A DNA stretch of 56,780 nt from an uncultured Lachnospiraceae bacterium. GTDB taxonomy: Bacteria > Bacillota > Clostridia > Lachnospirales > Lachnospiraceae. Below are positions 1 to 56,780 of this stretch, in pieces. The notes beneath the pieces were generated by a model. It had not been told where the DNA came from and did not search any database. It saw only the letters and a list, made by a program, of their open reading frames with translations. The position numbers and the translations under genes are program-made. The stretch spans positions 1 to 56,780 of the forward strand of contig CACWHK010000011.1 of assembly GCA_902760755.1 (NCBI GenBank), written 5' to 3'. How positions within the stretch are numbered: position 1 is the first letter of the stretch; each line of letters begins with the position of its first letter.

Positions 1-1296
1 ACAGAAGTCGGTTCCGAAGGTCTGGATTATCAGTTTTGCGATATGATGATCAACTATGATCTGCCTTGGAATCCTATGAGGATTGAACAGCGTATCGGAC
101 GTATTGATCGTCGTGGGCAGCAGAGTGAGGCTGTTGGAATTTACAATATGATCACGAATGGCACTGTGGATGCAGATATTTATTACAGATGCCTTATGCG
201 AATCGGCATCTTTGAAAGCAGTATCGGTGAGTGTGATGAGATCCTTGGAGATATTGCCACCCAGCTTGATCATATCGGAATGGATACGTCTCTTACGGAT
301 GAAGAACGTAAGATAAAGCTGGAACAGATGGCGGATAACGAAGTCCGCAGGCTCCAGGAATTGAATAAGCTGGAAGAGGAAGAAAAAGAATTCTTTGGAT
401 TTGACCTGTCAGAATACATGACATCTCAGGAGATTCACAATGCTGAAAATCCATGGCTCACACAGAAAAGCCTTCAGATATTGATCGAACAATATCTGTT
501 CCGCAGACTGGGACAGGGTAGTTATATTCTGGGTGAGAGTGAAGTGAAACAGCTGAGATTGTCTGCTGCTGCAAGAGCAGAGCTGAGAGACGATTTCAGA
601 AAGCTTCCAAGCGGTAGAAATGCTGTGCGTCAGAGCTGGGATGTATACCTAAAGGGCAAAGCGCCTATACATCCAATCACTTTCGATTCCGAGACGGCTG
701 AGAAGAAGAGAGATACTTTCTTCATCACAGCGATGCACCCGCTGGCAAAGCAGGCAGCAGCATATTTTGCATCGAATGAGCAGGCATACATCAGACTTCA
801 GTATGCGACAGAGGATCTTCCAGGCGGAAGTTATCATTTCTCTGTATATGCATGGAGCTATGTTGGAATCAACCCGCACTTTAAGCTGGTAGTTGTCTGC
901 GATGATGATGTGATTGCGGCAGAACTCCCGGATATCCTTCAGGAATCACAGAGCGGAGCGGCAGCGGTTAAAATGCAGCCGTCCGATTGGGATGCCCTGG
1001 AAAAGAAGCAGGTTAAATTGTGGATGGATGAGAAGGCTTCTGAAATCAAGGAAGCTGAGAACACATCCACATTCAAGATTGAGAGCTTGTCAAATAACTT
1101 CAGAAACAGAAAGCGTTCTCTGGAACAGAAGATTATGGATACCAGCAGCGAGAGCATCCGAAGGATGTATACCAGTGAACTGGAATCTGCGACAGAGAGT
1201 TATGAACTGAAGGTTGAAGAGATCAGGAAAAAGGTTGCACAGACGGATATCCACACAACGCTGATTGCGAATGGGATCCTTGATGTTGTCAACTAA
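1..1296 (+). CDS. SNF2/HepA-like helicase, C-terminal part (5' truncated by window edge)
   Basis: The frame is open from base 1, so the start lies outside the window. The first 45 or so residues hold the last motifs of a superfamily 2 helicase: motif V (TEVGSEGLDYQFCD) and motif VI (RIEQRIGRIDRRGQ, with the Q and two arginine fingers). The remaining 380 residues are a charged, partly coiled-coil C-terminal region (IESLSNNFRNRKRSLEQK) of the kind seen in SNF2-like helicases of defence loci such as DrmD of DISARM; which subfamily it belongs to cannot be settled from this part. A clear ribosome site and a 26-bp gap precede the next gene, so the two are probably co-transcribed. The A+T-rich composition matches the rest of the island. 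Likely an ATP-driven DNA translocase. Confidence 0.85.
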   Translation, partial: TEVGSEGLDYQFCDMMINYDLPWNPMRIEQRIGRIDRRGQQSEAVGIYNMITNGTVDADIYYRCLMRIGIFESSIGECDEILGDIATQLDHIGMDTSLTDEERKIKLEQMADNEVRRLQELNKLEEEEKEFFGFDLSEYMTSQEIHNAENPWLTQKSLQILIEQYLFRRLGQGSYILGESEVKQLRLSAAARAELRDDFRKLPSGRNAVRQSWDVYLKGKAPIHPITFDSETAEKKRDTFFITAMHPLAKQAAAYFASNEQAYIRLQYATEDLPGGSYHFSVYAWSYVGINPHFKLVVVCDDDVIAAELPDILQESQSGAAAVKMQPSDWDALEKKQVKLWMDEKASEIKEAENTSTFKIESLSNNFRNRKRSLEQKIMDTSSESIRRMYTSELESATESYELKVEEIRKKVAQTDIHTTLIANGILDVVN

Positions 1297-1322
1297 CGAT
1301 ACACTTTTTGGAGGTGTCGTAA

Positions 1323-4300
1323 ATGGCTAAAATGGCGATTGCTGATCAGGTTTTACAGCGCCAGGATAAAGATGGTATGCTTCGGCGTGCGCTGGAGAGA
1401 ATTATTCAGCTCTATACGGATAAATCACATTTCGTATATGAGCTTCTTCAGAATGCGGAGGATGCAGGAGCATCGAGAATAAAATTTGAGCAGTATGCGG
1501 ATAGACTCGTAGTTTTGCATGATGGTCATCCTTTTTCTATGGATAACCTGCAGGGACTCTGCGATATAGGTAAGTCGGATAAGACAGATGACCTTAACCA
1601 GATTGGTGAGTTCGGTGTTGGATTCAAATCTGTTTTCGGCATTTGTGAGACCGTGCGCTTATATAGCCATCCTAGCAAGGCAGATCAGGACGCAGGGTAT
1701 CATCAATTTGCAGTTGAGATTAAAGATTTTACTCATCCGGTTGATATCGATGATCAGGAAGTGGATGCCGGTTATACTACAAAGTTTGTGTTCCCTTATA
1801 GTGTTGGATTTACCTTTTCAGGATTCACTACGATTGAGAAACTTAATGAGGTTCTGTCGAAGAGATTACAGAACCTTGGTATTACTACGCTGCTTTTTAT
1901 GAAGCATCTTCAGTCTATTGATTACAAGATCGAATTGCCAAAGCTGAAAGCATCAGGAACTTATTTACTTGAAAAGACACCGATCAATGATCATTGTTCG
2001 CTTGTGTCTGCAATGGGAGAGACCGCAAGTAAGAAAGAGAATGAAGAGATTTCTTATCTCGTGTTCTCACGACCTGTTACAGGTATCCAGGCCGGAAGAA
2101 CTATTGATATTGCTTTTGCAGTAACTGTTGAGGAGTCGGGCGATTACACTTTCTCTGCATCAAAGTCTCCGTATATCTCTGTTTATTTTCCGACAGAGAC
2201 AGAGAGCAAATTAAAGTTTATAGTACAGGGACCTTATCGTACTACACCGAATAGAAGTAGTGTTCCGGCTGATGATAAAGATAATATTGATCTGGCAGAA
2301 CAGACGGCAGCATTGTTGCGTGATAGTGTGATCGAACTCAGGGATTCCGGAAAGCTCAATTTCAGTTTCCTGAATATTCTGCCGGTTGACAATGAGGTGT
2401 TCTATAGTGCGCCTCTGTTTGAGTGCATGTTTGATGAGACCGAAAGCATGATGACAGAGGAAGAATTGCTTCTGTGCAAAGATGGAACGTATGCTTCAGC
2501 TGATTCTGTAAAGATCGCCAGAGGTGCTGATTTCGCTGATGTTCTTTCTGAAGAGCTGCTTACGGAATTGCTGGATGATGGTACAGATTATCATTGGCTT
2601 CCGACATTCCTCACAGAGACGAATAAGACTTATAAAACGCTGTATGAGTTCCTGACAGATGTGTTGGATATTGAAGTAATCCGTCCGGAGAATCTGAGGA
2701 ATGCATTCAATAATAACCGTGCGTTTCTGCCGCGTCGAGATGATGAGTGGCTGGTAAAATTCTATAACATGTATGACTCAGTAGGCGGCGCGTTTGAGAA
2801 AAAACGTGGTGGCTCCAACATGCTGACAGCTGAGATCATCAAAACATCCAAGGGGACATTCGTTGCACCATATCGTAAGAGCGATGGAAGTGATCAGAAT
2901 GCATTTTATTATCGTGGATATGAGAATGCTTCGTATCTGCCGAATATCTTCCTTCCCAGTGCAAATACAGATGGGATGGATGACATTTCTTTTGTTGATG
3001 AAAAGATGCTGCAGCATTGCAGGCATTTCTTCGTAGAAATTCTGAATCTGCAGAAGCCGAATGAATATGAGTTCTTTATAAGGGATTTCAAGAAACGTTA
3101 TGAGAGTGGCAAGGCGGTTTCCGATGATCAGCATATTACCGATCTTAAGAGACTGCTTCATTATCGTGGAAACAGCGATTACCGTGAAGAAGTTACCAAT
3201 CTCATGAAAAAATATCTGAAGATCAGATGTACCAAGGATGGAAAGATAGTATATGCGAATCCGAGTAAGGAAAAAGTGTTCTTCTCCGTCAATTCGCAGG
3301 GAATGAGTATCGAGCAGTACTATTCGCATATCATCAGTTATCCCTATGTCGATGTCGATTTTTACAAAATCGAAGATGTGGATGCCGAGATGCTGAAATT
3401 ACTTGGTATCCAGGAAGAAGTTGCCGTAGGTCTTGATAAAACGAATGGTGAGTACTATACAGGGAATCCTGGAAGACAGCCTGAGTGGACGACATATCAG
3501 AGCTTCCGCTGGAAACTCAGCCTGGATAAACTGGATGCGGTTCTGGAATATATATCAAGCCATCCGAAATCAGCAGATTCCATGGCGAAGTCCAGTTTTA
3601 TTTTCCGTTTCCTTCAGAATCATGAGAATATGCTGACCGGTACCGTGTACGTGGGTGGAAGCTCACCGAATATTCCAAACACGTACTCTGATATTGTCAC
3701 TAAGCTAAGACAGGATGGACCGAAGCATCAGTATTACGGAATGAAATGGAACGGTAAGTGGCTGTTCACAGAGTCCGGAGAACTTGTTTCTCAGAAAGAA
3801 ATAACGAAACGGGATTTGCATCCTCAGTTATACGGCGATGTCAGACCTGAATCGGAATTATATGAGATCCTTGGATTTGCAAAGAGCGAAGAGGATCAAT
3901 TGGAAGAAGCTGCAAAGGATTATGATCAGCTTGATGATGAGACAAAGGAGCAGTTTTTCGAGATAGAGCTCCGCCGCAGATTTGGTATATCCATTACAGA
4001 TTTGGAAGAGAGCTATGGATCCGGAGTTGTAGGCACTTCAACTACGCCGGTCTATACTCCGCAGGATACATTTGAGTTTCCGTCTGTGAAAGTTAAGAAC
4101 TGGGATTCCTTAAGAAAACACGCTGCAGAAGTTCTTGTATTTGCAAGTCCAGTAAAGTATGAGTACAAGGTCAGGAAGATCCGTGTCAGCAAGCCGGATA
4201 GTGAGATCGATGCTTATCTCCGGAGTATGTACAGAGTTGAAGGATCTTACAAGTATGCCTGTCAGATGTGCCATGAGCCGGTGGCCACATTCGAGAAATG

Positions 4301-4481
4301 TCAGCTGTCAACGGGCATGGAAAAAGAGCTGGATGCTATGTATCTGTGCATGTGCCCGAACTGTGCCCGAACTGTGCATCTGAATATCGGAGAATGCGGT
4401 CGGATGAGTATGGTCTGCAGGAGTTTCTTGATGAAATTACCTATCTGGAAGAACAGGATATCAACTCTCATGATCCTGTGA
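1323..4481 (+). CDS. Sacsin-like GHKL ATPase, C-terminus changed by an 11-bp duplication
   Basis: The N-terminus is a GHKL (Hsp90/histidine kinase-type) ATPase of the sacsin kind: N box ELLQNAEDAGAS around residues 40-51, then a DGHPF motif, then the glycine-rich lid GEFGVGFKSVF near residues 96-106. A long middle region without recognised motifs follows, then a Cys-rich zinc ribbon (CQMC near the end, then CPNC). An 11-bp tandem duplication at 4351-4372 shifts the frame right after CPNC, so the last 35 or so residues here are out-of-frame sequence. With one copy removed the gene would run to 4843 and encode about 1169 residues. Such ATPases occur beside helicases in anti-phage loci; its partners here would be the SNF2 and UvrD helicases (inference). 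The start is ATG with GGAGGTG just upstream. Confidence 0.85.
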   Translation: MAKMAIADQVLQRQDKDGMLRRALERIIQLYTDKSHFVYELLQNAEDAGASRIKFEQYADRLVVLHDGHPFSMDNLQGLCDIGKSDKTDDLNQIGEFGVGFKSVFGICETVRLYSHPSKADQDAGYHQFAVEIKDFTHPVDIDDQEVDAGYTTKFVFPYSVGFTFSGFTTIEKLNEVLSKRLQNLGITTLLFMKHLQSIDYKIELPKLKASGTYLLEKTPINDHCSLVSAMGETASKKENEEISYLVFSRPVTGIQAGRTIDIAFAVTVEESGDYTFSASKSPYISVYFPTETESKLKFIVQGPYRTTPNRSSVPADDKDNIDLAEQTAALLRDSVIELRDSGKLNFSFLNILPVDNEVFYSAPLFECMFDETESMMTEEELLLCKDGTYASADSVKIARGADFADVLSEELLTELLDDGTDYHWLPTFLTETNKTYKTLYEFLTDVLDIEVIRPENLRNAFNNNRAFLPRRDDEWLVKFYNMYDSVGGAFEKKRGGSNMLTAEIIKTSKGTFVAPYRKSDGSDQNAFYYRGYENASYLPNIFLPSANTDGMDDISFVDEKMLQHCRHFFVEILNLQKPNEYEFFIRDFKKRYESGKAVSDDQHITDLKRLLHYRGNSDYREEVTNLMKKYLKIRCTKDGKIVYANPSKEKVFFSVNSQGMSIEQYYSHIISYPYVDVDFYKIEDVDAEMLKLLGIQEEVAVGLDKTNGEYYTGNPGRQPEWTTYQSFRWKLSLDKLDAVLEYISSHPKSADSMAKSSFIFRFLQNHENMLTGTVYVGGSSPNIPNTYSDIVTKLRQDGPKHQYYGMKWNGKWLFTESGELVSQKEITKRDLHPQLYGDVRPESELYEILGFAKSEEDQLEEAAKDYDQLDDETKEQFFEIELRRRFGISITDLEESYGSGVVGTSTTPVYTPQDTFEFPSVKVKNWDSLRKHAAEVLVFASPVKYEYKVRKIRVSKPDSEIDAYLRSMYRVEGSYKYACQMCHEPVATFEKCQLSTGMEKELDAMYLCMCPNCARTVHLNIGECGRMSMVCRSFLMKLPIWKNRISTLMIL
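4351..4377 (+). repeat. 11-bp tandem duplication inside the sacsin-like gene
   Basis: TGTGCCCGAAC occurs twice in a row (4351-4361 and 4362-4372), followed by five more matching bases (TGTGC). Eleven is not a multiple of three, so the second copy breaks the frame at the CPNC zinc knuckle. Removing either copy restores one continuous frame to 4843. Confidence 0.95.
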
Positions 4482-4843
4482 AAATTGATTTCGGTAATGA
4501 ATCTATCTGGTTTACGCAGACACATATAGCAGAAATCAGGGAGTTAATGGCGTTAAAAAAAGCTGCCGATTCATTCATGGAAAAAAGTGAGCCAATAATG
4601 AAAGGAAGCATAAAAACAGAAACTCAAGAAGAGGAAGAGAGAGTTGTATCTGGAACGGCTGTTTATAAAGAATATGTTGGGAAAAGAGTATACCACAAAA
4701 GCTTTGGGTACGGGAGGGTAAAATCCTGTAACGAAAAATACATTGGAATTGTATTTGAAAAAGGGCCGAGATCTGGAAATGTAATCAGTCTGGATCTAGA
4801 AAAGTGCCGTTCAATGGGCTTGATTAAAGTGTGTGCAGAGTAA
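4373..4843 (+). pseudogene. Detached C-terminal part of the sacsin-like ATPase
   Basis: This is the rest of the preceding gene in the shifted frame. It begins with the second half of the zinc ribbon (CASEYRRMRSDEYGLQEFL) and ends with a compact basic domain, VGKRVYHKSFGYGRVKS. That pattern (hydrophobic-H-x-x-FGxGxV) resembles the Tudor-like C-terminal domain of UvrD/PcrA helicases that contacts RNA polymerase. An open frame extends back to an ATG at 4298, but it has no ribosome site, so separate translation is unlikely unless ribosomes frameshift in the repeat. The intact reading frame either side of the lesion suggests a recent or reversible event. Confidence 0.75.
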
Positions 4844-4881
4844 TAGTTTATAACGTTAATAATAGTGGGAGGATTTATACG

Positions 4882-5106
4882 ATGGCTGGTGATGTTAAAT
4901 ATGAGATTATTGAAGAAGTTGGGGTGTTATCCGAAGGAACAAAGGGATGGAGAAAAGAGTTAAATGTGATTTCGTGGAATGGAGCAAATCCAAAGTATGA
5001 TATCCGTGATTGGGCTCCGGAAAAAGAAAAAATGGGAAAGGGCATTACTCTTTCTAGGGATGAGGTTAAAAAACTGAGGGATTTATTAAATCAGCTTAGC
5101 TTGTAG
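4882..5106 (+). CDS. ydbC: YdbC-like PC4-family ssDNA-binding protein
   Basis: A 74-residue protein with the pattern of bacterial PC4/YdbC proteins: ISWNGANPKYDIRDWAP, then KMGKGITLS, then a C-terminal helix ending LLNQLSL. Family members are small dimers that bind single-stranded DNA or RNA, with roles in transcription or repair. The start is the ATG at 4882, preceded by GGGAGGA; a frame extending back to 4831 overlaps the previous gene and has no ribosome site. It lies between the sacsin-like ATPase and a UvrD-type helicase, so a role handling ssDNA made by those enzymes is plausible (inference). The same family also occurs as a housekeeping gene, so membership of the defence module is not certain. 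Confidence 0.85.
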   Translation: MAGDVKYEIIEEVGVLSEGTKGWRKELNVISWNGANPKYDIRDWAPEKEKMGKGITLSRDEVKKLRDLLNQLSL

Positions 5107-5195
5107 ATCGCTTCATACTATAGAGAGATGGGTGCAATCCGGTATTATGAACATGTTATTAATGGTATTAACTGGATTGGAAAGAGGGATGATAT

Positions 5196-7265
5196 ATGGA
5201 AACAGAGGTGGTGGAATATAATCTAAACCGTAGCCAAAAGAAATTCTGTAATCTTCCGCCGAATAAGAATGTCCGCCTTCTGGCACCAGCAGGTTCGGGG
5301 AAAACGTTTTCCTTGCTATGGCGTTGTAAGTTCATTACTGAAAAAGCAAAGGAAAAAGGTGAAACGACACCGTATTTTCTGCTGGTTGCATTTTCTCGTG
5401 CTGCAAAACTTGAGATGGAATATCGTCTGAAGCATGAGGATGGACTTCAAGGGATTCATGCTACAGTCAGAACGTTAAATGCGTGGGGATGGGAGCAGAT
5501 TAAAAAGCCAGGTAAGGAATTGATTGCAACTCGAAAACAGAAACAATCTGTTGTCAATCATGACCTTCTTCCGATCTATAAGAAGTATCCACGGATTTCA
5601 AAGGGGTTCGGGAATCCGTTTGGACGAGCTAATAATTCTGTTTTATTAGTGGACTTGATGGATCTGTTGAAAAGCCTTGGTTTCGTACATAGTATGACAA
5701 AAACGCAGTACAAATCGCAAGTCAAATATCTGGATGAAGTTGGTTTGCTTCCGAATCTTGAGGAAGGTTATGAAACACTGTGGCGGATTCAAGGAATAGC
5801 GAATGATGATGAGAAGACAAAAGAAGAAGGCATATGGGAATTCTTTGATTTTTGGAAAAAGGCGGTAGTGTACTTGGAGCAGGTGAATCGTTTCACCTTG
5901 GAGGACCAGAAGTATTGGGCACGAATCTATTTCCAAAAACAGATGGATGAATCGAAGGTTCCACAAGGCGTTACTCGCTACTCACATATCATGGTTGACG
6001 AGTTTCAGGACATCAATCCTTTGGACCTGGAACTGTTGAAGGTTGCTGCGAAGTATCACAGTCAAAAAGGGAAGCCTGTTTCATTGACGATTATCGGTGA
6101 CGATGATCAGGCCATTTTTGGATGGAGAGGAACAACTCCAAGGTTTATTTTGCAACCGGATAAACACATGGGAGCGCCTTTTACAACTTGTGTATTGGAC
6201 ACGAATTATCGTTCACCTAAAAACATTGTGGAAATCTCAAATAAGTTGCTCTCGTATAATCGTGAAAGAGAGCCTAAGGAAATGCGTTCTGTTGCAAAAG
6301 GAAGAGCGACAATAAAGGTGATCAACAGTAAGGGGCCGGGGTCAACAATTGAGGCAACTATGAAACTGGTTCGGACACTGATCAAGGATGAACGTTACCA
6401 GAGTATTGCTTTGATCGGTAGGAGGCATGTATCTCTTTTCCCGTATCAGGTTCTTATGAGTGCGGAGGAAATGCCTTATTATGTTGATGCGGATATCGAT
6501 ATTTATGATGGGGAGGCTATGCAGGCTCTTCAAAATCTGTTACAGATCAAGTATCGCGCGATAAATGATGATCTGGATGATCCGGCTGAAGCAGTTTTGG
6601 CAATATGTGATAAGATTGACAGCTTCGGAATTCAAAAGCAGGAAAGACAGAGCCTTTACGAGTATTTGGATAGGAAAAGGCCGGAGACCATAGCAGAGGC
6701 ATTGGATTTTCTTGAGAAATATCCGGAACCTATAAAGAATATGAGTGTAACTAATGTCTGTATGATCATCAGAAAGCTGGTACAGGCCAAAACGGTATAT
6801 CAATTCATGGAACTCACTGAAAAGAATCTTCGAGGGCTGGATAAGGATTATCGAAAGAAAGAGATTGATGTCCATTATAAAGAACCTCAGTTTTTCAGGC
6901 TGAAGGAAATCTCAAAGAAGTATGCAGATGATTTTCGGGCGTTTTATCGTGATATAGATAGGGCACGTAAGGCAGGGGAGCGGAGCAGAGAAAAAGGGAA
7001 AAATGATTCTGAAGATGGTTACAAGGATATCGTGGATACCAAGATTCATCTGATGACCGCAACCAGATCAAAAGGCCATGAATATGATGCGGTGATTGTA
7101 CTTGACGTCGATGATGGTGAATGGCCGATTCATTTGGCCGACGATATCGAGGAAGAACGTAGACTGTTTTATGTGGCGTTATCAAGGGCGCGGAAGTATC
7201 TTTGCTTTGTGAATTCAAGTGATAAGTTGGAGAGTCGGTTTCTGTTGGAAGCAAGACTGATATAG
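5196..7265 (+). CDS. UvrD/Rep-family superfamily 1 helicase
   Basis: 689 residues with the full superfamily 1A helicase set: Walker A LAPAGSGKTF (about 29-38), Walker B with the Q motif VDEFQDINPLDLELL (about 266-280), motif III IIGDDDQAIFGWRG (about 299-312), NYRSP (about 336), motif V TATRSKGHEYDAVIVLD (about 620-636) and motif VI YVALSRARKYL (about 658-668). It is a 3'-5' DNA translocase by family. No nuclease domain is visible and it lacks the long 2B insert and Tudor tail of PcrA; it is nearer to the shorter UvrD-like proteins of defence islands. It follows the ssDNA-binding gene by about 90 bp, with AGAGGGATG before the ATG. Confidence 0.93.
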   Translation: METEVVEYNLNRSQKKFCNLPPNKNVRLLAPAGSGKTFSLLWRCKFITEKAKEKGETTPYFLLVAFSRAAKLEMEYRLKHEDGLQGIHATVRTLNAWGWEQIKKPGKELIATRKQKQSVVNHDLLPIYKKYPRISKGFGNPFGRANNSVLLVDLMDLLKSLGFVHSMTKTQYKSQVKYLDEVGLLPNLEEGYETLWRIQGIANDDEKTKEEGIWEFFDFWKKAVVYLEQVNRFTLEDQKYWARIYFQKQMDESKVPQGVTRYSHIMVDEFQDINPLDLELLKVAAKYHSQKGKPVSLTIIGDDDQAIFGWRGTTPRFILQPDKHMGAPFTTCVLDTNYRSPKNIVEISNKLLSYNREREPKEMRSVAKGRATIKVINSKGPGSTIEATMKLVRTLIKDERYQSIALIGRRHVSLFPYQVLMSAEEMPYYVDADIDIYDGEAMQALQNLLQIKYRAINDDLDDPAEAVLAICDKIDSFGIQKQERQSLYEYLDRKRPETIAEALDFLEKYPEPIKNMSVTNVCMIIRKLVQAKTVYQFMELTEKNLRGLDKDYRKKEIDVHYKEPQFFRLKEISKKYADDFRAFYRDIDRARKAGERSREKGKNDSEDGYKDIVDTKIHLMTATRSKGHEYDAVIVLDVDDGEWPIHLADDIEEERRLFYVALSRARKYLCFVNSSDKLESRFLLEARLI

Positions 7266-7354
7266 GGCATTTGTTATTTGGATCGTGCACTGTTGGAAAT
7301 GAACTGCACAAGGGTAATCGAATTCCGATGATATGATTCCATGGGGGATTGATA

Positions 7355-7510
7355 ATGGCTTATGGCTGGGAAAAGGGATTTGTAATTGAATATGCGCCAA
7401 AGGAGAGCGGCAAGTTGAGTTGTAAGGATTGCGTTCATGCAAATCTATATGACAAGTCTTGCAAGGCTAAGCCGGTTGTGTTTAGTGAAATTGGATGGAA
7501 AGTGTTGTAA
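7355..7510 (+). CDS. Small Cys-containing protein, possibly frameshifted
   Basis: A 51-residue frame starts at ATG 7355 behind GGGGGATT. It reads MAYGWEKGF..., then a CKDC knuckle, then SCKAKPVVFSEIGWK. The paired-cysteine layout suggests a small metal-binding protein. Just where it stops, the +1 frame continues with KCCKDCHCMYIVV and runs to a stop near 7590, so a third cysteine cluster could belong to the same protein if one base has been gained or lost near 7500. I do not recognise the family. It fills most of the 350-bp gap between the UvrD-type helicase and the next gene. Confidence 0.45.
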   Translation: MAYGWEKGFVIEYAPKESGKLSCKDCVHANLYDKSCKAKPVVFSEIGWKVL

Positions 7511-7616
7511 GGACTGCCATTGTATGTATATTGTTGTGAAAGCGATTCTTCTTTCCAATGTTCGAGGAAAAGATAATATGAGCAAAGCGTAAACATAGTA
7601 GGTGTGGAGAATATAT

Positions 7617-8315
7617 ATGAATTGGAATGTTGGAAAAATAACAGACTATTTTGATAATCGAAATCAAAACAATATATGGGAATACTCTCAGGAATATGCA
7701 AAGCTGAGCATGGAAGAGAAACCTAAGGTTGATGCCTTGCTTCGTGATAATATTCAAGGATATCTTGATTATATAGAGTCTATGCGGCAACCAGATCTCT
7801 TGAGGATGATAGCGGGAACAATTGTAGATGACATTTATCGCTCAGCAAATCTGCTATATTATTATTCTGATGATGTGGCGGATTATTTGCGGGCGACATC
7901 TGCTGTGATAATGAATTGGTATTCGAAAAGGGGGATTCAGATCCACTATATGTCGAATAATACATATTCAGATATGCAGCGTCCGTTGATTGTCTTCCCG
8001 ATGATGTTCAAAAGATCTGGGTTATTGTTTATTTGTCCGCAACACATCGCGTGGCAGGAAATGGAGAAACGTGATATTCTGATTGAACATTTTTGCTTAT
8101 ACTTTAAGGATTTCGAGAAATCATCACGTGATGAAGCAAGTGATTTGATTCAACGTTGTTGTGAATCGGGTGTTCATTATATACATTTAGATATTGATGG
8201 AGGACTTCCGTCCTTTGAAAAAGAAATACGTGATTGCAGAGGAAAGAAAGGGCATTATCTATTCTTTAAAGAAGAGGCGCCGCAGGATTCGGGGAAATAT
8301 GTTGATTTATCGTAG
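7617..8315 (+). CDS. Hypothetical protein in the accessory island
   Basis: A 232-residue soluble protein with no family I recognise. No signal peptide or clear membrane segment is visible. It is rich in aromatic residues, with an acidic N-terminal half (IWEYSQEYAKLSMEEK) and a moderately basic C-terminus. I chose ATG 7617 because GGTGTGGAGA lies 6-16 bases before it; a GTG five codons upstream (7602) falls inside that ribosome site. It follows the UvrD-type helicase and small Cys protein in the same direction and shares their A+T-rich composition. It could be a system-specific accessory protein, but nothing in its sequence shows this. Confidence 0.7.
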   Translation: MNWNVGKITDYFDNRNQNNIWEYSQEYAKLSMEEKPKVDALLRDNIQGYLDYIESMRQPDLLRMIAGTIVDDIYRSANLLYYYSDDVADYLRATSAVIMNWYSKRGIQIHYMSNNTYSDMQRPLIVFPMMFKRSGLLFICPQHIAWQEMEKRDILIEHFCLYFKDFEKSSRDEASDLIQRCCESGVHYIHLDIDGGLPSFEKEIRDCRGKKGHYLFFKEEAPQDSGKYVDLS

Positions 8316-8393
8316 CTGGGATATGAGAATGCTATGGCGAAGATATGACGAATCCAGGCGAGGCGTATAGAGTAATGCAGAGGAGGAAGTGTG

Positions 8394-8475
8394 AAGATGT
8401 CGCCAAATAAGCGACCATATCCGGCTACAAAAGCGGTACTCTGGTAATGAGATGTATTATTGAAAGATGGAACAG
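8394..8475 (+). repeat. 82-bp direct repeat, copy 1
   Basis: This matches 9298-9379 at 78 of 82 positions by eye. It begins AAGATGTCGCCAAATAAGCG and contains a short hairpin, GTCGC-CAAATAA-GCGAC. The two copies bracket one gene (8524-9204), with a period of 904 bp. Confidence 0.95.
8397..8447 (+). CDS. Possible 16-residue peptide inside the direct repeat
   Basis: ATG 8397 opens a short frame, MSPNKRPYPATKAVLW, closed by TAA. A strong ribosome site, GAGGAGGAAG, lies at about 8380-8389. The matching frame in repeat copy 2 (9301-9345) encodes 15 residues with one conservative change and an earlier stop, and has no ribosome site. Whether it is translated cannot be decided; it may be a leader peptide or chance. 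Confidence 0.25.
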   Translation: MSPNKRPYPATKAVLW

Positions 8476-8523
8476 ATGCAATCATGTGTCCGAATCCCAT
8501 ATCTGATGTAAGGAGGTGTTTTG

Positions 8524-9204
8524 ATGAGATGTCCCCAATGTGGCCATGTGATGAGTGAAAGGGAGATTAAACACCTTTGGTGTACACACTGCAATGCCGA
8601 GTTTTCAGACATATCAGAGTTAAATATGTCTGAAACCAGAACAGTTTCAGATAATAACAAAACAAAGCAAAAGAAAAAAGGGAACAGTGAAGAATTGCAT
8701 TTGAGGGCGACTACGATTTGTTTTGTAATGTCAATACTGTGTTTAATTGGAGGATTAATTGACATAGAAAAACCAGATGAGGTAATTATCGGTAAGGGAA
8801 ATCCGCATTTTCAAGGGAAGATATCATTGGTTGTCGGATCGATTGCTCTTGTAGCAACACTTATTTGGTTATGCTATCAATTGTACCGTTATTTCCTCTC
8901 TAAAAATGATGCTGATGCATATGAGGAAATGCGAAGAGCGGAATTCCAACGTACAAAAGAAAAGGAAGATCATGAAAGAAGCATTATTGAAGGCGAAAAA
9001 GAGTATGCCGAACTGATGCAAGCAGAAGGGGCTCCGTGGAGCAGGCGGTATTATACGTTTCCGTGTCCATATTGCAATCACTATAAAGTAAGACCTGCAA
9101 ATTGGGATGATAAAAAAGTTTCGGTGGCGTTTTGGGGACCTTATATGTCAAAAAAGCTCACAGATCGTTACAAGTGCGAAAACTGTAATAAAATGTGGGA
9201 TTAA
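8524..9204 (+). CDS. Membrane protein with zinc ribbons at both ends
   Basis: 226 residues. The N-terminus is a zinc ribbon (CPQCGHVM then CTHCNAEF). After a polar linker come two hydrophobic segments (about residues 62-80 and 98-118), then a long charged helix (about 125-165), and a second zinc ribbon (CPYCN ... CENCNKMW). Both ribbons should be on the cytoplasmic side if the two segments form a hairpin. I do not recognise a named family. AAGGAGGTG precedes the start; ATG 8524 is preferred over the TTG one codon earlier. The gene is the only cargo between the two copies of the 82-bp repeat, as if it were a movable cassette. Confidence 0.75.
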   Translation: MRCPQCGHVMSEREIKHLWCTHCNAEFSDISELNMSETRTVSDNNKTKQKKKGNSEELHLRATTICFVMSILCLIGGLIDIEKPDEVIIGKGNPHFQGKISLVVGSIALVATLIWLCYQLYRYFLSKNDADAYEEMRRAEFQRTKEKEDHERSIIEGEKEYAELMQAEGAPWSRRYYTFPCPYCNHYKVRPANWDDKKVSVAFWGPYMSKKLTDRYKCENCNKMWD

Positions 9205-9297
9205 TGCATGGAACGTGAGATGATCAGATGGTTGAAGAGATTATACAGGGTATATTTGATCTGTAGAGGCGTTGATTCCGATGGGATGATAACATAC

Positions 9298-9379
9298 AAG
9301 ATGTCGCCAAATAAGCGACCATATCCGGCTTCAAAAGCGGTACTCTGATAATGAGATGTATTATCGAAAGATAGAACAG
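9298..9379 (+). repeat. 82-bp direct repeat, copy 2
   Basis: This copy ends at the ribosome site of the next gene (AGGAGG at about 9377-9382). It differs from copy 1 at four positions, one of which converts TGG to TGA in the short peptide frame. The 93 bases between 9205 and this repeat hold nothing I recognise. Confidence 0.95.
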
Positions 9380-9389
9380 GAGGCTGCAG

Positions 9390-9950
9390 ATGGAAGAAAA
9401 AAGGAAGATTACAGAAACATGCCCAAAAGCTTTGTCAGAGTACTATGTTACAGAAGAACTACGAAAAGAGCTGGATAGATACATAGCTGAAAACTATGTT
9501 GAGCCGGAGGTTGGTGCGCCGGACTATTCGAAAAATGAAAATGCCACGAAGGATTCCGGAAAGACATTTTCAAAGAAGGAGACCTTTACGCTGGATCAGC
9601 TTATGGAAGAAGTAGGGGAGTCCTTTCATGAGATGCTGTTCTTTCGGATCGACACAAGCGGCATGACGGATGTGGAAGTTTATAAGAGGGCTAATATTGA
9701 TCGCAAGCTCTTTTCCAAGATCCGGAGTAATCCGGCATATCATCCGAGGAAGCATACTGTTTTAGCTCTGGCTGTTGCGCTGAAGCTGAGCCTGGATGAG
9801 ACGGTTGATCTTCTCTCAAGAGCTGAATATGCTCTTTCTCCGGGGAACAAGGGGGATCTGATCGTTCGGTATTTCATAGAGCATGAAATCTATGATATTG
9901 ATACGATCAATTATGCGCTTTATGAATATGGGCAAACATTGTTGGGTTGA
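9390..9950 (+). CDS. Conserved HTH-like regulatory protein of accessory regions
   Basis: 186 residues in two parts. The first 65 are polar and variable. The C-terminal 115 have the well-conserved pattern SFHEMLFFRIDTSGMTDVEV, then YKRANIDRKLFSKIRS, then LALAVALKLSLDET, and end DIDTINYALYEYGQTLLG. The middle resembles a lambda-repressor-type helix-turn-helix. Such proteins are common in Firmicute accessory regions, often near macrodomain, VWA or tellurite-type genes, with undefined function. A DNA- or RNA-binding regulator is likely, but no enzyme motif is seen. Its ribosome site lies at the edge of the second 82-bp repeat. It is the last gene of the A+T-rich island. Confidence 0.75.
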   Translation: MEEKRKITETCPKALSEYYVTEELRKELDRYIAENYVEPEVGAPDYSKNENATKDSGKTFSKKETFTLDQLMEEVGESFHEMLFFRIDTSGMTDVEVYKRANIDRKLFSKIRSNPAYHPRKHTVLALAVALKLSLDETVDLLSRAEYALSPGNKGDLIVRYFIEHEIYDIDTINYALYEYGQTLLG

Positions 9951-9954
9951 ATTT

Positions 9955-9971
9955 GTCGCTTTTTTGGCGAC
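9955..9971. other. Hairpin related to the one in the 82-bp repeat
   Basis: GTCGC-TTTTTTG-GCGAC starts four bases after the stop of the upstream gene. Its reverse complement differs from the hairpin of the 82-bp repeats by one loop base (CAAAAAA against CAAATAA). It may mark the right edge of the island. Confidence 0.55.
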
Positions 9972-10039
9972 CGGAAGAGGGTGCCACGTTAGAGGTTTTG
10001 GAACCCCTGTAAACACAAGGAAATTGAGGAAAACAAAGG

Positions 10040-10574
10040 ATGATAAAAGTACTGTTCGTCTGCCACGGCAACATCTGCCGTTCTCCGATGGCAGAGTTTG
10101 TGATGAAGGATATGGTGCGGCGGGAAAGGCGCGAGGATCGGTTCCACATCGAGTCCCGGGCGACGCACACGGATGAGATCTGGGGCGGAAAGGGATCGGT
10201 TCCACATCGAGTCCCGGGCGACGCACACGGATGAGATCTGGGGCGGAAAGGGGAACCCGGTTTATCCGCCGGCCAGGGAGAAACTTGCGGAGCACGGGAT
10301 TTCCTGCAAGGGGAAGACGGCGCAGCTGCTTACAAAACAGGATTACAGAGATTATGACTATATCATCGGGATGGACCGGGAGAATATGCGGTGGATCGAG
10401 AGGATCTGCGGCGGGGATCCGGAGCATAAGGTTTCCATGCTGATGGGTTACACGAAGCGGCCCGGAAGTGTGGCGGATCCATGGTATACGGGGGATTTCA
10501 ACGCGACCTGGAGAGATGTGGAAGAAGGCTGCAGAGGGCTGCTGGAGTATCTGAAGGATCAAAATGTATGGTGA
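10040..10574 (+). pseudogene. Low-molecular-weight protein-tyrosine phosphatase, broken by a 58-bp duplication
   Basis: The N-terminal frame from ATG 10040 carries the phosphate loop VCHGNICRSPMAEF, with the catalytic Cys and Arg. The C-terminal frame carries YDYIIGMDRENMRW and the general-acid loop VADPWYTGDF. Both fit low-molecular-weight tyrosine phosphatases. A perfect 58-bp tandem duplication (10136-10251) separates them in different frames, so the first frame stops at 10234 without the acid loop. With one copy removed, the gene gives 158 residues, normal for the family. The second frame has an ATG at 10173 without a ribosome site. As written the enzyme should be inactive. Confidence 0.88.
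10136..10251 (+). repeat. 58-bp perfect tandem duplication
   Basis: Two identical 58-bp units (10136-10193 and 10194-10251), each starting GATCGGTTCCACATC and ending GGGGCGGAAAGG. The unit length leaves a remainder of one on division by three, so it shifts the phosphatase frame. Confidence 0.97.
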
Positions 10575-10638
10575 GTAAGCTATGGCCTCGCTTTAGCGAG
10601 GGCATGTGCGAAGCAAAATTATGGTACAATCAGAAATT

Positions 10639-10664
10639 GGGAGTCGAAAGACTCCCTTTTTCTT
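10639..10664 (+). terminator. Rho-independent terminator after the phosphatase
   Basis: Stem GGGAGTC / GACTCCC with a GAAA loop, then TTTTTCTTT. An extended -10-like TGGTACAAT (10622-10630) lies just before it, so attenuation of the next gene is a weak alternative. A second small hairpin, CCTCGC-TTTA-GCGAGG, lies at about 10586-10602. Confidence 0.8.
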
Positions 10665-10731
10665 TACTATCGGAGGATTCCGTGTTAATCTCTTTTTGGT
10701 AATAAAGGTACCGGTTTTTTGGAAAGATACA

Positions 10732-11409
10732 ATGATGAAGGATTTTTTCAGGAATATGTATCAGAAGCCGCACATCGTCCGGCGGTTTGTTCTCTGTTTC
10801 ATTTCGGTTTGCATGATGGGATTCGGCGTCTACTGGCTGGATCGTCTGGCCTGGGGAACGGATCCCTGCACGGTGACGAATCTGGCTCTTGCTTCGAAAT
10901 TCGGTCTTTCCCTCGGAAATATGCAGGCCATCGTGAATACGCTGATGTTTATCATTGTCTTCTGGCGGGATAAGAAGCAGATCGGATTCGGCACGGTGCT
11001 CAATATGTTCCTGGTGGGATATTCCTATAATTTTATGGGATTTCTCATGGATAAACTGGGCGTGGATTATCATTTCCCGACAGTGACTTTTGGGGATTCC
11101 TTTGTGTTCTCGGATTTCATGTTGAATTTGGGAGCATGCGTGGGGATTCTGATCTTCTTTGTCTTCTTTGTCAGCATTTATATGTCTGTGGATCTCGGCA
11201 CAGCACCGTATGATGCATTGTCGAAGATCATCGCGGATTCACAGAAGAAGTTTTCCTTCCGGATTGTCCGGATTTTCTGGGATCTGAGTTTTACAGCAAT
11301 CGGATATATGCTGGGCGGAACGATCGGTGTGGTTACGGTGATCATGGCGTTCTCCATCGGACCCGTGGTGGCCTGGATGGGAAAGAAGATTCAGAGAATC
11401 ATAAATTAG
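10732..11409 (+). CDS. YczE/YitT-type integral membrane protein
   Basis: About 225 residues and five to six hydrophobic segments. The N-terminal block (FGVYWLDRLAWGTDPCTV, then LSLGNMQAIVNTLMF) and SVDLGTAPYDALSKII are characteristic of the YczE/YyaS group. These are inner-membrane proteins whose transport function is not established. An upstream in-frame extension to 10606 crosses the terminator hairpin and is rejected; ATG 10732 (or 10735) has GGAAAG nearby. It is followed after 15 bp by glycerate kinase, so both may be co-transcribed. Confidence 0.8.
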   Translation: MMKDFFRNMYQKPHIVRRFVLCFISVCMMGFGVYWLDRLAWGTDPCTVTNLALASKFGLSLGNMQAIVNTLMFIIVFWRDKKQIGFGTVLNMFLVGYSYNFMGFLMDKLGVDYHFPTVTFGDSFVFSDFMLNLGACVGILIFFVFFVSIYMSVDLGTAPYDALSKIIADSQKKFSFRIVRIFWDLSFTAIGYMLGGTIGVVTVIMAFSIGPVVAWMGKKIQRIIN

Positions 11410-11424
11410 CGGGGGGATCGTGCG

Positions 11425-12564
11425 ATGAGGATAGTTGTGGCAATGGACTCGTTCAAGGGGAGTCTTTCTTCGCCGCAGGCCGGGGAGGCCGTCCGGGAGG
11501 GGATCAGAAGAGCGGATCCTGCGGCTGAGGTAGATGTGCTGCCCTTGGCGGATGGTGGGGAAGGGACCGTAGACGCTCTGGTTTCCTGCATGGGCGGCGA
11601 GATACATCGGATTTTCGTGACCGGACCTCTGGGAGATCCGGTGAACTGTGAATATGGTGTCCTTCCGGATGAACATACGGCAGTGGTTGAAATGTGCAGC
11701 GCGGCGGGGCTTACCCTTGTGCCTGAGAATCGAAGAGACCCGAGATACACCACAACCTTCGGTGTCGGAGAGGTGATCCGGGATGCGATAAGACTGGGCT
11801 GCAGAAAATATCTGATCGGGATCGGCGGAAGTGCTACCAATGACGGCGGCGCGGGAATGCTGCAGGCGCTGGGATTTGAGCTTCTGGATACAGAAGGAAA
11901 AGCAATACCCGGCGGAGCCGAAGGGTTGAAATATCTTTCTCAGATTCGTGATGAAAATGCACTGCCGGAGCTGAGGGACTGTTCATTTCGAATTGCTTGT
12001 GATGTGACAAATCCTCTTTGCGGGCCGAATGGCTGCAGCGCAGTTTACGGACCGCAGAAGGGTGCGACACCGGAAATGATCCCGGAGATGGATGGAACGC
12101 TTAAGGCATATGCGGAGCTGGCAAAGAGGAAGTATCCGGAGGCGGATGCGGACTATCCCGGTGCCGGGGCAGCGGGAGGTATGGGCTTCGCATTTCGTAC
12201 ATTTCTGCAGGCAGAGCTTACGCCCGGCGTGAAGATCGTGACAGAGGAAACGCGGCTGGAAGCCTATATCCGTGAGGCGGATTATGTGGTAACCGGAGAG
12301 GGCAGGCTGGATGGCCAGACAGGAAGCGGGAAAGCACCCCTCGGGGTAGCGCGGATCGCGAAAAAGTATGAGAAACCGGTGATCGCATTTGCGGGAAGTG
12401 TGACCGAAGAGGCGGCGGCTCTGCATTCCGAGGGGATCGATGCATTTTTCCCCATCGTGCGGGGGGCGGTTACGCTGGAGGAGGCCATGGAGCCGGAACA
12501 TGCGAAGAAGAATCTGGCAGCAGCGGCGGAGGAAGTATTCCGGCTGATTTCAGGCCGGCGATAG
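11425..12564 (+). CDS. garK: Glycerate 2-kinase (GarK/GlxK family)
   Basis: 379 residues, the usual family length. The N-terminus MRIVVAMDSFKGSLSSPQAG and the following PLADGGEGTVDAL are family hallmarks; GIGGSATNDGGAGMLQALG and VTGEGRLDGQTGSGKAPLGV are the other conserved blocks near substrate and nucleotide. It phosphorylates D-glycerate, probably to 2-phosphoglycerate, feeding lower glycolysis. The ATG is preceded by GGGGGGATCG. The next gene starts 30 bp after the stop and points the same way. Confidence 0.93.
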   Translation: MRIVVAMDSFKGSLSSPQAGEAVREGIRRADPAAEVDVLPLADGGEGTVDALVSCMGGEIHRIFVTGPLGDPVNCEYGVLPDEHTAVVEMCSAAGLTLVPENRRDPRYTTTFGVGEVIRDAIRLGCRKYLIGIGGSATNDGGAGMLQALGFELLDTEGKAIPGGAEGLKYLSQIRDENALPELRDCSFRIACDVTNPLCGPNGCSAVYGPQKGATPEMIPEMDGTLKAYAELAKRKYPEADADYPGAGAAGGMGFAFRTFLQAELTPGVKIVTEETRLEAYIREADYVVTGEGRLDGQTGSGKAPLGVARIAKKYEKPVIAFAGSVTEEAAALHSEGIDAFFPIVRGAVTLEEAMEPEHAKKNLAAAAEEVFRLISGRR

Positions 12565-12594
12565 TATAATTGATATATAAAAGGGAGGTTTCAT

Positions 12595-12945
12595 ATGATT
12601 CAGGTATATTGTTACAGCAAATGTACTACATGTAAAAAGGCGCTGAAGTGGCTGGATGACCACGGAGTAAAATATAAGCTTCTGGACATCAAGGAGCAGC
12701 ATCCGGATGAGGAAACACTCCGGAAATATCATAAGAACAGCGGGCTTCCGCTTAAGCGGTTCTTCAACACCAGCGGGATGCTGTACCGGGAGCTGGAGCT
12801 GTCGAAGAAACTGCCGGATATGAGCGAGGATGAGCAGTTTAAGCTCCTGGCATCGGACGGAATGCTGGTGAAGAGGCCGCTTCTGGTGAATGGAAAAACG
12901 GTGCTGACCGGGTTTAAAGAAGCGGAGTGGGAAGGGCTGCTTTAA
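12595..12945 (+). CDS. ArsC/Spx-family thioredoxin-fold protein
   Basis: 116 residues with the N-terminal redox motif YSKCTTCKKALKWL (CxxC), then YKLLDIKEQHPDEETL, and a conserved VKRPLLVNGKTVLTGF block with the RP loop after a beta strand. This is the YffB/ArsC/Spx superfamily. The C-terminal arginines needed for arsenate reduction are not obvious and there is no ars context, so a redox or Spx-like regulatory role is as likely as arsenate reduction. GGGAGG lies seven bases before the ATG. Confidence 0.85.
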   Translation: MIQVYCYSKCTTCKKALKWLDDHGVKYKLLDIKEQHPDEETLRKYHKNSGLPLKRFFNTSGMLYRELELSKKLPDMSEDEQFKLLASDGMLVKRPLLVNGKTVLTGFKEAEWEGLL

Positions 12946-13009
12946 GCTTAATGTATACAGCACGAAGCACCTGGTGCATGATCTTATTTAATTTGAAAGG
13001 TTCGAAGAA

Positions 13010-13390
13010 ATGAAAGAAACAGTGCTGATGTTTGCAATCCCTGACAAGGGTGTGCGAAATGATGTCCGGAACATTTTTGCTTCCCTTAAGGTGCAGGTGA
13101 AATATGTTGAGCGGCCGCAGTACAACCGTACGCTTGCTTCGCTGGCAGGACTGCAGCCCATGAAGGATCTGCCGCTTCCCTACGACGGGCCGGAGTTCGA
13201 GGAGCCGCTTTTGATCTTCGCCGGATTTGAGGACAAAAAGCTGGGACGGATCATTGATGCATTAAAAACTTATGATAAATGTAAGTTCCCCTTAAAGGCA
13301 GTGATGACAGAGACCAGTCAGAACTGGGCTGCGGCGTATGCGTATATTCACATTAAGGCGGAGCACGAATCGCTACACCCGAAGGGATAA
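13010..13390 (+). CDS. DUF3783-family protein
   Basis: 126 residues resembling the DUF3783 family: a ferredoxin-like alpha/beta start (KETVLMFAIPDKGVRNDV), then EEPLLIFAGFEDKKLGRIID, then FPLKAVMTETSQNWA. The function is unknown. It sits 53 bp upstream of mnmE in the same direction. No catalytic motif is visible. Confidence 0.75.
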   Translation: MKETVLMFAIPDKGVRNDVRNIFASLKVQVKYVERPQYNRTLASLAGLQPMKDLPLPYDGPEFEEPLLIFAGFEDKKLGRIIDALKTYDKCKFPLKAVMTETSQNWAAAYAYIHIKAEHESLHPKG

Positions 13391-13442
13391 ATTCGAAAGA
13401 AAAGGAGCGGATTTCGGGAATCTCCGGAATCTCGAAGTGGAA

Positions 13443-14951
13443 ATGATTTCAGAAAAGGATACGATTTGCGCCATCGCCACAGGAACGGGCAGTGCCGGAA
13501 TCGGGATAGTTCGGCTCAGCGGGCCGGAGGCTATCGGGATTGCCGGGAAACTGTTCCGCGGAAAGCGCAGATTATCGGAGTTAAAATCATATACGGCGGC
13601 TTACGGACATCTGGTGAGACCGGCAGGGACCGGGAGAGAAGAAAATGAGGAAATCCTGGACGAGGTGATCGCTCTTGTCATGCGGGCGCCCCATACGTAC
13701 ACCACAGAGGATGTGGTGGAATTATCCTGTCACGGCGGACCGCTGGTAATGCGGCGGGTGCTGGATGTGCTGGTGTGTGCCGGCGCACGGCTGGCGGAGC
13801 CGGGAGAGTTCACAAAGCGCGCCTACCTCGGAGGACGGATCGACCTTACCGAGGCAGAAGCGGTGATGGATGTGATCGCTGCGGAAAATGAACGCGCCCT
13901 TACGGCATCTCTTCAGCAATTGCGGGGCGGACTTCGGGATGAGGTGTCGGATCTGCGGGAGAAGATCCTTTATGAGACGGCGTATATCGAGTCCGCGTTG
14001 GATGATCCGGAGAATTACAGTCTTGAGGATTATGCGGATCGGATCGGCACGGTTCTTGCTGAGAGTAAAAAGAGGATAAGAAGTCTGATCGCGGGAGCTG
14101 AGGAAGGCAGGATGTTACGGCAGGGAATCCGCACGGCTATTGTCGGACGGCCGAATGCGGGGAAGTCTTCCATCCTGAATCTGTTGCTGGGCGAAGAACG
14201 GGCCATAGTTACGGAGATTGCGGGAACCACCAGAGACATACTGGAGGAGAAGGCAATCCTCGGCGGTGTTCAGCTGGTTCTGGTCGACACCGCAGGTATC
14301 CGTGAAACCTCGGATACGGTGGAGAAGATCGGTGTGCAGCGGGCTAAGGCGGCTGTGGAGACCGCAGACCTGATCCTGCTGGTGATCGATGCGGCGGAGC
14401 CTCTTTCCGGGGAGGATAAGGAGCTTCTGCGGAGCATTTCCGAGGATACTGCTTCCGCTGAGCCGGGAAATGCTGCAGATGAAAAGCAGGGTTCCGGACA
14501 GAATCATGCGCCGATCCTGGTGCTTCTCAATAAAAATGATCTGGATACGGTGGTTTCCGCAAAGGATCTGGAGCAGATACTGAAAGAGAATGGAATCGGT
14601 CTTTTCGGCGATACGGATGCTTCGAAGCGAACCGGAAGAGTGCTGGAGATTTCTGCGGCTACAGGAGATGGAAAGGATCGCCTGGCAGAGGCTGTGCAGG
14701 AACTCTTCTTCTCCGGGAAGCTTACGGACAGCCAGGAGCAGTACATTTTAAATGCACGGCATAAGGAAGCTTTGCAGGACGCACTTTCGGCGCTGTCCCG
14801 GGTATCCGACAGCGTGGATGCGGGAGTCGGTGAGGATTTCTATACCATCGATCTTCTTGCAGCGTATGAGGCGCTGGGAAGGATCACCGGCGAGACCCTG
14901 GAGGATGATCTGGCGGATAAGATATTTAAAGAGTTTTGCATGGGGAAGTAA
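13443..14951 (+). CDS. mnmE: tRNA uridine-5-carboxymethylaminomethyl synthesis GTPase MnmE
   Basis: 502 residues. The N-terminal formyl-THF-binding domain begins MISEKDTICAIATGTGSAGI. The G domain carries G1 GRPNAGKSS (about residue 234), G2 TTRD, G3 DTAGIRET and G4 NKND. The C-terminus ends FCMGK, the family's invariant C(I/L/M)GK. MnmE is typically about 450-460 residues; the excess here is a low-complexity insert around SEDTASAEPGNAADEKQG, between G3 and G4. With MnmG it modifies U34 of certain tRNAs. I chose ATG 13443 over an upstream in-frame ATG at 13338 because homology starts there. Confidence 0.95.
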   Translation: MISEKDTICAIATGTGSAGIGIVRLSGPEAIGIAGKLFRGKRRLSELKSYTAAYGHLVRPAGTGREENEEILDEVIALVMRAPHTYTTEDVVELSCHGGPLVMRRVLDVLVCAGARLAEPGEFTKRAYLGGRIDLTEAEAVMDVIAAENERALTASLQQLRGGLRDEVSDLREKILYETAYIESALDDPENYSLEDYADRIGTVLAESKKRIRSLIAGAEEGRMLRQGIRTAIVGRPNAGKSSILNLLLGEERAIVTEIAGTTRDILEEKAILGGVQLVLVDTAGIRETSDTVEKIGVQRAKAAVETADLILLVIDAAEPLSGEDKELLRSISEDTASAEPGNAADEKQGSGQNHAPILVLLNKNDLDTVVSAKDLEQILKENGIGLFGDTDASKRTGRVLEISAATGDGKDRLAEAVQELFFSGKLTDSQEQYILNARHKEALQDALSALSRVSDSVDAGVGEDFYTIDLLAAYEALGRITGETLEDDLADKIFKEFCMGK

Positions 14952-15000
14952 CGGGCTGTGGTCGGCAGCTGCGGCTTGAATTAATTGTTGGAGTATAACT

Positions 15001-16968
15001 ATGACACACGTAGAAGAAACATACGATATCGTGATCGTCGGCGCGGGACATGCGGGCTGTGAGGCAGCACTGGCAGCGGCGCGCCTCGGTTTTGAGACGA
15101 TCCTCTTTACCGTCAGCATGGACAGCGTGGCTCTGATGCCCTGCAATCCAAACATCGGCGGAAGCTCCAAGGGCCATCTGGTGCGGGAGATCGACGCGCT
15201 GGGCGGTGAGATGGGGAAGAATATTGACAAGACCTATATCCAGTCGAAGATGCTGAATGTCTCCAAGGGACCGGCGGTACACTCCCTCCGGGCCCAGGCA
15301 GACAAGGGCGAATACACCAAGGAAATGCGCCGTACCCTGCAGCGGGAGCCGAAGCTGACCCTGCGTCAGCAGGAGGTGACGGAGCTGCTGGTGGAGCCTG
15401 TCATCCTGAGCAAAGCGAAGGATCTCTCCGAGGGACAACAGGATTCTTTGCCTGCGGCTCAGAATGACATGAAGGCGGCTCAGAATGACATGAAGAAGGT
15501 CGTCGGTGTTCGCACCTGCTCCGGTGCGGTCTACCATGCAAAGGCAGTGGTGCTCTGCACCGGCGTCTATCTGAAGGCACGCTGTATCTATGGCGAGACC
15601 ATCAGCTACACCGGGCCGAACGGATTATCCGCAGCGAATCATTTGTCGGACTCCATGGCGGATGCGGGCATCGGGATCCGCCGGTTCAAGACCGGAACCC
15701 CGCCCAGGATCGACCGGAAGTCCATTGACTTTTCCAAGACTGTTGAGCAGAAGGGGGATGAAAGAATCGTTCCCTTCTCCTTTGAAAACCGGGCGGAGGA
15801 TATTGCCCGGGAGCAGATCTCCTGCTGGCTTACCTATACGAACGAGGAGACTCATGAGATCATTCGCGAGAATATCCACCGTTCACCCCTTTATTCCGGC
15901 GTGATCCAGGGCACGGGCCCGCGTTACTGCCCGTCCATCGAGGATAAGATCATGAAGTTCCCGGATAAGGACCGGCACCAGCTCTTTATCGAGCCGGAGG
16001 GCGAGTTCACGGATGAAATGTACCTCGACGGCATGCCTTCCTCCCTGCCGGAGGATGTGCAGTACCGCATGGTGCATTCCGTACCGGGCCTGGAGAATGC
16101 GAAGATCGTGCGGAATGCCTATGCCATCGAGTATGACTGTATCTCCGCGACGGAGCTTCGTCCCTCCCTGGAATTCAAGAAGGTGGAGGGGCTCTTTGCG
16201 GCGGGGCAGATCAACGGAAGCTCCGGCTATGAGGAAGCCGGCGCACAGGGACTGATCGCCGGGATCAATGCGGCACGGAAGCTGCAGGGGAAGGAACCCG
16301 TGGTTCTCTCCCGGTCCGACGGCTATATCGGCGTGCTGATCGATGACCTGGTAACCAAGGAGACGAAGGAACCCTACCGGATGATGACCAGCCGGGCGGA
16401 GTATCGTCTGCTGCTCCGGCAGGACAACGCAGACCTTCGGCTGACTCCCATCGGATATGAGATCGGGCTGATCCCCGAGGAGCGGTACCAAAGGTTCCTT
16501 GCAAAGAAGGATATGATCGAGTCCGAGATCGCGCGTCTTGAATCGACGCCCATCGGTGCTGCAAAGGAGACACAGGAGTTTCTGGAAGCCCATAACTCCG
16601 CGCCGCTTCGGACCGCAGCTACTATCGCGGATCTGATCCGCAGGCCGGAATTCACGTATGAGACCCTGGCTCCCCTGGATCTTGCGCGACCGGTGGATGG
16701 AGTATCGGAAGAGGTGGCCGAGCAGATCAACATTTCCATAAAATATGAGGGGTATATCCGAAGACAGAAGCAGCAGGTGGAGCATTTCCTGAAGATGGAA
16801 GAGAAGCGGATCCCCGAGAACATGGATTACAGTCAGGTGAAGAATCTTCGAAAGGAAGCGCGGCAGAAGCTGGAGGCGGTGCGCCCGCGGTCGATCGGAC
16901 AGGCGTCCCGGATCTCCGGGGTTTCGCCGGCGGATGTGTCGCAGATCATGCTGTATCTGCACCTGTAA
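15001..16968 (+). CDS. mnmG: tRNA U34 modification FAD enzyme MnmG (GidA), with an in-frame repeat insertion
   Basis: 655 residues. The FAD-binding N-terminus reads [21 protein letters not shown], then [21 protein letters not shown], both diagnostic, with later blocks [11 protein letters not shown] and [16 protein letters not shown]. MnmG is usually about 625-630 residues. The excess is a stretch near residues 134-165 ([16 protein letters not shown], then [14 protein letters not shown]) encoded by a palindromic repeat plus a 21-bp duplication. It falls at a surface turn between LLVE and VVGVRT, where other MnmG proteins have two or three residues, so activity may be kept. The gene follows mnmE by 49 bp, and both act as one complex on tRNA. 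Confidence 0.95.
15400..15495 (+). repeat. Palindromic GTCATYCTGAGC element inside mnmG, plus 21-bp duplication
   Basis: The left end GTCATCCTGAGC (15400-15411) is matched by GCTCAGAATGAC (15457-15468) in opposite orientation, with further pairing inward (AAAGCGAAGGAT against ATTCTTTG). A perfect 21-bp tandem duplication of GCGGCTCAGAATGACATGAA(G) follows (15454-15474, 15475-15495), adding seven residues in frame. The same motif recurs between genes at 36133, 37834, 44800 and 52663. Confidence 0.9.
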
Positions 16969-16984
16969 CGGGTGCAAACGATGC

Positions 16985-17013
16985 TTGCATACCACCTGAA
17001 AAAATGATAAAAT
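16985..17013 (+). promoter_or_regulatory. Sigma-A-type promoter for the DEDDh exonuclease
   Basis: TTGCAT (16985-16990), a 17-bp spacer, and TAAAAT (17008-17013), 46 bp before the ATG. Confidence 0.65.
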
Positions 17014-17059
17014 ACGAAGGATTGTTTACCTACATTCGGAACCTAAAGGACTGGAATCT

Positions 17060-18085
17060 ATGAAGTATATCGTCATGGATCTGGAGTGGAATCAGAGTGC
17101 TTACGGTCGGGCCGGAGAGCACCCGCGGCTTCCCTTCGAGATCATCGAGATCGGTGCGGTGAAGCTGGATAACAAGTACCGGCTGGAGTCGGAATTCCGC
17201 GAGCTGATCACACCAAGGGTCTACAGAAAACTTCATCATACGATCCGAAACATGCTGAACTACGATGAGCAGGATCTCCAGCGTGAGGGCAAGGAATTCA
17301 AGGATGTCTGTTCCCGCTTCCTGGCCTGGTGCGGAGACGATCCCATGTTCTGCACCTGGGGGATGTCAGATCTCTTCTATCTGCAGAACAACATGGATTT
17401 CTACCACATGGAGAAGCTGCCCTATCCGGTGAAGTACTATAATATCCAGCAGATCTACGCGGATAAGTACGATCCGGACCGGACCATCTGCAAGCTGGAG
17501 AAGGCAGTGGAGGCCATGCACATCCCTGTGACGGAGCCCTTCCACGCAGCCATCAGCGATGCCCGCTACACTGCGAAGGTGCTGCAGATGGCGAAGCTCG
17601 GAAATATCCGGGACAAGTTCACGGTGGATATCTATCAGCGCCCGAAGCGGCCGGAGGATATCATCAACGAACGGCATGACAATGTGATCGATTATATCTC
17701 CACGGAGTACTCGAGCCGGGCAGAGGCCATGGCAGATGAGGGCGTTTCAGAGCTTCGGTGTCCGAAATGCGGACGCAGATTATCCCTCCGGGTACAGTGG
17801 TTCTCAAATGCACAGAACACGGAAATGGCCGTCGGCCGCTGTATCCTTCACGGATATGTTCAGGGTCGCATCCGGTTCCGCTCTACCGAGGGAAGCGACG
17901 ATACGGTCTACGCCATCAAGAAGATCACAAGAACCAACAAGGCCGGGTTCCAGAGCCTGCAGCAGAGGCAGGAGGAGCTTCGGGAAAAGAAAAGACTGAA
18001 GAGACATGAGTCTGAAAAGAGAAGAGCGAAGGCCAGAAGGGCCAGACGACGGAGAAAGACTCCGAGTAAAAAATCCGCGAACTAA
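17060..18085 (+). CDS. DEDDh 3'-5' exonuclease-domain protein (KapD-like)
   Basis: 341 residues. The exonuclease domain (about 1-185) begins KYIVMDLEWNQ (catalytic D and E), has EIIEIGAVKLD, an internal WGMSDLFYLQNN, and ends HAAISDARYTAKVLQ, which supplies the catalytic H and last D. The C-terminal third has a CPKCGRRL knuckle, then a Lys/Arg-rich tail (KKRLKRHESEKRRAKARRAR) suited to nucleic-acid binding. This group includes the sporulation-linked KapD; the actual substrate is unknown. The stop codon lies in the loop of the terminator. Confidence 0.85.
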   Translation: MKYIVMDLEWNQSAYGRAGEHPRLPFEIIEIGAVKLDNKYRLESEFRELITPRVYRKLHHTIRNMLNYDEQDLQREGKEFKDVCSRFLAWCGDDPMFCTWGMSDLFYLQNNMDFYHMEKLPYPVKYYNIQQIYADKYDPDRTICKLEKAVEAMHIPVTEPFHAAISDARYTAKVLQMAKLGNIRDKFTVDIYQRPKRPEDIINERHDNVIDYISTEYSSRAEAMADEGVSELRCPKCGRRLSLRVQWFSNAQNTEMAVGRCILHGYVQGRIRFRSTEGSDDTVYAIKKITRTNKAGFQSLQQRQEELREKKRLKRHESEKRRAKARRARRRRKTPSKKSAN

Positions 18086-18103
18086 AGGGTTCGCGGTTTT
18101 TTT
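18069..18103. terminator. Bidirectional terminator between the exonuclease and MATE genes
   Basis: Stem CCGCGAAC (18075-18082) / GTTCGCGG (18089-18096) with seven T on one side and six A on the other. It can serve both convergent genes. Confidence 0.92.
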
Positions 18104-18107
18104 ATGC

Positions 18108-19451
18108 TCATGTGAGAAGTACCTTTCGTTTCTCACGTCGGACGATCAGGATATAGGCCGTGATCAGGAAGAGGTCCGCTGCGATCCAGGCAGCCGGGTT
18201 TGCCAGACAGGCTGCGGGATAACCGTAAAGCGGAACGAAGACGAAGCCCACCAGCGCGCGGGCAACCATTTCAAAGAATCCGGCGGTGATGGCCAGCAGG
18301 GAGTAGCCCATGCCCTGGATCATGAACCGGACGATATTTACGATAGCCAGCAGGAAGTAGAAGATGGAATTATACTTCAGCAGAAGATGCGCATTTTCTT
18401 CGGTAAACTGGTCCGGCTGATCCATGAAGAGCCGTGACAGGGCTCCTCCGAAGAGGAAGAGGATCCCGCATGCCACCACGGCATAGACGAAGCCGTAGAA
18501 GAGCAGTGCGAAAAGACCCTTGTTGATCCGGTCGGGCCTTCCGGCACCGATATTCTGTCCGCCGTAGGTCGCTGCGGTATTGCCCAGAGCCTCGTAGGGG
18601 CAGCAGAAGAAGATGGAGATCTTCTGTCCGGCGGTCATGGCTGCGACATACGCAGAGCCCAGTCCGTTCACGGCGGTCTGCAGAATGACGCTTCCGATGG
18701 CGGTGATGGAGTACTGCAGTCCCATGGGGAGTCCCTGCAGCAGCAGGCGTCCCACGTGAGGGAAGGAGAGACGGCTTTCGCCGGGCTCCATCCGGAGGAT
18801 CCGGAAGCGCTTCCTCATGTAAAAGAGGCAGAGGAAGCCGGACACTCCCTGAGAGATCACGGTGGCCCAGGCCGGTCCGGCAATCCCGAAGGGGCGGACG
18901 AAGGCAAGGTCCAGAAGGATATTCAGCAGGGAGGAAATGATCAGGAAGTAAAGCGGTGTCTTGCTGTCTCCCATGGCCCGCACCACGCTGGCACAGAGGT
19001 TGTACATGATGGTGAGGGGGATTCCCATGAAGAGGATGGAGACGTAGGTATAGGATCCGTCATAAATGTCAGACGGCGTGTTCATGGCCTGCAGGATGTT
19101 ATCGCAGAGGATCAGCACCGTGGTGGTAATGATGACCGAGAGGCCTATGGAGGTCCAGGCGGCGTTTGCCACGTAGCGGCGCATTTCACTGTAATCCCTG
19201 GCACCGAAGCGCTGGGCTATGGGGATGCCGAAGCCGGCACAAAGACCGAGGCAGAGACCGATGATCATAAAGCAGATGGAGCCGGTCGCGCCCACGGAAG
19301 CAAGGGCAGTTTTCCCAAGATACTGCCCGATGATCACGGTGTCAACCATGTTATAGAATTGTTGAAACAGATTCCCCAGAAGCAGCGGAACTGCGAACCG
19401 CAGGATGTGCTTCGCCGGGGAGCCCGTGGTCATGTCAACGGTCTTAGCCAC
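18108..19451 (-). CDS. MATE-family multidrug/toxin efflux transporter
   Basis: 447 residues with about twelve hydrophobic segments in two halves. The start region (VDMTTGSPAKHILRFAVPLL, then LGNLFQQFYNMVDTVIIGQY) and GFGIPIAQRFGARDYSEMRR are typical of the DinF/NorM-type MATE family. These are cation-coupled antiporters in the cytoplasmic membrane; the substrate cannot be told. The start is GTG, with GGAGA eight bases upstream. A good -10 (TATAAT on the minus strand, 19487-19492) lies 36 bp upstream, with a poor -35. It may also receive transcription from dus, which lies upstream on the same strand. Confidence 0.93.
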   Translation of the reverse strand: MAKTVDMTTGSPAKHILRFAVPLLLGNLFQQFYNMVDTVIIGQYLGKTALASVGATGSICFMIIGLCLGLCAGFGIPIAQRFGARDYSEMRRYVANAAWTSIGLSVIITTTVLILCDNILQAMNTPSDIYDGSYTYVSILFMGIPLTIMYNLCASVVRAMGDSKTPLYFLIISSLLNILLDLAFVRPFGIAGPAWATVISQGVSGFLCLFYMRKRFRILRMEPGESRLSFPHVGRLLLQGLPMGLQYSITAIGSVILQTAVNGLGSAYVAAMTAGQKISIFFCCPYEALGNTAATYGGQNIGAGRPDRINKGLFALLFYGFVYAVVACGILFLFGGALSRLFMDQPDQFTEENAHLLLKYNSIFYFLLAIVNIVRFMIQGMGYSLLAITAGFFEMVARALVGFVFVPLYGYPAACLANPAAWIAADLFLITAYILIVRREKRKVLLT

Positions 19452-19579
19452 GTGTTGTCTCCTGCCTTAAGCTTTGTTCTGGTTTGATTATAGTACGCTG
19501 CGGATCGTTTGATATTCGATTCCGGCGTTTTCTTTCAAAAATACGATGTTTGTTGCAGGCAGTTTTCCTGCAGGTTTGC

Positions 19580-20569
19580 CTAGCGTAGAAGCATATTCAC
19601 CACGTCCCGGTACTCTGCCAGAGTCTTTGTCTTCCAGAGGGGACGCATGGCAGCATCGGAAAGCCCTGCATAGACCTTCATGTAGGCCCAAAGCTCCTTT
19701 AACTTCATCAGAGCCGGGCCCTCGCGGTCCATTTCCGCGCGATAGCCCTCATAAAGAAGGTCCAGGAAATGTCGGAAGGTTTCGCGGTCGTAGGGCTCTT
19801 CGGTAATCTCCTCCCGGGCGATGGTGTCTTCCTCGGCGAAGTACGCGGAGAGCGGACGGATCAATCCCGGATTCCAGAGAAGGCCACGCCCCAGCATGAG
19901 GGCGGAGAGCTTCGGGAATTCCTTTGCCAGCCGTTTTGCATCCTCCAACGTGCGGATATCACCGTTGTAGCAAAGCCGTAAGGAGGGCTCGCCATGCCCC
20001 TTCGCGTCTATAATTTCCGTTATCCTTTGGTAGGCCGTTCGGAAGGCGTCCATATGCACCTTCCCCTTATAGAACTCCTTCTGCAGGCGGGGGTGGATGA
20101 TAAGCTCCGTCATGGGATACTTCAGAAGTACCTCCCGGATATCCTCCCACTCGTTCTCGGAGGAGATGCCGATCCTGCACTTCACCGAGACGGGAAGGGG
20201 AGACTGGTCATAGATCTCGCCTAAAAGACGGTCCAGCTCCTTCGGCTCCCGCAGGGCTCCGGCCCCGCGCTTCTTGGCAACCACCGTGCCGGAGGGACAG
20301 CCCAGATTCAGGTTTACCTCCCGGTAGCCGAAGTCCTTCATGGTATTTGCAATCATGACGAAGATCTTCGAGCGGTTGGTGAGGATCTGCGGCACCACTT
20401 GCAGTCCTTCGTTATGCTCGGGCAGGACATCGGCGTGCTCGATATGGTTCAGGGACGAATTCGACAGGAAGGGCGTGAAGTAGGTGTCGATCCCGCCGTA
20501 GCAGGCCGCGTATGCATTTCGGAATACGTATCCGGTGATCCCCTCCATGGGGGCAAAGTATAGCTTCAT
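19580..20569 (-). CDS. dus: tRNA-dihydrouridine synthase
   Basis: 329 residues. It has the Dus motifs MKLYFAPMEGITGYVFRNAY (FMN site), NLNLGCPSGTVVAKKRGAGA (the catalytic Cys and the conserved KxGAG), SVKCRIG, and YNGDIRTLEDAKRL, with GRGLLWNPGL near the end. It reduces uridine to dihydrouridine in tRNA D-loops using FMN. The start at 20569 is supported by AAGGAG eight bases before it; an in-frame extension to 20608 lacks a site. It has its own consensus promoter. Confidence 0.93.
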   Translation of the reverse strand: MKLYFAPMEGITGYVFRNAYAACYGGIDTYFTPFLSNSSLNHIEHADVLPEHNEGLQVVPQILTNRSKIFVMIANTMKDFGYREVNLNLGCPSGTVVAKKRGAGALREPKELDRLLGEIYDQSPLPVSVKCRIGISSENEWEDIREVLLKYPMTELIIHPRLQKEFYKGKVHMDAFRTAYQRITEIIDAKGHGEPSLRLCYNGDIRTLEDAKRLAKEFPKLSALMLGRGLLWNPGLIRPLSAYFAEEDTIAREEITEEPYDRETFRHFLDLLYEGYRAEMDREGPALMKLKELWAYMKVYAGLSDAAMRPLWKTKTLAEYRDVVNMLLR

Positions 20570-20606
20570 CAGAAAGGCTCCTTCCGTAAGGAAATGTGTC
20601 CTAACC

Positions 20607-20635
20607 AATGTAGCCTATGGCGGTACATTTGTCAA
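20607..20635 (-). promoter_or_regulatory. Promoter for dus
   Basis: On the minus strand TTGACA (20635-20630), a 17-bp spacer, TACATT (20612-20607). Confidence 0.75.
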
Positions 20636-20671
20636 AAATAAAATGGAATGAAAAACCGGCTGAAAAAAAGC

Positions 20672-20700
20672 TTGACTTTTACGATTTAATGCGGTAAAGT
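20672..20700 (+). promoter_or_regulatory. Promoter for the CaCA exchanger
   Basis: TTGACT (20672-20677), 17-bp spacer, TAAAGT (20695-20700). It is 194 bp before the gene start, so the transcript has a long leader. Confidence 0.7.
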
Positions 20701-20706
20701 GATAAA

Positions 20707-20893
20707 GCGTTGAGCGCGGAAGGGTAAGTGAGTTATTCCGGAAGCGTAAAGAGCAGTGGAAACGTTCGATATTTGCACGAAAATCGCGGCTTCGTGCAGG
20801 GAATGCCCCTTGACGCAGGCAGGAAAATGGAATAGTCTATATCCGTGTGCGAACTCACACATTTTTCTTTTTGGAAGAAATCGGAGGAGCAGG
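20707..20893 (+). promoter_or_regulatory. Structured 5' leader of the CaCA exchanger
   Basis: The untranslated leader has a perfect 8-bp stem TGCACGAA / TTCGTGCA (20774-20781 with 20791-20798), then GGG-AATG-CCC, and close to the gene GTGTG / CACAC (20845-20849 with 20856-20860) followed by ATTTTTCTTTTT, which looks like an attenuator. I do not recognise a known riboswitch class. Confidence 0.4.
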
Positions 20894-21880
20894 ATGAAGA
20901 TACTATTGGATATACTAATCCTTCTTGCGGGCTTTGTGGGACTGATCAAGGGCGCGGACTGGTTTGTGGACGGCAGTGCAGCCGTGGCAAAACGGTTCCA
21001 TGTTCCGGGGGTGATCATCGGTCTTACCATCGTGGCCATGGGAACCTCGGCACCGGAGCTGGCAGTCAGTACCTCGGCAGCCATTCAGGGGTCCAACGAG
21101 ATCGCCATCAGTAACGTGATCGGATCGAACCTCTTTAACCTTCTGATGGTGCTCGGCATCTGTGCCATCATTCATTCGGTACCGGTGGATAAGGTGATCC
21201 TGAAGCGGGATTATCCCGTGAATCTGGGGATCACGATCGTACTGTTCCTGTTTGCGGGACTTCCGGCACTGTTAAACGGAGACCTTTTCAGTCACGAGAT
21301 GACCGAGGATGTGGGAAATGTCAGCCGTGTCTGCGGAATCACCTTCCTCCTGATCTTTGCAGCCTATATCTTTTTCCTGATCCGGGACGCAAAGAAGAAC
21401 AAGCTTGAGGAAGAGGAGGAGGAAGCGGAGCCCATGGCTCCCTGGAAATGTGTGCTTCTCATCCTGATCGGAATCGGCCTTATCGTAGGCGGTGGAGAAG
21501 CAGTGGTCTACGGCGCGAAGGAGATCGCACTGGCAGCCGGTATGTCGGAGACGCTGGTAGGTCTTACCATCGTGGCTCTCGGAACCAGTCTTCCTGAGCT
21601 GGTAACCTCCATCGTTGCGGCCCATAAGGGCCAGGTGGATATGGCGGTGGGCAACTGTATCGGTTCCAACATTTTCAATATCCTGCTGATCCTGGGTGTT
21701 TCCACAACGATCCATCCCATCGGAGTCAACGTCGCAAATATCTGGGATCTGATCATTCTGATCGCGGTCAGCATCGTAACGCTGATGTTCTGCATCAACA
21801 AGAAGCGGATCAGCCGGGGAGAAGGCATCGTGATGGTGCTGATGTATGTGGGAAGTATGGTGTTTGCCGTGGTACGTTAA
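20894..21880 (+). CDS. CaCA-family cation/proton or sodium/calcium exchanger
   Basis: 328 residues with ten or so hydrophobic segments and the two inverted alpha repeats of the Ca2+/cation antiporter family: VAMGTSAPELAVSTSA with NVIGSNLFN, and VALGTSLPELVTSIVA with NCIGSNIFN. The acidic loop between the halves reads KLEEEEEEAEPM. By family it exchanges calcium for sodium or protons across the cytoplasmic membrane (YrbG-like). The start is ATG 20894 behind GGAGGAG; an upstream in-frame frame to 20756 lies in the leader. Confidence 0.92.
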   Translation: MKILLDILILLAGFVGLIKGADWFVDGSAAVAKRFHVPGVIIGLTIVAMGTSAPELAVSTSAAIQGSNEIAISNVIGSNLFNLLMVLGICAIIHSVPVDKVILKRDYPVNLGITIVLFLFAGLPALLNGDLFSHEMTEDVGNVSRVCGITFLLIFAAYIFFLIRDAKKNKLEEEEEEAEPMAPWKCVLLILIGIGLIVGGGEAVVYGAKEIALAAGMSETLVGLTIVALGTSLPELVTSIVAAHKGQVDMAVGNCIGSNIFNILLILGVSTTIHPIGVNVANIWDLIILIAVSIVTLMFCINKKRISRGEGIVMVLMYVGSMVFAVVR

Positions 21881-21885
21881 CAGAG

Positions 21886-22059
21886 CTATTCACACACCCG
21901 AATGCGTGATGCATCCGCGTGCTTGCACGCAGGGATGCGAGCATGCATCCGGGGGCTGCGAAGCAGCGAAGCACCGAGCGCAGCAGTTGTGAGCCGTGAA
22001 ACGGCGACAGTCACGCCGCAGGCGTGGATGAACTGCTGCCGTGAGGTGCGCGTGAATAG
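21886..22059. ncRNA. Structured intergenic element A (candidate RNA or structured repeat)
   Basis: A 174-nt multi-stem element. Stems: P1 CTATTCAC/GTGAATAG (21886-21893 with 22052-22059); P2 GCATCC/GGATGC enclosing GCGTG-CTTG-CACGC (21911-21938); P3 GCTGC-GAA-GCAGC (21955-21967); P4 GCACC/GGTGC (21971-21975 with 22045-22049); P5 GCAGCAGTT/AACTGCTGC (21980-21988 with 22031-22039); P6 GCCGT-GAA-ACGGC (21993-22005); P7 CACGCC-GCA-GGCGTG (22012-22026). Element B at 47052 has the same plan with different paired bases. It fills the gap between the exchanger and DAHP synthase. Strand is not known. Confidence 0.7.
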
Positions 22060-22092
22060 TTAAAATCATTATAAAGAAAGAGGACTTACAAC

Positions 22093-23124
22093 ATGGACAT
22101 GAAATTTATTCGTAAACTGCCGACGCCCCAGGAGCTGAAGGAGGAGTTTCCCATCAGCCCGGAGATCGTGGCTGCAAAGGAGAAGCGTGACGCGGAGATC
22201 CGGAAGATCTTTACCGGAGAGAGCGACAAGTTCCTTCTGATCATCGGCCCCTGCTCCGCAGACAATGAGGAGGCGGTTCTTGATTATATGCACCGTCTGG
22301 CCCGTGTGGCTGAGAAGGTGGAGGATAAGATCTTTATCATCCCCCGTGTGTACACCAACAAGCCCCGTACCACAGGCATCGGCTACAAGGGCATGCTGCA
22401 CCAGCCGAATCCGGAGGGAAAGGAAGACCTGCTGGGCGGTATCATTGCCATCCGTGAGATGCATGCAAGAGTCGTTCGTGAGACCGGCTTCACCTGCGCA
22501 GAGGAAATGCTCTACCCGGAGAACCACCGGTACCTGTCCGATCTGCTTTCCTATGTAGCCATCGGAGCACGGTCCGTAGAGGATCAGCAGCACCGTCTGG
22601 TAGCCAGCGGTATTGGAATCCCGGTAGGTATGAAGAACCCCACCGGCGGTGATATGTCCGTAATGATGAACTCCATTATTGCAGCCCAGAGCACCCAGCG
22701 GTTCCTGTACAGAGGCTGGGAGGTAGAAACTCCGGGCAACCCGCTGGCCCATGCCATCATGCGTGGTTACGTCGATAAGTTCGGACGAAACATCCCCAAC
22801 TACCATTACGAAGACCTTCGGGCACTTCTGGATGCCTACGCAGCAAAGCCGGAGATCGTAAACCCGGCCTGCATCGTGGATACGAACCACTCAAACTCCG
22901 GTAAGAAGTACCTGGAGCAGATCCGTATCGCCAAGGATGTGCTGCACAGCCGCAGAGCCTCCGATGATATCCGGAAGCTGGTGAAGGGACTTATGATCGA
23001 GAGCTACATCGAGGATGGAGCACAGAAGATCGGAGAGGGTATCTACGGAAAGTCCATCACCGATCCGTGCCTCGGATGGGAAAAGACAGAACAGCTGATC
23101 TTAGGACTGGCAGATGAGCTGTAA
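22093..23124 (+). CDS. aroF: 3-deoxy-7-phosphoheptulonate (DAHP) synthase, type I alpha
   Basis: 343 residues, the usual length of AroF/G/H enzymes. It has LLIIGPCSADNEEAVLDYM, PRVYTNKPRTTG, GYKGMLHQPNP, a GARSVEDQQHR block, PVGMKNPTGGDMSVMMN, VDTNHSNSGKKYLEQ and GLMIESYIEDGAQK. It condenses phosphoenolpyruvate and erythrose 4-phosphate, the first step of the shikimate pathway. The ATG has GAGGAC upstream. A strong terminator follows. Confidence 0.95.
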   Translation: MDMKFIRKLPTPQELKEEFPISPEIVAAKEKRDAEIRKIFTGESDKFLLIIGPCSADNEEAVLDYMHRLARVAEKVEDKIFIIPRVYTNKPRTTGIGYKGMLHQPNPEGKEDLLGGIIAIREMHARVVRETGFTCAEEMLYPENHRYLSDLLSYVAIGARSVEDQQHRLVASGIGIPVGMKNPTGGDMSVMMNSIIAAQSTQRFLYRGWEVETPGNPLAHAIMRGYVDKFGRNIPNYHYEDLRALLDAYAAKPEIVNPACIVDTNHSNSGKKYLEQIRIAKDVLHSRRASDDIRKLVKGLMIESYIEDGAQKIGEGIYGKSITDPCLGWEKTEQLILGLADEL

Positions 23125-23134
23125 GATAATAATA

Positions 23135-23187
23135 GAGAGAGGGCCGGATCGTACGACATTTAAATGCCGTACGATCCGGCCCTCTCT
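23135..23187. terminator. Long bidirectional terminator after DAHP synthase
   Basis: A perfect 21-bp stem beginning GAGAGAGGGCCGGATCG, with an ATTTAAAT centre, followed by TTTTAAAA. It serves the convergent DAHP synthase and ACT genes. Confidence 0.9.
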
Positions 23188-23197
23188 CTTTTAAAAT

Positions 23198-23602
23198 CTA
23201 GATCATTGCATATCCGCGACTCTTAAGGCATGCCTCCACCTCGGCGTAGCCCTGCGCATGCAGGATGGCCACCGGTGTTGCGTCCTCACGGCTGTAGGAT
23301 ACATAGAGGTAATCCAGATTGATGTTGCTGTCCTCGATATCGATCAGCAGCTGATTGAGACTGCCCACGGCATCCGGGATCTTCACGCCGATCACGCGGG
23401 AGATCTTGCAGGTAAAGCCGTTCTCCTTCAGAAGCTTAAACGCTCTCTCTATCTCATCAACCAGCAGGCGGACGATTCCGTACTCCGCACTGTCGTTGGT
23501 GATCGCGCAGTAGATATTCAGGTTGTTGTCCGTGAGGAGCTGCGTGATCTCCCGCATGGAACCCTTCTTGTTTTCCGCAAAAATTGAAATCTGTTCTACC
23601 AT
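23198..23602 (-). CDS. Tandem ACT-domain protein
   Basis: 134 residues made of two ACT domains: the first begins MVEQISIFAENKKGSMREI (about 1-68), the second begins VIGVKIPDAVGSLNQLL (about 70-134). ACT domains bind amino acids and regulate enzymes; free-standing two-domain forms are common in Clostridia. Sitting convergent to DAHP synthase, it may sense an aromatic amino acid, but that is inference. The start at 23602 has GGAGGCAAC just upstream; a longer frame to 23734 runs through the divergent promoter region. Confidence 0.85.
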   Translation of the reverse strand: MVEQISIFAENKKGSMREITQLLTDNNLNIYCAITNDSAEYGIVRLLVDEIERAFKLLKENGFTCKISRVIGVKIPDAVGSLNQLLIDIEDSNINLDYLYVSYSREDATPVAILHAQGYAEVEACLKSRGYAMI

Positions 23603-23732
23603 TTGTTGCCTCCAAACTGTATAATGGAAATGTGATGCGTCGCGCTCCATTTTAATACAAATGCGCGAGAAAATCCAGCAAATTATGACGGGATAAGGGC
23701 AGGAAATGTCGCCGTTATCCAAAGGAGAGAGC

Positions 23733-24476
23733 ATGAAGAAGCAGATGCTGCACCGGCCGTATATTGCAGTCAGGACCGACTCCGGTAGGATTTCCTACGG
23801 GGGGGATCAGTCATGGCTTTCCACGGCGGAGGAGCGTTCCTTTGGGTGCGGGCTCATCGGGGCAGCGGATATCCTTCGATATCTTCGGGGAAAGCAGGAG
23901 CTGGAGAAGCCGGCGAAGGGTACCGGATTTCTTACGGAAGCCCTGCAATCCGTTGCGGCCTTTGCAGGAACGGCTGTCGGGAAGCAGGAGTATCTGGAGG
24001 AGGTCGAGACTCTGGGGAAGGAGTTTCGGATCCGCGGGAAGCTGGGGATCACGGGCTTCGGCCTGGCCCGGCGCATGAACCGGGTCTTCCGGCGGGAGAG
24101 GCTTCCGTACCGGGCCAAATGGTCCATCGGAAGAAGGCGTCTGGAGAAGCGTCTTCCGGAAATGCTGGAGGCGGATATCCCCGTGCTTCTTTCGGTAGGC
24201 CCCGGGTTCTTCCATAAGGGCCAGAGCCTCGCACTGTACCGTAGGAAGGAAGATGGAAGATATGAGCGTGTGAACTCCATGCGGGATCACTACGTTACCG
24301 TCACCGGACAACTCCGGGCAGAGAGTGTGCAGGGCATCGAAGCGGGAGAGGTACTCCTTCGGATCTCCTCCTGGGGAGAGGAGTTTTATATCCGCTTCGA
24401 TGAATATATGGACCATGTAAAAAAGTATGATAATTTCCTGTTCAGCAGCATCCTCTATATCCGGCGCAGGGGGTAA
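23733..24476 (+). CDS. C39-like cysteine peptidase-fold protein
   Basis: 247 residues. RSFGCGLIGAADILRYL matches the catalytic-Cys region of C39-type papain-fold proteins (usually CGP.A.AN). RDHYVTVTGQL would supply the histidine and ISSWGEEFYIRFDEYM the last part of the fold. No signal peptide, membrane segment or ABC domain is present, so it is cytoplasmic and not a bacteriocin exporter. Substrate unknown. ATG 23733 has AAAGGAGAG before it; the frame from 23706 starts before that site. Confidence 0.6.
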   Translation: MKKQMLHRPYIAVRTDSGRISYGGDQSWLSTAEERSFGCGLIGAADILRYLRGKQELEKPAKGTGFLTEALQSVAAFAGTAVGKQEYLEEVETLGKEFRIRGKLGITGFGLARRMNRVFRRERLPYRAKWSIGRRRLEKRLPEMLEADIPVLLSVGPGFFHKGQSLALYRRKEDGRYERVNSMRDHYVTVTGQLRAESVQGIEAGEVLLRISSWGEEFYIRFDEYMDHVKKYDNFLFSSILYIRRRG

Positions 24477-24519
24477 CCCTGTGGAGCGTGGGGCTGTGGA
24501 ACAGATCAGGAGAGAAACT

Positions 24520-25482
24520 ATGGAAAGATCAGGAGAGAATCAAAGACCGCACATCCTGCTGGTCCTGACCGGCGGAACCATCGGGACCCTGTCGGATGCG
24601 GAGGGGACCAGACGGCTTGCCACGGAAGACGGAGAGGCAGAGCCCATGCTGATCAGAGCCCTTAGGGAACGGGCTCCGGAGGCTGCTCCGGAGGTGACGG
24701 TGCGGGTTCCGTATCAGGTGCTGAGCGAGCATATGACACTCGAATATCTGGAGCGTCTCGCGAACTGCCTTCGGGCGGAGACGCTTACGGAGTATGACGG
24801 AGTCTTTATCACCCACGGCTCCGATACCCTGGCCTTTACGGCTGCATTTCTGGGAGAGCTTCTTCGGGGATGTCCGGTGCCGGTATTCCTGCTGGCAACC
24901 CAGCGGCCCATCGGGGACCCGGGGAGCAACGGAGTGGAGAATACCCTGGCAGCGCTGCAGCTTCTTGGTAGCAGCCGGGGGAGGACAGGAGTGTATGTAA
25001 CCTACCGGAATTCGGACAACATCATGTATCTGCACCGGGCAGAGGAATTAAAGCAGTGTCAGCCCGGAACGGATGACTTCTTCAGTAAATCCATGCAGCC
25101 GGTTCCCGAGAGGGACGGAAGCTGTCAGTGGCCGGAGGGTGAGTTCCCGAAGGGAGAATCGTCCTGGGAACTCCCGGAGACCCGCCTTCGTCCGGATGTT
25201 CTGCTGCTGCACCCCTACGTGGGGATCCGCTATGACTGTATCTCCCTTACCGGGATCCGCGCCGCAGTACATACGCTGTATCACTCCTCCACGGCTCCGA
25301 AGGAGCTGGCGGACTTTCTGGACCGCTGCAGGGAGGCTGGCGTGAAGTGTTATATCCGTCCCTGCGAACCGGAGAACTGTCATTACGAAACCACGGCGGA
25401 GCTACTGGCGCACGGTGCGATCCCCATCAGCGGGATGACGGAGGAAAGCGCCTACATGAAGCTTTTGCTGGGAAAGCTATAA
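24520..25482 (+). CDS. L-asparaginase family protein
   Basis: 320 residues. The first catalytic threonine motif VLTGGTIGTLSD (about 16-27) and the second ITHGSDTLAFTAAFL (about 95-110) match bacterial asparaginases, as does TQRPIGDPGSNGVENTLAAL. It hydrolyses asparagine to aspartate and ammonia. No signal peptide is visible, so it is the cytoplasmic type. The chosen ATG has CAGGAGAG seven bases upstream. It follows the C39-like gene by 43 bp and precedes the GH3 gene by 77 bp. Confidence 0.88.
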   Translation: MERSGENQRPHILLVLTGGTIGTLSDAEGTRRLATEDGEAEPMLIRALRERAPEAAPEVTVRVPYQVLSEHMTLEYLERLANCLRAETLTEYDGVFITHGSDTLAFTAAFLGELLRGCPVPVFLLATQRPIGDPGSNGVENTLAALQLLGSSRGRTGVYVTYRNSDNIMYLHRAEELKQCQPGTDDFFSKSMQPVPERDGSCQWPEGEFPKGESSWELPETRLRPDVLLLHPYVGIRYDCISLTGIRAAVHTLYHSSTAPKELADFLDRCREAGVKCYIRPCEPENCHYETTAELLAHGAIPISGMTEESAYMKLLLGKL

Positions 25483-25559
25483 AAAAACGCATGATTCTGA
25501 TAGACCGGGGAGAGGATCGGAAGGTATAGTCGGAGGTAGTAGTAAGAGGAGGTTAACCT

Positions 25560-27797
25560 ATGGATATCGATGCGATCGTAAAGAAAATGACACTCGAAGA
25601 GAAGGCACGGGCCCTGGAGGGTGAGGCTACCTGGTATACACAGGACTATCCGGAGCTGGGAGTGCCGAAGATTCAGGTAAGCGACGGCCCTCACGGCCTT
25701 CGGAAAATGTACCGCGACGGAAAGACCATTACCTCCGTCTGCCTCCCTGCAGCCTGCGCAACTGCCTGCAGCTTTGATACGGAGCTGATGGAGACCATCG
25801 GGTCCGCAATCGGAAAGGAATGCCAGGCAGAGGATGTGGCCGTGATCCTGGGACCGGCAGTGAATATCAAGCGTTCTCCGCTTTGCGGACGGAACTTTGA
25901 GTATATATCGGAAGACCCGTATGTGGCAGGAAAGCTTTCCTCCGCGCTGATCAAGGGGGTTCAGGCAGAGGATGTGGGAACCTCCATCAAGCATTTTGCT
26001 GCAAACAATCAGGAGTTTGAACGGATGTACGGAAGCTCGGAGGTGGATGAGAGAACGCTTCGGGAGATCTACTTCCCGGCCTTTGAGATGGCGGTAAAGG
26101 AAGCAAAGCCCTGGACGGTGATGTGCTCCTACAACCGGATCAACGGAACCTACTCCTCCGAGAATCCCTGGCTGTTAAATGAGGTGCTCCGGGATGAGTG
26201 GGGCTTCGACGGGCTTGTAATGTCCGACTGGGGCGCTGTCTCCGACCGGATCGCCGGTATCGCGGCGGGTCTTGACCTGGATATGCCGGGCTCCAGAGGC
26301 GTGAACAATGAGTCTATCGTGAAGGCTGTGCAGGAGGGACGCCTTTCCGAGGAGGACGTGGATAAGGCAGTGGCGAACATCCTCCGTCTGGTGGAGAAGT
26401 TCGTATCGAAGCGAAGGAAAGAAACCTTCGACCGCGAGGCAGATCATGCACTGGCGGTGAAGGCCGCAAAGGAGTGTATCGTCCTTCTGAAGAATGAGGA
26501 GAAGGTGCTTCCCCTTTCGAAGGAAGAGAAGGTGGCCCTGATCGGAGGCTTCGCAGAGGCTCCCCGGTATCAGGGCGGAGGAAGCTCCCATATCAACAGC
26601 TTCCGTGTGGTATCGGCGCTGGAGCTTGCGGAGGCGTACGGAAGCTGCACTTACAGCAGGGGCTTCTCTGCTACAGAGGATGTGACGGATGAGGCGCTTC
26701 AGAAGGCAGCGGTGGAGGCTGCGACAGAGGCAGATAAGATCGTGGTCTTTGCAGGGCTTCCGGACGTTTTTGAGTCCGAGGCATATGACCGTGCACATAT
26801 GCAGCTTCCGGCCTGCCAGAATCGTCTGATCGATCAGCTGACGAAGCTGGGCAAGCCCGTGATCGTTGTGCTTCACAACGGTTCTCCGGTGGAGCTTCCC
26901 TGGGCAGATGAGGTGTCCGGTATCGTCGAAGCATATCTTGGCGGTGAGGGCGTCGGAGAGGCCGTGATGGATGTTCTGTATGGCGGGACCAATCCTTCCG
27001 GACGTCTGGCTGAAAGCTTCCCCATCAAATTATCCGATAATCCCAGCTTCCTGAACTTCCCGGGAACCGGACATAAGGTAACCTACGCCGAGGGCGTTTT
27101 TGTGGGCTACCGGTATTATGATACCAAGCAGATGGCGGTTCGCTTCCCATTTGGCTACGGACTTTCCTACACGGACTTCCGGTACAGCAACCTTCGGGTG
27201 AGCCGCGACAGCTTCACGGCAGCAGAGGGCGTTACGGTTTCCGTGGATGTAACAAATGTAGGAGACCGGGCAGGGAAGGAAACCGTGCAGCTCTACGTGG
27301 CAGATCAGACCGGCAGTGCGGTCCGTCCGGTACATGAGCTGAAGGGCTTCTGTAAGCTGGCCCTGGAGCCGGGGGAGACGAAGACTGCTACATTTACGCT
27401 GGATAAGCGCTCCTTTGCATGGTATGACGTGGAGTCGAAGGACTGGTATGCAGCCAATGGCAGCTATGTGATCGAGGTGGGACGCTCCTCGAGACAGATC
27501 GAATATACGGCAGAGGTGCATATCATCGGAACACCGGAGAAGCCACCGGTGATCACCCCGGATGTGCAGCTGGGAGAGCTGATGCAGAGTCCCTACACCC
27601 GGGAGTATATTCAGGAACGCCTGAAGGAATACATGATGAAGTTCACCCAGAGTGACAGTGAGACGGATGAGATGATCGAAGCCATTGTACGTTTCCTGCC
27701 GCTTCGGACCCTGCGCAGCTTCCAGGGAGCCACCAATGAAGAGGTGGAAAGCATCTGCAAAGGGCTGCAGGAGTGTATAGACAGACAGACGCAATAA
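25560..27797 (+). CDS. Glycoside hydrolase family 3 (beta-glucosidase-type)
   Basis: 745 residues without a signal peptide, so cytoplasmic. It has the GH3 N-terminal barrel (KIQVSDGPHGLRKM, SIKHFAANNQE, nucleophile region GLVMSDWGAVSDR with Asp about 222), the C-terminal sandwich (KECIVLLKNEEKVLPL, YQGGGSSHIN) and a fibronectin III-like domain ending GSYVIEVGRSSRQ. Family members cleave terminal beta-glucosides, xylosides or related sugars; the specificity cannot be read here. AAGAGGAGG precedes the ATG. A strong terminator follows. Confidence 0.93.
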   Translation: MDIDAIVKKMTLEEKARALEGEATWYTQDYPELGVPKIQVSDGPHGLRKMYRDGKTITSVCLPAACATACSFDTELMETIGSAIGKECQAEDVAVILGPAVNIKRSPLCGRNFEYISEDPYVAGKLSSALIKGVQAEDVGTSIKHFAANNQEFERMYGSSEVDERTLREIYFPAFEMAVKEAKPWTVMCSYNRINGTYSSENPWLLNEVLRDEWGFDGLVMSDWGAVSDRIAGIAAGLDLDMPGSRGVNNESIVKAVQEGRLSEEDVDKAVANILRLVEKFVSKRRKETFDREADHALAVKAAKECIVLLKNEEKVLPLSKEEKVALIGGFAEAPRYQGGGSSHINSFRVVSALELAEAYGSCTYSRGFSATEDVTDEALQKAAVEAATEADKIVVFAGLPDVFESEAYDRAHMQLPACQNRLIDQLTKLGKPVIVVLHNGSPVELPWADEVSGIVEAYLGGEGVGEAVMDVLYGGTNPSGRLAESFPIKLSDNPSFLNFPGTGHKVTYAEGVFVGYRYYDTKQMAVRFPFGYGLSYTDFRYSNLRVSRDSFTAAEGVTVSVDVTNVGDRAGKETVQLYVADQTGSAVRPVHELKGFCKLALEPGETKTATFTLDKRSFAWYDVESKDWYAANGSYVIEVGRSSRQIEYTAEVHIIGTPEKPPVITPDVQLGELMQSPYTREYIQERLKEYMMKFTQSDSETDEMIEAIVRFLPLRTLRSFQGATNEEVESICKGLQECIDRQTQ

Positions 27798-27810
27798 GAA
27801 ATAAGAATAC

Positions 27811-27852
27811 AAAAATCCGCCATCTGCAGGAATCGGCAGGTGGCGGATTTTT
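27811..27852. terminator. Bidirectional terminator after GH3
   Basis: AAAAATCCGCCA (27811-27822) pairs with TGGCGGATTTTT (27841-27852), with CTGC/GCAG inside. It serves GH3 and the convergent membrane-protein gene. Confidence 0.9.
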
Positions 27853-27872
27853 ATATGGATCGGTATGTGGTT

Positions 27873-28661
27873 TTATGCCGTGCGGTCAGGGGAATTCCTT
27901 CGCTCCTTCATTTCCAGAAGCTTGCCGCGAAACTTCGAGAAGGTGAAGGTGTCCTTGTACTTTGCGAAGAAGGACCGCATGGAGAGGGACTTCAGCTCGA
28001 AGGGGCGGAAGAAGTGGCTTTTCTCCTTGGAGGAATTCCGAACCTCGTTGATCTTCCCGCGGAAGGCCGTGAACAGCACCACGATATTGTATTCCTTGGC
28101 AAGTCGGATGACCAGGCGCAGGAACTTGACGGCGTGCAGAAAATCCAGAACAAAGACCACGTACCACGCCACGATCGCGAACATGTACCAGGGCTGATAG
28201 ATCAGGATATCCAGAAGCTTCAGCATGGGTTTATGTACGATAAAATAGTAGATCGCACAGATGATACCCCAGAAGAAGGTATACAGAGGACAGATGATCC
28301 CCTTGTAATTATACTTATTGTCCGTGTAGTCCCAAAGGCGCATGTTCAGTCGGAGGATGAAGATATATCCGGTGATCAGCTCAACCACGGTCATGACTAA
28401 GATCATGAGTAAAAGCACCAGGATCTTATTCACCCATCCGTCCGGATCCAAACCGGGCAGTTCGATAAAGGACATGACATAGAGGATGGAAAGTCCTGTT
28501 CCGTAGATCGGAAGACAGGGGCCGGTCAGAAATCCCGGATTCACCCATTTCTTTGTCTGCCCGATGGACGGAACAAAGTGCCGGTAGATGAACTCGATCA
28601 CCCAGCCGCCCATGGATCCGAAGATGAAGATAAATGCAATTGATTTCAGTGTATCTATCAT
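27873..28661 (-). CDS. CmpB-like integral membrane protein
   Basis: 262 residues with about five hydrophobic segments. FGSMGGWVIEFIYRHFVP, NPGFLTGPCLPIYGTG and ELITGYIFILRLNMRLWDYTD are typical of the family labelled putative ABC transporter permease CmpB. No ATPase partner is next to it and its function is unknown. The start is ATG on the minus strand at 28661 with AGGAAC upstream; a longer frame to 28730 is not supported by a ribosome site. Confidence 0.82.
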   Translation of the reverse strand: MIDTLKSIAFIFIFGSMGGWVIEFIYRHFVPSIGQTKKWVNPGFLTGPCLPIYGTGLSILYVMSFIELPGLDPDGWVNKILVLLLMILVMTVVELITGYIFILRLNMRLWDYTDNKYNYKGIICPLYTFFWGIICAIYYFIVHKPMLKLLDILIYQPWYMFAIVAWYVVFVLDFLHAVKFLRLVIRLAKEYNIVVLFTAFRGKINEVRNSSKEKSHFFRPFELKSLSMRSFFAKYKDTFTFSKFRGKLLEMKERRNSPDRTA

Positions 28662-28737
28662 AAAATGTTCCTGATTCTTATCTCTGATATAAGAATACCG
28701 GAATGCGTCAAGAGTGAAACATTCCGGCAAATACTAG

Positions 28738-28808
28738 AGCGAATAACGGGAATCGAACCCGCAGTGCCTGCTTGGGAAGCAGACGTGTTACCATTACACC
28801 ATATTCGC
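28738..28808 (-). tRNA. tRNA-Gly (anticodon CCC)
   Basis: A 71-nt cloverleaf on the minus strand: acceptor GCGAATA/TATTCGC, D stem GTGT/ACAC, anticodon loop TTCCCAA (CCC), T loop TTCGATT. The discriminator base is U and CCA is not encoded. Confidence 0.95.
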
Positions 28809-28932
28809 AGGATGTTAGGGTGTGGAAGGTTTTATATAAGCCTCCACGTCAGACCTCGCGACCTATTATAACATAAAAAGAAATAAAATCCACACTTTTC
28901 TTCCTACGTTAACGAATTATTTACAAAAAGCA

Positions 28933-28961
28933 TTGTGCGGCTTTGGAATGTGCGGTACAAT
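28933..28961 (+). promoter_or_regulatory. Promoter for the acyltransferase gene
   Basis: TTGTGC (28933-28938), a 17-bp spacer, TACAAT (28956-28961), 50 bp before the ATG. The A+T-rich bases between the tRNA and this site hold nothing else I recognise. Confidence 0.6.
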
Positions 28962-29011
28962 ACGGTTCGGGGTTTATGAACATTTTTCTTTGAAAATAAT
29001 GGTGGTTTTTC

Positions 29012-29866
29012 ATGTTGTTTTGGATCTATCTTACCTTAAGTCTGGCCGGAAGCGGCTGGATCGTATATTGCTCGGATGTGACGGGATTCTTTGCCGGTGC
29101 GGGGCTCTTTTTGCTCTACACCCTGCTCCTTTTCCTGGCATTCTTCGTGCTGCAGGTGATCGCCTTCGCGATCGTCAGTCTGACATTCAATGCGGACCGG
29201 CCTCCGGCCACGATTCACAACTTTTATCGGTGGATGGGCTTTGAGACCACCCGGCTTTTCACACAGATCCTGCATATTCGGGTCCATATTCATGGCCGGG
29301 AAAGGATGCCGGCGGATGAACCGTATCTTATGGTATGCAATCACCGGAGCATCTTTGATCCCATCGTGGGACTGATCTGGCTGAAGGAGTATGATCTGGC
29401 CTATGTCTCCAAGCAGGAGAATTATAAGATCCCGTTTGTGGGACGGTATATCGTAGCCATCGGATGTATTCCCCTGGACCGGGAGAATGCCAAGAACGCG
29501 GTCCGCTCTATCAAACAGGCAGCGGAGAATATAAAGACCGGATATGCCAATTACGGGATCTATCCCGAGGGCTGGGAGAACAAGACCCATGACCCCCTGC
29601 TTCCCTTCCGGGACGGGGCCTTTAAGATCGCAAAGACTGCAGGCTGTCGGGTGGTTATTTCCGCCATCCGGAATTCGGATCATATCTTCCGGCGGGCCTT
29701 CACCTTCCGTCCGATCCATATCCACATGGATATCCTGGACAGCATCCCTGCGGAGGTGGTAAAGGCCGAGAAGACCAAAGAGCTTTCTGACCGCGCCTTC
29801 CGTATTATGGGAGATTTTCTGACGGAGCACCCGGCGGATGACTGGAAGCTGGGAAGAAAAGGCTGA
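29012..29866 (+). CDS. plsC: 1-acyl-sn-glycerol-3-phosphate acyltransferase (PlsC family)
   Basis: 284 residues. Two N-terminal hydrophobic segments (about 1-20 and 25-60), then the acyltransferase motifs CNHRSIFDPIVG (HX4D, about 111-122), PFVGRYIVAIGCIPLDRENA, and IYPEGWENKTHDPLLPFRDG (EG motif, about 183-202). It transfers an acyl group to lysophosphatidic acid at the membrane. A start context with GGTGG is weak but the promoter is well placed. The tRNA-Ser promoter starts right after it. Confidence 0.9.
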   Translation: MLFWIYLTLSLAGSGWIVYCSDVTGFFAGAGLFLLYTLLLFLAFFVLQVIAFAIVSLTFNADRPPATIHNFYRWMGFETTRLFTQILHIRVHIHGRERMPADEPYLMVCNHRSIFDPIVGLIWLKEYDLAYVSKQENYKIPFVGRYIVAIGCIPLDRENAKNAVRSIKQAAENIKTGYANYGIYPEGWENKTHDPLLPFRDGAFKIAKTAGCRVVISAIRNSDHIFRRAFTFRPIHIHMDILDSIPAEVVKAEKTKELSDRAFRIMGDFLTEHPADDWKLGRKG

Positions 29867-29874
29867 TAAAACCC

Positions 29875-29903
29875 TTGAAGTATTCTCTGAAATCTGTTAC
29901 ACT
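29875..29903 (+). promoter_or_regulatory. Promoter for tRNA-Ser
   Basis: TTGAAG (29875-29880), a 17-bp spacer, TACACT (29898-29903), 34 bp before the tRNA. Confidence 0.75.
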
Positions 29904-29937
29904 AATTCAGCGCCGGAAGAACTCCGGCGTCTATACT

Positions 29938-30025
29938 GGAGACGTATCGAAGTGGTCATAACGGGGCTGACTCGAAATCAGTTTGCCGGGCAACCGGCAC
30001 GAGGGTTCGAATCCCTCCGTCTCCG
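29938..30025 (+). tRNA. tRNA-Ser (anticodon CGA)
   Basis: An 88-nt class II tRNA: acceptor GGAGACG/CGTCTCC, anticodon loop CTCGAAA (CGA), a long variable arm (GCCGGGCAACCGGC), T loop TTCGAAT and discriminator G. CCA is not encoded. Confidence 0.96.
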
Positions 30026-30043
30026 CTCTTAAAAATCAGGGAT

Positions 30044-30078
30044 CGGAAATCCGATTATTTCGGATTTCCGGTTTTTTT
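30044..30078 (+). terminator. Terminator after tRNA-Ser
   Basis: Stem CGGAAATCCGA / TCGGATTTCCG (11 bp, loop TTATT), then G and seven T. Confidence 0.92.
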
Positions 30079-30145
30079 ATGTTCAGTTTCTTCTTTTTTA
30101 AACCACAGTTCATAAAAAGGGACAGAATATGAGGATTTGCGAAAC

Positions 30146-30173
30146 ATGCACAAGAAAGATTGTGCATTTTTTT
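30146..30173 (+). terminator. Second hairpin-T-run terminator
   Basis: ATGCACAA / TTGTGCAT with a GAAAGA loop, then a run of T. It insulates the pilin promoter from upstream transcription. Confidence 0.8.
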
Positions 30174-30196
30174 GTTGTATCCTTCGAAATTTGCTC

Positions 30197-30225
30197 TTGA
30201 ATTATGAAAGGTTTGTGGTTATAAT
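30197..30225 (+). promoter_or_regulatory. Strong promoter for the pilin-like gene
   Basis: TTGAAT (30197-30202), a 17-bp spacer, and a perfect TATAAT (30220-30225). The 160-nt leader that follows (to 30394) is A+T-rich and holds four AACGAA repeats (about 30229, 30251, 30301 and 30323) and no other gene. Confidence 0.8.
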
Positions 30226-30394
30226 TTGAACGAACTGTAAACAAGATATGAACGAAACCTGTGTTTTATAAATAAATGTTAACAAGCTTACGTAAACATG
30301 AACGAAATAAAGATAAAATAATAACGAAATAAAAACTTTATGTGAAACATTTGTGTTCAAAATGGACGGCTGCTTATCTGGAGGGAGCAAAAAG

Positions 30395-31078
30395 ATGATC
30401 AGAAGAGAAGAAAAACGCAGGAATAAAGGTTTTACCCTTACGGAGCTTATTATCGTGATCGCGATCATAGCAATTCTTGCCTCGGTGATCGGTGTGGCGC
30501 TTATCCGCTATATCGAGAAGGGCAGACAGGCAAAGGATATCTACCATGCCAGTCTGATCAAGGATGCCCTTGCCGCGCATGAATTCCCCAGTGATTTCCA
30601 GGGCAGGGACGTGGAATACGTGGATCCGGAAACGGGAGAGAAGGAAACCTACAGAAGAGGCTGGGTTTACGTTGATAAGGAAGAGATCCGTTGTTCCGAC
30701 CAGAGTACGGCAATCGCCATGATCGAGATGGGTCTTGTCAATGTAAGTGATTACACGTATCGCAGGCTCCTTGAGAATGAGGACAGTCCGGTCAGATGGT
30801 TCCCGAGCGGACCGGATGGCGATTATTTCCGTAGATCCGCCATTGATGAATACTGCTTCCGAAATAATCTGGTCGTTAAGGCAAGAAACACCTGGAACAC
30901 CTACCAGCTGGACGTATATCAGGATGATCACGGAGATATTTACATGGGAGCCAGCGCATCCAACGAACAAAGATCCGGCGGACACTCCAAGGATGAAGAG
31001 ACCGCTTCACTTTTCGCAAGAAAGCTTGGCTTCTATGATGCTAAGATTACCCCCATCGGTGAGCAGAACAGCGACTGA
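30395..31078 (+). CDS. Type IV pilin-like / pseudopilin protein
   Basis: 227 residues. A basic leader (MIRREEKRRNK) precedes the class III signal GFTLTELIIVIAIIAILASV, with the prepilin peptidase site after Gly and the conserved Glu at +5. The rest is a polar globular domain with no recognised motif. Pilin-type proteins are cut by a prepilin peptidase and assembled into a fibre or secretion pseudopilus, but no assembly ATPase, platform protein or peptidase is encoded in this window, so its machinery lies elsewhere. GGAGGGAG precedes the ATG. Confidence 0.88.
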   Translation: MIRREEKRRNKGFTLTELIIVIAIIAILASVIGVALIRYIEKGRQAKDIYHASLIKDALAAHEFPSDFQGRDVEYVDPETGEKETYRRGWVYVDKEEIRCSDQSTAIAMIEMGLVNVSDYTYRRLLENEDSPVRWFPSGPDGDYFRRSAIDEYCFRNNLVVKARNTWNTYQLDVYQDDHGDIYMGASASNEQRSGGHSKDEETASLFARKLGFYDAKITPIGEQNSD

Positions 31079-31120
31079 TCCGTTCTTAATTGCGGATTCT
31101 GTAACACCACCCCTATTTTC

Positions 31121-31160
31121 GAACCGGAACCCTCTGACAGAGGGCTCCGGTTCTCTTATT
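31121..31160 (+). terminator. Terminator after the pilin-like gene
   Basis: GAACCGGA ... TCCGGTTC enclosing CCCTCTGACAGAGGG, then CTTATTAT. The T-run is short. Confidence 0.7.
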
Positions 31161-31171
31161 ATGATTGAGTA

Positions 31172-31200
31172 TTGAGGGCGCTTGTGGTAAAATATACTCT
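31172..31200 (+). promoter_or_regulatory. Promoter for the first HD-GYP gene
   Basis: TTGAGG (31172-31177), a 17-bp spacer, TACTCT (31195-31200), 44 bp before the ATG. Confidence 0.6.
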
Positions 31201-31243
31201 GTATGATTCTATCCTTTTAACTCTGATTCGGGGGCGTGAGAAT

Positions 31244-34200
31244 ATGAGGAAAAATGAATTGAAAAATAAATGTGAAACAGGGCGTAAGAAGCATGGCATA
31301 TCCGCGATATGCTTATCTCTTGCGCTTTTTTTAGGGGCTGCGGCAGCTCCGGCAGGCATCCTGCCCGGGGTATCAGATGAGGTCCATGCGGAGACCATCT
31401 CCGGTGATGAGAACGAGGACATCAAGGTGGATCCCACCGGCAAGGGAGCCGGCTTCTCCGCAGTGCTGTATGACAATACCAACGGTCTTCCTACCTCAGA
31501 GGCAAATACCATCGCCGAGACCCGGGAGGGCTTCCTCTGGATCGGAAGCTACAGTGGTCTGATCCGTTATGACGGCAGCAAGTTCGAGCGTATCGACTCC
31601 ACTACCGGTGTTACCTCCGTGGTAAGTCTTTACACGGACAGCAAGGACCGTCTGTGGATCGGTACCAACGATAACGGAGTGGCGGTTCTCGAGAAGGGGC
31701 AGATCCGGAGACTGGAGAGCAGTGATCAGCTGACCTCATCCTCCATCCGTTCCTTTACGGAGGATTCAGAGGGGCGGATCTACGTGGCTACTACCCACGG
31801 AATGGGGATCATCGAAACCGACGGAACCCTTCACGAAATGAATGAGTCCCAGATCAATGATGAATATATCTGCGAGCTTCGTATGTCGAACAGCGGCGTG
31901 ATCTACGGCGAGACCATGAACGGTGCGGTTTTCACCATGCAGGACGGCAAGGTGACCGGCTTTTATGATGGGAATAAGCTGGGGACCGGCCCAATCATCA
32001 CGGTGCTTCCGGATCCGGAGAAGGAAGGCTACGTCTATCTCGGAACCGAGGAACAGCTGGTGGTTCACTGCAAGCTGGCCAACGGGATCGAGGATAGAAC
32101 AGATATAAATATCGCTCCTTTTACTTATGTAAACTCCATCGAGCATTTCAAGGATCAGATCTGGATCTGCACCAGCAACGGTGTGGGCTACCTGGATAAG
32201 GGCGTTTTTACACAGATAAAAAATATACCGATGAACAACTCTATCGACCACATGCTGACGGATTATGAGGGGAATCTCTGGTTTACCTCCCGTCGCCAGG
32301 GGGTGATGAAGATCGTCCGGAATCAGTTTACGGATCTCTACGAGTGGTTCGGTCTGGATGCGGCGGTTGTAAACTCCACCTGTATGCTGAAGGATCAGCT
32401 CTTTATCGGTACGGATACGGGACTTACGATCCTCGGCGGCGTGCGGGCCATCAAGTCCTATCCGGTGCAGAGCGTGACTGCGGCATCCACGGAGCTTGCT
32501 GCAAAGACGGACCTGATCGATCTTCTGTCCGGCTGCAGGATCCGTTCCATCATCCGTGACAGCAAGGATCGTCTGTGGTTCGGAACCTACAGTGACTGTG
32601 GTCTGGTTCTGTATGACCATGGTGCGGTTACCTGCTACACCATGGAATCCGGCCTGCCATCCAACCGTGCAAGAACGGTGTATGAGAGGAAGGACGGCTC
32701 CATCATGGTAGCCTGCAGCGGCGGTCTTGCCATCATCCGTGACGGTGCGGTGGAAGAGGTGTACGATGATACCTCGGGACTCAGCAACACCGAGGTGCTC
32801 ACCATCAGTGAGAATGACAACGGCGATATGATCATCGGCTCTGACGGTGACGGAATCTACGTGATCAGTGGTAAAAAGGTTTCCAAGTACGGCAAGGAAA
32901 CGGGCCTTGGTTCCGGCGTTGTCATGCGGGTTAAGAAGGATACGGAGCGGGGAGTCTTTTGGATCGTAACCAGCAACTCCCTGGCCTACATGACATCGGA
33001 CTATAAGATCACCACCGTTCAGAGGTTCCCGTACTCCAACAACTTTGATCTTTACTGGAACAGCAAGGGCGAGATCTGGGTTCTCAGCAGCAACGGAGTC
33101 TACGTTGCAAAGGCTGAGGAGCTGATGAAGAATGAGGAGATCTCCCCGGTATTCTATAACCGTGATAACGGACTTCCGGTGCTTACCACCGCGAATTCCT
33201 ACAGTGAGCTTACCTCGGGGGGAGTCCTGTATATCTCCGGAAGCACGGGCGTTGCACGTGTAAATATCGAAGAGCCTGCGCTTGACGTGCAGGATATCAA
33301 GATGTCGGTTCCCTACGTGGAAGCGGACGGGGAAATGATCTACGCGGCGGATGACGGTTCCATCACGGTGCCGGCAGATACCAAGAGAGTAACCATCTAC
33401 AGCTTCATTTATACCTATTCTCTGATGAATCCTCAGGTGACCTATCATCTGGAGGGCTTTGACCAGAACTCCGTAACGGTAAGCCGGACGGATCTGGAAC
33501 CCATCGATTATACGAACCTGTCCGGTGGCGAGTATCAGTTTGTGATGCAGATCAGTGACGCCATGGGACATGGTAACAACGAGCTGACCGTTAAGATCAC
33601 CAAGACCAAGTCCATCTATGAGAAGACCTGGTTCCGGGTACTGGCAGTGATATTGGGTTTGCTGATCCTGGGACTCATCATTTTCGTATACATCAATCGC
33701 CGTCTGAAGAAGCTTCGGAAGAAGGCGGAGGAGAACCGGATCTTTATCCGTGAGATGATCGAAGCCTTTGCAAAGACCATCGATATGAAGGATAAGTACA
33801 CCAACGGTCACTCCACACGTGTGGCTGAATACACCGCCATGCTGACGAAGGAGCTCGGCTATGACGAGGAGACCGTGGAGAAGTATTACAATATCGCGCT
33901 GCTGCATGATATCGGTAAGATCGCGATCCCGCCGGAGGTACTGAATAAGCCCGGCAAGCTGACGGATGACGAGTTCAAGATCATTAAGTCCCATTCGTCT
34001 CAGGGCTACCGTGTACTGAAGGATATCAGTATCATGCCGGAGCTTTCCATCGGTGCGGGCTACCACCACGAACGTCCGGACGGAAAGGGCTATCCCAAGG
34101 GTCTGAAGGGTGATGACATTCCGCGTGTGGCACAGATCATTGCCGTGGCAGATACCTTTGACGCCATGTATTCCGATCGTCCGTACCGGAAGCGTATGAA

Positions 34201-34405
34201 CTTTGAGAAGGCTGTTTCCATCATCAAGGAGGTGGCCGGAACCCAGCTGACGGCGGACGTTGTGGATGCCTTCCTGCGTCTGGTGGAGAAGGGTGAGTTC
34301 AAGGCTGCGGATGATCAGGGCGGTGGAACCACGGAGGATATCGATAACATCCACAAGAGGTTTGAGAAGGAAGCCGTAAAGGACGAGAAGAAGGAAGGAC
34401 AGTAA
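31244..34405 (+). CDS. Membrane sensor with beta-propeller repeats and HD-GYP phosphodiesterase domain
   Basis: 1053 residues. An N-terminal signal or membrane segment (about 21-45) leads to an extracellular region of two-component-regulator propeller repeats (GLPTSEANTIAETREGFLWI, later DRLWIGTNDNG, DRLWFGTYSD, GLPSNRARTVYE), then a Y_Y_Y-type domain, one membrane segment (about 795-815), and a C-terminal HD-GYP domain: ALLHDIGKIAIPPEVL (HD about 886) and YHHERPDGKGYPKGLKGDD (GYP about 949). HD-GYP enzymes degrade cyclic di-GMP. So an outside signal, possibly a sugar polymer, would control c-di-GMP. GGGGGCGTGAG is the ribosome site. Confidence 0.92.
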   Translation: MRKNELKNKCETGRKKHGISAICLSLALFLGAAAAPAGILPGVSDEVHAETISGDENEDIKVDPTGKGAGFSAVLYDNTNGLPTSEANTIAETREGFLWIGSYSGLIRYDGSKFERIDSTTGVTSVVSLYTDSKDRLWIGTNDNGVAVLEKGQIRRLESSDQLTSSSIRSFTEDSEGRIYVATTHGMGIIETDGTLHEMNESQINDEYICELRMSNSGVIYGETMNGAVFTMQDGKVTGFYDGNKLGTGPIITVLPDPEKEGYVYLGTEEQLVVHCKLANGIEDRTDINIAPFTYVNSIEHFKDQIWICTSNGVGYLDKGVFTQIKNIPMNNSIDHMLTDYEGNLWFTSRRQGVMKIVRNQFTDLYEWFGLDAAVVNSTCMLKDQLFIGTDTGLTILGGVRAIKSYPVQSVTAASTELAAKTDLIDLLSGCRIRSIIRDSKDRLWFGTYSDCGLVLYDHGAVTCYTMESGLPSNRARTVYERKDGSIMVACSGGLAIIRDGAVEEVYDDTSGLSNTEVLTISENDNGDMIIGSDGDGIYVISGKKVSKYGKETGLGSGVVMRVKKDTERGVFWIVTSNSLAYMTSDYKITTVQRFPYSNNFDLYWNSKGEIWVLSSNGVYVAKAEELMKNEEISPVFYNRDNGLPVLTTANSYSELTSGGVLYISGSTGVARVNIEEPALDVQDIKMSVPYVEADGEMIYAADDGSITVPADTKRVTIYSFIYTYSLMNPQVTYHLEGFDQNSVTVSRTDLEPIDYTNLSGGEYQFVMQISDAMGHGNNELTVKITKTKSIYEKTWFRVLAVILGLLILGLIIFVYINRRLKKLRKKAEENRIFIREMIEAFAKTIDMKDKYTNGHSTRVAEYTAMLTKELGYDEETVEKYYNIALLHDIGKIAIPPEVLNKPGKLTDDEFKIIKSHSSQGYRVLKDISIMPELSIGAGYHHERPDGKGYPKGLKGDDIPRVAQIIAVADTFDAMYSDRPYRKRMNFEKAVSIIKEVAGTQLTADVVDAFLRLVEKGEFKAADDQGGGTTEDIDNIHKRFEKEAVKDEKKEGQ

Positions 34406-34424
34406 ACAGCAGGAGCTAACGGAA

Positions 34425-36119
34425 ATGATCATCGGATACTATGCGACAACACTGGGCATATCACTGGCACTTACACTTATGTACGTATTTATATGGCATA
34501 AGCATTTTGATGTGCATTTTACCCTGATGTTCATCTTTATTCCCATCTCCAACCTGGGATTTCTGCTGCTTTCCATCGCGACCACACTGGAGGGTGCGGT
34601 TGTATCCAATGATATCCTTTATCTCGGAGCCTGCTTCCTCATGCTGTTCATCATGATGTGTATCCTGGACCGGTGCGATATGAAGCTGCCGAAGGTACTG
34701 CGTGTCAGCTTCTTCAGCATCACCTTCCTGATCTACGGCTCCGTGCTGTCGGCGGGCTGGATGCCCTACTTCTACAAGAGCCTTTCCATCACGAAGGTGG
34801 ATGGGGCTACGTTACTGGTGAAGGAATACGGCTTCATGCATACCATGTTCTACGTCATGGTGGGTGTGTATTTTGCGATCTCCATCTGGGCGTTGTTCTA
34901 CAGTCTGGTTAAGAAAAATGAAGTATCCAATAAGACCATAGGTATGATGGCGATTCCGGAGGGCATCGCGATCTTTACCTATATCATACAGATCTTTTTC
35001 CCGCTGAAGTTTAATCTGCTTCCGGCCTGCTACTGCCTCGCACAGGGCTTCTTCCTGCTGATCGTACGGAAGATCTGCATGTATGATGTATCGGAGACAC
35101 ATATCGATTCCGTCAATGAGAGCGGAGAGACGGGCTTTATGGCATTTGACTTTCGTTTCAACTTCCTGGGAGCCAATGATACGGCACGGGTGTTCTTCCC
35201 GGAGCTTAAGGCCGTGAAGGTGGATTCCAAAGCGGAAACCGTACCGTTTCTGAAGGATCAGGCCCTGAACCGTCTGCGCGGCTTTATCGAGGATAATAAC
35301 AATGATACCTCCTTCTATTCCAGAGAGGGGCACACCTTCATCTTTGATGTGGATTATCTGTATGATGAAAAAAGGAAGCGGGGCTACCGGATCATCATAA
35401 CGGATGATACGAAGAATCAGGAGTATATCGCTCTGATCAACCGGTTCAATTCCACGCTGCAGGAAGAGGTGGAGGAGAAGACCGTGCATATCGCGGAAAT
35501 GCATGATAACCTGATCCTAAGTCTTGCGACCATGGTTGAAAGTCGCGACAATTCTACCGGCGGACATATCCGGCGGACCAGTGACTGCGTTCGGATCCTG
35601 ATGGATGAGATCATGAAGAACAACCGGCTGCATGTATCGAAGGAGTTCCGACGTGCCATCATCAAGGCAGCCCCCATGCATGACCTGGGGAAGATCGCCG
35701 TACCGGACGCGATCCTGCAGAAGCCCGGGCGTTTTACGCCGGAGGAGTACGAGAAGATGAAGGCCCATGCGGCAGAGGGAGGGAGGATCGTCCATCAGGT
35801 GCTGGAGAGTACGGATGATGAATACTTCCGGAAGATCGCCGAAAATGTGGCTACCTATCACCACGAACGCTGGGACGGTTCCGGGTATCCCAAGGGCCTG
35901 AAGGGTCTGGAGATCCCGCTGGAGGCGCGGATCATGGCGATTGCCGATGTTTATGATGCACTGGTCAGCAAGCGTGTCTATAAGGAGAGCATGTCCTTCG
36001 AAGAGGCGGATAAGATCATTCTGGACGGTATGGGAAAGCATTTTGATCAGAGACTGGAGCCTTACTACGTAGCTGCAAGGCCGCGTCTGGAGGCGTACTA
36101 CAGAAAGCAGAGTGAATAA
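34425..36119 (+). CDS. 7TM-sensor HD-GYP phosphodiesterase
   Basis: 564 residues. Seven hydrophobic segments in the first 225 residues resemble the histidine-kinase 7TM N-terminal region. A PAS-like or linker region follows (about 230-340), then an HD-GYP domain: SLATMVESRDNSTGGHIRR, PMHDLGKIAVPDAIL (HD about 419) and YHHERWDGSGYPKGLKGLE (GYP about 486). It starts 19 bp after the previous HD-GYP gene, so the pair form one operon. Both keep the catalytic motifs. Confidence 0.92.
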   Translation: MIIGYYATTLGISLALTLMYVFIWHKHFDVHFTLMFIFIPISNLGFLLLSIATTLEGAVVSNDILYLGACFLMLFIMMCILDRCDMKLPKVLRVSFFSITFLIYGSVLSAGWMPYFYKSLSITKVDGATLLVKEYGFMHTMFYVMVGVYFAISIWALFYSLVKKNEVSNKTIGMMAIPEGIAIFTYIIQIFFPLKFNLLPACYCLAQGFFLLIVRKICMYDVSETHIDSVNESGETGFMAFDFRFNFLGANDTARVFFPELKAVKVDSKAETVPFLKDQALNRLRGFIEDNNNDTSFYSREGHTFIFDVDYLYDEKRKRGYRIIITDDTKNQEYIALINRFNSTLQEEVEEKTVHIAEMHDNLILSLATMVESRDNSTGGHIRRTSDCVRILMDEIMKNNRLHVSKEFRRAIIKAAPMHDLGKIAVPDAILQKPGRFTPEEYEKMKAHAAEGGRIVHQVLESTDDEYFRKIAENVATYHHERWDGSGYPKGLKGLEIPLEARIMAIADVYDALVSKRVYKESMSFEEADKIILDGMGKHFDQRLEPYYVAARPRLEAYYRKQSE

Positions 36120-36132
36120 ACGAAAGGGAAGT

Positions 36133-36195
36133 CTGTCATTCTGAGCGAATCGAAGAATCTTTGGAATTCTTCTCTGCCCGGGATGACAGATTTTT
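36133..36195 (+). terminator. GTCATTCTGAG repeat acting as terminator
   Basis: CTGTCAT (36133-36139) pairs with ATGACAG (36183-36189), with GAAGAAT/ATTCTTC inside, then TTTTT. It is one copy of the repeat that is also inside mnmG. Confidence 0.8.
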
Positions 36196-36223
36196 ATAAT
36201 TTATGTAAAAAAAATCGGATTTT

Positions 36224-36255
36224 GATACATTTCGTATACAATCACATTTTATAGT
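36224..36255 (+). promoter_or_regulatory. Direct-repeat operator and promoter for lipoprotein 1
   Basis: Half-sites GATACATTTCG and TATACAATCAC are placed 11 bp apart; the -10 TATAGT begins 26 bp from the start of the first half-site. The same geometry occurs at 40961, at 45921, and on the minus strand at 45915. This fits binding of a PhoB/OmpR-type regulator in place of a -35. Confidence 0.65.
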
Positions 36256-36291
36256 GAGTGCAACATCAAAAAACTGCGAGGTTTGTTGAAT

Positions 36292-37815
36292 ATGAAACGA
36301 AGAACAAATGATACAACAGGAAAAACAGGAACACGTTCCGGAATCATAGCAACGATGCTTTGTATGGGACTTATGCTTTCGGGATGTGGATCCAGGGAAG
36401 CAGAGACAGTAACGGATTACGGCGGAGACGGCAGGGCTACGGTAACAACGGAGGTCGGAACCGGTACGGAAGAGCAGGGAAGCACGGAAGGAACCTCCGG
36501 CGAACCACTGGACCGTGACGCGGCTCTTGCGGCAGCGGAGGCAAAGAGCAACCAGACGCTGCAGGAGAAGCTGGGCGGAGAAGAGGTATCCTATCAGGAA
36601 AGCTTTTCGATCGGGCAGATTCCCGTCAGCATGGATCTAAGATACGAGGTGCCGGACATCACGGCGTTGCCATCCTACCGTGTTACCACACCCTCAGGGA
36701 AGCTGCTGCCGGAGGAGGAGATCGTGAAGAACCTCTTCGGTGACTCTGCGACAGAGGTAAAAAGAGCTCTCAGTCTCACCAAGGGTGATTCGGAACGGGT
36801 GCTCGGGGATGCGGCCACCTGTTACTATGAGCTCTTCCCGGATAAGTATGACCCCGAAGCATGGAACGCCGGTACACCGGACTGCTCCGCATGGGAGGAT
36901 GACAGGGACAGCTTCTATCATACCTATGAGGGAAGCTGGCAGGGAACGGATTATCAGCTCCTGATCGGGAAGGTTGGGGACGACCAGATCCTGTCGTTCT
37001 ATCCGAAGAATCCGGGAGCACTGATCGGCCGGCCGGAGCTTTCGAGAGTGCTTCTTGAACAGGAGGGAACCGTTCATTATGCGGATCCTCTGGACCGATC
37101 AAAGGATTATGAGCTTTCCCTGGACCAGCTTGGAGATGCAACGAATCAGACTACGGGAGAGCCGAGCACGCTGCTGGCCTCTGCCGGGGATTTCCTGAAG
37201 GGAAAGATGCTTGTGAGTCTCCCGGAGGATGCGATCGTACTGACCTCCTTTGCAACCTTTGAAGGGGACATAAGCGGAGGCGTCACGATGAGTGACGGAG
37301 ACGGAAAGTTGCAGGGAATCGTATATGCGAATCCGGAGGATCTATCCCGGGGTTCCCTCGGAAATGCGGTAATAAACGGATATATGGCGCATACCAACTA
37401 CACCCTGTCCGGCCTCGGATACGCGTCAGTCTTCGAATCGGGCGACCAGAATACAGGTTCCTTCTGGCTCGCAGACGGCGGAGTGATCGGGATGACACTC
37501 TATCTGACTTACAATTTTGAAGAGAAGCTGTCTGAAAATGTTCCGCTCCTTTCCTTCGAGAATGCCATGGCATCCTTCCGGAACGAGGTCGCGGAAGAGC
37601 TGGATATGTCCAAGGTAACCGGTTCCTCCATCACCGTGGATTACGCGGATCTTGCATACTATGCGGTTACGTCCCCTGAGAAAAAAGGGGAGGCAACCTA
37701 TGTACCGGTATGGGTGATACCGATGAAGAGTAACAACTATGAGTTTGCATATGCGCTTGTGAATGCCATGGACGGAAGCGTAGTCGGCATGCAGTACAGA
37801 GCGGATGAGGGATAA
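36292..37815 (+). CDS. Lipoprotein 1 of a three-member VTDYGG family
   Basis: 507 residues. The signal peptide ends in a lipobox (MLSGC, Cys 32). The mature N-terminus CGSREAETVTDYGG is shared with the two later lipoproteins, followed by a Thr/Gly/Glu-rich linker. Other shared blocks are EESFSIG-type, YEGSWQGTDYQLLIG, FYPKNPGALIGRPEL, and near the C-terminus VPVWVIPMKSN and NAMDGSVVGMQY. It should be anchored outside the membrane. I do not recognise a named domain. ATG 36292 is preferred; the operator and -10 lie 37-68 bp upstream. Confidence 0.82.
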   Translation: MKRRTNDTTGKTGTRSGIIATMLCMGLMLSGCGSREAETVTDYGGDGRATVTTEVGTGTEEQGSTEGTSGEPLDRDAALAAAEAKSNQTLQEKLGGEEVSYQESFSIGQIPVSMDLRYEVPDITALPSYRVTTPSGKLLPEEEIVKNLFGDSATEVKRALSLTKGDSERVLGDAATCYYELFPDKYDPEAWNAGTPDCSAWEDDRDSFYHTYEGSWQGTDYQLLIGKVGDDQILSFYPKNPGALIGRPELSRVLLEQEGTVHYADPLDRSKDYELSLDQLGDATNQTTGEPSTLLASAGDFLKGKMLVSLPEDAIVLTSFATFEGDISGGVTMSDGDGKLQGIVYANPEDLSRGSLGNAVINGYMAHTNYTLSGLGYASVFESGDQNTGSFWLADGGVIGMTLYLTYNFEEKLSENVPLLSFENAMASFRNEVAEELDMSKVTGSSITVDYADLAYYAVTSPEKKGEATYVPVWVIPMKSNNYEFAYALVNAMDGSVVGMQYRADEG

Positions 37816-37833
37816 GGATGTGTATGACTACAA

Positions 37834-37866
37834 CATGTCATTCTGAGCACAGCGAAGAATCCCATG
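37834..37866 (+). repeat. Partial GTCATTCTGAG repeat
   Basis: GTCATTCTGAGCACAGCGAA(GAATC) lies between lipoproteins 1 and 2, flanked by CATG on both sides. It is about half of the full palindrome. Confidence 0.75.
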
Positions 37867-37900
37867 ATTTAATACACCTCATATCTAAGGAGATAGGATT

Positions 37901-39283
37901 ATGAAGAAGAAATTGATCGCAGCGGCACTGTGTCTTGCACTTTGTCTTACGGCATGCGGAAAGGAAGCGGAGACGGTTACGGATTACGGCGGAGAAGACA
38001 CCAGGAAGACAACCGCGGGCAGTACATCAGGGGAAAACGGTTCCGAAGAGAATGCCACATCTTCAGATAGTACGGAAGGCTCCTCCGGCAGCAAGGTTGC
38101 AGCCCTCCCTGCACCGCAGGTGGACGGGGAGCCGATCTATGAGGAGTCCTTTGACCTGAACGGAAAACCGGTGGAGATCAGCATTAAAACATTGGAACGG
38201 GACGCGGATCATTTCCATTCCTGTCAGATGAAGGAAGTGAAGACGGATTCGGAGTATGAGAAGAATCTCGTGCAGAGGGTCTTCGGGGATACGGCAAAGG
38301 AAGTAAAAAGAGACCTGTCCCTTGAGGAAGGAGACTCCGAGCTGATCATGGATACCATTAAGTCCGGTATGTTCAGTATTTCGGGAGATACAAGTATCTG
38401 GAACAAGACAACCGTTCCCGGCTGGGATGATGAGGCGGCGTATCCCTACCATACCTACGAGGGAATCTACAGGGATATCGACTGTCAGCTCCTGATCACT
38501 GTTGCCGGGGATTACGGAAGAAGGATCAGCCTTTATCCGAAGCACCCCGGGGATGTGATCGGTGTTCCGGAATGTGATACCCTCTATGTTACACAGAACT
38601 ATCTCTCCGGAGAGAACTATGAGATGCTGGACAGAGCGGTTATCATGAAGGCTATGAGTGACCGGCCGAACCGGACCAAGGCCGGTGAGGAAACCATGAT
38701 CTCTGCCGTGGAGGATTTTATGAAGGAGATACTTCAGGTTGAGGTGAACCGGGATGACCTGAAGCTGACGATGGGAGAACAGGTCGGAAATCCCTGCAAG
38801 AGGGAGCTGCTGTTTTATCCGAAGGAGGAAGAAAGCTCAAAAACTCTGGATGGAGCGGTGCTGGAAGGCTATGAAGTGATGTATGACATGAGCCATACCG
38901 GACTGGAATTCTCTCTGACGAATGCGGGAGCCTTCGGAGTGACAGACAAGGGCGTGGTCGGATTCACCGTGGATATTCTTTATGAGGTTGAGCAGGTGCT
39001 GTCCGAGGATGTGCAGCTGCTGGCCTTTGATAAGATCATGGATTCCTTCCGGCAGGGCATGAAGGAGAATTTTGACATGCAATACGTAAACGGCTCCAAG
39101 ATCACAGTCGAATCCACGAAACTGGTCTATTATCCGTCGGATTCCCTGGATAAGCCGGGGGAGTGTACGCTTGTTCCCGTATGGCGTTTCGTGATATCCA
39201 GTAACGGAGCCATAGGTCAGGCTTACATCAATGCCATCGACGGAAGCTGGGTTACTGCGCTATATAACCATTGGGAGCCGTAA
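37901..39283 (+). CDS. Lipoprotein 2 of the VTDYGG family
   Basis: 460 residues. Lipobox CLTAC, Cys 19, then GKEAETVTDYGG and a Gly/Ser/Thr-rich linker. It shares EESFDLNGKPVEISI, TYEGIYRDIDCQLLI, LYPKHPGDVIGVPE and VPVWRFVISSN with its neighbours. It follows lipoprotein 1 after 85 bp containing only a partial repeat, and has no operator box of its own, so it is probably read from the lipoprotein 1 promoter. AAGGAGATAGG precedes the ATG. Function unknown; surface-exposed. Confidence 0.82.
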   Translation: MKKKLIAAALCLALCLTACGKEAETVTDYGGEDTRKTTAGSTSGENGSEENATSSDSTEGSSGSKVAALPAPQVDGEPIYEESFDLNGKPVEISIKTLERDADHFHSCQMKEVKTDSEYEKNLVQRVFGDTAKEVKRDLSLEEGDSELIMDTIKSGMFSISGDTSIWNKTTVPGWDDEAAYPYHTYEGIYRDIDCQLLITVAGDYGRRISLYPKHPGDVIGVPECDTLYVTQNYLSGENYEMLDRAVIMKAMSDRPNRTKAGEETMISAVEDFMKEILQVEVNRDDLKLTMGEQVGNPCKRELLFYPKEEESSKTLDGAVLEGYEVMYDMSHTGLEFSLTNAGAFGVTDKGVVGFTVDILYEVEQVLSEDVQLLAFDKIMDSFRQGMKENFDMQYVNGSKITVESTKLVYYPSDSLDKPGECTLVPVWRFVISSNGAIGQAYINAIDGSWVTALYNHWEP

Positions 39284-39304
39284 GGTTGATTATTTCAGGA
39301 TTGT

Positions 39305-39341
39305 AGCTTCCCGCATCTTTTGGTTGCGGGAAGCTTTTTTT
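39305..39341 (+). terminator. Terminator after lipoprotein 2
   Basis: AGCTTCCCGCA (39305-39315) pairs with TGCGGGAAGCT (39325-39335), followed by TTTTTT. Confidence 0.92.
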
Positions 39342-39342
39342 C

Positions 39343-39371
39343 TTGACTATCATCGGGTGAACGTTTAGGCT
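39343..39371 (+). promoter_or_regulatory. Promoter for GH51
   Basis: TTGACT (39343-39348), a 17-bp spacer, TAGGCT (39366-39371). It lacks the GATACATTTC boxes of its neighbours. Confidence 0.6.
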
Positions 39372-39432
39372 AAATTTGCAGGGAACTGCAGTAAGACGAT
39401 AATGATATGGATTTACTGAGAAGGAGTACCAC

Positions 39433-40902
39433 ATGAAGGAATTTAAAATGTTCATCAACCCGGCGGATCGTCGAAGCCGGATCAGTCCTGAGATCTACGG
39501 GCATTTCTCGGAGCATCTGGGACGGTGCATCTATGGAGGAATCTATGTAGGAGAGGATTCCGATATCCCGAACGTTCGGGGGATCCGGTCGGATATCGTG
39601 GAAGCATTCCGGGAGATCCGTGTTCCGGTGCTGCGCTGGCCGGGAGGTTGTTTTGCGGATGAGTATCACTGGAAGGATGGCATCGGTCCGAAGAAGGACC
39701 GGAAGAAGCTGGTGAATACCAATTGGGGCGGAGTGACGGAGGATAATTCCTTTGGTACCCACGAGTTTCTGGACCTTTGTGAGCAGGTGGGCTGCGAGCC
39801 CTATATTGCCGGGAATCTCGGCAGTGGTACGGTGGAAGAGCTGTCCCAGTGGGTGGAATATATGACCTTCGACGGGGTGTCCCCCATGGCGGATCTTCGG
39901 AGAGAGAACGGACGGGACAAGCCCTGGCGGGTAAAATATCTGGGTGTCGGGAATGAGAACTGGGGCTGCGGAGGAAATATGTGTCCGCAGTTTTATGCCA
40001 ATGAATATAAGCGGTATCAATCCTTCTGTCACAACTTCAGCGGAAATGAGCTGTTCAAGGTGGCCTGCGGCCCCAGCGGCGGTGATTATAACTGGACTGA
40101 GACACTGATGAACAGTCTGAAGCCCCAGCATGTACAGGCAATCTCGCTGCATTACTATACGATCCCCCATGACTGGGAGCATAAGGGAAGTGCGGTACAT
40201 TTTACGGAAGAGGATTATTACGAGACGCTGGCCAAGACACTTCCCATTGATGAAGTGATCACACGGCACTGTGAGATCATGAACCGACAGGATCCGGAGA
40301 AGCAGATCGCTCTCTTTGTGGATGAATGGGGCTGCTGGTATGATGTGGAGGAGGGTACGAATCCCGGCTTCCTCTATCAGCAGAACACCATGCGTGACGC
40401 GATCGTGGCTGCCCTCTACCTGAATATCTTTAACATGCATTCGGACCGTGTGCGGATGGCAAATATAGCGCAGGTGGTAAATGTTTTGCAGGCCGTGATC
40501 CTGACTGACGGGGAGAAGCTGGTGAAGACTCCAACCTTCCATGTCTTCGATCTCTTCAAGGAGCATCAGGGTGCGGAGCTGATCTACAGTCATCTGGAGA
40601 ATGTGATGATGGAGGAGAGTGCTCTTCCCATGCTGTCCTATTCCACCTCCGAGAAGGACGGGCGGATCCTGACGACGGTGGCGAACTGCTCTCTGAAGGA
40701 GGAAGCGAAGCTCCTGCTGTCGGTGGCGGATCGGCCGGTGAAGGCTGCGTCGGCACGGATCCTTACAGGAGAGGTGCATGCGCATAACGACTTTGATCAT
40801 GCAGAGGATGTTGTGATCCGGACACTGCCCGTGGAACTGGCGGAAGGCAGAATATGTGTAACGCTTCCGCCCTGTTCTGTGGCTGAGATCATGACAGATT
40901 GA
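39433..40902 (+). CDS. Alpha-L-arabinofuranosidase, GH51
   Basis: 489 residues, cytoplasmic. N-terminus [20 protein letters not shown], then [17 protein letters not shown], the acid/base motif [11 protein letters not shown] (Glu about 175) and the nucleophile motif [11 protein letters not shown] (Glu about 297) are all GH51 hallmarks. It releases arabinose from arabinan or arabinoxylan fragments. It has its own promoter and terminators on both sides, so although it sits among the lipoprotein genes it is probably regulated apart from them. Confidence 0.95.
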
Positions 40903-40909
40903 CAGAGAG

Positions 40910-40953
40910 ACCTGTGCTGCGGCATGCGATATGCTCCCGGCACAGGTTTTTTT
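40910..40953 (+). terminator. Terminator after GH51
   Basis: ACCTGTGC (40910-40917) pairs with GCACAGGT (40940-40947), then a run of T. The loop holds a second small GCATGCGATATGC pairing. Confidence 0.88.
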
Positions 40954-40960
40954 GAATTAT

Positions 40961-40992
40961 GAAACATTTCGGATACATTCCGGGAGTATCCT
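40961..40992 (+). promoter_or_regulatory. Direct-repeat operator and promoter for lipoprotein 3
   Basis: GAAACATTTCG and GATACATTCCG, 11 bp apart, with -10 TATCCT starting 26 bp from the first half-site (40987-40992). Confidence 0.68.
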
Positions 40993-41064
40993 GATATCAT
41001 GGGGACGGAAGATTTCGGAAGAATCGATGTCGGACTCATAGAATGTCTTTTGGAGGTGGTACAT

Positions 41065-42492
41065 TTGAGAAAAAAGAATCGTATCACGGGCGCTGTTATA
41101 TGTGCCATGCTATGCTTTACCGCCTGCGGGAATCAACCGGAAGCCGTGACGGATTACGGCGGAACCGCCGAGCGGGGTTCGTCGGAAGCGCCGGGCGTTA
41201 CAGCCACGGAAAGCGGAGGAACTACGGAAGCGGGAGGCGGGAAGAGCGGAGTGAATTATTCCGGGAAGCTTCCGCCTATACAGGATGACGGGGATCCGGT
41301 CTATGAGGATTCCTTCACCATCGGATCCAAACCGGTGGAGGTAAGCATCACCGACGTCAGATATGACACGGAGCAGCTTCGGTCTTTCCGTGTGGCAAAG
41401 ATCACGGAGGATAAGATCCATGAGGAGGAGATCGTAAGCAACCTGTTCGGGGATACCGCGAAGGAGCTGTATGATGAGATCAGCTCGGATGCGGGAGATG
41501 CAGAACGGATTGTTGCTGCCTGCCGTAAATATGATAATGAAGTGCAGGGAATCGAATCGGATGAAGTGCAAGCGGAATTGAGTGAGATAACAGGAAAATG
41601 GAATGTGGGCCCGGCACCGGCCCGGGGAGACGGGGAAAACCTCTTCTGGCATACCTACGAGGGCATCTATGAGGGCACCGCCTATCAGCTTACGATTGCC
41701 TATCGAAAGGATGAGAACATAAAATATATCACCTTCTTTCCGAAAAATCCCGGAGATGTGGTGAATGACCCGGAGCTGACACAGTTGATGTCATTTACGG
41801 GCGCAATCTACACGGATACCGCAACCAACGAGACCTTGCGACAGGTGTGGGACCAGCCGAATCAGTCGGAAAAAAGTGAAGAGGAGCTTCGCAGGATGGC
41901 GGAGGAGTTCACGACGGAAAAGCTGTGCGGAAGACTTCCGATGGAGGACCTTTCCCTGGGAACGGTGAACTATGCAACGGAGGACGGCACTGAGGAGCGT
42001 CCATGCCAGCTGCTTTTTTCCACGGATCTTTTCGGAGAGGAAAGTCCGCGGGGACGTGTGGATGGGTACGAGCTGAAGTGTAACTGGACCCATACGGGAA
42101 CTCTGGACTTTAAGGACGGAAATAAGGATGCAGGAAATAACAGCGGTCAGCTGTTCGTTACGGATCACGGTGTGATCGGTGCATCCCTTGTCTATTCCTA
42201 TGAGTTGCAGGAGGAGCTCTCCGAACAGGTTGAAATCCTGCCGTTTGAAAAGGTGATGACAGCGCTTCGGGAACAGCTTCCGGAGAGATTTGATCCGGCA
42301 AAGATCAATGGAACAAATCTTGTGATCGGTAGTGCGACACTGGCTTTCTATCCGGTGGAATCGCCGGATAAACCCGGAGAAGCGACCTTTGTTCCTGTCT
42401 GGTGTTTCTGGGCGGGAAGCAACGGAGGTGTCGGGGTAATCATCCTGAATGCCATGGACGGGAGCCTTATTCATATCGAGTATGTCCACTGA
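41065..42492 (+). CDS. Lipoprotein 3 of the VTDYGG family (TTG start)
   Basis: 475 residues from TTG 41065, which has a near-perfect GGAGGTGG ribosome site and gives a normal lipoprotein signal (lipobox CFTAC, Cys 21). An in-frame ATG at 40999 would lie almost at the predicted transcription start and would add a hydrophilic stretch before the signal. The mature start GNQPEAVTDYGG matches its two paralogs; EDSFTIGSKPVEVSI, TYEGIYEGTAYQLTI, FFPKNPGDVVNDPEL, SPDKPGEATFVPVWCF and NAMDGSLIHIEY are the other shared blocks. No known domain is recognised. Confidence 0.82.
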   Translation: MRKKNRITGAVICAMLCFTACGNQPEAVTDYGGTAERGSSEAPGVTATESGGTTEAGGGKSGVNYSGKLPPIQDDGDPVYEDSFTIGSKPVEVSITDVRYDTEQLRSFRVAKITEDKIHEEEIVSNLFGDTAKELYDEISSDAGDAERIVAACRKYDNEVQGIESDEVQAELSEITGKWNVGPAPARGDGENLFWHTYEGIYEGTAYQLTIAYRKDENIKYITFFPKNPGDVVNDPELTQLMSFTGAIYTDTATNETLRQVWDQPNQSEKSEEELRRMAEEFTTEKLCGRLPMEDLSLGTVNYATEDGTEERPCQLLFSTDLFGEESPRGRVDGYELKCNWTHTGTLDFKDGNKDAGNNSGQLFVTDHGVIGASLVYSYELQEELSEQVEILPFEKVMTALREQLPERFDPAKINGTNLVIGSATLAFYPVESPDKPGEATFVPVWCFWAGSNGGVGVIILNAMDGSLIHIEYVH

Positions 42493-42592
42493 TGAATGGA
42501 GAGGCTTTCCTGAATGTCATCGATGGAAATCAGATTCGAATCCACTGTTATGCGGATGATAAATCGCAGTGACGGAACATTTAGATAATAAA

Positions 42593-42631
42593 AAACAAAT
42601 GCTTCGGACGTCAGGTCCGGAGCATTTGTTT
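42593..42631. terminator. Bidirectional terminator
   Basis: AAACAAATGCTTCGGAC (42593-42609) pairs with GTCCGGAGCATTTGTTT (42615-42631). It serves lipoprotein 3 and the convergent exported-protein gene. Confidence 0.9.
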
Positions 42632-42665
42632 ATATACGGAAATATTGAAAAAGCTTCGGGGGTTA

Positions 42666-43184
42666 TTATAATCCCGCATCCTCCGGGAGTTTGTCCGGGT
42701 CGAGGAGGGTGCCGCCCTCGGTGATATAGTAGACCAGAGTTTCGGAGCCGTCGTACTTGGTGAAGGTGCACTTCCAGAAGATGGCGGCATAGGTTTCAAA
42801 TGTAGTATCAACGGCCTTGTAGGAGACTGCGCTCCAGGTGTACCAGTGCTGGTATTCGGATTCGATGGGGAAGTCGAGGTGGACCGCCTCATACTCCGAC
42901 AGAGTGCGCTCGCTTTCGGTGGCAGGGGAAATGGTGCTCTCCCACTCACCGTAGATCAGGCTGACGCGCTGCTCTTCGGTCAACTGTCGGGAGGCGTTCT
43001 TGACAACAGCCTCCGAAGGACCTGCATAGTACGCAGTCGGCACGGTTGTAACCTGACCGGTCTCGGCAGAGGCTTCCCTGCGGATCAGCTGTCCGGGCAG
43101 AAAGAGCGCAGCAACGATCGCTCCGGCTGTGAGAAGAAGAGCAAAGATAAAGAGGATATATCGTTTTGTCCGTGTATGTGTCAT
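42666..43184 (-). CDS. Small membrane-anchored exported protein of the two-component operon
   Basis: 172 residues. One hydrophobic N-terminal segment (RYILFIFALLLTAGAIVAAL, about 9-28) anchors it, and the rest should be outside. The outer part is acidic and aromatic-rich (SEYQHWYTWSAVSYKAVD) with no family I recognise. AAGGAG precedes the ATG at 43184; a longer frame to 43247 has no such site. It is the third gene of the regulator-kinase operon and may assist sensing (inference). Confidence 0.75.
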   Translation of the reverse strand: MTHTRTKRYILFIFALLLTAGAIVAALFLPGQLIRREASAETGQVTTVPTAYYAGPSEAVVKNASRQLTEEQRVSLIYGEWESTISPATESERTLSEYEAVHLDFPIESEYQHWYTWSAVSYKAVDTTFETYAAIFWKCTFTKYDGSETLVYYITEGGTLLDPDKLPEDAGL

Positions 43185-43270
43185 GATCTGCTCCTTCCAT
43201 GATCGGGTTCCTTCGTGCAGTTCCAAATGGTGAACTGCTTCTGTCATACTGAGGGCGGAAGTCCGATAGG

Positions 43271-44779
43271 TTATTCCACGGCAGTAAATGTCACCGTAAA
43301 GGTCGTCCCCTCCCCGGGGGTACTCTCCAGGCGGATCTTCGCATCATGTCGCTCCAGGATCACCGCAACCAGGGACATGCCGAGGCCGGCACCACCGGCA
43401 GCACGGGTTCTGGACTTGTCGACCATGAAGAACTCATCAAAGATTTTTTTCTGATCCTCCTCGGAGATTCCGATGCCGTGGTCACGGACCGTGAAGCAAT
43501 ATGCGGCAGTCGGTTTTTCGTTCGGGTTATCGGAGAAGTCTGAAACCGGATGTCCGGAAAACTCCACGGTATCCCCCTCCTTCGACGCCTTCCTTGCGTT
43601 GTCGATCAGGTTGATGAAGACGGTTTTCAGAAGCTCGGAGTCACCCTCCAGAAAGCCCGGTGCCACATCCAGGGACAGGGTCTGTCCGGATGCGGTAAGA
43701 AGAGGTGTCATACTGGTTTTTACGCTCTCTGCGAGTGCTTCCGCGGAGAGCTTTTTCTTTTCGATCGGATGGTCCTTTAAGTAGAGCAGGTCGAAAAGCT
43801 TCATGGACATAGCCTCCAGACGCTTTCCTTCGGAGAAGATATACCCCAGCGCCTGTTGCTGCTCGTCTCTGGACAGGTCCAGGGAACGCATGGTGTCCGC
43901 GTACCCGATGATACTGGTCATGGGGGTTTTGATCTCATGGGTGAAATCCGCCACGAACTGCTCCCTGCGGTGGATCATGTCATTCAGCTCCTCCACGTGA
44001 TTCTCCACCGAGTCCGCCATGGAGTTAAACCGGTCAGAGAGCATACCAACCTCGTCAGCGGTCCGGATCCTGGAGCGGACGGAGTAATCTCCCTCAGCAA
44101 AGGAATCCGTGGTGTCCCGCAGGGACTCCAGCGGGCGCGTCAGAAGACGACTCAAAATGTAGAGCAGAAGGGCGGAAAGCCCCAGGATCAGCAGAGTGAT
44201 CTCCCGGTACTCGCGGACGCTCTGATCCAGCATGGCATGAACATCGGAGATATCCCTGCGGGTGATGATATTCAGAGGCTTCTCGTCCAGCGTGGAGTTC
44301 GAAGTAACATAGAGGTAATACCGTTCGCCTTCCTCCGTGAGGAGATAGTTCTTTTTCGCGTTATCGCCGAATTCAAAGAGATTGACGGTGGCGGCGCTTT
44401 GTTCAGCTCCGGAAGAATCTGTTCCGGATATCCTGTCCGGAGGCAGATCTGACAGATCCGGGAAGTCTTCTTCACTGGTATATACATAGGAGGTTCCGTA
44501 GCGGATGGCCAGGGCCTCTTCTCCGGAGATCATGCCGCTGAAGACCTGATTTCCAATGGAAGGAAGGGAGCCGTTCAGATCATAACGCCCGGAATTGATG
44601 ATGTTCAGAAGCTCATATTCCACAGAGGACTGCACCAGATTGTTCTCGGTCACTGCGGACTTGATCGCGGTGTCCATGGTGAGCCGGTAGCTCCGCTTCA
44701 TCAGAAGAAAACCCACAACACCGGTTGTGAGCGAGAGAAGAAGCAGATTTAAGAACAATACTTTGTGTCGGAATTTCAT
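43271..44779 (-). CDS. Sensor histidine kinase
   Basis: 502 residues. Membrane segments at about 7-25 and 194-213 bracket an outside sensing region of about 165 residues. A HAMP domain follows (about 214-266), then the HisKA motif FVADFTHEIKTPMTSIIGYA with the phospho-accepting His (about 283), an N box LIDNARKAS, DHGIGISEED and GGAGLGMSLVAVI. It would autophosphorylate and pass phosphate to the response regulator encoded 121 bp upstream on the same strand. The sensed signal is unknown; the linked exporter suggests cell-envelope stress or a peptide. Confidence 0.93.
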   Translation of the reverse strand: MKFRHKVLFLNLLLLSLTTGVVGFLLMKRSYRLTMDTAIKSAVTENNLVQSSVEYELLNIINSGRYDLNGSLPSIGNQVFSGMISGEEALAIRYGTSYVYTSEEDFPDLSDLPPDRISGTDSSGAEQSAATVNLFEFGDNAKKNYLLTEEGERYYLYVTSNSTLDEKPLNIITRRDISDVHAMLDQSVREYREITLLILGLSALLLYILSRLLTRPLESLRDTTDSFAEGDYSVRSRIRTADEVGMLSDRFNSMADSVENHVEELNDMIHRREQFVADFTHEIKTPMTSIIGYADTMRSLDLSRDEQQQALGYIFSEGKRLEAMSMKLFDLLYLKDHPIEKKKLSAEALAESVKTSMTPLLTASGQTLSLDVAPGFLEGDSELLKTVFINLIDNARKASKEGDTVEFSGHPVSDFSDNPNEKPTAAYCFTVRDHGIGISEEDQKKIFDEFFMVDKSRTRAAGGAGLGMSLVAVILERHDAKIRLESTPGEGTTFTVTFTAVE

Positions 44780-44799
44780 GATTACACCTGTGTAGACCG

Positions 44800-44867
44800 G
44801 ATTCTTCGCACCGTGTGTTCAGAATGACAGGAAAATGTCATTCTGACGAGCGCAGCGAGGAAGAATC
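44800..44867. repeat. Full GTCATTCTGA palindrome between kinase and regulator genes
   Basis: GATTCTTCGC ... TTCAGAATGAC pairs with GTCATTCTGA ... GCGAGGAAGAATC about an 8-nt centre. It lies inside the operon, so it could act as a partial terminator or a stabiliser between the two genes. Confidence 0.85.
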
Positions 44868-44900
44868 TTTTTGTTTCGTAAGTGGTATTCGGCCGGGTGG

Positions 44901-45554
44901 TTATTCGGTCAGTCTGTAGCCGGTATTATATACGGATTTCAGATTCCCCTTCAGATCCAGCTTTCTGCGGAGGCGCTGCACATGCAGGTCCAGCGTCCGC
45001 GTATCCCCCATCCAGTCCGTCTCCCAGACCGTCTCGTAGATCCGGTCGCGATAGAGGGTGATATTTACGTTCCGGACGAACATAAGAAGCAGCTCGAACT
45101 CCTTCGGTGTCAGTGTCACATCCTCGCCGTCCTTTGTGACGGTGCGGTTGGTTGCATCGATCACCAGGTTTCTGAACTGCAGGATGTCTTCCGTCTTATG
45201 ATACCGACGCAGCACGATATTGATCCGCGCCAGCAGCTCCACGATCTCGAAGGGCTTCACCAGATAGTCCTCCGCACCGGAGGTGAGTCCCTTCATGCGG
45301 TCGTCCAGGGATGCTTTGGCGGTGATAAAGATGACGGGGATCCCCATGGGGCGGATGTACTCCATCAGCTCATAGCCGTTGATCTCCGGCAGCATGATAT
45401 CCAGCAGGATCAGGTCAAATGTATGGTCCTCCAGAATATCCGCAGCGGCTTTCCCGTCATACAGTGCAGTGCAGTTGTAGCCGGCCTTCGTCAGGTTCAG
45501 CCGGATCAGATCCGAGATCGGTTTTTCATCCTCTACGATCAGTATCTTCAACAT
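44901..45554 (-). CDS. OmpR/PhoB-family response regulator
   Basis: 217 residues. Receiver domain: ILIVEDEKPISDLI, phospho-acceptor Asp 52 in LILLDIMLPE, VIFITAKAS and DYLVKPFEIVE. The C-terminal winged-helix domain reads VTLTPKEFELLLMFVRN, then RDRIYETVWETDWMGDTRTL and DLHVQRLRRKLD. It binds DNA as a dimer on direct repeats, and the 11-bp-spaced GATACATTTC boxes found at four promoters in this window are the natural candidates for its sites. Its ribosome site AAGGAGGGG lies inside a tandemly repeated leader. Confidence 0.94.
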   Translation of the reverse strand: MLKILIVEDEKPISDLIRLNLTKAGYNCTALYDGKAAADILEDHTFDLILLDIMLPEINGYELMEYIRPMGIPVIFITAKASLDDRMKGLTSGAEDYLVKPFEIVELLARINIVLRRYHKTEDILQFRNLVIDATNRTVTKDGEDVTLTPKEFELLLMFVRNVNITLYRDRIYETVWETDWMGDTRTLDLHVQRLRRKLDLKGNLKSVYNTGYRLTE

Positions 45555-45555
45555 T

Positions 45556-45844
45556 GCGGGCCCCTCCTTCTACCCATGGCACGAAGCCTGCTTCGCAGTC
45601 TTCCCTCGGCTTTGCCGAGGTATCGCGCCCTTGGAGCGATGTGTCCTCACTCCGTTCGGATACAAGGGATCTTCCCACACGCTGCGCGTGCGGGCCCCTC
45701 CTTCTACCCATGGCACGAAGCCTGCTTCGCAGTCTTCCCTCGGCTTTGCCGAGGTATCGCGCCCTTGGCGCGATGTGTCCTCACTCCGTTCGGATACAAG
45801 GGATCTTCCCACACGCTGCGCGTGCGGGCCCCTCCTTCTACCCA
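45556..45844. repeat. Two tandem 134-bp structured repeats in the regulator leader
   Basis: Units 45556-45689 and 45690-45823 differ at about one position (GGAGCGAT against GGCGCGAT), followed by 21 bases of a third unit. Each holds hairpins CCTCGGC-TTT-GCCGAGG, ATCGCGCC-CTT-GGCGCGAT, GAAGC-CT-GCTTC and CACGC-TGC-GCGTG. On the minus strand each carries AAGGAGGGG, the regulator's ribosome site. Confidence 0.92.
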
Positions 45845-45883
45845 GTTTATCACATTTCATTTCGTTCGTGTAGGTATAGAAAA

Positions 45884-45915
45884 AGGATAGAATAAAAAAG
45901 CATCAAAAATGTTTC
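45884..45915 (-). promoter_or_regulatory. Direct-repeat operator and promoter of the two-component operon
   Basis: On the minus strand GAAACATTTTT and GATGCTTTTTT, then -10 TATCCT (45889-45884), which begins 26 bp from the start of the first half-site. The second half-site is degenerate. This implies self-regulation. Confidence 0.5.
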
Positions 45916-45920
45916 GAAAT

Positions 45921-45952
45921 GATACATTTCAGATACATTTCCCCTGTATAGT
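45921..45952 (+). promoter_or_regulatory. Direct-repeat operator and promoter of the exporter operon
   Basis: GATACATTTCA and GATACATTTCC, 11 bp apart, the most regular copy; -10 TATAGT at 45947-45952. Confidence 0.75.
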
Positions 45953-46025
45953 TCTATTCGTGTTCTATACAGGACATGTGCCTTTTTGATATAATACAGT
46001 ATCATCTCTATCAAGGACAGATCAT

Positions 46026-47045
46026 ATGAAGAAATCCCTTAAAAAACTGAATATCGTGCTTTCAGGGCTTCTGCTTCTGTCCCTTACCGGCTGTGGCGAG
46101 GCTGTGGAAGACAGCCTTGTCCCGCCGGAAACCCCCTCGTACAACGCATACGTTCCGAGCCAGGCGGATGTGATCCGCGGAGATCTGGAGCGGAAGTTTG
46201 AGAAGCGCCTGGACCTTGTGGGCTATGACCGGATGCGCTATCGCTTCACCCAGGCGGAGTACATGGAGCTCTACGGAACCTACCAGCTGGAGGTGGACGA
46301 GGTCCACGTAAATGTAGGTGACGCGGTGCATCCCGGGGACTTGATGGTGTCCTTCCACTCCAAGGTGCTGGACGATAAGATAACCGAAAATGAAAAGACC
46401 ATTACAGATGCGCAGCTTTCCATAGATCACCTGAAGAAGCTGAGTTCCATAGATCCGACGCAGGATTATGCGGAGGAGATTAAACGGCTGGAGCGGGAGA
46501 TCAGTGTGGCGAGGCTGTACATTTCCGATGTACATGATACCTATAATAAGCTGAACATCTTCGCGAAGGAGGACGGCCACGTCAGCATGGTGAACTCCAT
46601 GCTGCAGGACGGATACGTGGTTCCGGAGACAGACCTGATCCTGGTGGACGTGGATGATGGAATCTACCGCGCGGAGATCACGGGAGAGGCAAGCTTTAAG
46701 ACAGGAGAGCAGTACACAGCCACCACACGGTACAGCGAGTGCCAGGTGGAGGTGATCGATCCTCCGGAGGGAGCCGGTGCTTCCATGGTTTACTTCCGAC
46801 CCGTCGGACGGGAGGGAGACATCCTGGAAAAGAATCTGATGCTGCAAATGGAGCTTCCGGTCCTGAAGGATGTGTGTTATGTAAACCGGCAGGCGGTATA
46901 TGAAAAGGACGGAAAATACTTCGTCTACGTTGTAAAGGAGAACGGCATGCGGGATGCAGTTTATATCACCGCAGGAGAGCAGTTCGGAAACTACCTGATC
47001 GTAAAGGAAGGTTTAAACGGCGGAGAAAAGGTGGAATTGCCGTAA
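46026..47045 (+). CDS. HlyD/RND-type adaptor lipoprotein 1
   Basis: 339 residues. Lipobox SLTGC, Cys 23. The mature part has the adaptor plan: a biotinyl-lipoyl-like hairpin (VDEVHVNVGDAVHPGDLMVS, later FAKEDGHVSMVNSML), a coiled-coil arm (about 115-170, ENEKTITDAQLSIDHLKKL), a beta barrel (YRAEITGEASFKTGEQ) and a C-terminal membrane-proximal part ending GLNGGEKVELP. In Gram-positives such proteins pair with MacB-like permeases. AAGGACAG lies before the ATG. It is the first gene of the exporter operon. Confidence 0.85.
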   Translation: MKKSLKKLNIVLSGLLLLSLTGCGEAVEDSLVPPETPSYNAYVPSQADVIRGDLERKFEKRLDLVGYDRMRYRFTQAEYMELYGTYQLEVDEVHVNVGDAVHPGDLMVSFHSKVLDDKITENEKTITDAQLSIDHLKKLSSIDPTQDYAEEIKRLEREISVARLYISDVHDTYNKLNIFAKEDGHVSMVNSMLQDGYVVPETDLILVDVDDGIYRAEITGEASFKTGEQYTATTRYSECQVEVIDPPEGAGASMVYFRPVGREGDILEKNLMLQMELPVLKDVCYVNRQAVYEKDGKYFVYVVKENGMRDAVYITAGEQFGNYLIVKEGLNGGEKVELP

Positions 47046-47051
47046 CGCAGA

Positions 47052-47217
47052 GCTATTCGCAGCCTGGGCGAACATGCGATTGCGTGCTTGCACGCAAAAT
47101 CGCATATGTTCGTACATGCCCTGCGAAGCAGGAATGCCACGAGCGCCGCAGTCATAAGCCGCGCAGCGGCGACGGATGCGAAGCAGACGGACTGCGGCCG
47201 CCGTGGCAGCGAATAGC
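47052..47217. ncRNA. Structured intergenic element B (same architecture as element A)
   Basis: 166 nt. Stems: P1 CTATTCGC/GCGAATAG (47053-47060 with 47209-47216); P2 CGAACAT/ATGTTCG, GCGAT/ATCGC and TGCGTG-CTTG-CACGCA (47069-47112); P3 CCTGC-GAA-GCAGG (47120-47132); P4 TGCCACG/CGTGGCA (47135-47141 with 47202-47208); P5 GCCGCAGTC/GACTGCGGC (47145-47153 with 47190-47198); P6 GCCGC-GCA-GCGGC (47158-47170). P7 is short here (TGC-GAA-GCA). It lies between the two adaptor genes, inside the operon. Confidence 0.7.
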
Positions 47218-47240
47218 GTAGATATAGAAAGGAACCCCAA

Positions 47241-49766
47241 ATGCTGAAAGCAAAAACGCAAAACAGAATAAGAAGATCCATCGCGATGCTGCTTTGCGTT
47301 GGTTTGCTTGGCGGAACCCTTACCGCCTGCGGGGAAGCAAAGAAGGCTGCGGCACCGGAGCTTCTGGAGCCTGCGGGCATCACGGAATCCTATCGCCCCG
47401 TGAAGCGGAGAGATATCGGTGACACCAGCATGCTGGAGGGCATCGTGGTTGCGGAGTCCTATCCGGTCTTCGCGGAGAAGCCCTTCGAGATCTATCAGTT
47501 AAATGTAACGCCCGGCGATTATGTGGAGGCCGGGGATGTGATCGCCACCGGAGACACGAGGGATCTGGATACCGGTATATCGAATCTCAATCGGGAGCTC
47601 GAATCCCTTTCCCTGGAGCGCTCCGCAGGACAGACGATCTCTGCGAAGACCGTGGAGATGCTGACCTGGCAGAAGAAGGCTGCAGAGGAAGCAGGCTTCT
47701 CCGGAGATGCCTACGACACGGAGATCCGGATCGAGAAGGAGAATCTTCGGTATGAGCAGGAGTCGATCGATGCTTCGATCCGAGCCGTGAAGAAGGAGCT
47801 TTCCAAGCTGCAGGAGGATAAGGGGAAGCGGGTCTACCGTGCACCCCACAGCGGATATGTGACATTTCTGAAGGATATTTCTGCAACCAATTCCGTTCAG
47901 CAGAGCGAGAACATCGCGGTGATCTCGGACTACAACGACCTCTATATCGAGGTGGCAAAGCCGACGAACGCCTATAAATTCGCAAACTATCAGGAAAAGT
48001 ATATCCTGGTGGAAGGAAAGAAGCACACCGTACAGGAGTATGAATATACCACAAAGGAAATGAGCTACGCAGAGACCATGTCCGCGTACCCTTACGTCCG
48101 TTTCCGCGTGGAGGGCGTACCCATGGAGATCGGTGCGACCATGCCGATCTACTTCGCAAAGAAGAGCAGCACGGATGTGATCTCTGTCGAGAACGACTCG
48201 ATCTACCGTGAAGGTGAGATCTATTACTGTTACGTAAAGAATCAGGACGGAGAGCAGGAGCGTCGGAACCTGGAGGTCGGTGCCGTGGATTCTCTCTACA
48301 CCGAGGTGATCTCCGGTCTGGAGGAGGGAGACCTGGTCTTCTATGATAACAAGTCCGTGCTTCCGGTGAAGTACACCGAGTACGAGGTGAAGGCCAAGGA
48401 TTATATCGAAGAGTTCTATGCTGAGGCAATCTCCATGCTGCTGACCGAGCATGACCTGTATCTTTCGGATTACAGCGGATCCCTTACATCCTCAAAGGTG
48501 TCCATGGGGGATCAGGTGGAGAAGGGACAGGAGCTGCTGGAGATCGAGATTCCGAGAGGGAAGGGCGAGCTGGCAGAGCAAAAGAACCGGATCACGGATA
48601 CGGAGCAGAGCCATTCGAACCGTATGAAGCAGCTGGATCAGCAGATCGCCGACACGAAGGCAAGGATGGAAGCTGCAGCCAACCAGCCGGCTCCCACGAC
48701 CAGGAAGAAGGAAACGAACGAAGAAACCACAAAGGAGCCGGAAGCAGGAACCACGAATGCGCCGGAAGCGGGCACTTCGAATGCATCGCAGAATCAGGAT
48801 TCGGAAGCTCCGGGTGAGGACGAAACCAACGAACCAGGTGAGAAGGATACTGATGCACCGGACAACACGCCGGACAACACACCGGGCAGAGTCGAGACCG
48901 ACGCACCGGGCGGAGTTGATACGGATGTACCGGGCGAAGATGATACGGAAAATGATGTGCAGGATGAGGAAGACGACACGCCCTCGGATGAGGAACGGGA
49001 AGCACTTCGGGCCAGCCTCTATGTAAAGGAAATCTGCTCCGCGGAGCTGGAGATCCTTGCACAGCAAAAGAAGCTGGAGGAGTACAGCTACAATTATACC
49101 ATCCGGCAGCTGAAGGATCAGCTGGCAGAGATGAATGTAGGAGCATCGACCAACGGCAAGGTAACCGTGACCGCACGGGCAGAGGGAACCCTGGGCCAGA
49201 TCGGTCTGCAGGAGAACACATCCCTTTATAAGGGAGAGTACCTCTTCACCGTGAACCGGGAGGGAGAGAAGCTTCTTCGGATCAGCATGCCGAAGGCCCG
49301 CGGACAGGTGAGCCAGACGGCAGCCAAGCCGGGTCAGAAGATCGAGCTTCGGACGGATGATAAGGTTTATACGGGAACCTGTATCGCGGTCAACGGAAAT
49401 CAGGATAAAAACTATCTCTTTACCAGAGACGGGAAGGAGCATCTGACCCATTCCCAGCCGTACACCGCAGGGCAGACCGAGCAGTTCTTTGTGCGGATGG
49501 ATGATGATTCCTACTACACGGACGGCATGCCGTCGGCCGTGGCAAGCTTCCAGGGACGCTTTATCCGCAGCGGTATCACCGTTCCCTCGCGGGCAGTGTA
49601 CAGCGAGAAGGATACGAAGACGGATGAAATGATCAACTTCGTCTGGAAGGTAACAGAGGGCGGTCTGGTGAAGCAGACCGTAACAGTCTATGAGAGCAAT
49701 CTCCCGGGAGATGAGAAGATGATCCTCTCGGGTGTGGAGATCGGGGACAAGGTGGTTGTGGAGTAG
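47241..49766 (+). CDS. Double adaptor lipoprotein with Pro/Gly/Asp-rich linker
   Basis: 841 residues, over twice the usual adaptor length. Lipobox TLTAC, Cys 30. The N-terminal half has one lipoyl/hairpin/barrel set (LNVTPGDYVEAGDVIATGDT, a coiled coil about 110-200, APHSGYVTFLKDI). The C-terminal half has a second lipoyl half (SKVSMGDQVEKGQELLEIEI) and barrel (TARAEGTLGQIG, PSRAVYSEKDTKTDEMINF). Between the hairpin arms is a low-complexity linker (about 485-590; repeats such as PDNTPDNTPG and APGGVDTDVPGEDD). It could reach across the cell wall. It precedes the permease by 64 bp. Confidence 0.82.
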   Translation: MLKAKTQNRIRRSIAMLLCVGLLGGTLTACGEAKKAAAPELLEPAGITESYRPVKRRDIGDTSMLEGIVVAESYPVFAEKPFEIYQLNVTPGDYVEAGDVIATGDTRDLDTGISNLNRELESLSLERSAGQTISAKTVEMLTWQKKAAEEAGFSGDAYDTEIRIEKENLRYEQESIDASIRAVKKELSKLQEDKGKRVYRAPHSGYVTFLKDISATNSVQQSENIAVISDYNDLYIEVAKPTNAYKFANYQEKYILVEGKKHTVQEYEYTTKEMSYAETMSAYPYVRFRVEGVPMEIGATMPIYFAKKSSTDVISVENDSIYREGEIYYCYVKNQDGEQERRNLEVGAVDSLYTEVISGLEEGDLVFYDNKSVLPVKYTEYEVKAKDYIEEFYAEAISMLLTEHDLYLSDYSGSLTSSKVSMGDQVEKGQELLEIEIPRGKGELAEQKNRITDTEQSHSNRMKQLDQQIADTKARMEAAANQPAPTTRKKETNEETTKEPEAGTTNAPEAGTSNASQNQDSEAPGEDETNEPGEKDTDAPDNTPDNTPGRVETDAPGGVDTDVPGEDDTENDVQDEEDDTPSDEEREALRASLYVKEICSAELEILAQQKKLEEYSYNYTIRQLKDQLAEMNVGASTNGKVTVTARAEGTLGQIGLQENTSLYKGEYLFTVNREGEKLLRISMPKARGQVSQTAAKPGQKIELRTDDKVYTGTCIAVNGNQDKNYLFTRDGKEHLTHSQPYTAGQTEQFFVRMDDDSYYTDGMPSAVASFQGRFIRSGITVPSRAVYSEKDTKTDEMINFVWKVTEGGLVKQTVTVYESNLPGDEKMILSGVEIGDKVVVE

Positions 49767-49830
49767 CCACAAGGACAGATACGGTGTGGCCGGGCGGGAG
49801 CGTTCCGGGATGCCGTGAACAGGTGATAAA

Positions 49831-52659
49831 ATGCGGTTTATACTTACGAAGATCAAAAATAAATATCGTCTGTACCTGGCACTTCTGGTCGGAGTCATCT
49901 CCATGATCGCAGTTTTCGGTGTGGTTCTGATGCTTCGCAAGGGATCTCTCGACCGGGTGATCCAGAGCGAGTTCGTCAGCGCAAATGCCGAGACCGGGGA
50001 GTTCCCCGCAGCCTTAAACCGCTCCGGCGACTATCTTCCGGAGGCCGGTACACCGGCAGCGGAGGGCGTGGCTCAGGAAATGGGCAGCTACGAATCCACC
50101 TGGGATAAGTATCTGGGGATTCCGGTGCTTTCCACCCAGCGGATCGCATGGATGAAGGGCCGGAGAGCGGAGTTTTCCTACCGCGGCATCGACGGCTATT
50201 TGGATATCGGCTTCTATGAGGGTGGATATGAGAACGGACATTTCAATCTGCTGGACGGAGTGTATCCTTCGGCAGCGGGTAAGATGGAGGAGAATCATTA
50301 TCCCTGTCTCATCAGTCAGTATGACATGGACGTGGATCACCTGGTTGTGGGTGAGACCCTGACCATGCACGAGCTGGGAGGGAAGGACAGCCCGGATATC
50401 GTCTTCCATATCGTCGGGATCGTGGAAGAAAGCGGTTATGATGATTATTGCTGGCATAAGGGCTTAAAGCAGAACGGTCTCATGCTCTACGTGGAGCCGT
50501 CGGATTTCAGCACCATCGTAGAAAAGAACGGGGTGGATAAGCTCCTCTATGAGATGACCCGGTTCTACGATTATCGGAAGCTGACCATCGAAAATGCAGA
50601 TGCCGTAGAGAACTATCTGGCACAGTTCGTGGAGAAGGATCCGGCACTGACGGAGAATCTTTCATCCTCCCTGATCCAGGCACGGCAGAAGGGAACCTCT
50701 GTGAAGGCAGCCCTTTATGCCATCTCGATCCCGCTTCTTCTGCTGGTGGTACTTTTCATCGGCATGATCTCCGTACGGATTGTAACCAGTGAGCGGACAG
50801 AGATCGCCATGCTTCATAGCCGAGGAATGAAAAGGTCACGTATCCTGCTTCTCTATTTGGTGCAGTCACTGCTGATCGCAGCGGTAGCATACCTGCCGGG
50901 CCTGCTTCTTGGCTATGGTGCAGGGAAGCTCACGGCTTCCGTAACGGGCTTCCTGGAATTCTCCGGGGAACCGGTGCGTGGCTACGGCATGGACTCGGGC
51001 ATGGTACTGATGTCTGCAGTTGCCGCATTTCTGGCAGCCATCATCATGCTGCTTCCGGTGATCCCGCAGTCGAAGAGTACCGTGGTGGAGACCAAGAAAC
51101 AGAAGGTGCGAAGCGGCAGTCCCCTCTGGGAGAAGTTCTTCGTGGACATCATCCTGCTGGGCATCTCCGTCTATCTTCTGTATGATTATACCAAACAGCT
51201 GGACAGCCTGAAGCTGTCGGTGCTTTCGGGAGAGGGGATCGATCCCATGATCTTCCTGGATTCCACACTCTTCCTTATTTCCTGCGGACTCCTGATCCTC
51301 CGACTCATGTCGTACCTGGTACGGCTGATCTTCCGGATCGGACGTAAGCGCTTCAAGCCTGCGACCTACGCGTCGCTGCTGCAGATCATCCGCACCCGTC
51401 GCGGCGCGGGCGTGATCTCCGTATTCCTGGTACTGACCATCGCCATGAGTATCTTCAATGCAAATATGGCACGGACGGTCAGTGCAAATCAGGAGGCAAG
51501 GATCCGGTACAACACCGGCGCGGATGTGACTGTGGCCGAGAACTGGCAGATCCGTGTGCTGACCCAGGAATCTCCCCAGAAGTGGATGTACCGCGAGCCG
51601 GACTACAGCCCCTTTGAGAGCCTTGTGGATGAGGGCCTGGCAGAATCCGTGACCAGAGTGATCACGGATGATAAGACGCTGATCAACATCGGACGCACCG
51701 GTCAGGAGATCGGTACCATGATGGCCATCAATACGAAGCAGTTCGGTGAGACGGCCCGCCTGGATGACGGCCTTACGGAGGAGCACTGGTTCAACTACCT
51801 GAACGAGCTCTCCCAGACCACCAACGGTGTGCTGATCTCGCGGAACCTGGCGAAGAAGTATGATCTGTCCGTGGGTGATACCATCACCTACTCCAGATAT
51901 TCCCCGCTGGATGCGACCTACATTTACGCTGCAACCGCAGGGAAGATCACGGGAATTGTTGATGCATTTCCGGGATACAAGACCGTAACCTACGAGTACA
52001 ACGAACAGGGCGAGCTGACTGAGAAGGAGAACTTCCTGATCGTTGCCAATTATGCAAATGAAGTGGTTGCCTTTGAGAAGACGCCTTACAGTGTCTGGAT
52101 CCGCACTTCCCATACGGGCGAAGAGATCCGCACGGCGCTGGAGCAGAAGCTGGAGCCCGGCGGACGTACGCTGAAGAGCGTGGTCAGCACGGAGGAGCTC
52201 ATAAATGAGATGCAGGCAACCTCCATGATCAAGATCACCAACGGCCTGTTTACACTGGACTTTCTGGTGGCACTGCTGCTCTGTGTGATCGGATATCTGA
52301 TCCACTGGATCACGTCCATCCGTGACCGCGGGCTGCTGTTTGGTATCTACCGTGCCATGGGTATCTCCATGCGCGAGGTGAACCGGATGCTGTCACTGGA
52401 ACAGCTCTTCCTGTCCCTCGGACCGGTTCTGGCCGGTGTGGGTGCAGGATCTCTGGCAACCCTGCTGTTCTCGAAGCTTTTCGCAGTGGTTTACCTGCCG
52501 GAGAAGCATGCAGTATCCCTTTCGACCTACGTATCGGGCATGGATCTGCTGCGACTCGGAGTGATCATCGGAACGTCGATCATACTCTGCTTTATCATCA
52601 TTCGCCAGATCATCCGGAGGATGAAGATCACAGAGGCGTTAAAACTAGGGGAAGACTAG
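49831..52659 (+). CDS. MacB/FtsX-family ABC transporter permease
   Basis: 942 residues. One membrane segment near residue 12-32, a large outside domain to about 290, then segments at about 295-318, 341-366 and 391-413 (FtsX domain 1), two or three further segments (about 440-460, 480-500, 525-545), a second outside domain (about 550-800), and three C-terminal segments ending LGVIIGTSIILCFIIIRQII. The two FtsX-type halves fit a lantibiotic- or peptide-type exporter, or a mechanotransmission pump. Its ATPases are the next two genes and its adaptors the two before. Confidence 0.9.
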   Translation: MRFILTKIKNKYRLYLALLVGVISMIAVFGVVLMLRKGSLDRVIQSEFVSANAETGEFPAALNRSGDYLPEAGTPAAEGVAQEMGSYESTWDKYLGIPVLSTQRIAWMKGRRAEFSYRGIDGYLDIGFYEGGYENGHFNLLDGVYPSAAGKMEENHYPCLISQYDMDVDHLVVGETLTMHELGGKDSPDIVFHIVGIVEESGYDDYCWHKGLKQNGLMLYVEPSDFSTIVEKNGVDKLLYEMTRFYDYRKLTIENADAVENYLAQFVEKDPALTENLSSSLIQARQKGTSVKAALYAISIPLLLLVVLFIGMISVRIVTSERTEIAMLHSRGMKRSRILLLYLVQSLLIAAVAYLPGLLLGYGAGKLTASVTGFLEFSGEPVRGYGMDSGMVLMSAVAAFLAAIIMLLPVIPQSKSTVVETKKQKVRSGSPLWEKFFVDIILLGISVYLLYDYTKQLDSLKLSVLSGEGIDPMIFLDSTLFLISCGLLILRLMSYLVRLIFRIGRKRFKPATYASLLQIIRTRRGAGVISVFLVLTIAMSIFNANMARTVSANQEARIRYNTGADVTVAENWQIRVLTQESPQKWMYREPDYSPFESLVDEGLAESVTRVITDDKTLINIGRTGQEIGTMMAINTKQFGETARLDDGLTEEHWFNYLNELSQTTNGVLISRNLAKKYDLSVGDTITYSRYSPLDATYIYAATAGKITGIVDAFPGYKTVTYEYNEQGELTEKENFLIVANYANEVVAFEKTPYSVWIRTSHTGEEIRTALEQKLEPGGRTLKSVVSTEELINEMQATSMIKITNGLFTLDFLVALLLCVIGYLIHWITSIRDRGLLFGIYRAMGISMREVNRMLSLEQLFLSLGPVLAGVGAGSLATLLFSKLFAVVYLPEKHAVSLSTYVSGMDLLRLGVIIGTSIILCFIIIRQIIRRMKITEALKLGED

Positions 52660-52662
52660 CTT

Positions 52663-52697
52663 GTCATCCTGAGGAAGCGGAGCGACCGAAGGATCCC
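52663..52697 (+). repeat. Partial GTCATCCTGAG repeat
   Basis: GTCATCCTGAGGAAGCGGAG(CGACCGAAGGATCC) follows the permease stop directly. It is half of the full palindrome. Confidence 0.75.
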
Positions 52698-52723
52698 ATC
52701 ACTCGAATGAAAAGAGGTTTCGT

Positions 52724-53497
52724 ATGGAAAGCATCCTCACAACCAACAGCATATATCGTTCCTTCCCCGTGGGCGGAGGCGAGCTGACCGTGCTTACGGA
52801 CATCAATATCGAGATGCCGAAGGGGAAGCTCATCATCATCAAGGGACGGTCCGGTTCCGGCAAGACCACGCTGCTGAACATCCTCAGTGCGCTGGATCCC
52901 GCATCCTCCGGGGAGGTTTACTTCCGTGCGCGTAAGGCTAAGAAGGGCAGGAAGGCCCGGGCAGCCGCGAAGCAGGAAGAGACTTCCGACGACGCTTCCG
53001 TAGACACGGTTCCCGAGGAAGAGGAGTATGAGACCATTGCGTATTCGAAGCTTTCGGATGCGGAACGGGATCGCCTGCGTCGCTTCCATATGGGCTTTGT
53101 GTTCCAGTCGGTGGCACTGATCCCCATCATGACGGCCTACGAAAATGTGGATTTCGGTCTTCGGACTGCAGGCTTTCAGGGAGACCGGGATGAGCGGATC
53201 AGGGAATCTCTCGCATCCGTGGGTCTGGCAGAGCGTATGAAGCATATGCCCTCCCAGCTGTCCGGTGGTGAGCAGCAGAGAGTTGCCATCGCACGGGCCA
53301 TGGCGCACCGGCCGGAGATCATTTTCGCAGATGAGCCCACGGGCGCACTGGACACGGCAGCAGGACTGGCTGTCACCCAGCTCTTTAAGGATATGGCGGA
53401 GCGGGAAGGAATTACCATTGTTATGACGACCCACGACCCGGGGTTGATGGAACTGGGGGATGTGGTATATGAGATAGAGGACGGCCAGATTGGCTAA
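52724..53497 (+). CDS. ABC transporter ATP-binding protein with a charged insert
   Basis: 257 residues. Walker A IKGRSGSGKTTLLN (about 44-57), Q loop FVFQSVAL, signature LSGGEQQRVAIARAM, Walker B EIIFADEPTGALD and the H loop VMTTHD. It belongs to the LolD/MacB ATPase group. About 45 residues between Walker A and the Q loop are extra: a basic stretch (RKAKKGRKARAAAKQ), then an acidic one (TVPEEEEYE). This lies where other members have a short turn. The start has AAAGAGGTTTCGT upstream. Confidence 0.92.
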   Translation: MESILTTNSIYRSFPVGGGELTVLTDINIEMPKGKLIIIKGRSGSGKTTLLNILSALDPASSGEVYFRARKAKKGRKARAAAKQEETSDDASVDTVPEEEEYETIAYSKLSDAERDRLRRFHMGFVFQSVALIPIMTAYENVDFGLRTAGFQGDRDERIRESLASVGLAERMKHMPSQLSGGEQQRVAIARAMAHRPEIIFADEPTGALDTAAGLAVTQLFKDMAEREGITIVMTTHDPGLMELGDVVYEIEDGQIG

Positions 53498-53514
53498 GAT
53501 ACAGGGAGTACCTC

Positions 53515-54321
53515 ATGGAAAAACATGACTTTACAATTGAAGAAGAGAAGGCTGTTGCCCTGCAAAACGAATCGACTGCAGAAGCTGTTTTGCTGACGGA
53601 ACCGGTGCCGGATTCCGGGCAGCCGGAGGAGAACTCCAACGTCCTCATTGACTGCGACGGCCTGGTGAAGATCTACAAGACCGACGATCTGGAGGTCATG
53701 GCGCTGCAGGGACTGGATCTTACTATCGAGCGCGGCGAGCTGCTTGCAATCATCGGAAAGTCCGGCAGCGGTAAGTCCACCCTTCTGAATATCATCGGAG
53801 GACTGGAGCGCCCCAGCGCGGGAAAGATCACATTTGACGGGATCAGTCTGTCCGAGCTTTCGGAGAAACAGATGATGGAATATCGTGAGAAGCGGGTAGG
53901 CTTCGTATGGCAGAAGAGTGCCGAGAATCTGCTGCCGTACCTTACGGCGGTTCAGAATGTGGAAATGCCTCTCATGTTCTCGCGTCTTTCAAAGAAGCAG
54001 AAGCGGGAGAAGGCCATGGAGATGCTTCGGCAGGTGGGTATGGATCACCGGGCAGACAGCTTTCCGCGGATGCTCTCCGGTGGTGAGCAGCAGAGAGTTG
54101 CCATCGCGCTTTCTCTGATGCAGGACCCGGATCTCATCCTGGCGGATGAGCCCACCGGTGCGGTAGATTCCAAGACCTCTGCCATGATCCAGGATCTGTT
54201 CCGGAAGCTGAACAGGGAGAAGGGCGTTACGGTCATCATCGTAACCCATGATATCAGTCTGGCAAACAAGGTAGACCGCGTAGTCATGATCTCCGACGGC
54301 AAGATCAGCAGCGAGTCATGA
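53515..54321 (+). CDS. ABC transporter ATP-binding protein, C-terminal extension split off
   Basis: 268 residues as written. An unusual N-terminal acidic arm (about 1-42) comes before the ATPase domain: Walker A AIIGKSGSGKSTLLN, Q loop GFVWQKSAENLLP, signature MLSGGEQQRVAIALSL, Walker B DLILADEPTGAVD and H loop IVTHD. A 32-bp tandem duplication (54284-54347) shifts the frame just after VVMISDGKISSE, so it stops at 54321. With one copy removed it would encode about 361 residues ending in an AbrB-like domain. The ATPase core is complete, so it probably still functions. Confidence 0.88.
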   Translation: MEKHDFTIEEEKAVALQNESTAEAVLLTEPVPDSGQPEENSNVLIDCDGLVKIYKTDDLEVMALQGLDLTIERGELLAIIGKSGSGKSTLLNIIGGLERPSAGKITFDGISLSELSEKQMMEYREKRVGFVWQKSAENLLPYLTAVQNVEMPLMFSRLSKKQKREKAMEMLRQVGMDHRADSFPRMLSGGEQQRVAIALSLMQDPDLILADEPTGAVDSKTSAMIQDLFRKLNREKGVTVIIVTHDISLANKVDRVVMISDGKISSES

Positions 54322-54347
54322 TCTCCGACGGCAAGATCAGCAGCGAG
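54284..54347 (+). repeat. 32-bp perfect tandem duplication
   Basis: Units 54284-54315 and 54316-54347 are identical, starting TCATGATCTCCGACGGC. The period of 32 changes the frame, creating TGA overlapped by an ATG (ATGA, 54318-54321). Confidence 0.97.
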
Positions 54348-54632
54348 CGTGTCATCAAGGATTCCTACAAGGAGCAGATCGACGCCCTCTCCAAGCGAAG
54401 CGTGAAGGAGATCGCTGAGGGTGCCCTCTTTGCGGACGGACAGGAAGTGAGTGCAGAGGAAGCAAAGGAGCTTGCCGAGCAGGGCACCGACGAGACCCAC
54501 GAGGAATATGTGATCATGGACCGTGCAGGCCGGCTGCAGCTCTCCAAGGATTTAAGAGAGCAGGTAGGCATCGACGGCAACCGCGTAAAGCTGGAGGTCG
54601 TGGACGGGAAGATCGTCATTTCGAAAGACTGA
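54318..54632 (+). CDS. AbrB/SpoVT-like domain, detached C-terminus of the second ATPase
   Basis: 104 residues from ATG 54318, which overlaps the preceding stop as ATGA, so ribosomes could restart here. A helical linker (EQIDALSKRSVKEIAEGALF) leads to EYVIMDRAGRLQLSKDLREQ and RVKLEVVDGKIVISK, the pattern of the AbrB/SpoVT swapped-hairpin fold. In the undamaged form it would be fused to the ATPase. AbrB folds usually bind DNA as dimers, but here dimerisation of the transporter is as likely. A ribosome site is not obvious. Confidence 0.7.
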   Translation: MISDGKISSERVIKDSYKEQIDALSKRSVKEIAEGALFADGQEVSAEEAKELAEQGTDETHEEYVIMDRAGRLQLSKDLREQVGIDGNRVKLEVVDGKIVISKD

Positions 54633-54634
54633 GA

Positions 54635-54710
54635 GGAGACAGGGGACGGTTCTCTGTCTCCTTTTGTTTGACCCGAAAGGCAGGGAGACAGAGAACCGTC
54701 CCCTGTCTCC
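54635..54710. repeat. Perfect 27-bp inverted repeat (mobile-repeat-like, terminator-like)
   Basis: GGAGACAGGGGACGGTTCTC(TGTCTCC) at 54635-54661 is fully complementary to 54684-54710 with a 22-nt spacer. Each arm also folds alone (GGAGACAG/CTGTCTCC). It lies between convergent genes. Repeats with GGGACGGTTCTCTGTCTCC-type ends are common in Clostridia and resemble REP-type elements (from memory, not checked). Confidence 0.85.
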
Positions 54711-54723
54711 CCTGCCCGGAGCG

Positions 54724-54918
54724 TTATTCTTCCCAGAACAGCTCATCCAGTGTTTTCCCCAGCACCTTGCAGATGGCGCGGCAGAGGTTGATGGTGGGGT
54801 TGTAGTCTCCCTTCTCGATGGCGTTGATGGTCTGTCTCGAGACGCCCACCTTCTTCGCCAGATCCTCCTGCGAGAGATCCAGTGCGGCGCGGGCGGATTT
54901 CAGTTTCAGATTCTTCAT
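54724..54918 (-). CDS. Xre/Cro-type transcriptional regulator
   Basis: 64 residues, nearly all helix-turn-helix: LKSARAALDLSQEDLAKKVG, then VSRQTINAIEKGDYNPTI and LCRAICKVLGKTLDELFWEE. This small family commonly controls an adjacent membrane-protein gene. Its ATG overlaps the stop of the upstream membrane gene as ATGA, so the two are translated together. Confidence 0.93.
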   Translation of the reverse strand: MKNLKLKSARAALDLSQEDLAKKVGVSRQTINAIEKGDYNPTINLCRAICKVLGKTLDELFWEE

Positions 54919-56012
54919 GCTGCATCCTCCTCGTCCGCTTTTGCGTTATGGCGTGATACGATGCTCTGGATCAGGCCGGCCACAAGGATCACGAAGGCCA
55001 TGACAGCGCACATCAGGTTGAGCATGCCATTCGACACCCGTCCGGTCGAATCATAGAGGCCTTCGGACAGGACTCTCGGAAGCCCGAGGATCAGATTGAT
55101 GACACCGATGGCACCGATGATCGCCATTTCCGCACCCCGTTTCTCATTGAGGGCGATATAGCAGTCGTGCCAGAGACTGTAAATCACATAGACGATGATG
55201 CCGAGCAGGATACTTCCGGTGTAAAAAATCGTTACATTTCTCGCAGGCAGATCCTCGAGAAGATCGATAAACAGGGTTGCTCCGACTGCAACCAGAGTGG
55301 TAAAGAACGCGTATCTGTAGCCACGTCCCTGCTCCAGTTCCTGCCGTTCATCATAGCGGGGAAGCGCAAGCCCCTTTTTCTTTACGATGGTCAGGAGGCT
55401 GAGCAGGATGAGACAAGCTCCGAGAACGATCCCGCAAAGGCCAAGCATGTTTGTGGCACTGGCAGGGGTCATACTGTCGGCGTGCAGGAAGTATTCCATG
55501 GTCCAGGTTCCGTCCTTCGGAAGCTTCTCGAATTGATACTGCTCCGTCAGCGGTTCCACCATATTCTTGGCACAGAGCCATGTGGCTGCAAAGCTTTGGA
55601 AATCCTTTCTCGTGGTCATGTACCAGTAATCCAGATGATAGTTTCCTGCCGTAAGCTCCAGCTCAGGACTGACATCTCCTGCGAGGCCGCCGGAGGAGTA
55701 GATCAGCTTCCCCTGCTCATCTGTCAGGACGCAGCAAGTGACAAAGCCCACATCGCCTTCGGTCACGTCCTTCGTATCCTTTCCGGAGGGATTCCAGGAA
55801 AGGTGAAGGGTGTACGTTCCGGCTTTCTCCACGGTGAAATTCCCGTAGGTTGCATCCTTATTTGCAACACCGTTTTGCACGGAAATGTCCCAGGACCAGT
55901 TGGACTTCCACTCCAGTCCTCCCGAACTGCCGGAACCCATAAGAACAAAGCCGGTTATTAAAAGGACGATTCCCAAAAGAAATGCTGTGATACTGAATGT
56001 GTTTTTGTTCAT
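54915..56012 (-). CDS. Multi-pass membrane protein co-operonic with the Xre regulator
   Basis: 365 residues. One N-terminal membrane segment (about 7-25), an outside beta-rich domain (about 30-180; KAGTYTLHLSWNPSG), a second segment (about 188-210), a cytoplasmic YDERQELEQGRGYRYAFFT motif, and four further segments. The YDERQ...G..YA motif is common in small Clostridial membrane proteins encoded beside HTH genes; function unknown. The start has AAAAGGAGAACC upstream and a consensus promoter further up. Confidence 0.8.
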   Translation of the reverse strand: MNKNTFSITAFLLGIVLLITGFVLMGSGSSGGLEWKSNWSWDISVQNGVANKDATYGNFTVEKAGTYTLHLSWNPSGKDTKDVTEGDVGFVTCCVLTDEQGKLIYSSGGLAGDVSPELELTAGNYHLDYWYMTTRKDFQSFAATWLCAKNMVEPLTEQYQFEKLPKDGTWTMEYFLHADSMTPASATNMLGLCGIVLGACLILLSLLTIVKKKGLALPRYDERQELEQGRGYRYAFFTTLVAVGATLFIDLLEDLPARNVTIFYTGSILLGIIVYVIYSLWHDCYIALNEKRGAEMAIIGAIGVINLILGLPRVLSEGLYDSTGRVSNGMLNLMCAVMAFVILVAGLIQSIVSRHNAKADEEDAA

Positions 56013-56067
56013 GGCGGTTCTCCTTTTATAAAATTCCTTCTCGTTATTTTCATATCACTTTGATCGC

Positions 56068-56096
56068 ATCCTATCACCTGTTTTACAAAATGTCAA
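56068..56096 (-). promoter_or_regulatory. Promoter for the membrane protein-Xre operon
   Basis: Minus strand TTGACA (56096-56091), a 17-bp spacer, TAGGAT (56073-56068). Confidence 0.8.
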
Positions 56097-56110
56097 GTAT
56101 ATATTACATA

Positions 56111-56140
56111 TTGTCGAAAAAAATTTGATTTCGATAGAAT
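56111..56140 (+). promoter_or_regulatory. Probable promoter for the last ABC ATPase
   Basis: TTGTCG (56111-56116), an 18-bp spacer, TAGAAT (56135-56140), in an A+T-rich divergent intergenic region. Confidence 0.45.
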
Positions 56141-56210
56141 TTACAATTCTTTACCTTTTCTTAACCCCCCTCTGATAGAGTAGAAGCATCAAAGAGATAA
56201 GGAGCAGCGT

Positions 56211-56780
56211 ATGAAGGTAATTGAGCTATCCAATATCAATAAAGATTACGGCAGGAGTCATGTGCTGGAACGCGTCACCTTCTCGGTGGAGAAGGGGCAT
56301 ATCGTCGGACTGATCGGTCCCAACGGGGCAGGTAAGACCACGATCATGCGGATCATCGGCGGGCTGACGCACCCGACCTCCGGAACGGTCCGGCTGTTTG
56401 AACACGAGGAACAGCTGGATAAGTACCGTGACCGCATCAGCTTCATGATCGAGAATCCGATCATCGACGGGTCACTTACCGCAAGAGAGAATATGGAATA
56501 TGTCAGGCTGGTACGGGGCGTGGCGGATCGGTCCCGGTGTGAAATCCTGCTGAAATATGTAGGGCTTGCGGATACGGGAAAGAAGACGGCGAAGCATTTT
56601 TCCCTGGGAATGAAGCAGCGTCTCGGGATCGGCATGGCCCTGCTTCCGGACCCGGAGGTACTGGTACTGGACGAGCCGGTGAACGGACTGGATCCGGAAG
56701 GAATCGTAGAGGTGCGGCACATTTTAAAGGACCTCTGTGAGAAGGGAGGGAAGACCATCATCATTTCCAGTCACCTCTTG
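56211..56780 (+). CDS. BcrA-type ABC transporter ATP-binding protein (3' truncated by window edge)
   Basis: 190 residues visible; the frame is open at the end. Walker A LIGPNGAGKTTIMRI (about 36-50), Q-loop region SFMIENPIIDGSLTARENM, signature HFSLGMKQRLGIGMAL, Walker B VLVLDEPVNGLDPEG and the H loop IISSHLL. The SFMIENP and LGMKQRLGIG pattern is typical of the bacitracin/lantibiotic-immunity group (BcrA, LanF). A permease is expected right after the window. AAGGAGCAG precedes the ATG. It diverges from the membrane protein-Xre operon, which may regulate it (inference). Confidence 0.92.
   Translation, partial: MKVIELSNINKDYGRSHVLERVTFSVEKGHIVGLIGPNGAGKTTIMRIIGGLTHPTSGTVRLFEHEEQLDKYRDRISFMIENPIIDGSLTARENMEYVRLVRGVADRSRCEILLKYVGLADTGKKTAKHFSLGMKQRLGIGMALLPDPEVLVLDEPVNGLDPEGIVEVRHILKDLCEKGGKTIIISSHLL

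Follow-up and report, generated by a model that had tools for sequence, protein, structure and literature searches.

Genes and folded elements in the window

The window, that is, the whole stretch of 56,780 nt that was analysed, carries two copies of a strongly folded element, each lying between two genes of the same strand. Element A is 174 nt long and separates a gene of the sodium/calcium exchanger family from an aroF-like gene; element B precedes a HlyD-like gene. Their main features are given below, with bit scores for two covariance models: R1, built from seven copies (A, B, and five others), and R2, built from 74 aligned copies.

20756–21880, plus strand: gene upstream of A, sodium/calcium exchanger family (Pfam PF01699 over 20894–21880); its stop codon ends 5 nt 5' of A
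21886–22059, plus strand: element A, whole (R1 142.4 bits, R2 129.3 bits, fold z −6.94)
21886–21893, plus strand: 5' arm of P1, the outer stem of A, with its partner at 22052–22059 (predicted fold)
21897–21953, plus strand: P2 of A, a long variable hairpin (predicted fold, helices 2–3)
21917–21930, plus strand: conserved P2 tip of A, GCGTGCTTGCACGC, with a CTTG loop (sequence search of the window)
21955–21967, plus strand: P3 hairpin of A, GCTGC-GAA-GCAGC (predicted fold, helix 4)
21971–22049, plus strand: P4 domain of A (predicted fold, helices 5–8)
21993–22005, plus strand: P5 hairpin of A, GCCGT-GAA-ACGGC, numbered P6 in the original prediction (fold, helix 7; 99.7% of cells paired)
22011–22027, plus strand: P6 hairpin of A, GCA loop (fold, helix 8; 99.0% of cells paired)
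22052–22059, plus strand: 3' arm of P1 of A (predicted fold, covariation)
22093–23124, plus strand: gene downstream of A, DAHP synthase, aroF-like (Pfam PF00793); it starts 33 nt past A
46026–47045, plus strand: gene upstream of B, no Pfam match at 1e-5; its stop lies 7 nt before B
47053–47216, plus strand: element B, the second copy (R1 137.4 bits, R2 131.4 bits, fold z −7.50)
47082–47095, plus strand: conserved P2 tip of B (sequence search of the window)
47120–47132, plus strand: P3 hairpin of B, CCTGC-GAA-GCAGG (predicted fold)
47135–47208, plus strand: P4 domain of B, outer pairs TGCCACG/CGTGGCA (predicted fold)
47241–49766, plus strand: gene downstream of B, HlyD/biotinyl-lipoyl-like; it starts 24 nt past B

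The two elements share one architecture, in which the outer stem P1 is followed by the long hairpin P2 with its GCGTGCTTGCACGC tip, the short hairpin P3, and a P4 domain enclosing P5 and P6. In A, the outer pairs of P4 are GCACC/GGTGC, and an inner stem, GCAGCAGTT/AACTGCTGC, encloses P5 and P6. None of 200 shuffles folded as well as the minimum-energy fold of either element. With up to one mismatch allowed, A and B are the only sites of the P2 tip in the window, against 0.00 sites expected by chance.

These positions agree with the original prediction, which had set B one base wider at either end (47052–47217). The stems it quoted recur in the predicted minimum-energy folds, except that its nine-base P5, the inner stem of the P4 domain, pairs at eight of nine positions as quoted in both elements. 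The blocks it described as unpaired (GAGCGC, an AAGCCG type, and GGCGAC) are present, but four or five of the six bases of each are paired in the folds. P2, with its variable arms and conserved tip, was missing from its list of covarying stems.

A dispersed family in one genus of Lachnospiraceae

A BLAST search with A gave matches in five of 61 genomes of the genus. The alignment of the seven copies behind R1 showed two-sided change at 43 of 62 predicted pairs. A covariance-model search of the kind proposed with the original prediction reached further, as R1 matched at least 51 of the 61 genomes (E≤0.01, at most 44 candidates scored per genome). With R2 at E≤0.001 and the best 150 candidates scored in each, the own genome held 25 matches and the complete genome G002 held 33, numbers that include partial tandem copies, Clostridiales-1 loci, and one antisense match. 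Copies above 120 bits with R2 numbered 14 and 17, respectively. Thus, A and B are members of a dispersed, strongly folded family in a genus of Lachnospiraceae.

Across the order, matches were found in at least 16 of 216 genomes including the own (E≤1e-4, 12 candidates scored per genome), and the best match outside the own genome reached 82.3 bits. A pattern scan of genome contigs returned 24 stretches, 20 of Clostridia type and four from other phyla. Ten of the 24 exceeded 120 bits with R1, all being copies already counted in G002, G010, G019, G020, G035, G036, G073, and G081 and hence not independent; none of the four from other phyla matched R1 at E≤0.1. Near-alike copies within one genome are rare among the 74, with three in G002 at 83–87% identity and the rest below 68%.

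Partial tandem copies were seen directly behind full elements at four loci (L054, 1432–1550; L077, 1483–1658; L083, 1400–1512; L070, 1215–1333). The second copy at L054, a yebC locus, lacks the P2 hairpin.

Remote kinship to Clostridiales-1 and comparison with known repeat families

At the gathering threshold, Rfam recognised only two tRNAs in the whole window. In single-stretch searches, Clostridiales-1 (RF01699) matched A with 28.1 bits (E 2.2e-4) and B with 33.4 bits (E 7.5e-6), against a gathering cut-off of 48. Both elements match model positions 1–166 end to end, with long unaligned parts. A whole-genome RF01699 search placed five loci over threshold elsewhere, A and B not being among them. 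Because sub-threshold matches also appeared in four of 14 control genomes, weak whole-genome scores carry little meaning. Conversely, R1 scored 39.8 and 35.9 bits over the full length of two true Clostridiales-1 loci of the own genome (L001 and L003). In 16 further sources, 12 of them holding an element above 60 bits with R1 or R2, no Clostridiales-1 copy reached the gathering threshold.

On these model scores, we take the family to be a remote relative of Clostridiales-1 rather than a member. Shared traits are the length (166 positions in Clostridiales-1), a closed outer stem, a first long hairpin with a GCGUGCUUGCACGC-type tip, and later hairpins with CGAAG-type loops. The setting is also similar, since a same-strand ORF ends −16 to 5 nt from the 5' end in all five over-threshold Clostridiales-1 copies of the own genome, and a start codon follows 16–39 nt past the 3' end in four of the five. 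The 3' half differs: in the Rfam alignments, that of A and B pairs differently or stays unaligned. As to novelty, which the original prediction had left undecided, the element lies over threshold for no Rfam family but is a remote relative of RF01699. Clostridiales-1 RNA was described in 2010 (Weinberg et al., PMC2864571, consulted in part). Titles and abstract openings in the open-licence literature yielded no function for Clostridiales-1/RF01699, and no report of structured or palindromic intergenic repeats in Lachnospiraceae or Butyrivibrio was found in that literature.

The original prediction had also raised kinship to HEARO/omega-RNA, which the searches contradict: at E≤5, cmscan returned Clostridiales-1, mir-5595, mir-297, and DUF3800-IX for A and B, with HEARO absent. 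Neither is IscB/IsrB found beside A, where the neighbours carry PF01699 and PF00793, or beside B, where they are HlyD-like or without a Pfam match. The broader proposal of an independent small RNA acting in trans, or of a HEARO/omega-type guide RNA, would suit the size, the branched fold, and the kinship to an Rfam family of the "sRNA" type. A simple consensus scan of 21000–23600 found no promoter-like site around A, however, and the position is tied to the upstream gene, as set out below; this proposal is very improbable.

Among better-known repeats, the ERIC (IRU/RU-1) family group of enterobacteria consists of small intergenic repeats of about 100–200 bp with a stable RNA fold, which are co-transcribed and exert an orientation-dependent effect on the upstream mRNA, according to the parts of PMC2229807 consulted. 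The present family resembles ERIC as a small intergenic repeat with a stable RNA fold, and differs in being multi-branched, with covarying arms and a tie to stop codons. REP sequences are extragenic palindromes of 20–40 bp with a proposed action on translation or mRNA (PMC12306157 and PMC3733652, in part); in E. coli, 446 of 4,072 lie within 15 nt of a stop codon (PMC12306157, same parts). Like REPs, the present elements are extragenic, palindromic, and close to stop codons (59 of 70 copies at −8 to 15 nt and one more at 20 nt). Unlike REPs, they span about 175 nt with six stems.

Placement behind stop codons

Gene context was counted for 70 of 71 listed elements (L010 was left out), with the criterion of a same-strand ORF of at least 100 codons whose end falls −15 to 25 nt from the element's 5' end. 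Sixty of the 70 have such an ORF, its end ranging from 8 nt inside the element to 20 nt ahead of it. The mirror case at the 3' end occurred in 12 of 70 (Fisher p 1e-16 against the 5' end), a level of ORF-calling noise that includes at least one spurious case, an antisense ORF over aroF beside A. Ten copies lie outside a stop-codon context, and at least two of these (L089 and L098) are antisense to both called neighbours.

The outer stem tends to continue into the flanks, with a mean of 2.13 extra pairs vs 0.61 with shuffled partners. The continuation can be longer in other genera of the order: it reaches 11 pairs into the host flanks in L226 and 13 in L241, where it spans the upstream ORF's stop codon. 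The pentamer AACTG occurs within the upstream 40 nt in 15 of 51 non-redundant copies (after removal of similar flanks) vs 19 of 229 other gene ends, for a pattern that was picked after viewing the same data. As a target motif it was set aside as a weak lead only, being already present at empty yebC and aroF sites. A further upstream motif, CTGG..GA, at the 3' ends of yebC (L112–L141) and aroF (L142–L154) lies in coding sequence, where it encodes an acidic C-terminus, and likewise recurs at empty sites.

Replication direction was considered as another determinant of orientation. In G002 alone, 14 of 17 copies, counted from the match list, are co-directional with replication (genes, 160 of 205). 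The strand bias hinted at by this count was not borne out in the draft genomes, where 30 of 42 copies are co-directional vs 388 of 507 genes, and eight of the 12 head-on draft copies lie in a stop-codon context. Drafts and G002 together give 43 of 58 co-directional copies (58 of 59 copies counted). For copies in a stop-codon context, the count is 42 of 50 vs 548 of 712 genes (p 0.15). Element orientation thus follows the upstream gene, with no further detectable contribution from the direction of replication. Among the eight copies outside a stop-codon context that could be placed (L053, L059, L066, L073, L078, L089, L094, and L098), seven are head-on. This may only mirror the co-directional bias of genes, since copies antisense to genes are expected to be head-on when most genes are co-directional; an effect of replication on this minority is possible.

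Occupied and empty sites in relatives

The exchanger gene was found in 50 of 61 genomes; 30 loci were fetched and 20 searched with R2. Among these 20, the exchanger–aroF site carries a match in the own genome only. In 11 other genomes, the exchanger gene and aroF were read as adjacent without an element, and at the remaining eight loci, aroF was not seen beside the gene or not looked for. At the 3' end of aroF, the element is present in four of 12 loci read (G002, G010, G011, and G017), the sequence of the G019 locus ending about 98 nt past the gene. For yebC, which 61 genomes carry, the element follows the 3' end in seven of 30 loci fetched, one of them cut by a contig end; a weak 38-bit match on the strand opposite to yebC in G079 (L123) was not counted as occupied.

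Copies are present at some and absent from others of these exchanger–aroF, aroF, and yebC loci, so they come and go. Orthologous sites are found both occupied and empty, which shows that the genes examined can do without the element. The stop-adjacent position in gene orientation and the occupied and empty sites in relatives are new here. The view of the element as either a non-coding RNA or a mobile repeat therefore holds in outline, as a dispersed family with a conserved fold and with occupied and empty sites.

TTAA flanks A on both sides by eye (21877–21880 and 22060–22063), and no clean repeat was seen at the other junctions read. A phage or plasmid origin was rejected, as A had no match in either collection and the pattern of P2 tip plus P3 was absent from viral contigs. 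Y1 transposase matches occur in 36 of 61 genomes of the genus, with none in the own genome (88% complete). As a mover, this enzyme was rejected on that absence and on counts by eye that do not follow element counts: G002 has 11 matches and G017 none, both genomes being element-rich.

Covariation, and whether RNA or DNA is folded

In the 74-copy alignment, which was fitted to the structure and favours it, standard pairs fill 96.3% of 4496 cells, vs 65.3% in shuffles and at most 43.7% with slid pairings. The two-sided changes first noticed between A and B hold well beyond that pair, as 61 of 62 pairs show one in at least one sequence (shuffles, 48.1). Cells changed on both sides number 1400 vs 370 in shuffles, and the covariation score is 0.789 vs 0.201 shuffled and at most 0.097 slid. 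In P1 (helix 1), all eight pairs show two-sided change and 96.7% of cells are paired.

Change within single loci was followed in 36 same-locus pairs, grouped by eye from upstream sequence in the same structure-fitted alignment. They comprise 1536 unchanged cells, 500 Watson-Crick double changes, 57 changes involving G-U, 89 broken pairs, and 50 gaps. Element identity ranges from 56% to 99% and upstream-flank identity, compared in 29 of the 36, from 63% to 97%; some pairs of low flank identity (63%, 72%, and 73%) may not be orthologous. At the upper end, L063/L095 reach 99% identity in the element and 90% in the flank. In L054/L025, L102/L086, and L063/L107, the rate of change is about the same at paired and unpaired positions, which is surprising for a strongly selected RNA; in L073/L094 and L063/L087, paired positions change more slowly.

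The original prediction had read the two-sided changes as proof that selection keeps the structure. The changes are real, but the step to selection is not secured, because G-U pairs are scarce (2.4% of cells) and few same-locus changes involve G-U (57 against 500 double changes), so that DNA-level rewriting of arms could contribute. In SAM riboswitches from the genus, which served as a control that is smaller and has diverged less (26 of 27 loci, two shifted by one base), G-U makes up 4.7% of cells. As a further control, tRNA was of no use, since ARAGORN gave none in 12 loci. Two-sided vs one-sided standard changes stand at 1398 vs 81 in the elements and 48 vs 15 in the riboswitches.

Such figures are what a neutral or selfish inverted repeat would produce if template switching in replication copied arm onto arm and pairing were kept in that way, not by selection. 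The wide divergence of P2 arms at the same locus across genomes, still complementary, and the continuation of the outer stem into host flanks, including the 11 and 13 further pairs of L226 and L241, fit this process. It has been described in published work on RNA genes (PMC8794818) and on E. coli quasipalindromes (PMC7202029), both consulted in part. Other observations run against it. Compensations are mostly not clustered in tracts (p<0.05 in two of 18 pairs), although correction of single pairs would not cluster either. G-U cells outnumber A-C cells by 109 to 38 (89 to 38 minus one column pair), and for 67 of 74 elements the fold of the sense strand is better than that of the antisense, as it is for 24 of 26 SAM riboswitches; neither is expected from a strand-blind process. 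Orientation with the upstream gene would also be left unexplained. Template switching as the whole explanation is thus rather unlikely. Scarce G-U and the triloops described next suggest that DNA-level rewriting may add to the covariation, and both may apply, if template switching (PMC8794818) also mends the arms of an element that acts as RNA.

RNA-parameter folds of the 70 copies contain 190 triloops, of which 164 have the form C(GNA)G. Among 72 tetraloops, 58 are G(CNNG)C and three GNRA, with no UNCG. The gCNNGc type is a stable class of DNA tetraloop. GNA loops form extraordinarily stable DNA minihairpins (Yoshizawa 1997, as cited in the parts seen of PMC6479982 and PMC11101458). These loop classes, the folding of A with DNA parameters (z −5.75), and the seven head-on copies among the eight outside a stop-codon context would suit a single-stranded-DNA element whose fold works during replication or transposition, on the pattern of the IS200/IS605 and REP/RAYT systems. 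Against this stand the lack of a strand bias beyond that of genes, in the drafts alone or with G002, and the absence of a Y1 transposase match from the own genome, and the ViennaRNA DNA parameters do not single out the C(GNA)G and G(CNNG)C loops. Action as single-stranded DNA is accordingly improbable.

Terminator features and a proposed role

A run of at least five T residues at P2 is present in 26 of 70 copies. It accompanies 14 of 23 copies that face a convergent gene, six of 31 followed by a co-directional gene, and six of 16 unclassified copies; when the co-directional gene lies within 60 nt, the count falls to one of 14. The contrast of convergent with co-directional copies, and with those at ≤60 nt, gives p 0.004 and 0.002, respectively. 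The family might hence be regarded as ordinary intrinsic terminators enlarged by additional domains, in line with the frequency of the run before convergent genes. Yet such a run is missing from 44 of 70 copies, among them A and B, and the covarying hairpins P3, P5, and P6 are not part of P2, which leaves little likelihood for this account. Since the frequency of the run differs with the direction of the next gene, the element seems tuned to its place, as a terminator at operon ends and a passable knot inside operons. A and B are of the passable kind, with the next start 33 and 24 nt away and no P2 run of five or more T.

Taken together, position, fold, and sense-strand bias suggest, at about even odds (probability near 0.5), that A and B belong to a dispersed non-coding folded element present as 3'-UTR or intercistronic RNA and transcribed in sense with the preceding gene. 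By analogy with ERIC (PMC2229807) and stop-adjacent REPs (PMC12306157), both consulted in part, we propose that such an RNA would determine how long the upstream message lasts. After the last ribosome has left the stop codon, the transcribed element would fold into an almost nuclease-proof knot beside that codon. The knot may then fix the lifetime of the upstream message and uncouple it from what follows, either as a bar to 3' exonucleases or by supplying cleavage sites, in the way suggested for REP and ERIC. At operon ends, where P2 has often gained a U-tract, it may double as a terminator. Inside operons, as at A and B, a P2 without a U-tract would let transcription pass. The past spread of copies would be that of short non-autonomous elements.

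A bolder version, to which we give little credence, is that of a bacterial SINE-like RNA, which would spread via its own transcript, land sense-wise behind stop codons, and have its arms rewritten in each copy. Every copy would then keep the fold and not the sequence.

Presence and absence at the same gene ends in relatives provide natural insertion experiments on the mRNA life and 3' ends of yebC and aroF. The 74 aligned copies and the same-locus pairs form a data set for separating selection from arm-to-arm rewriting in replication, a question that bears on the reading of covariation as proof of RNA function.

The window holds other repeats as well. At 45555–45844, 2.2 copies of a 134-bp unit (99% identity) lie immediately ahead of the start of a minus-strand response-regulator-like ORF (44901–45554). 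The unit contains GCCTGCTTCGCAG and similar small hairpins and may be another structured repeat. At 10135–10252, a 58-bp unit forms a perfect tandem duplication.
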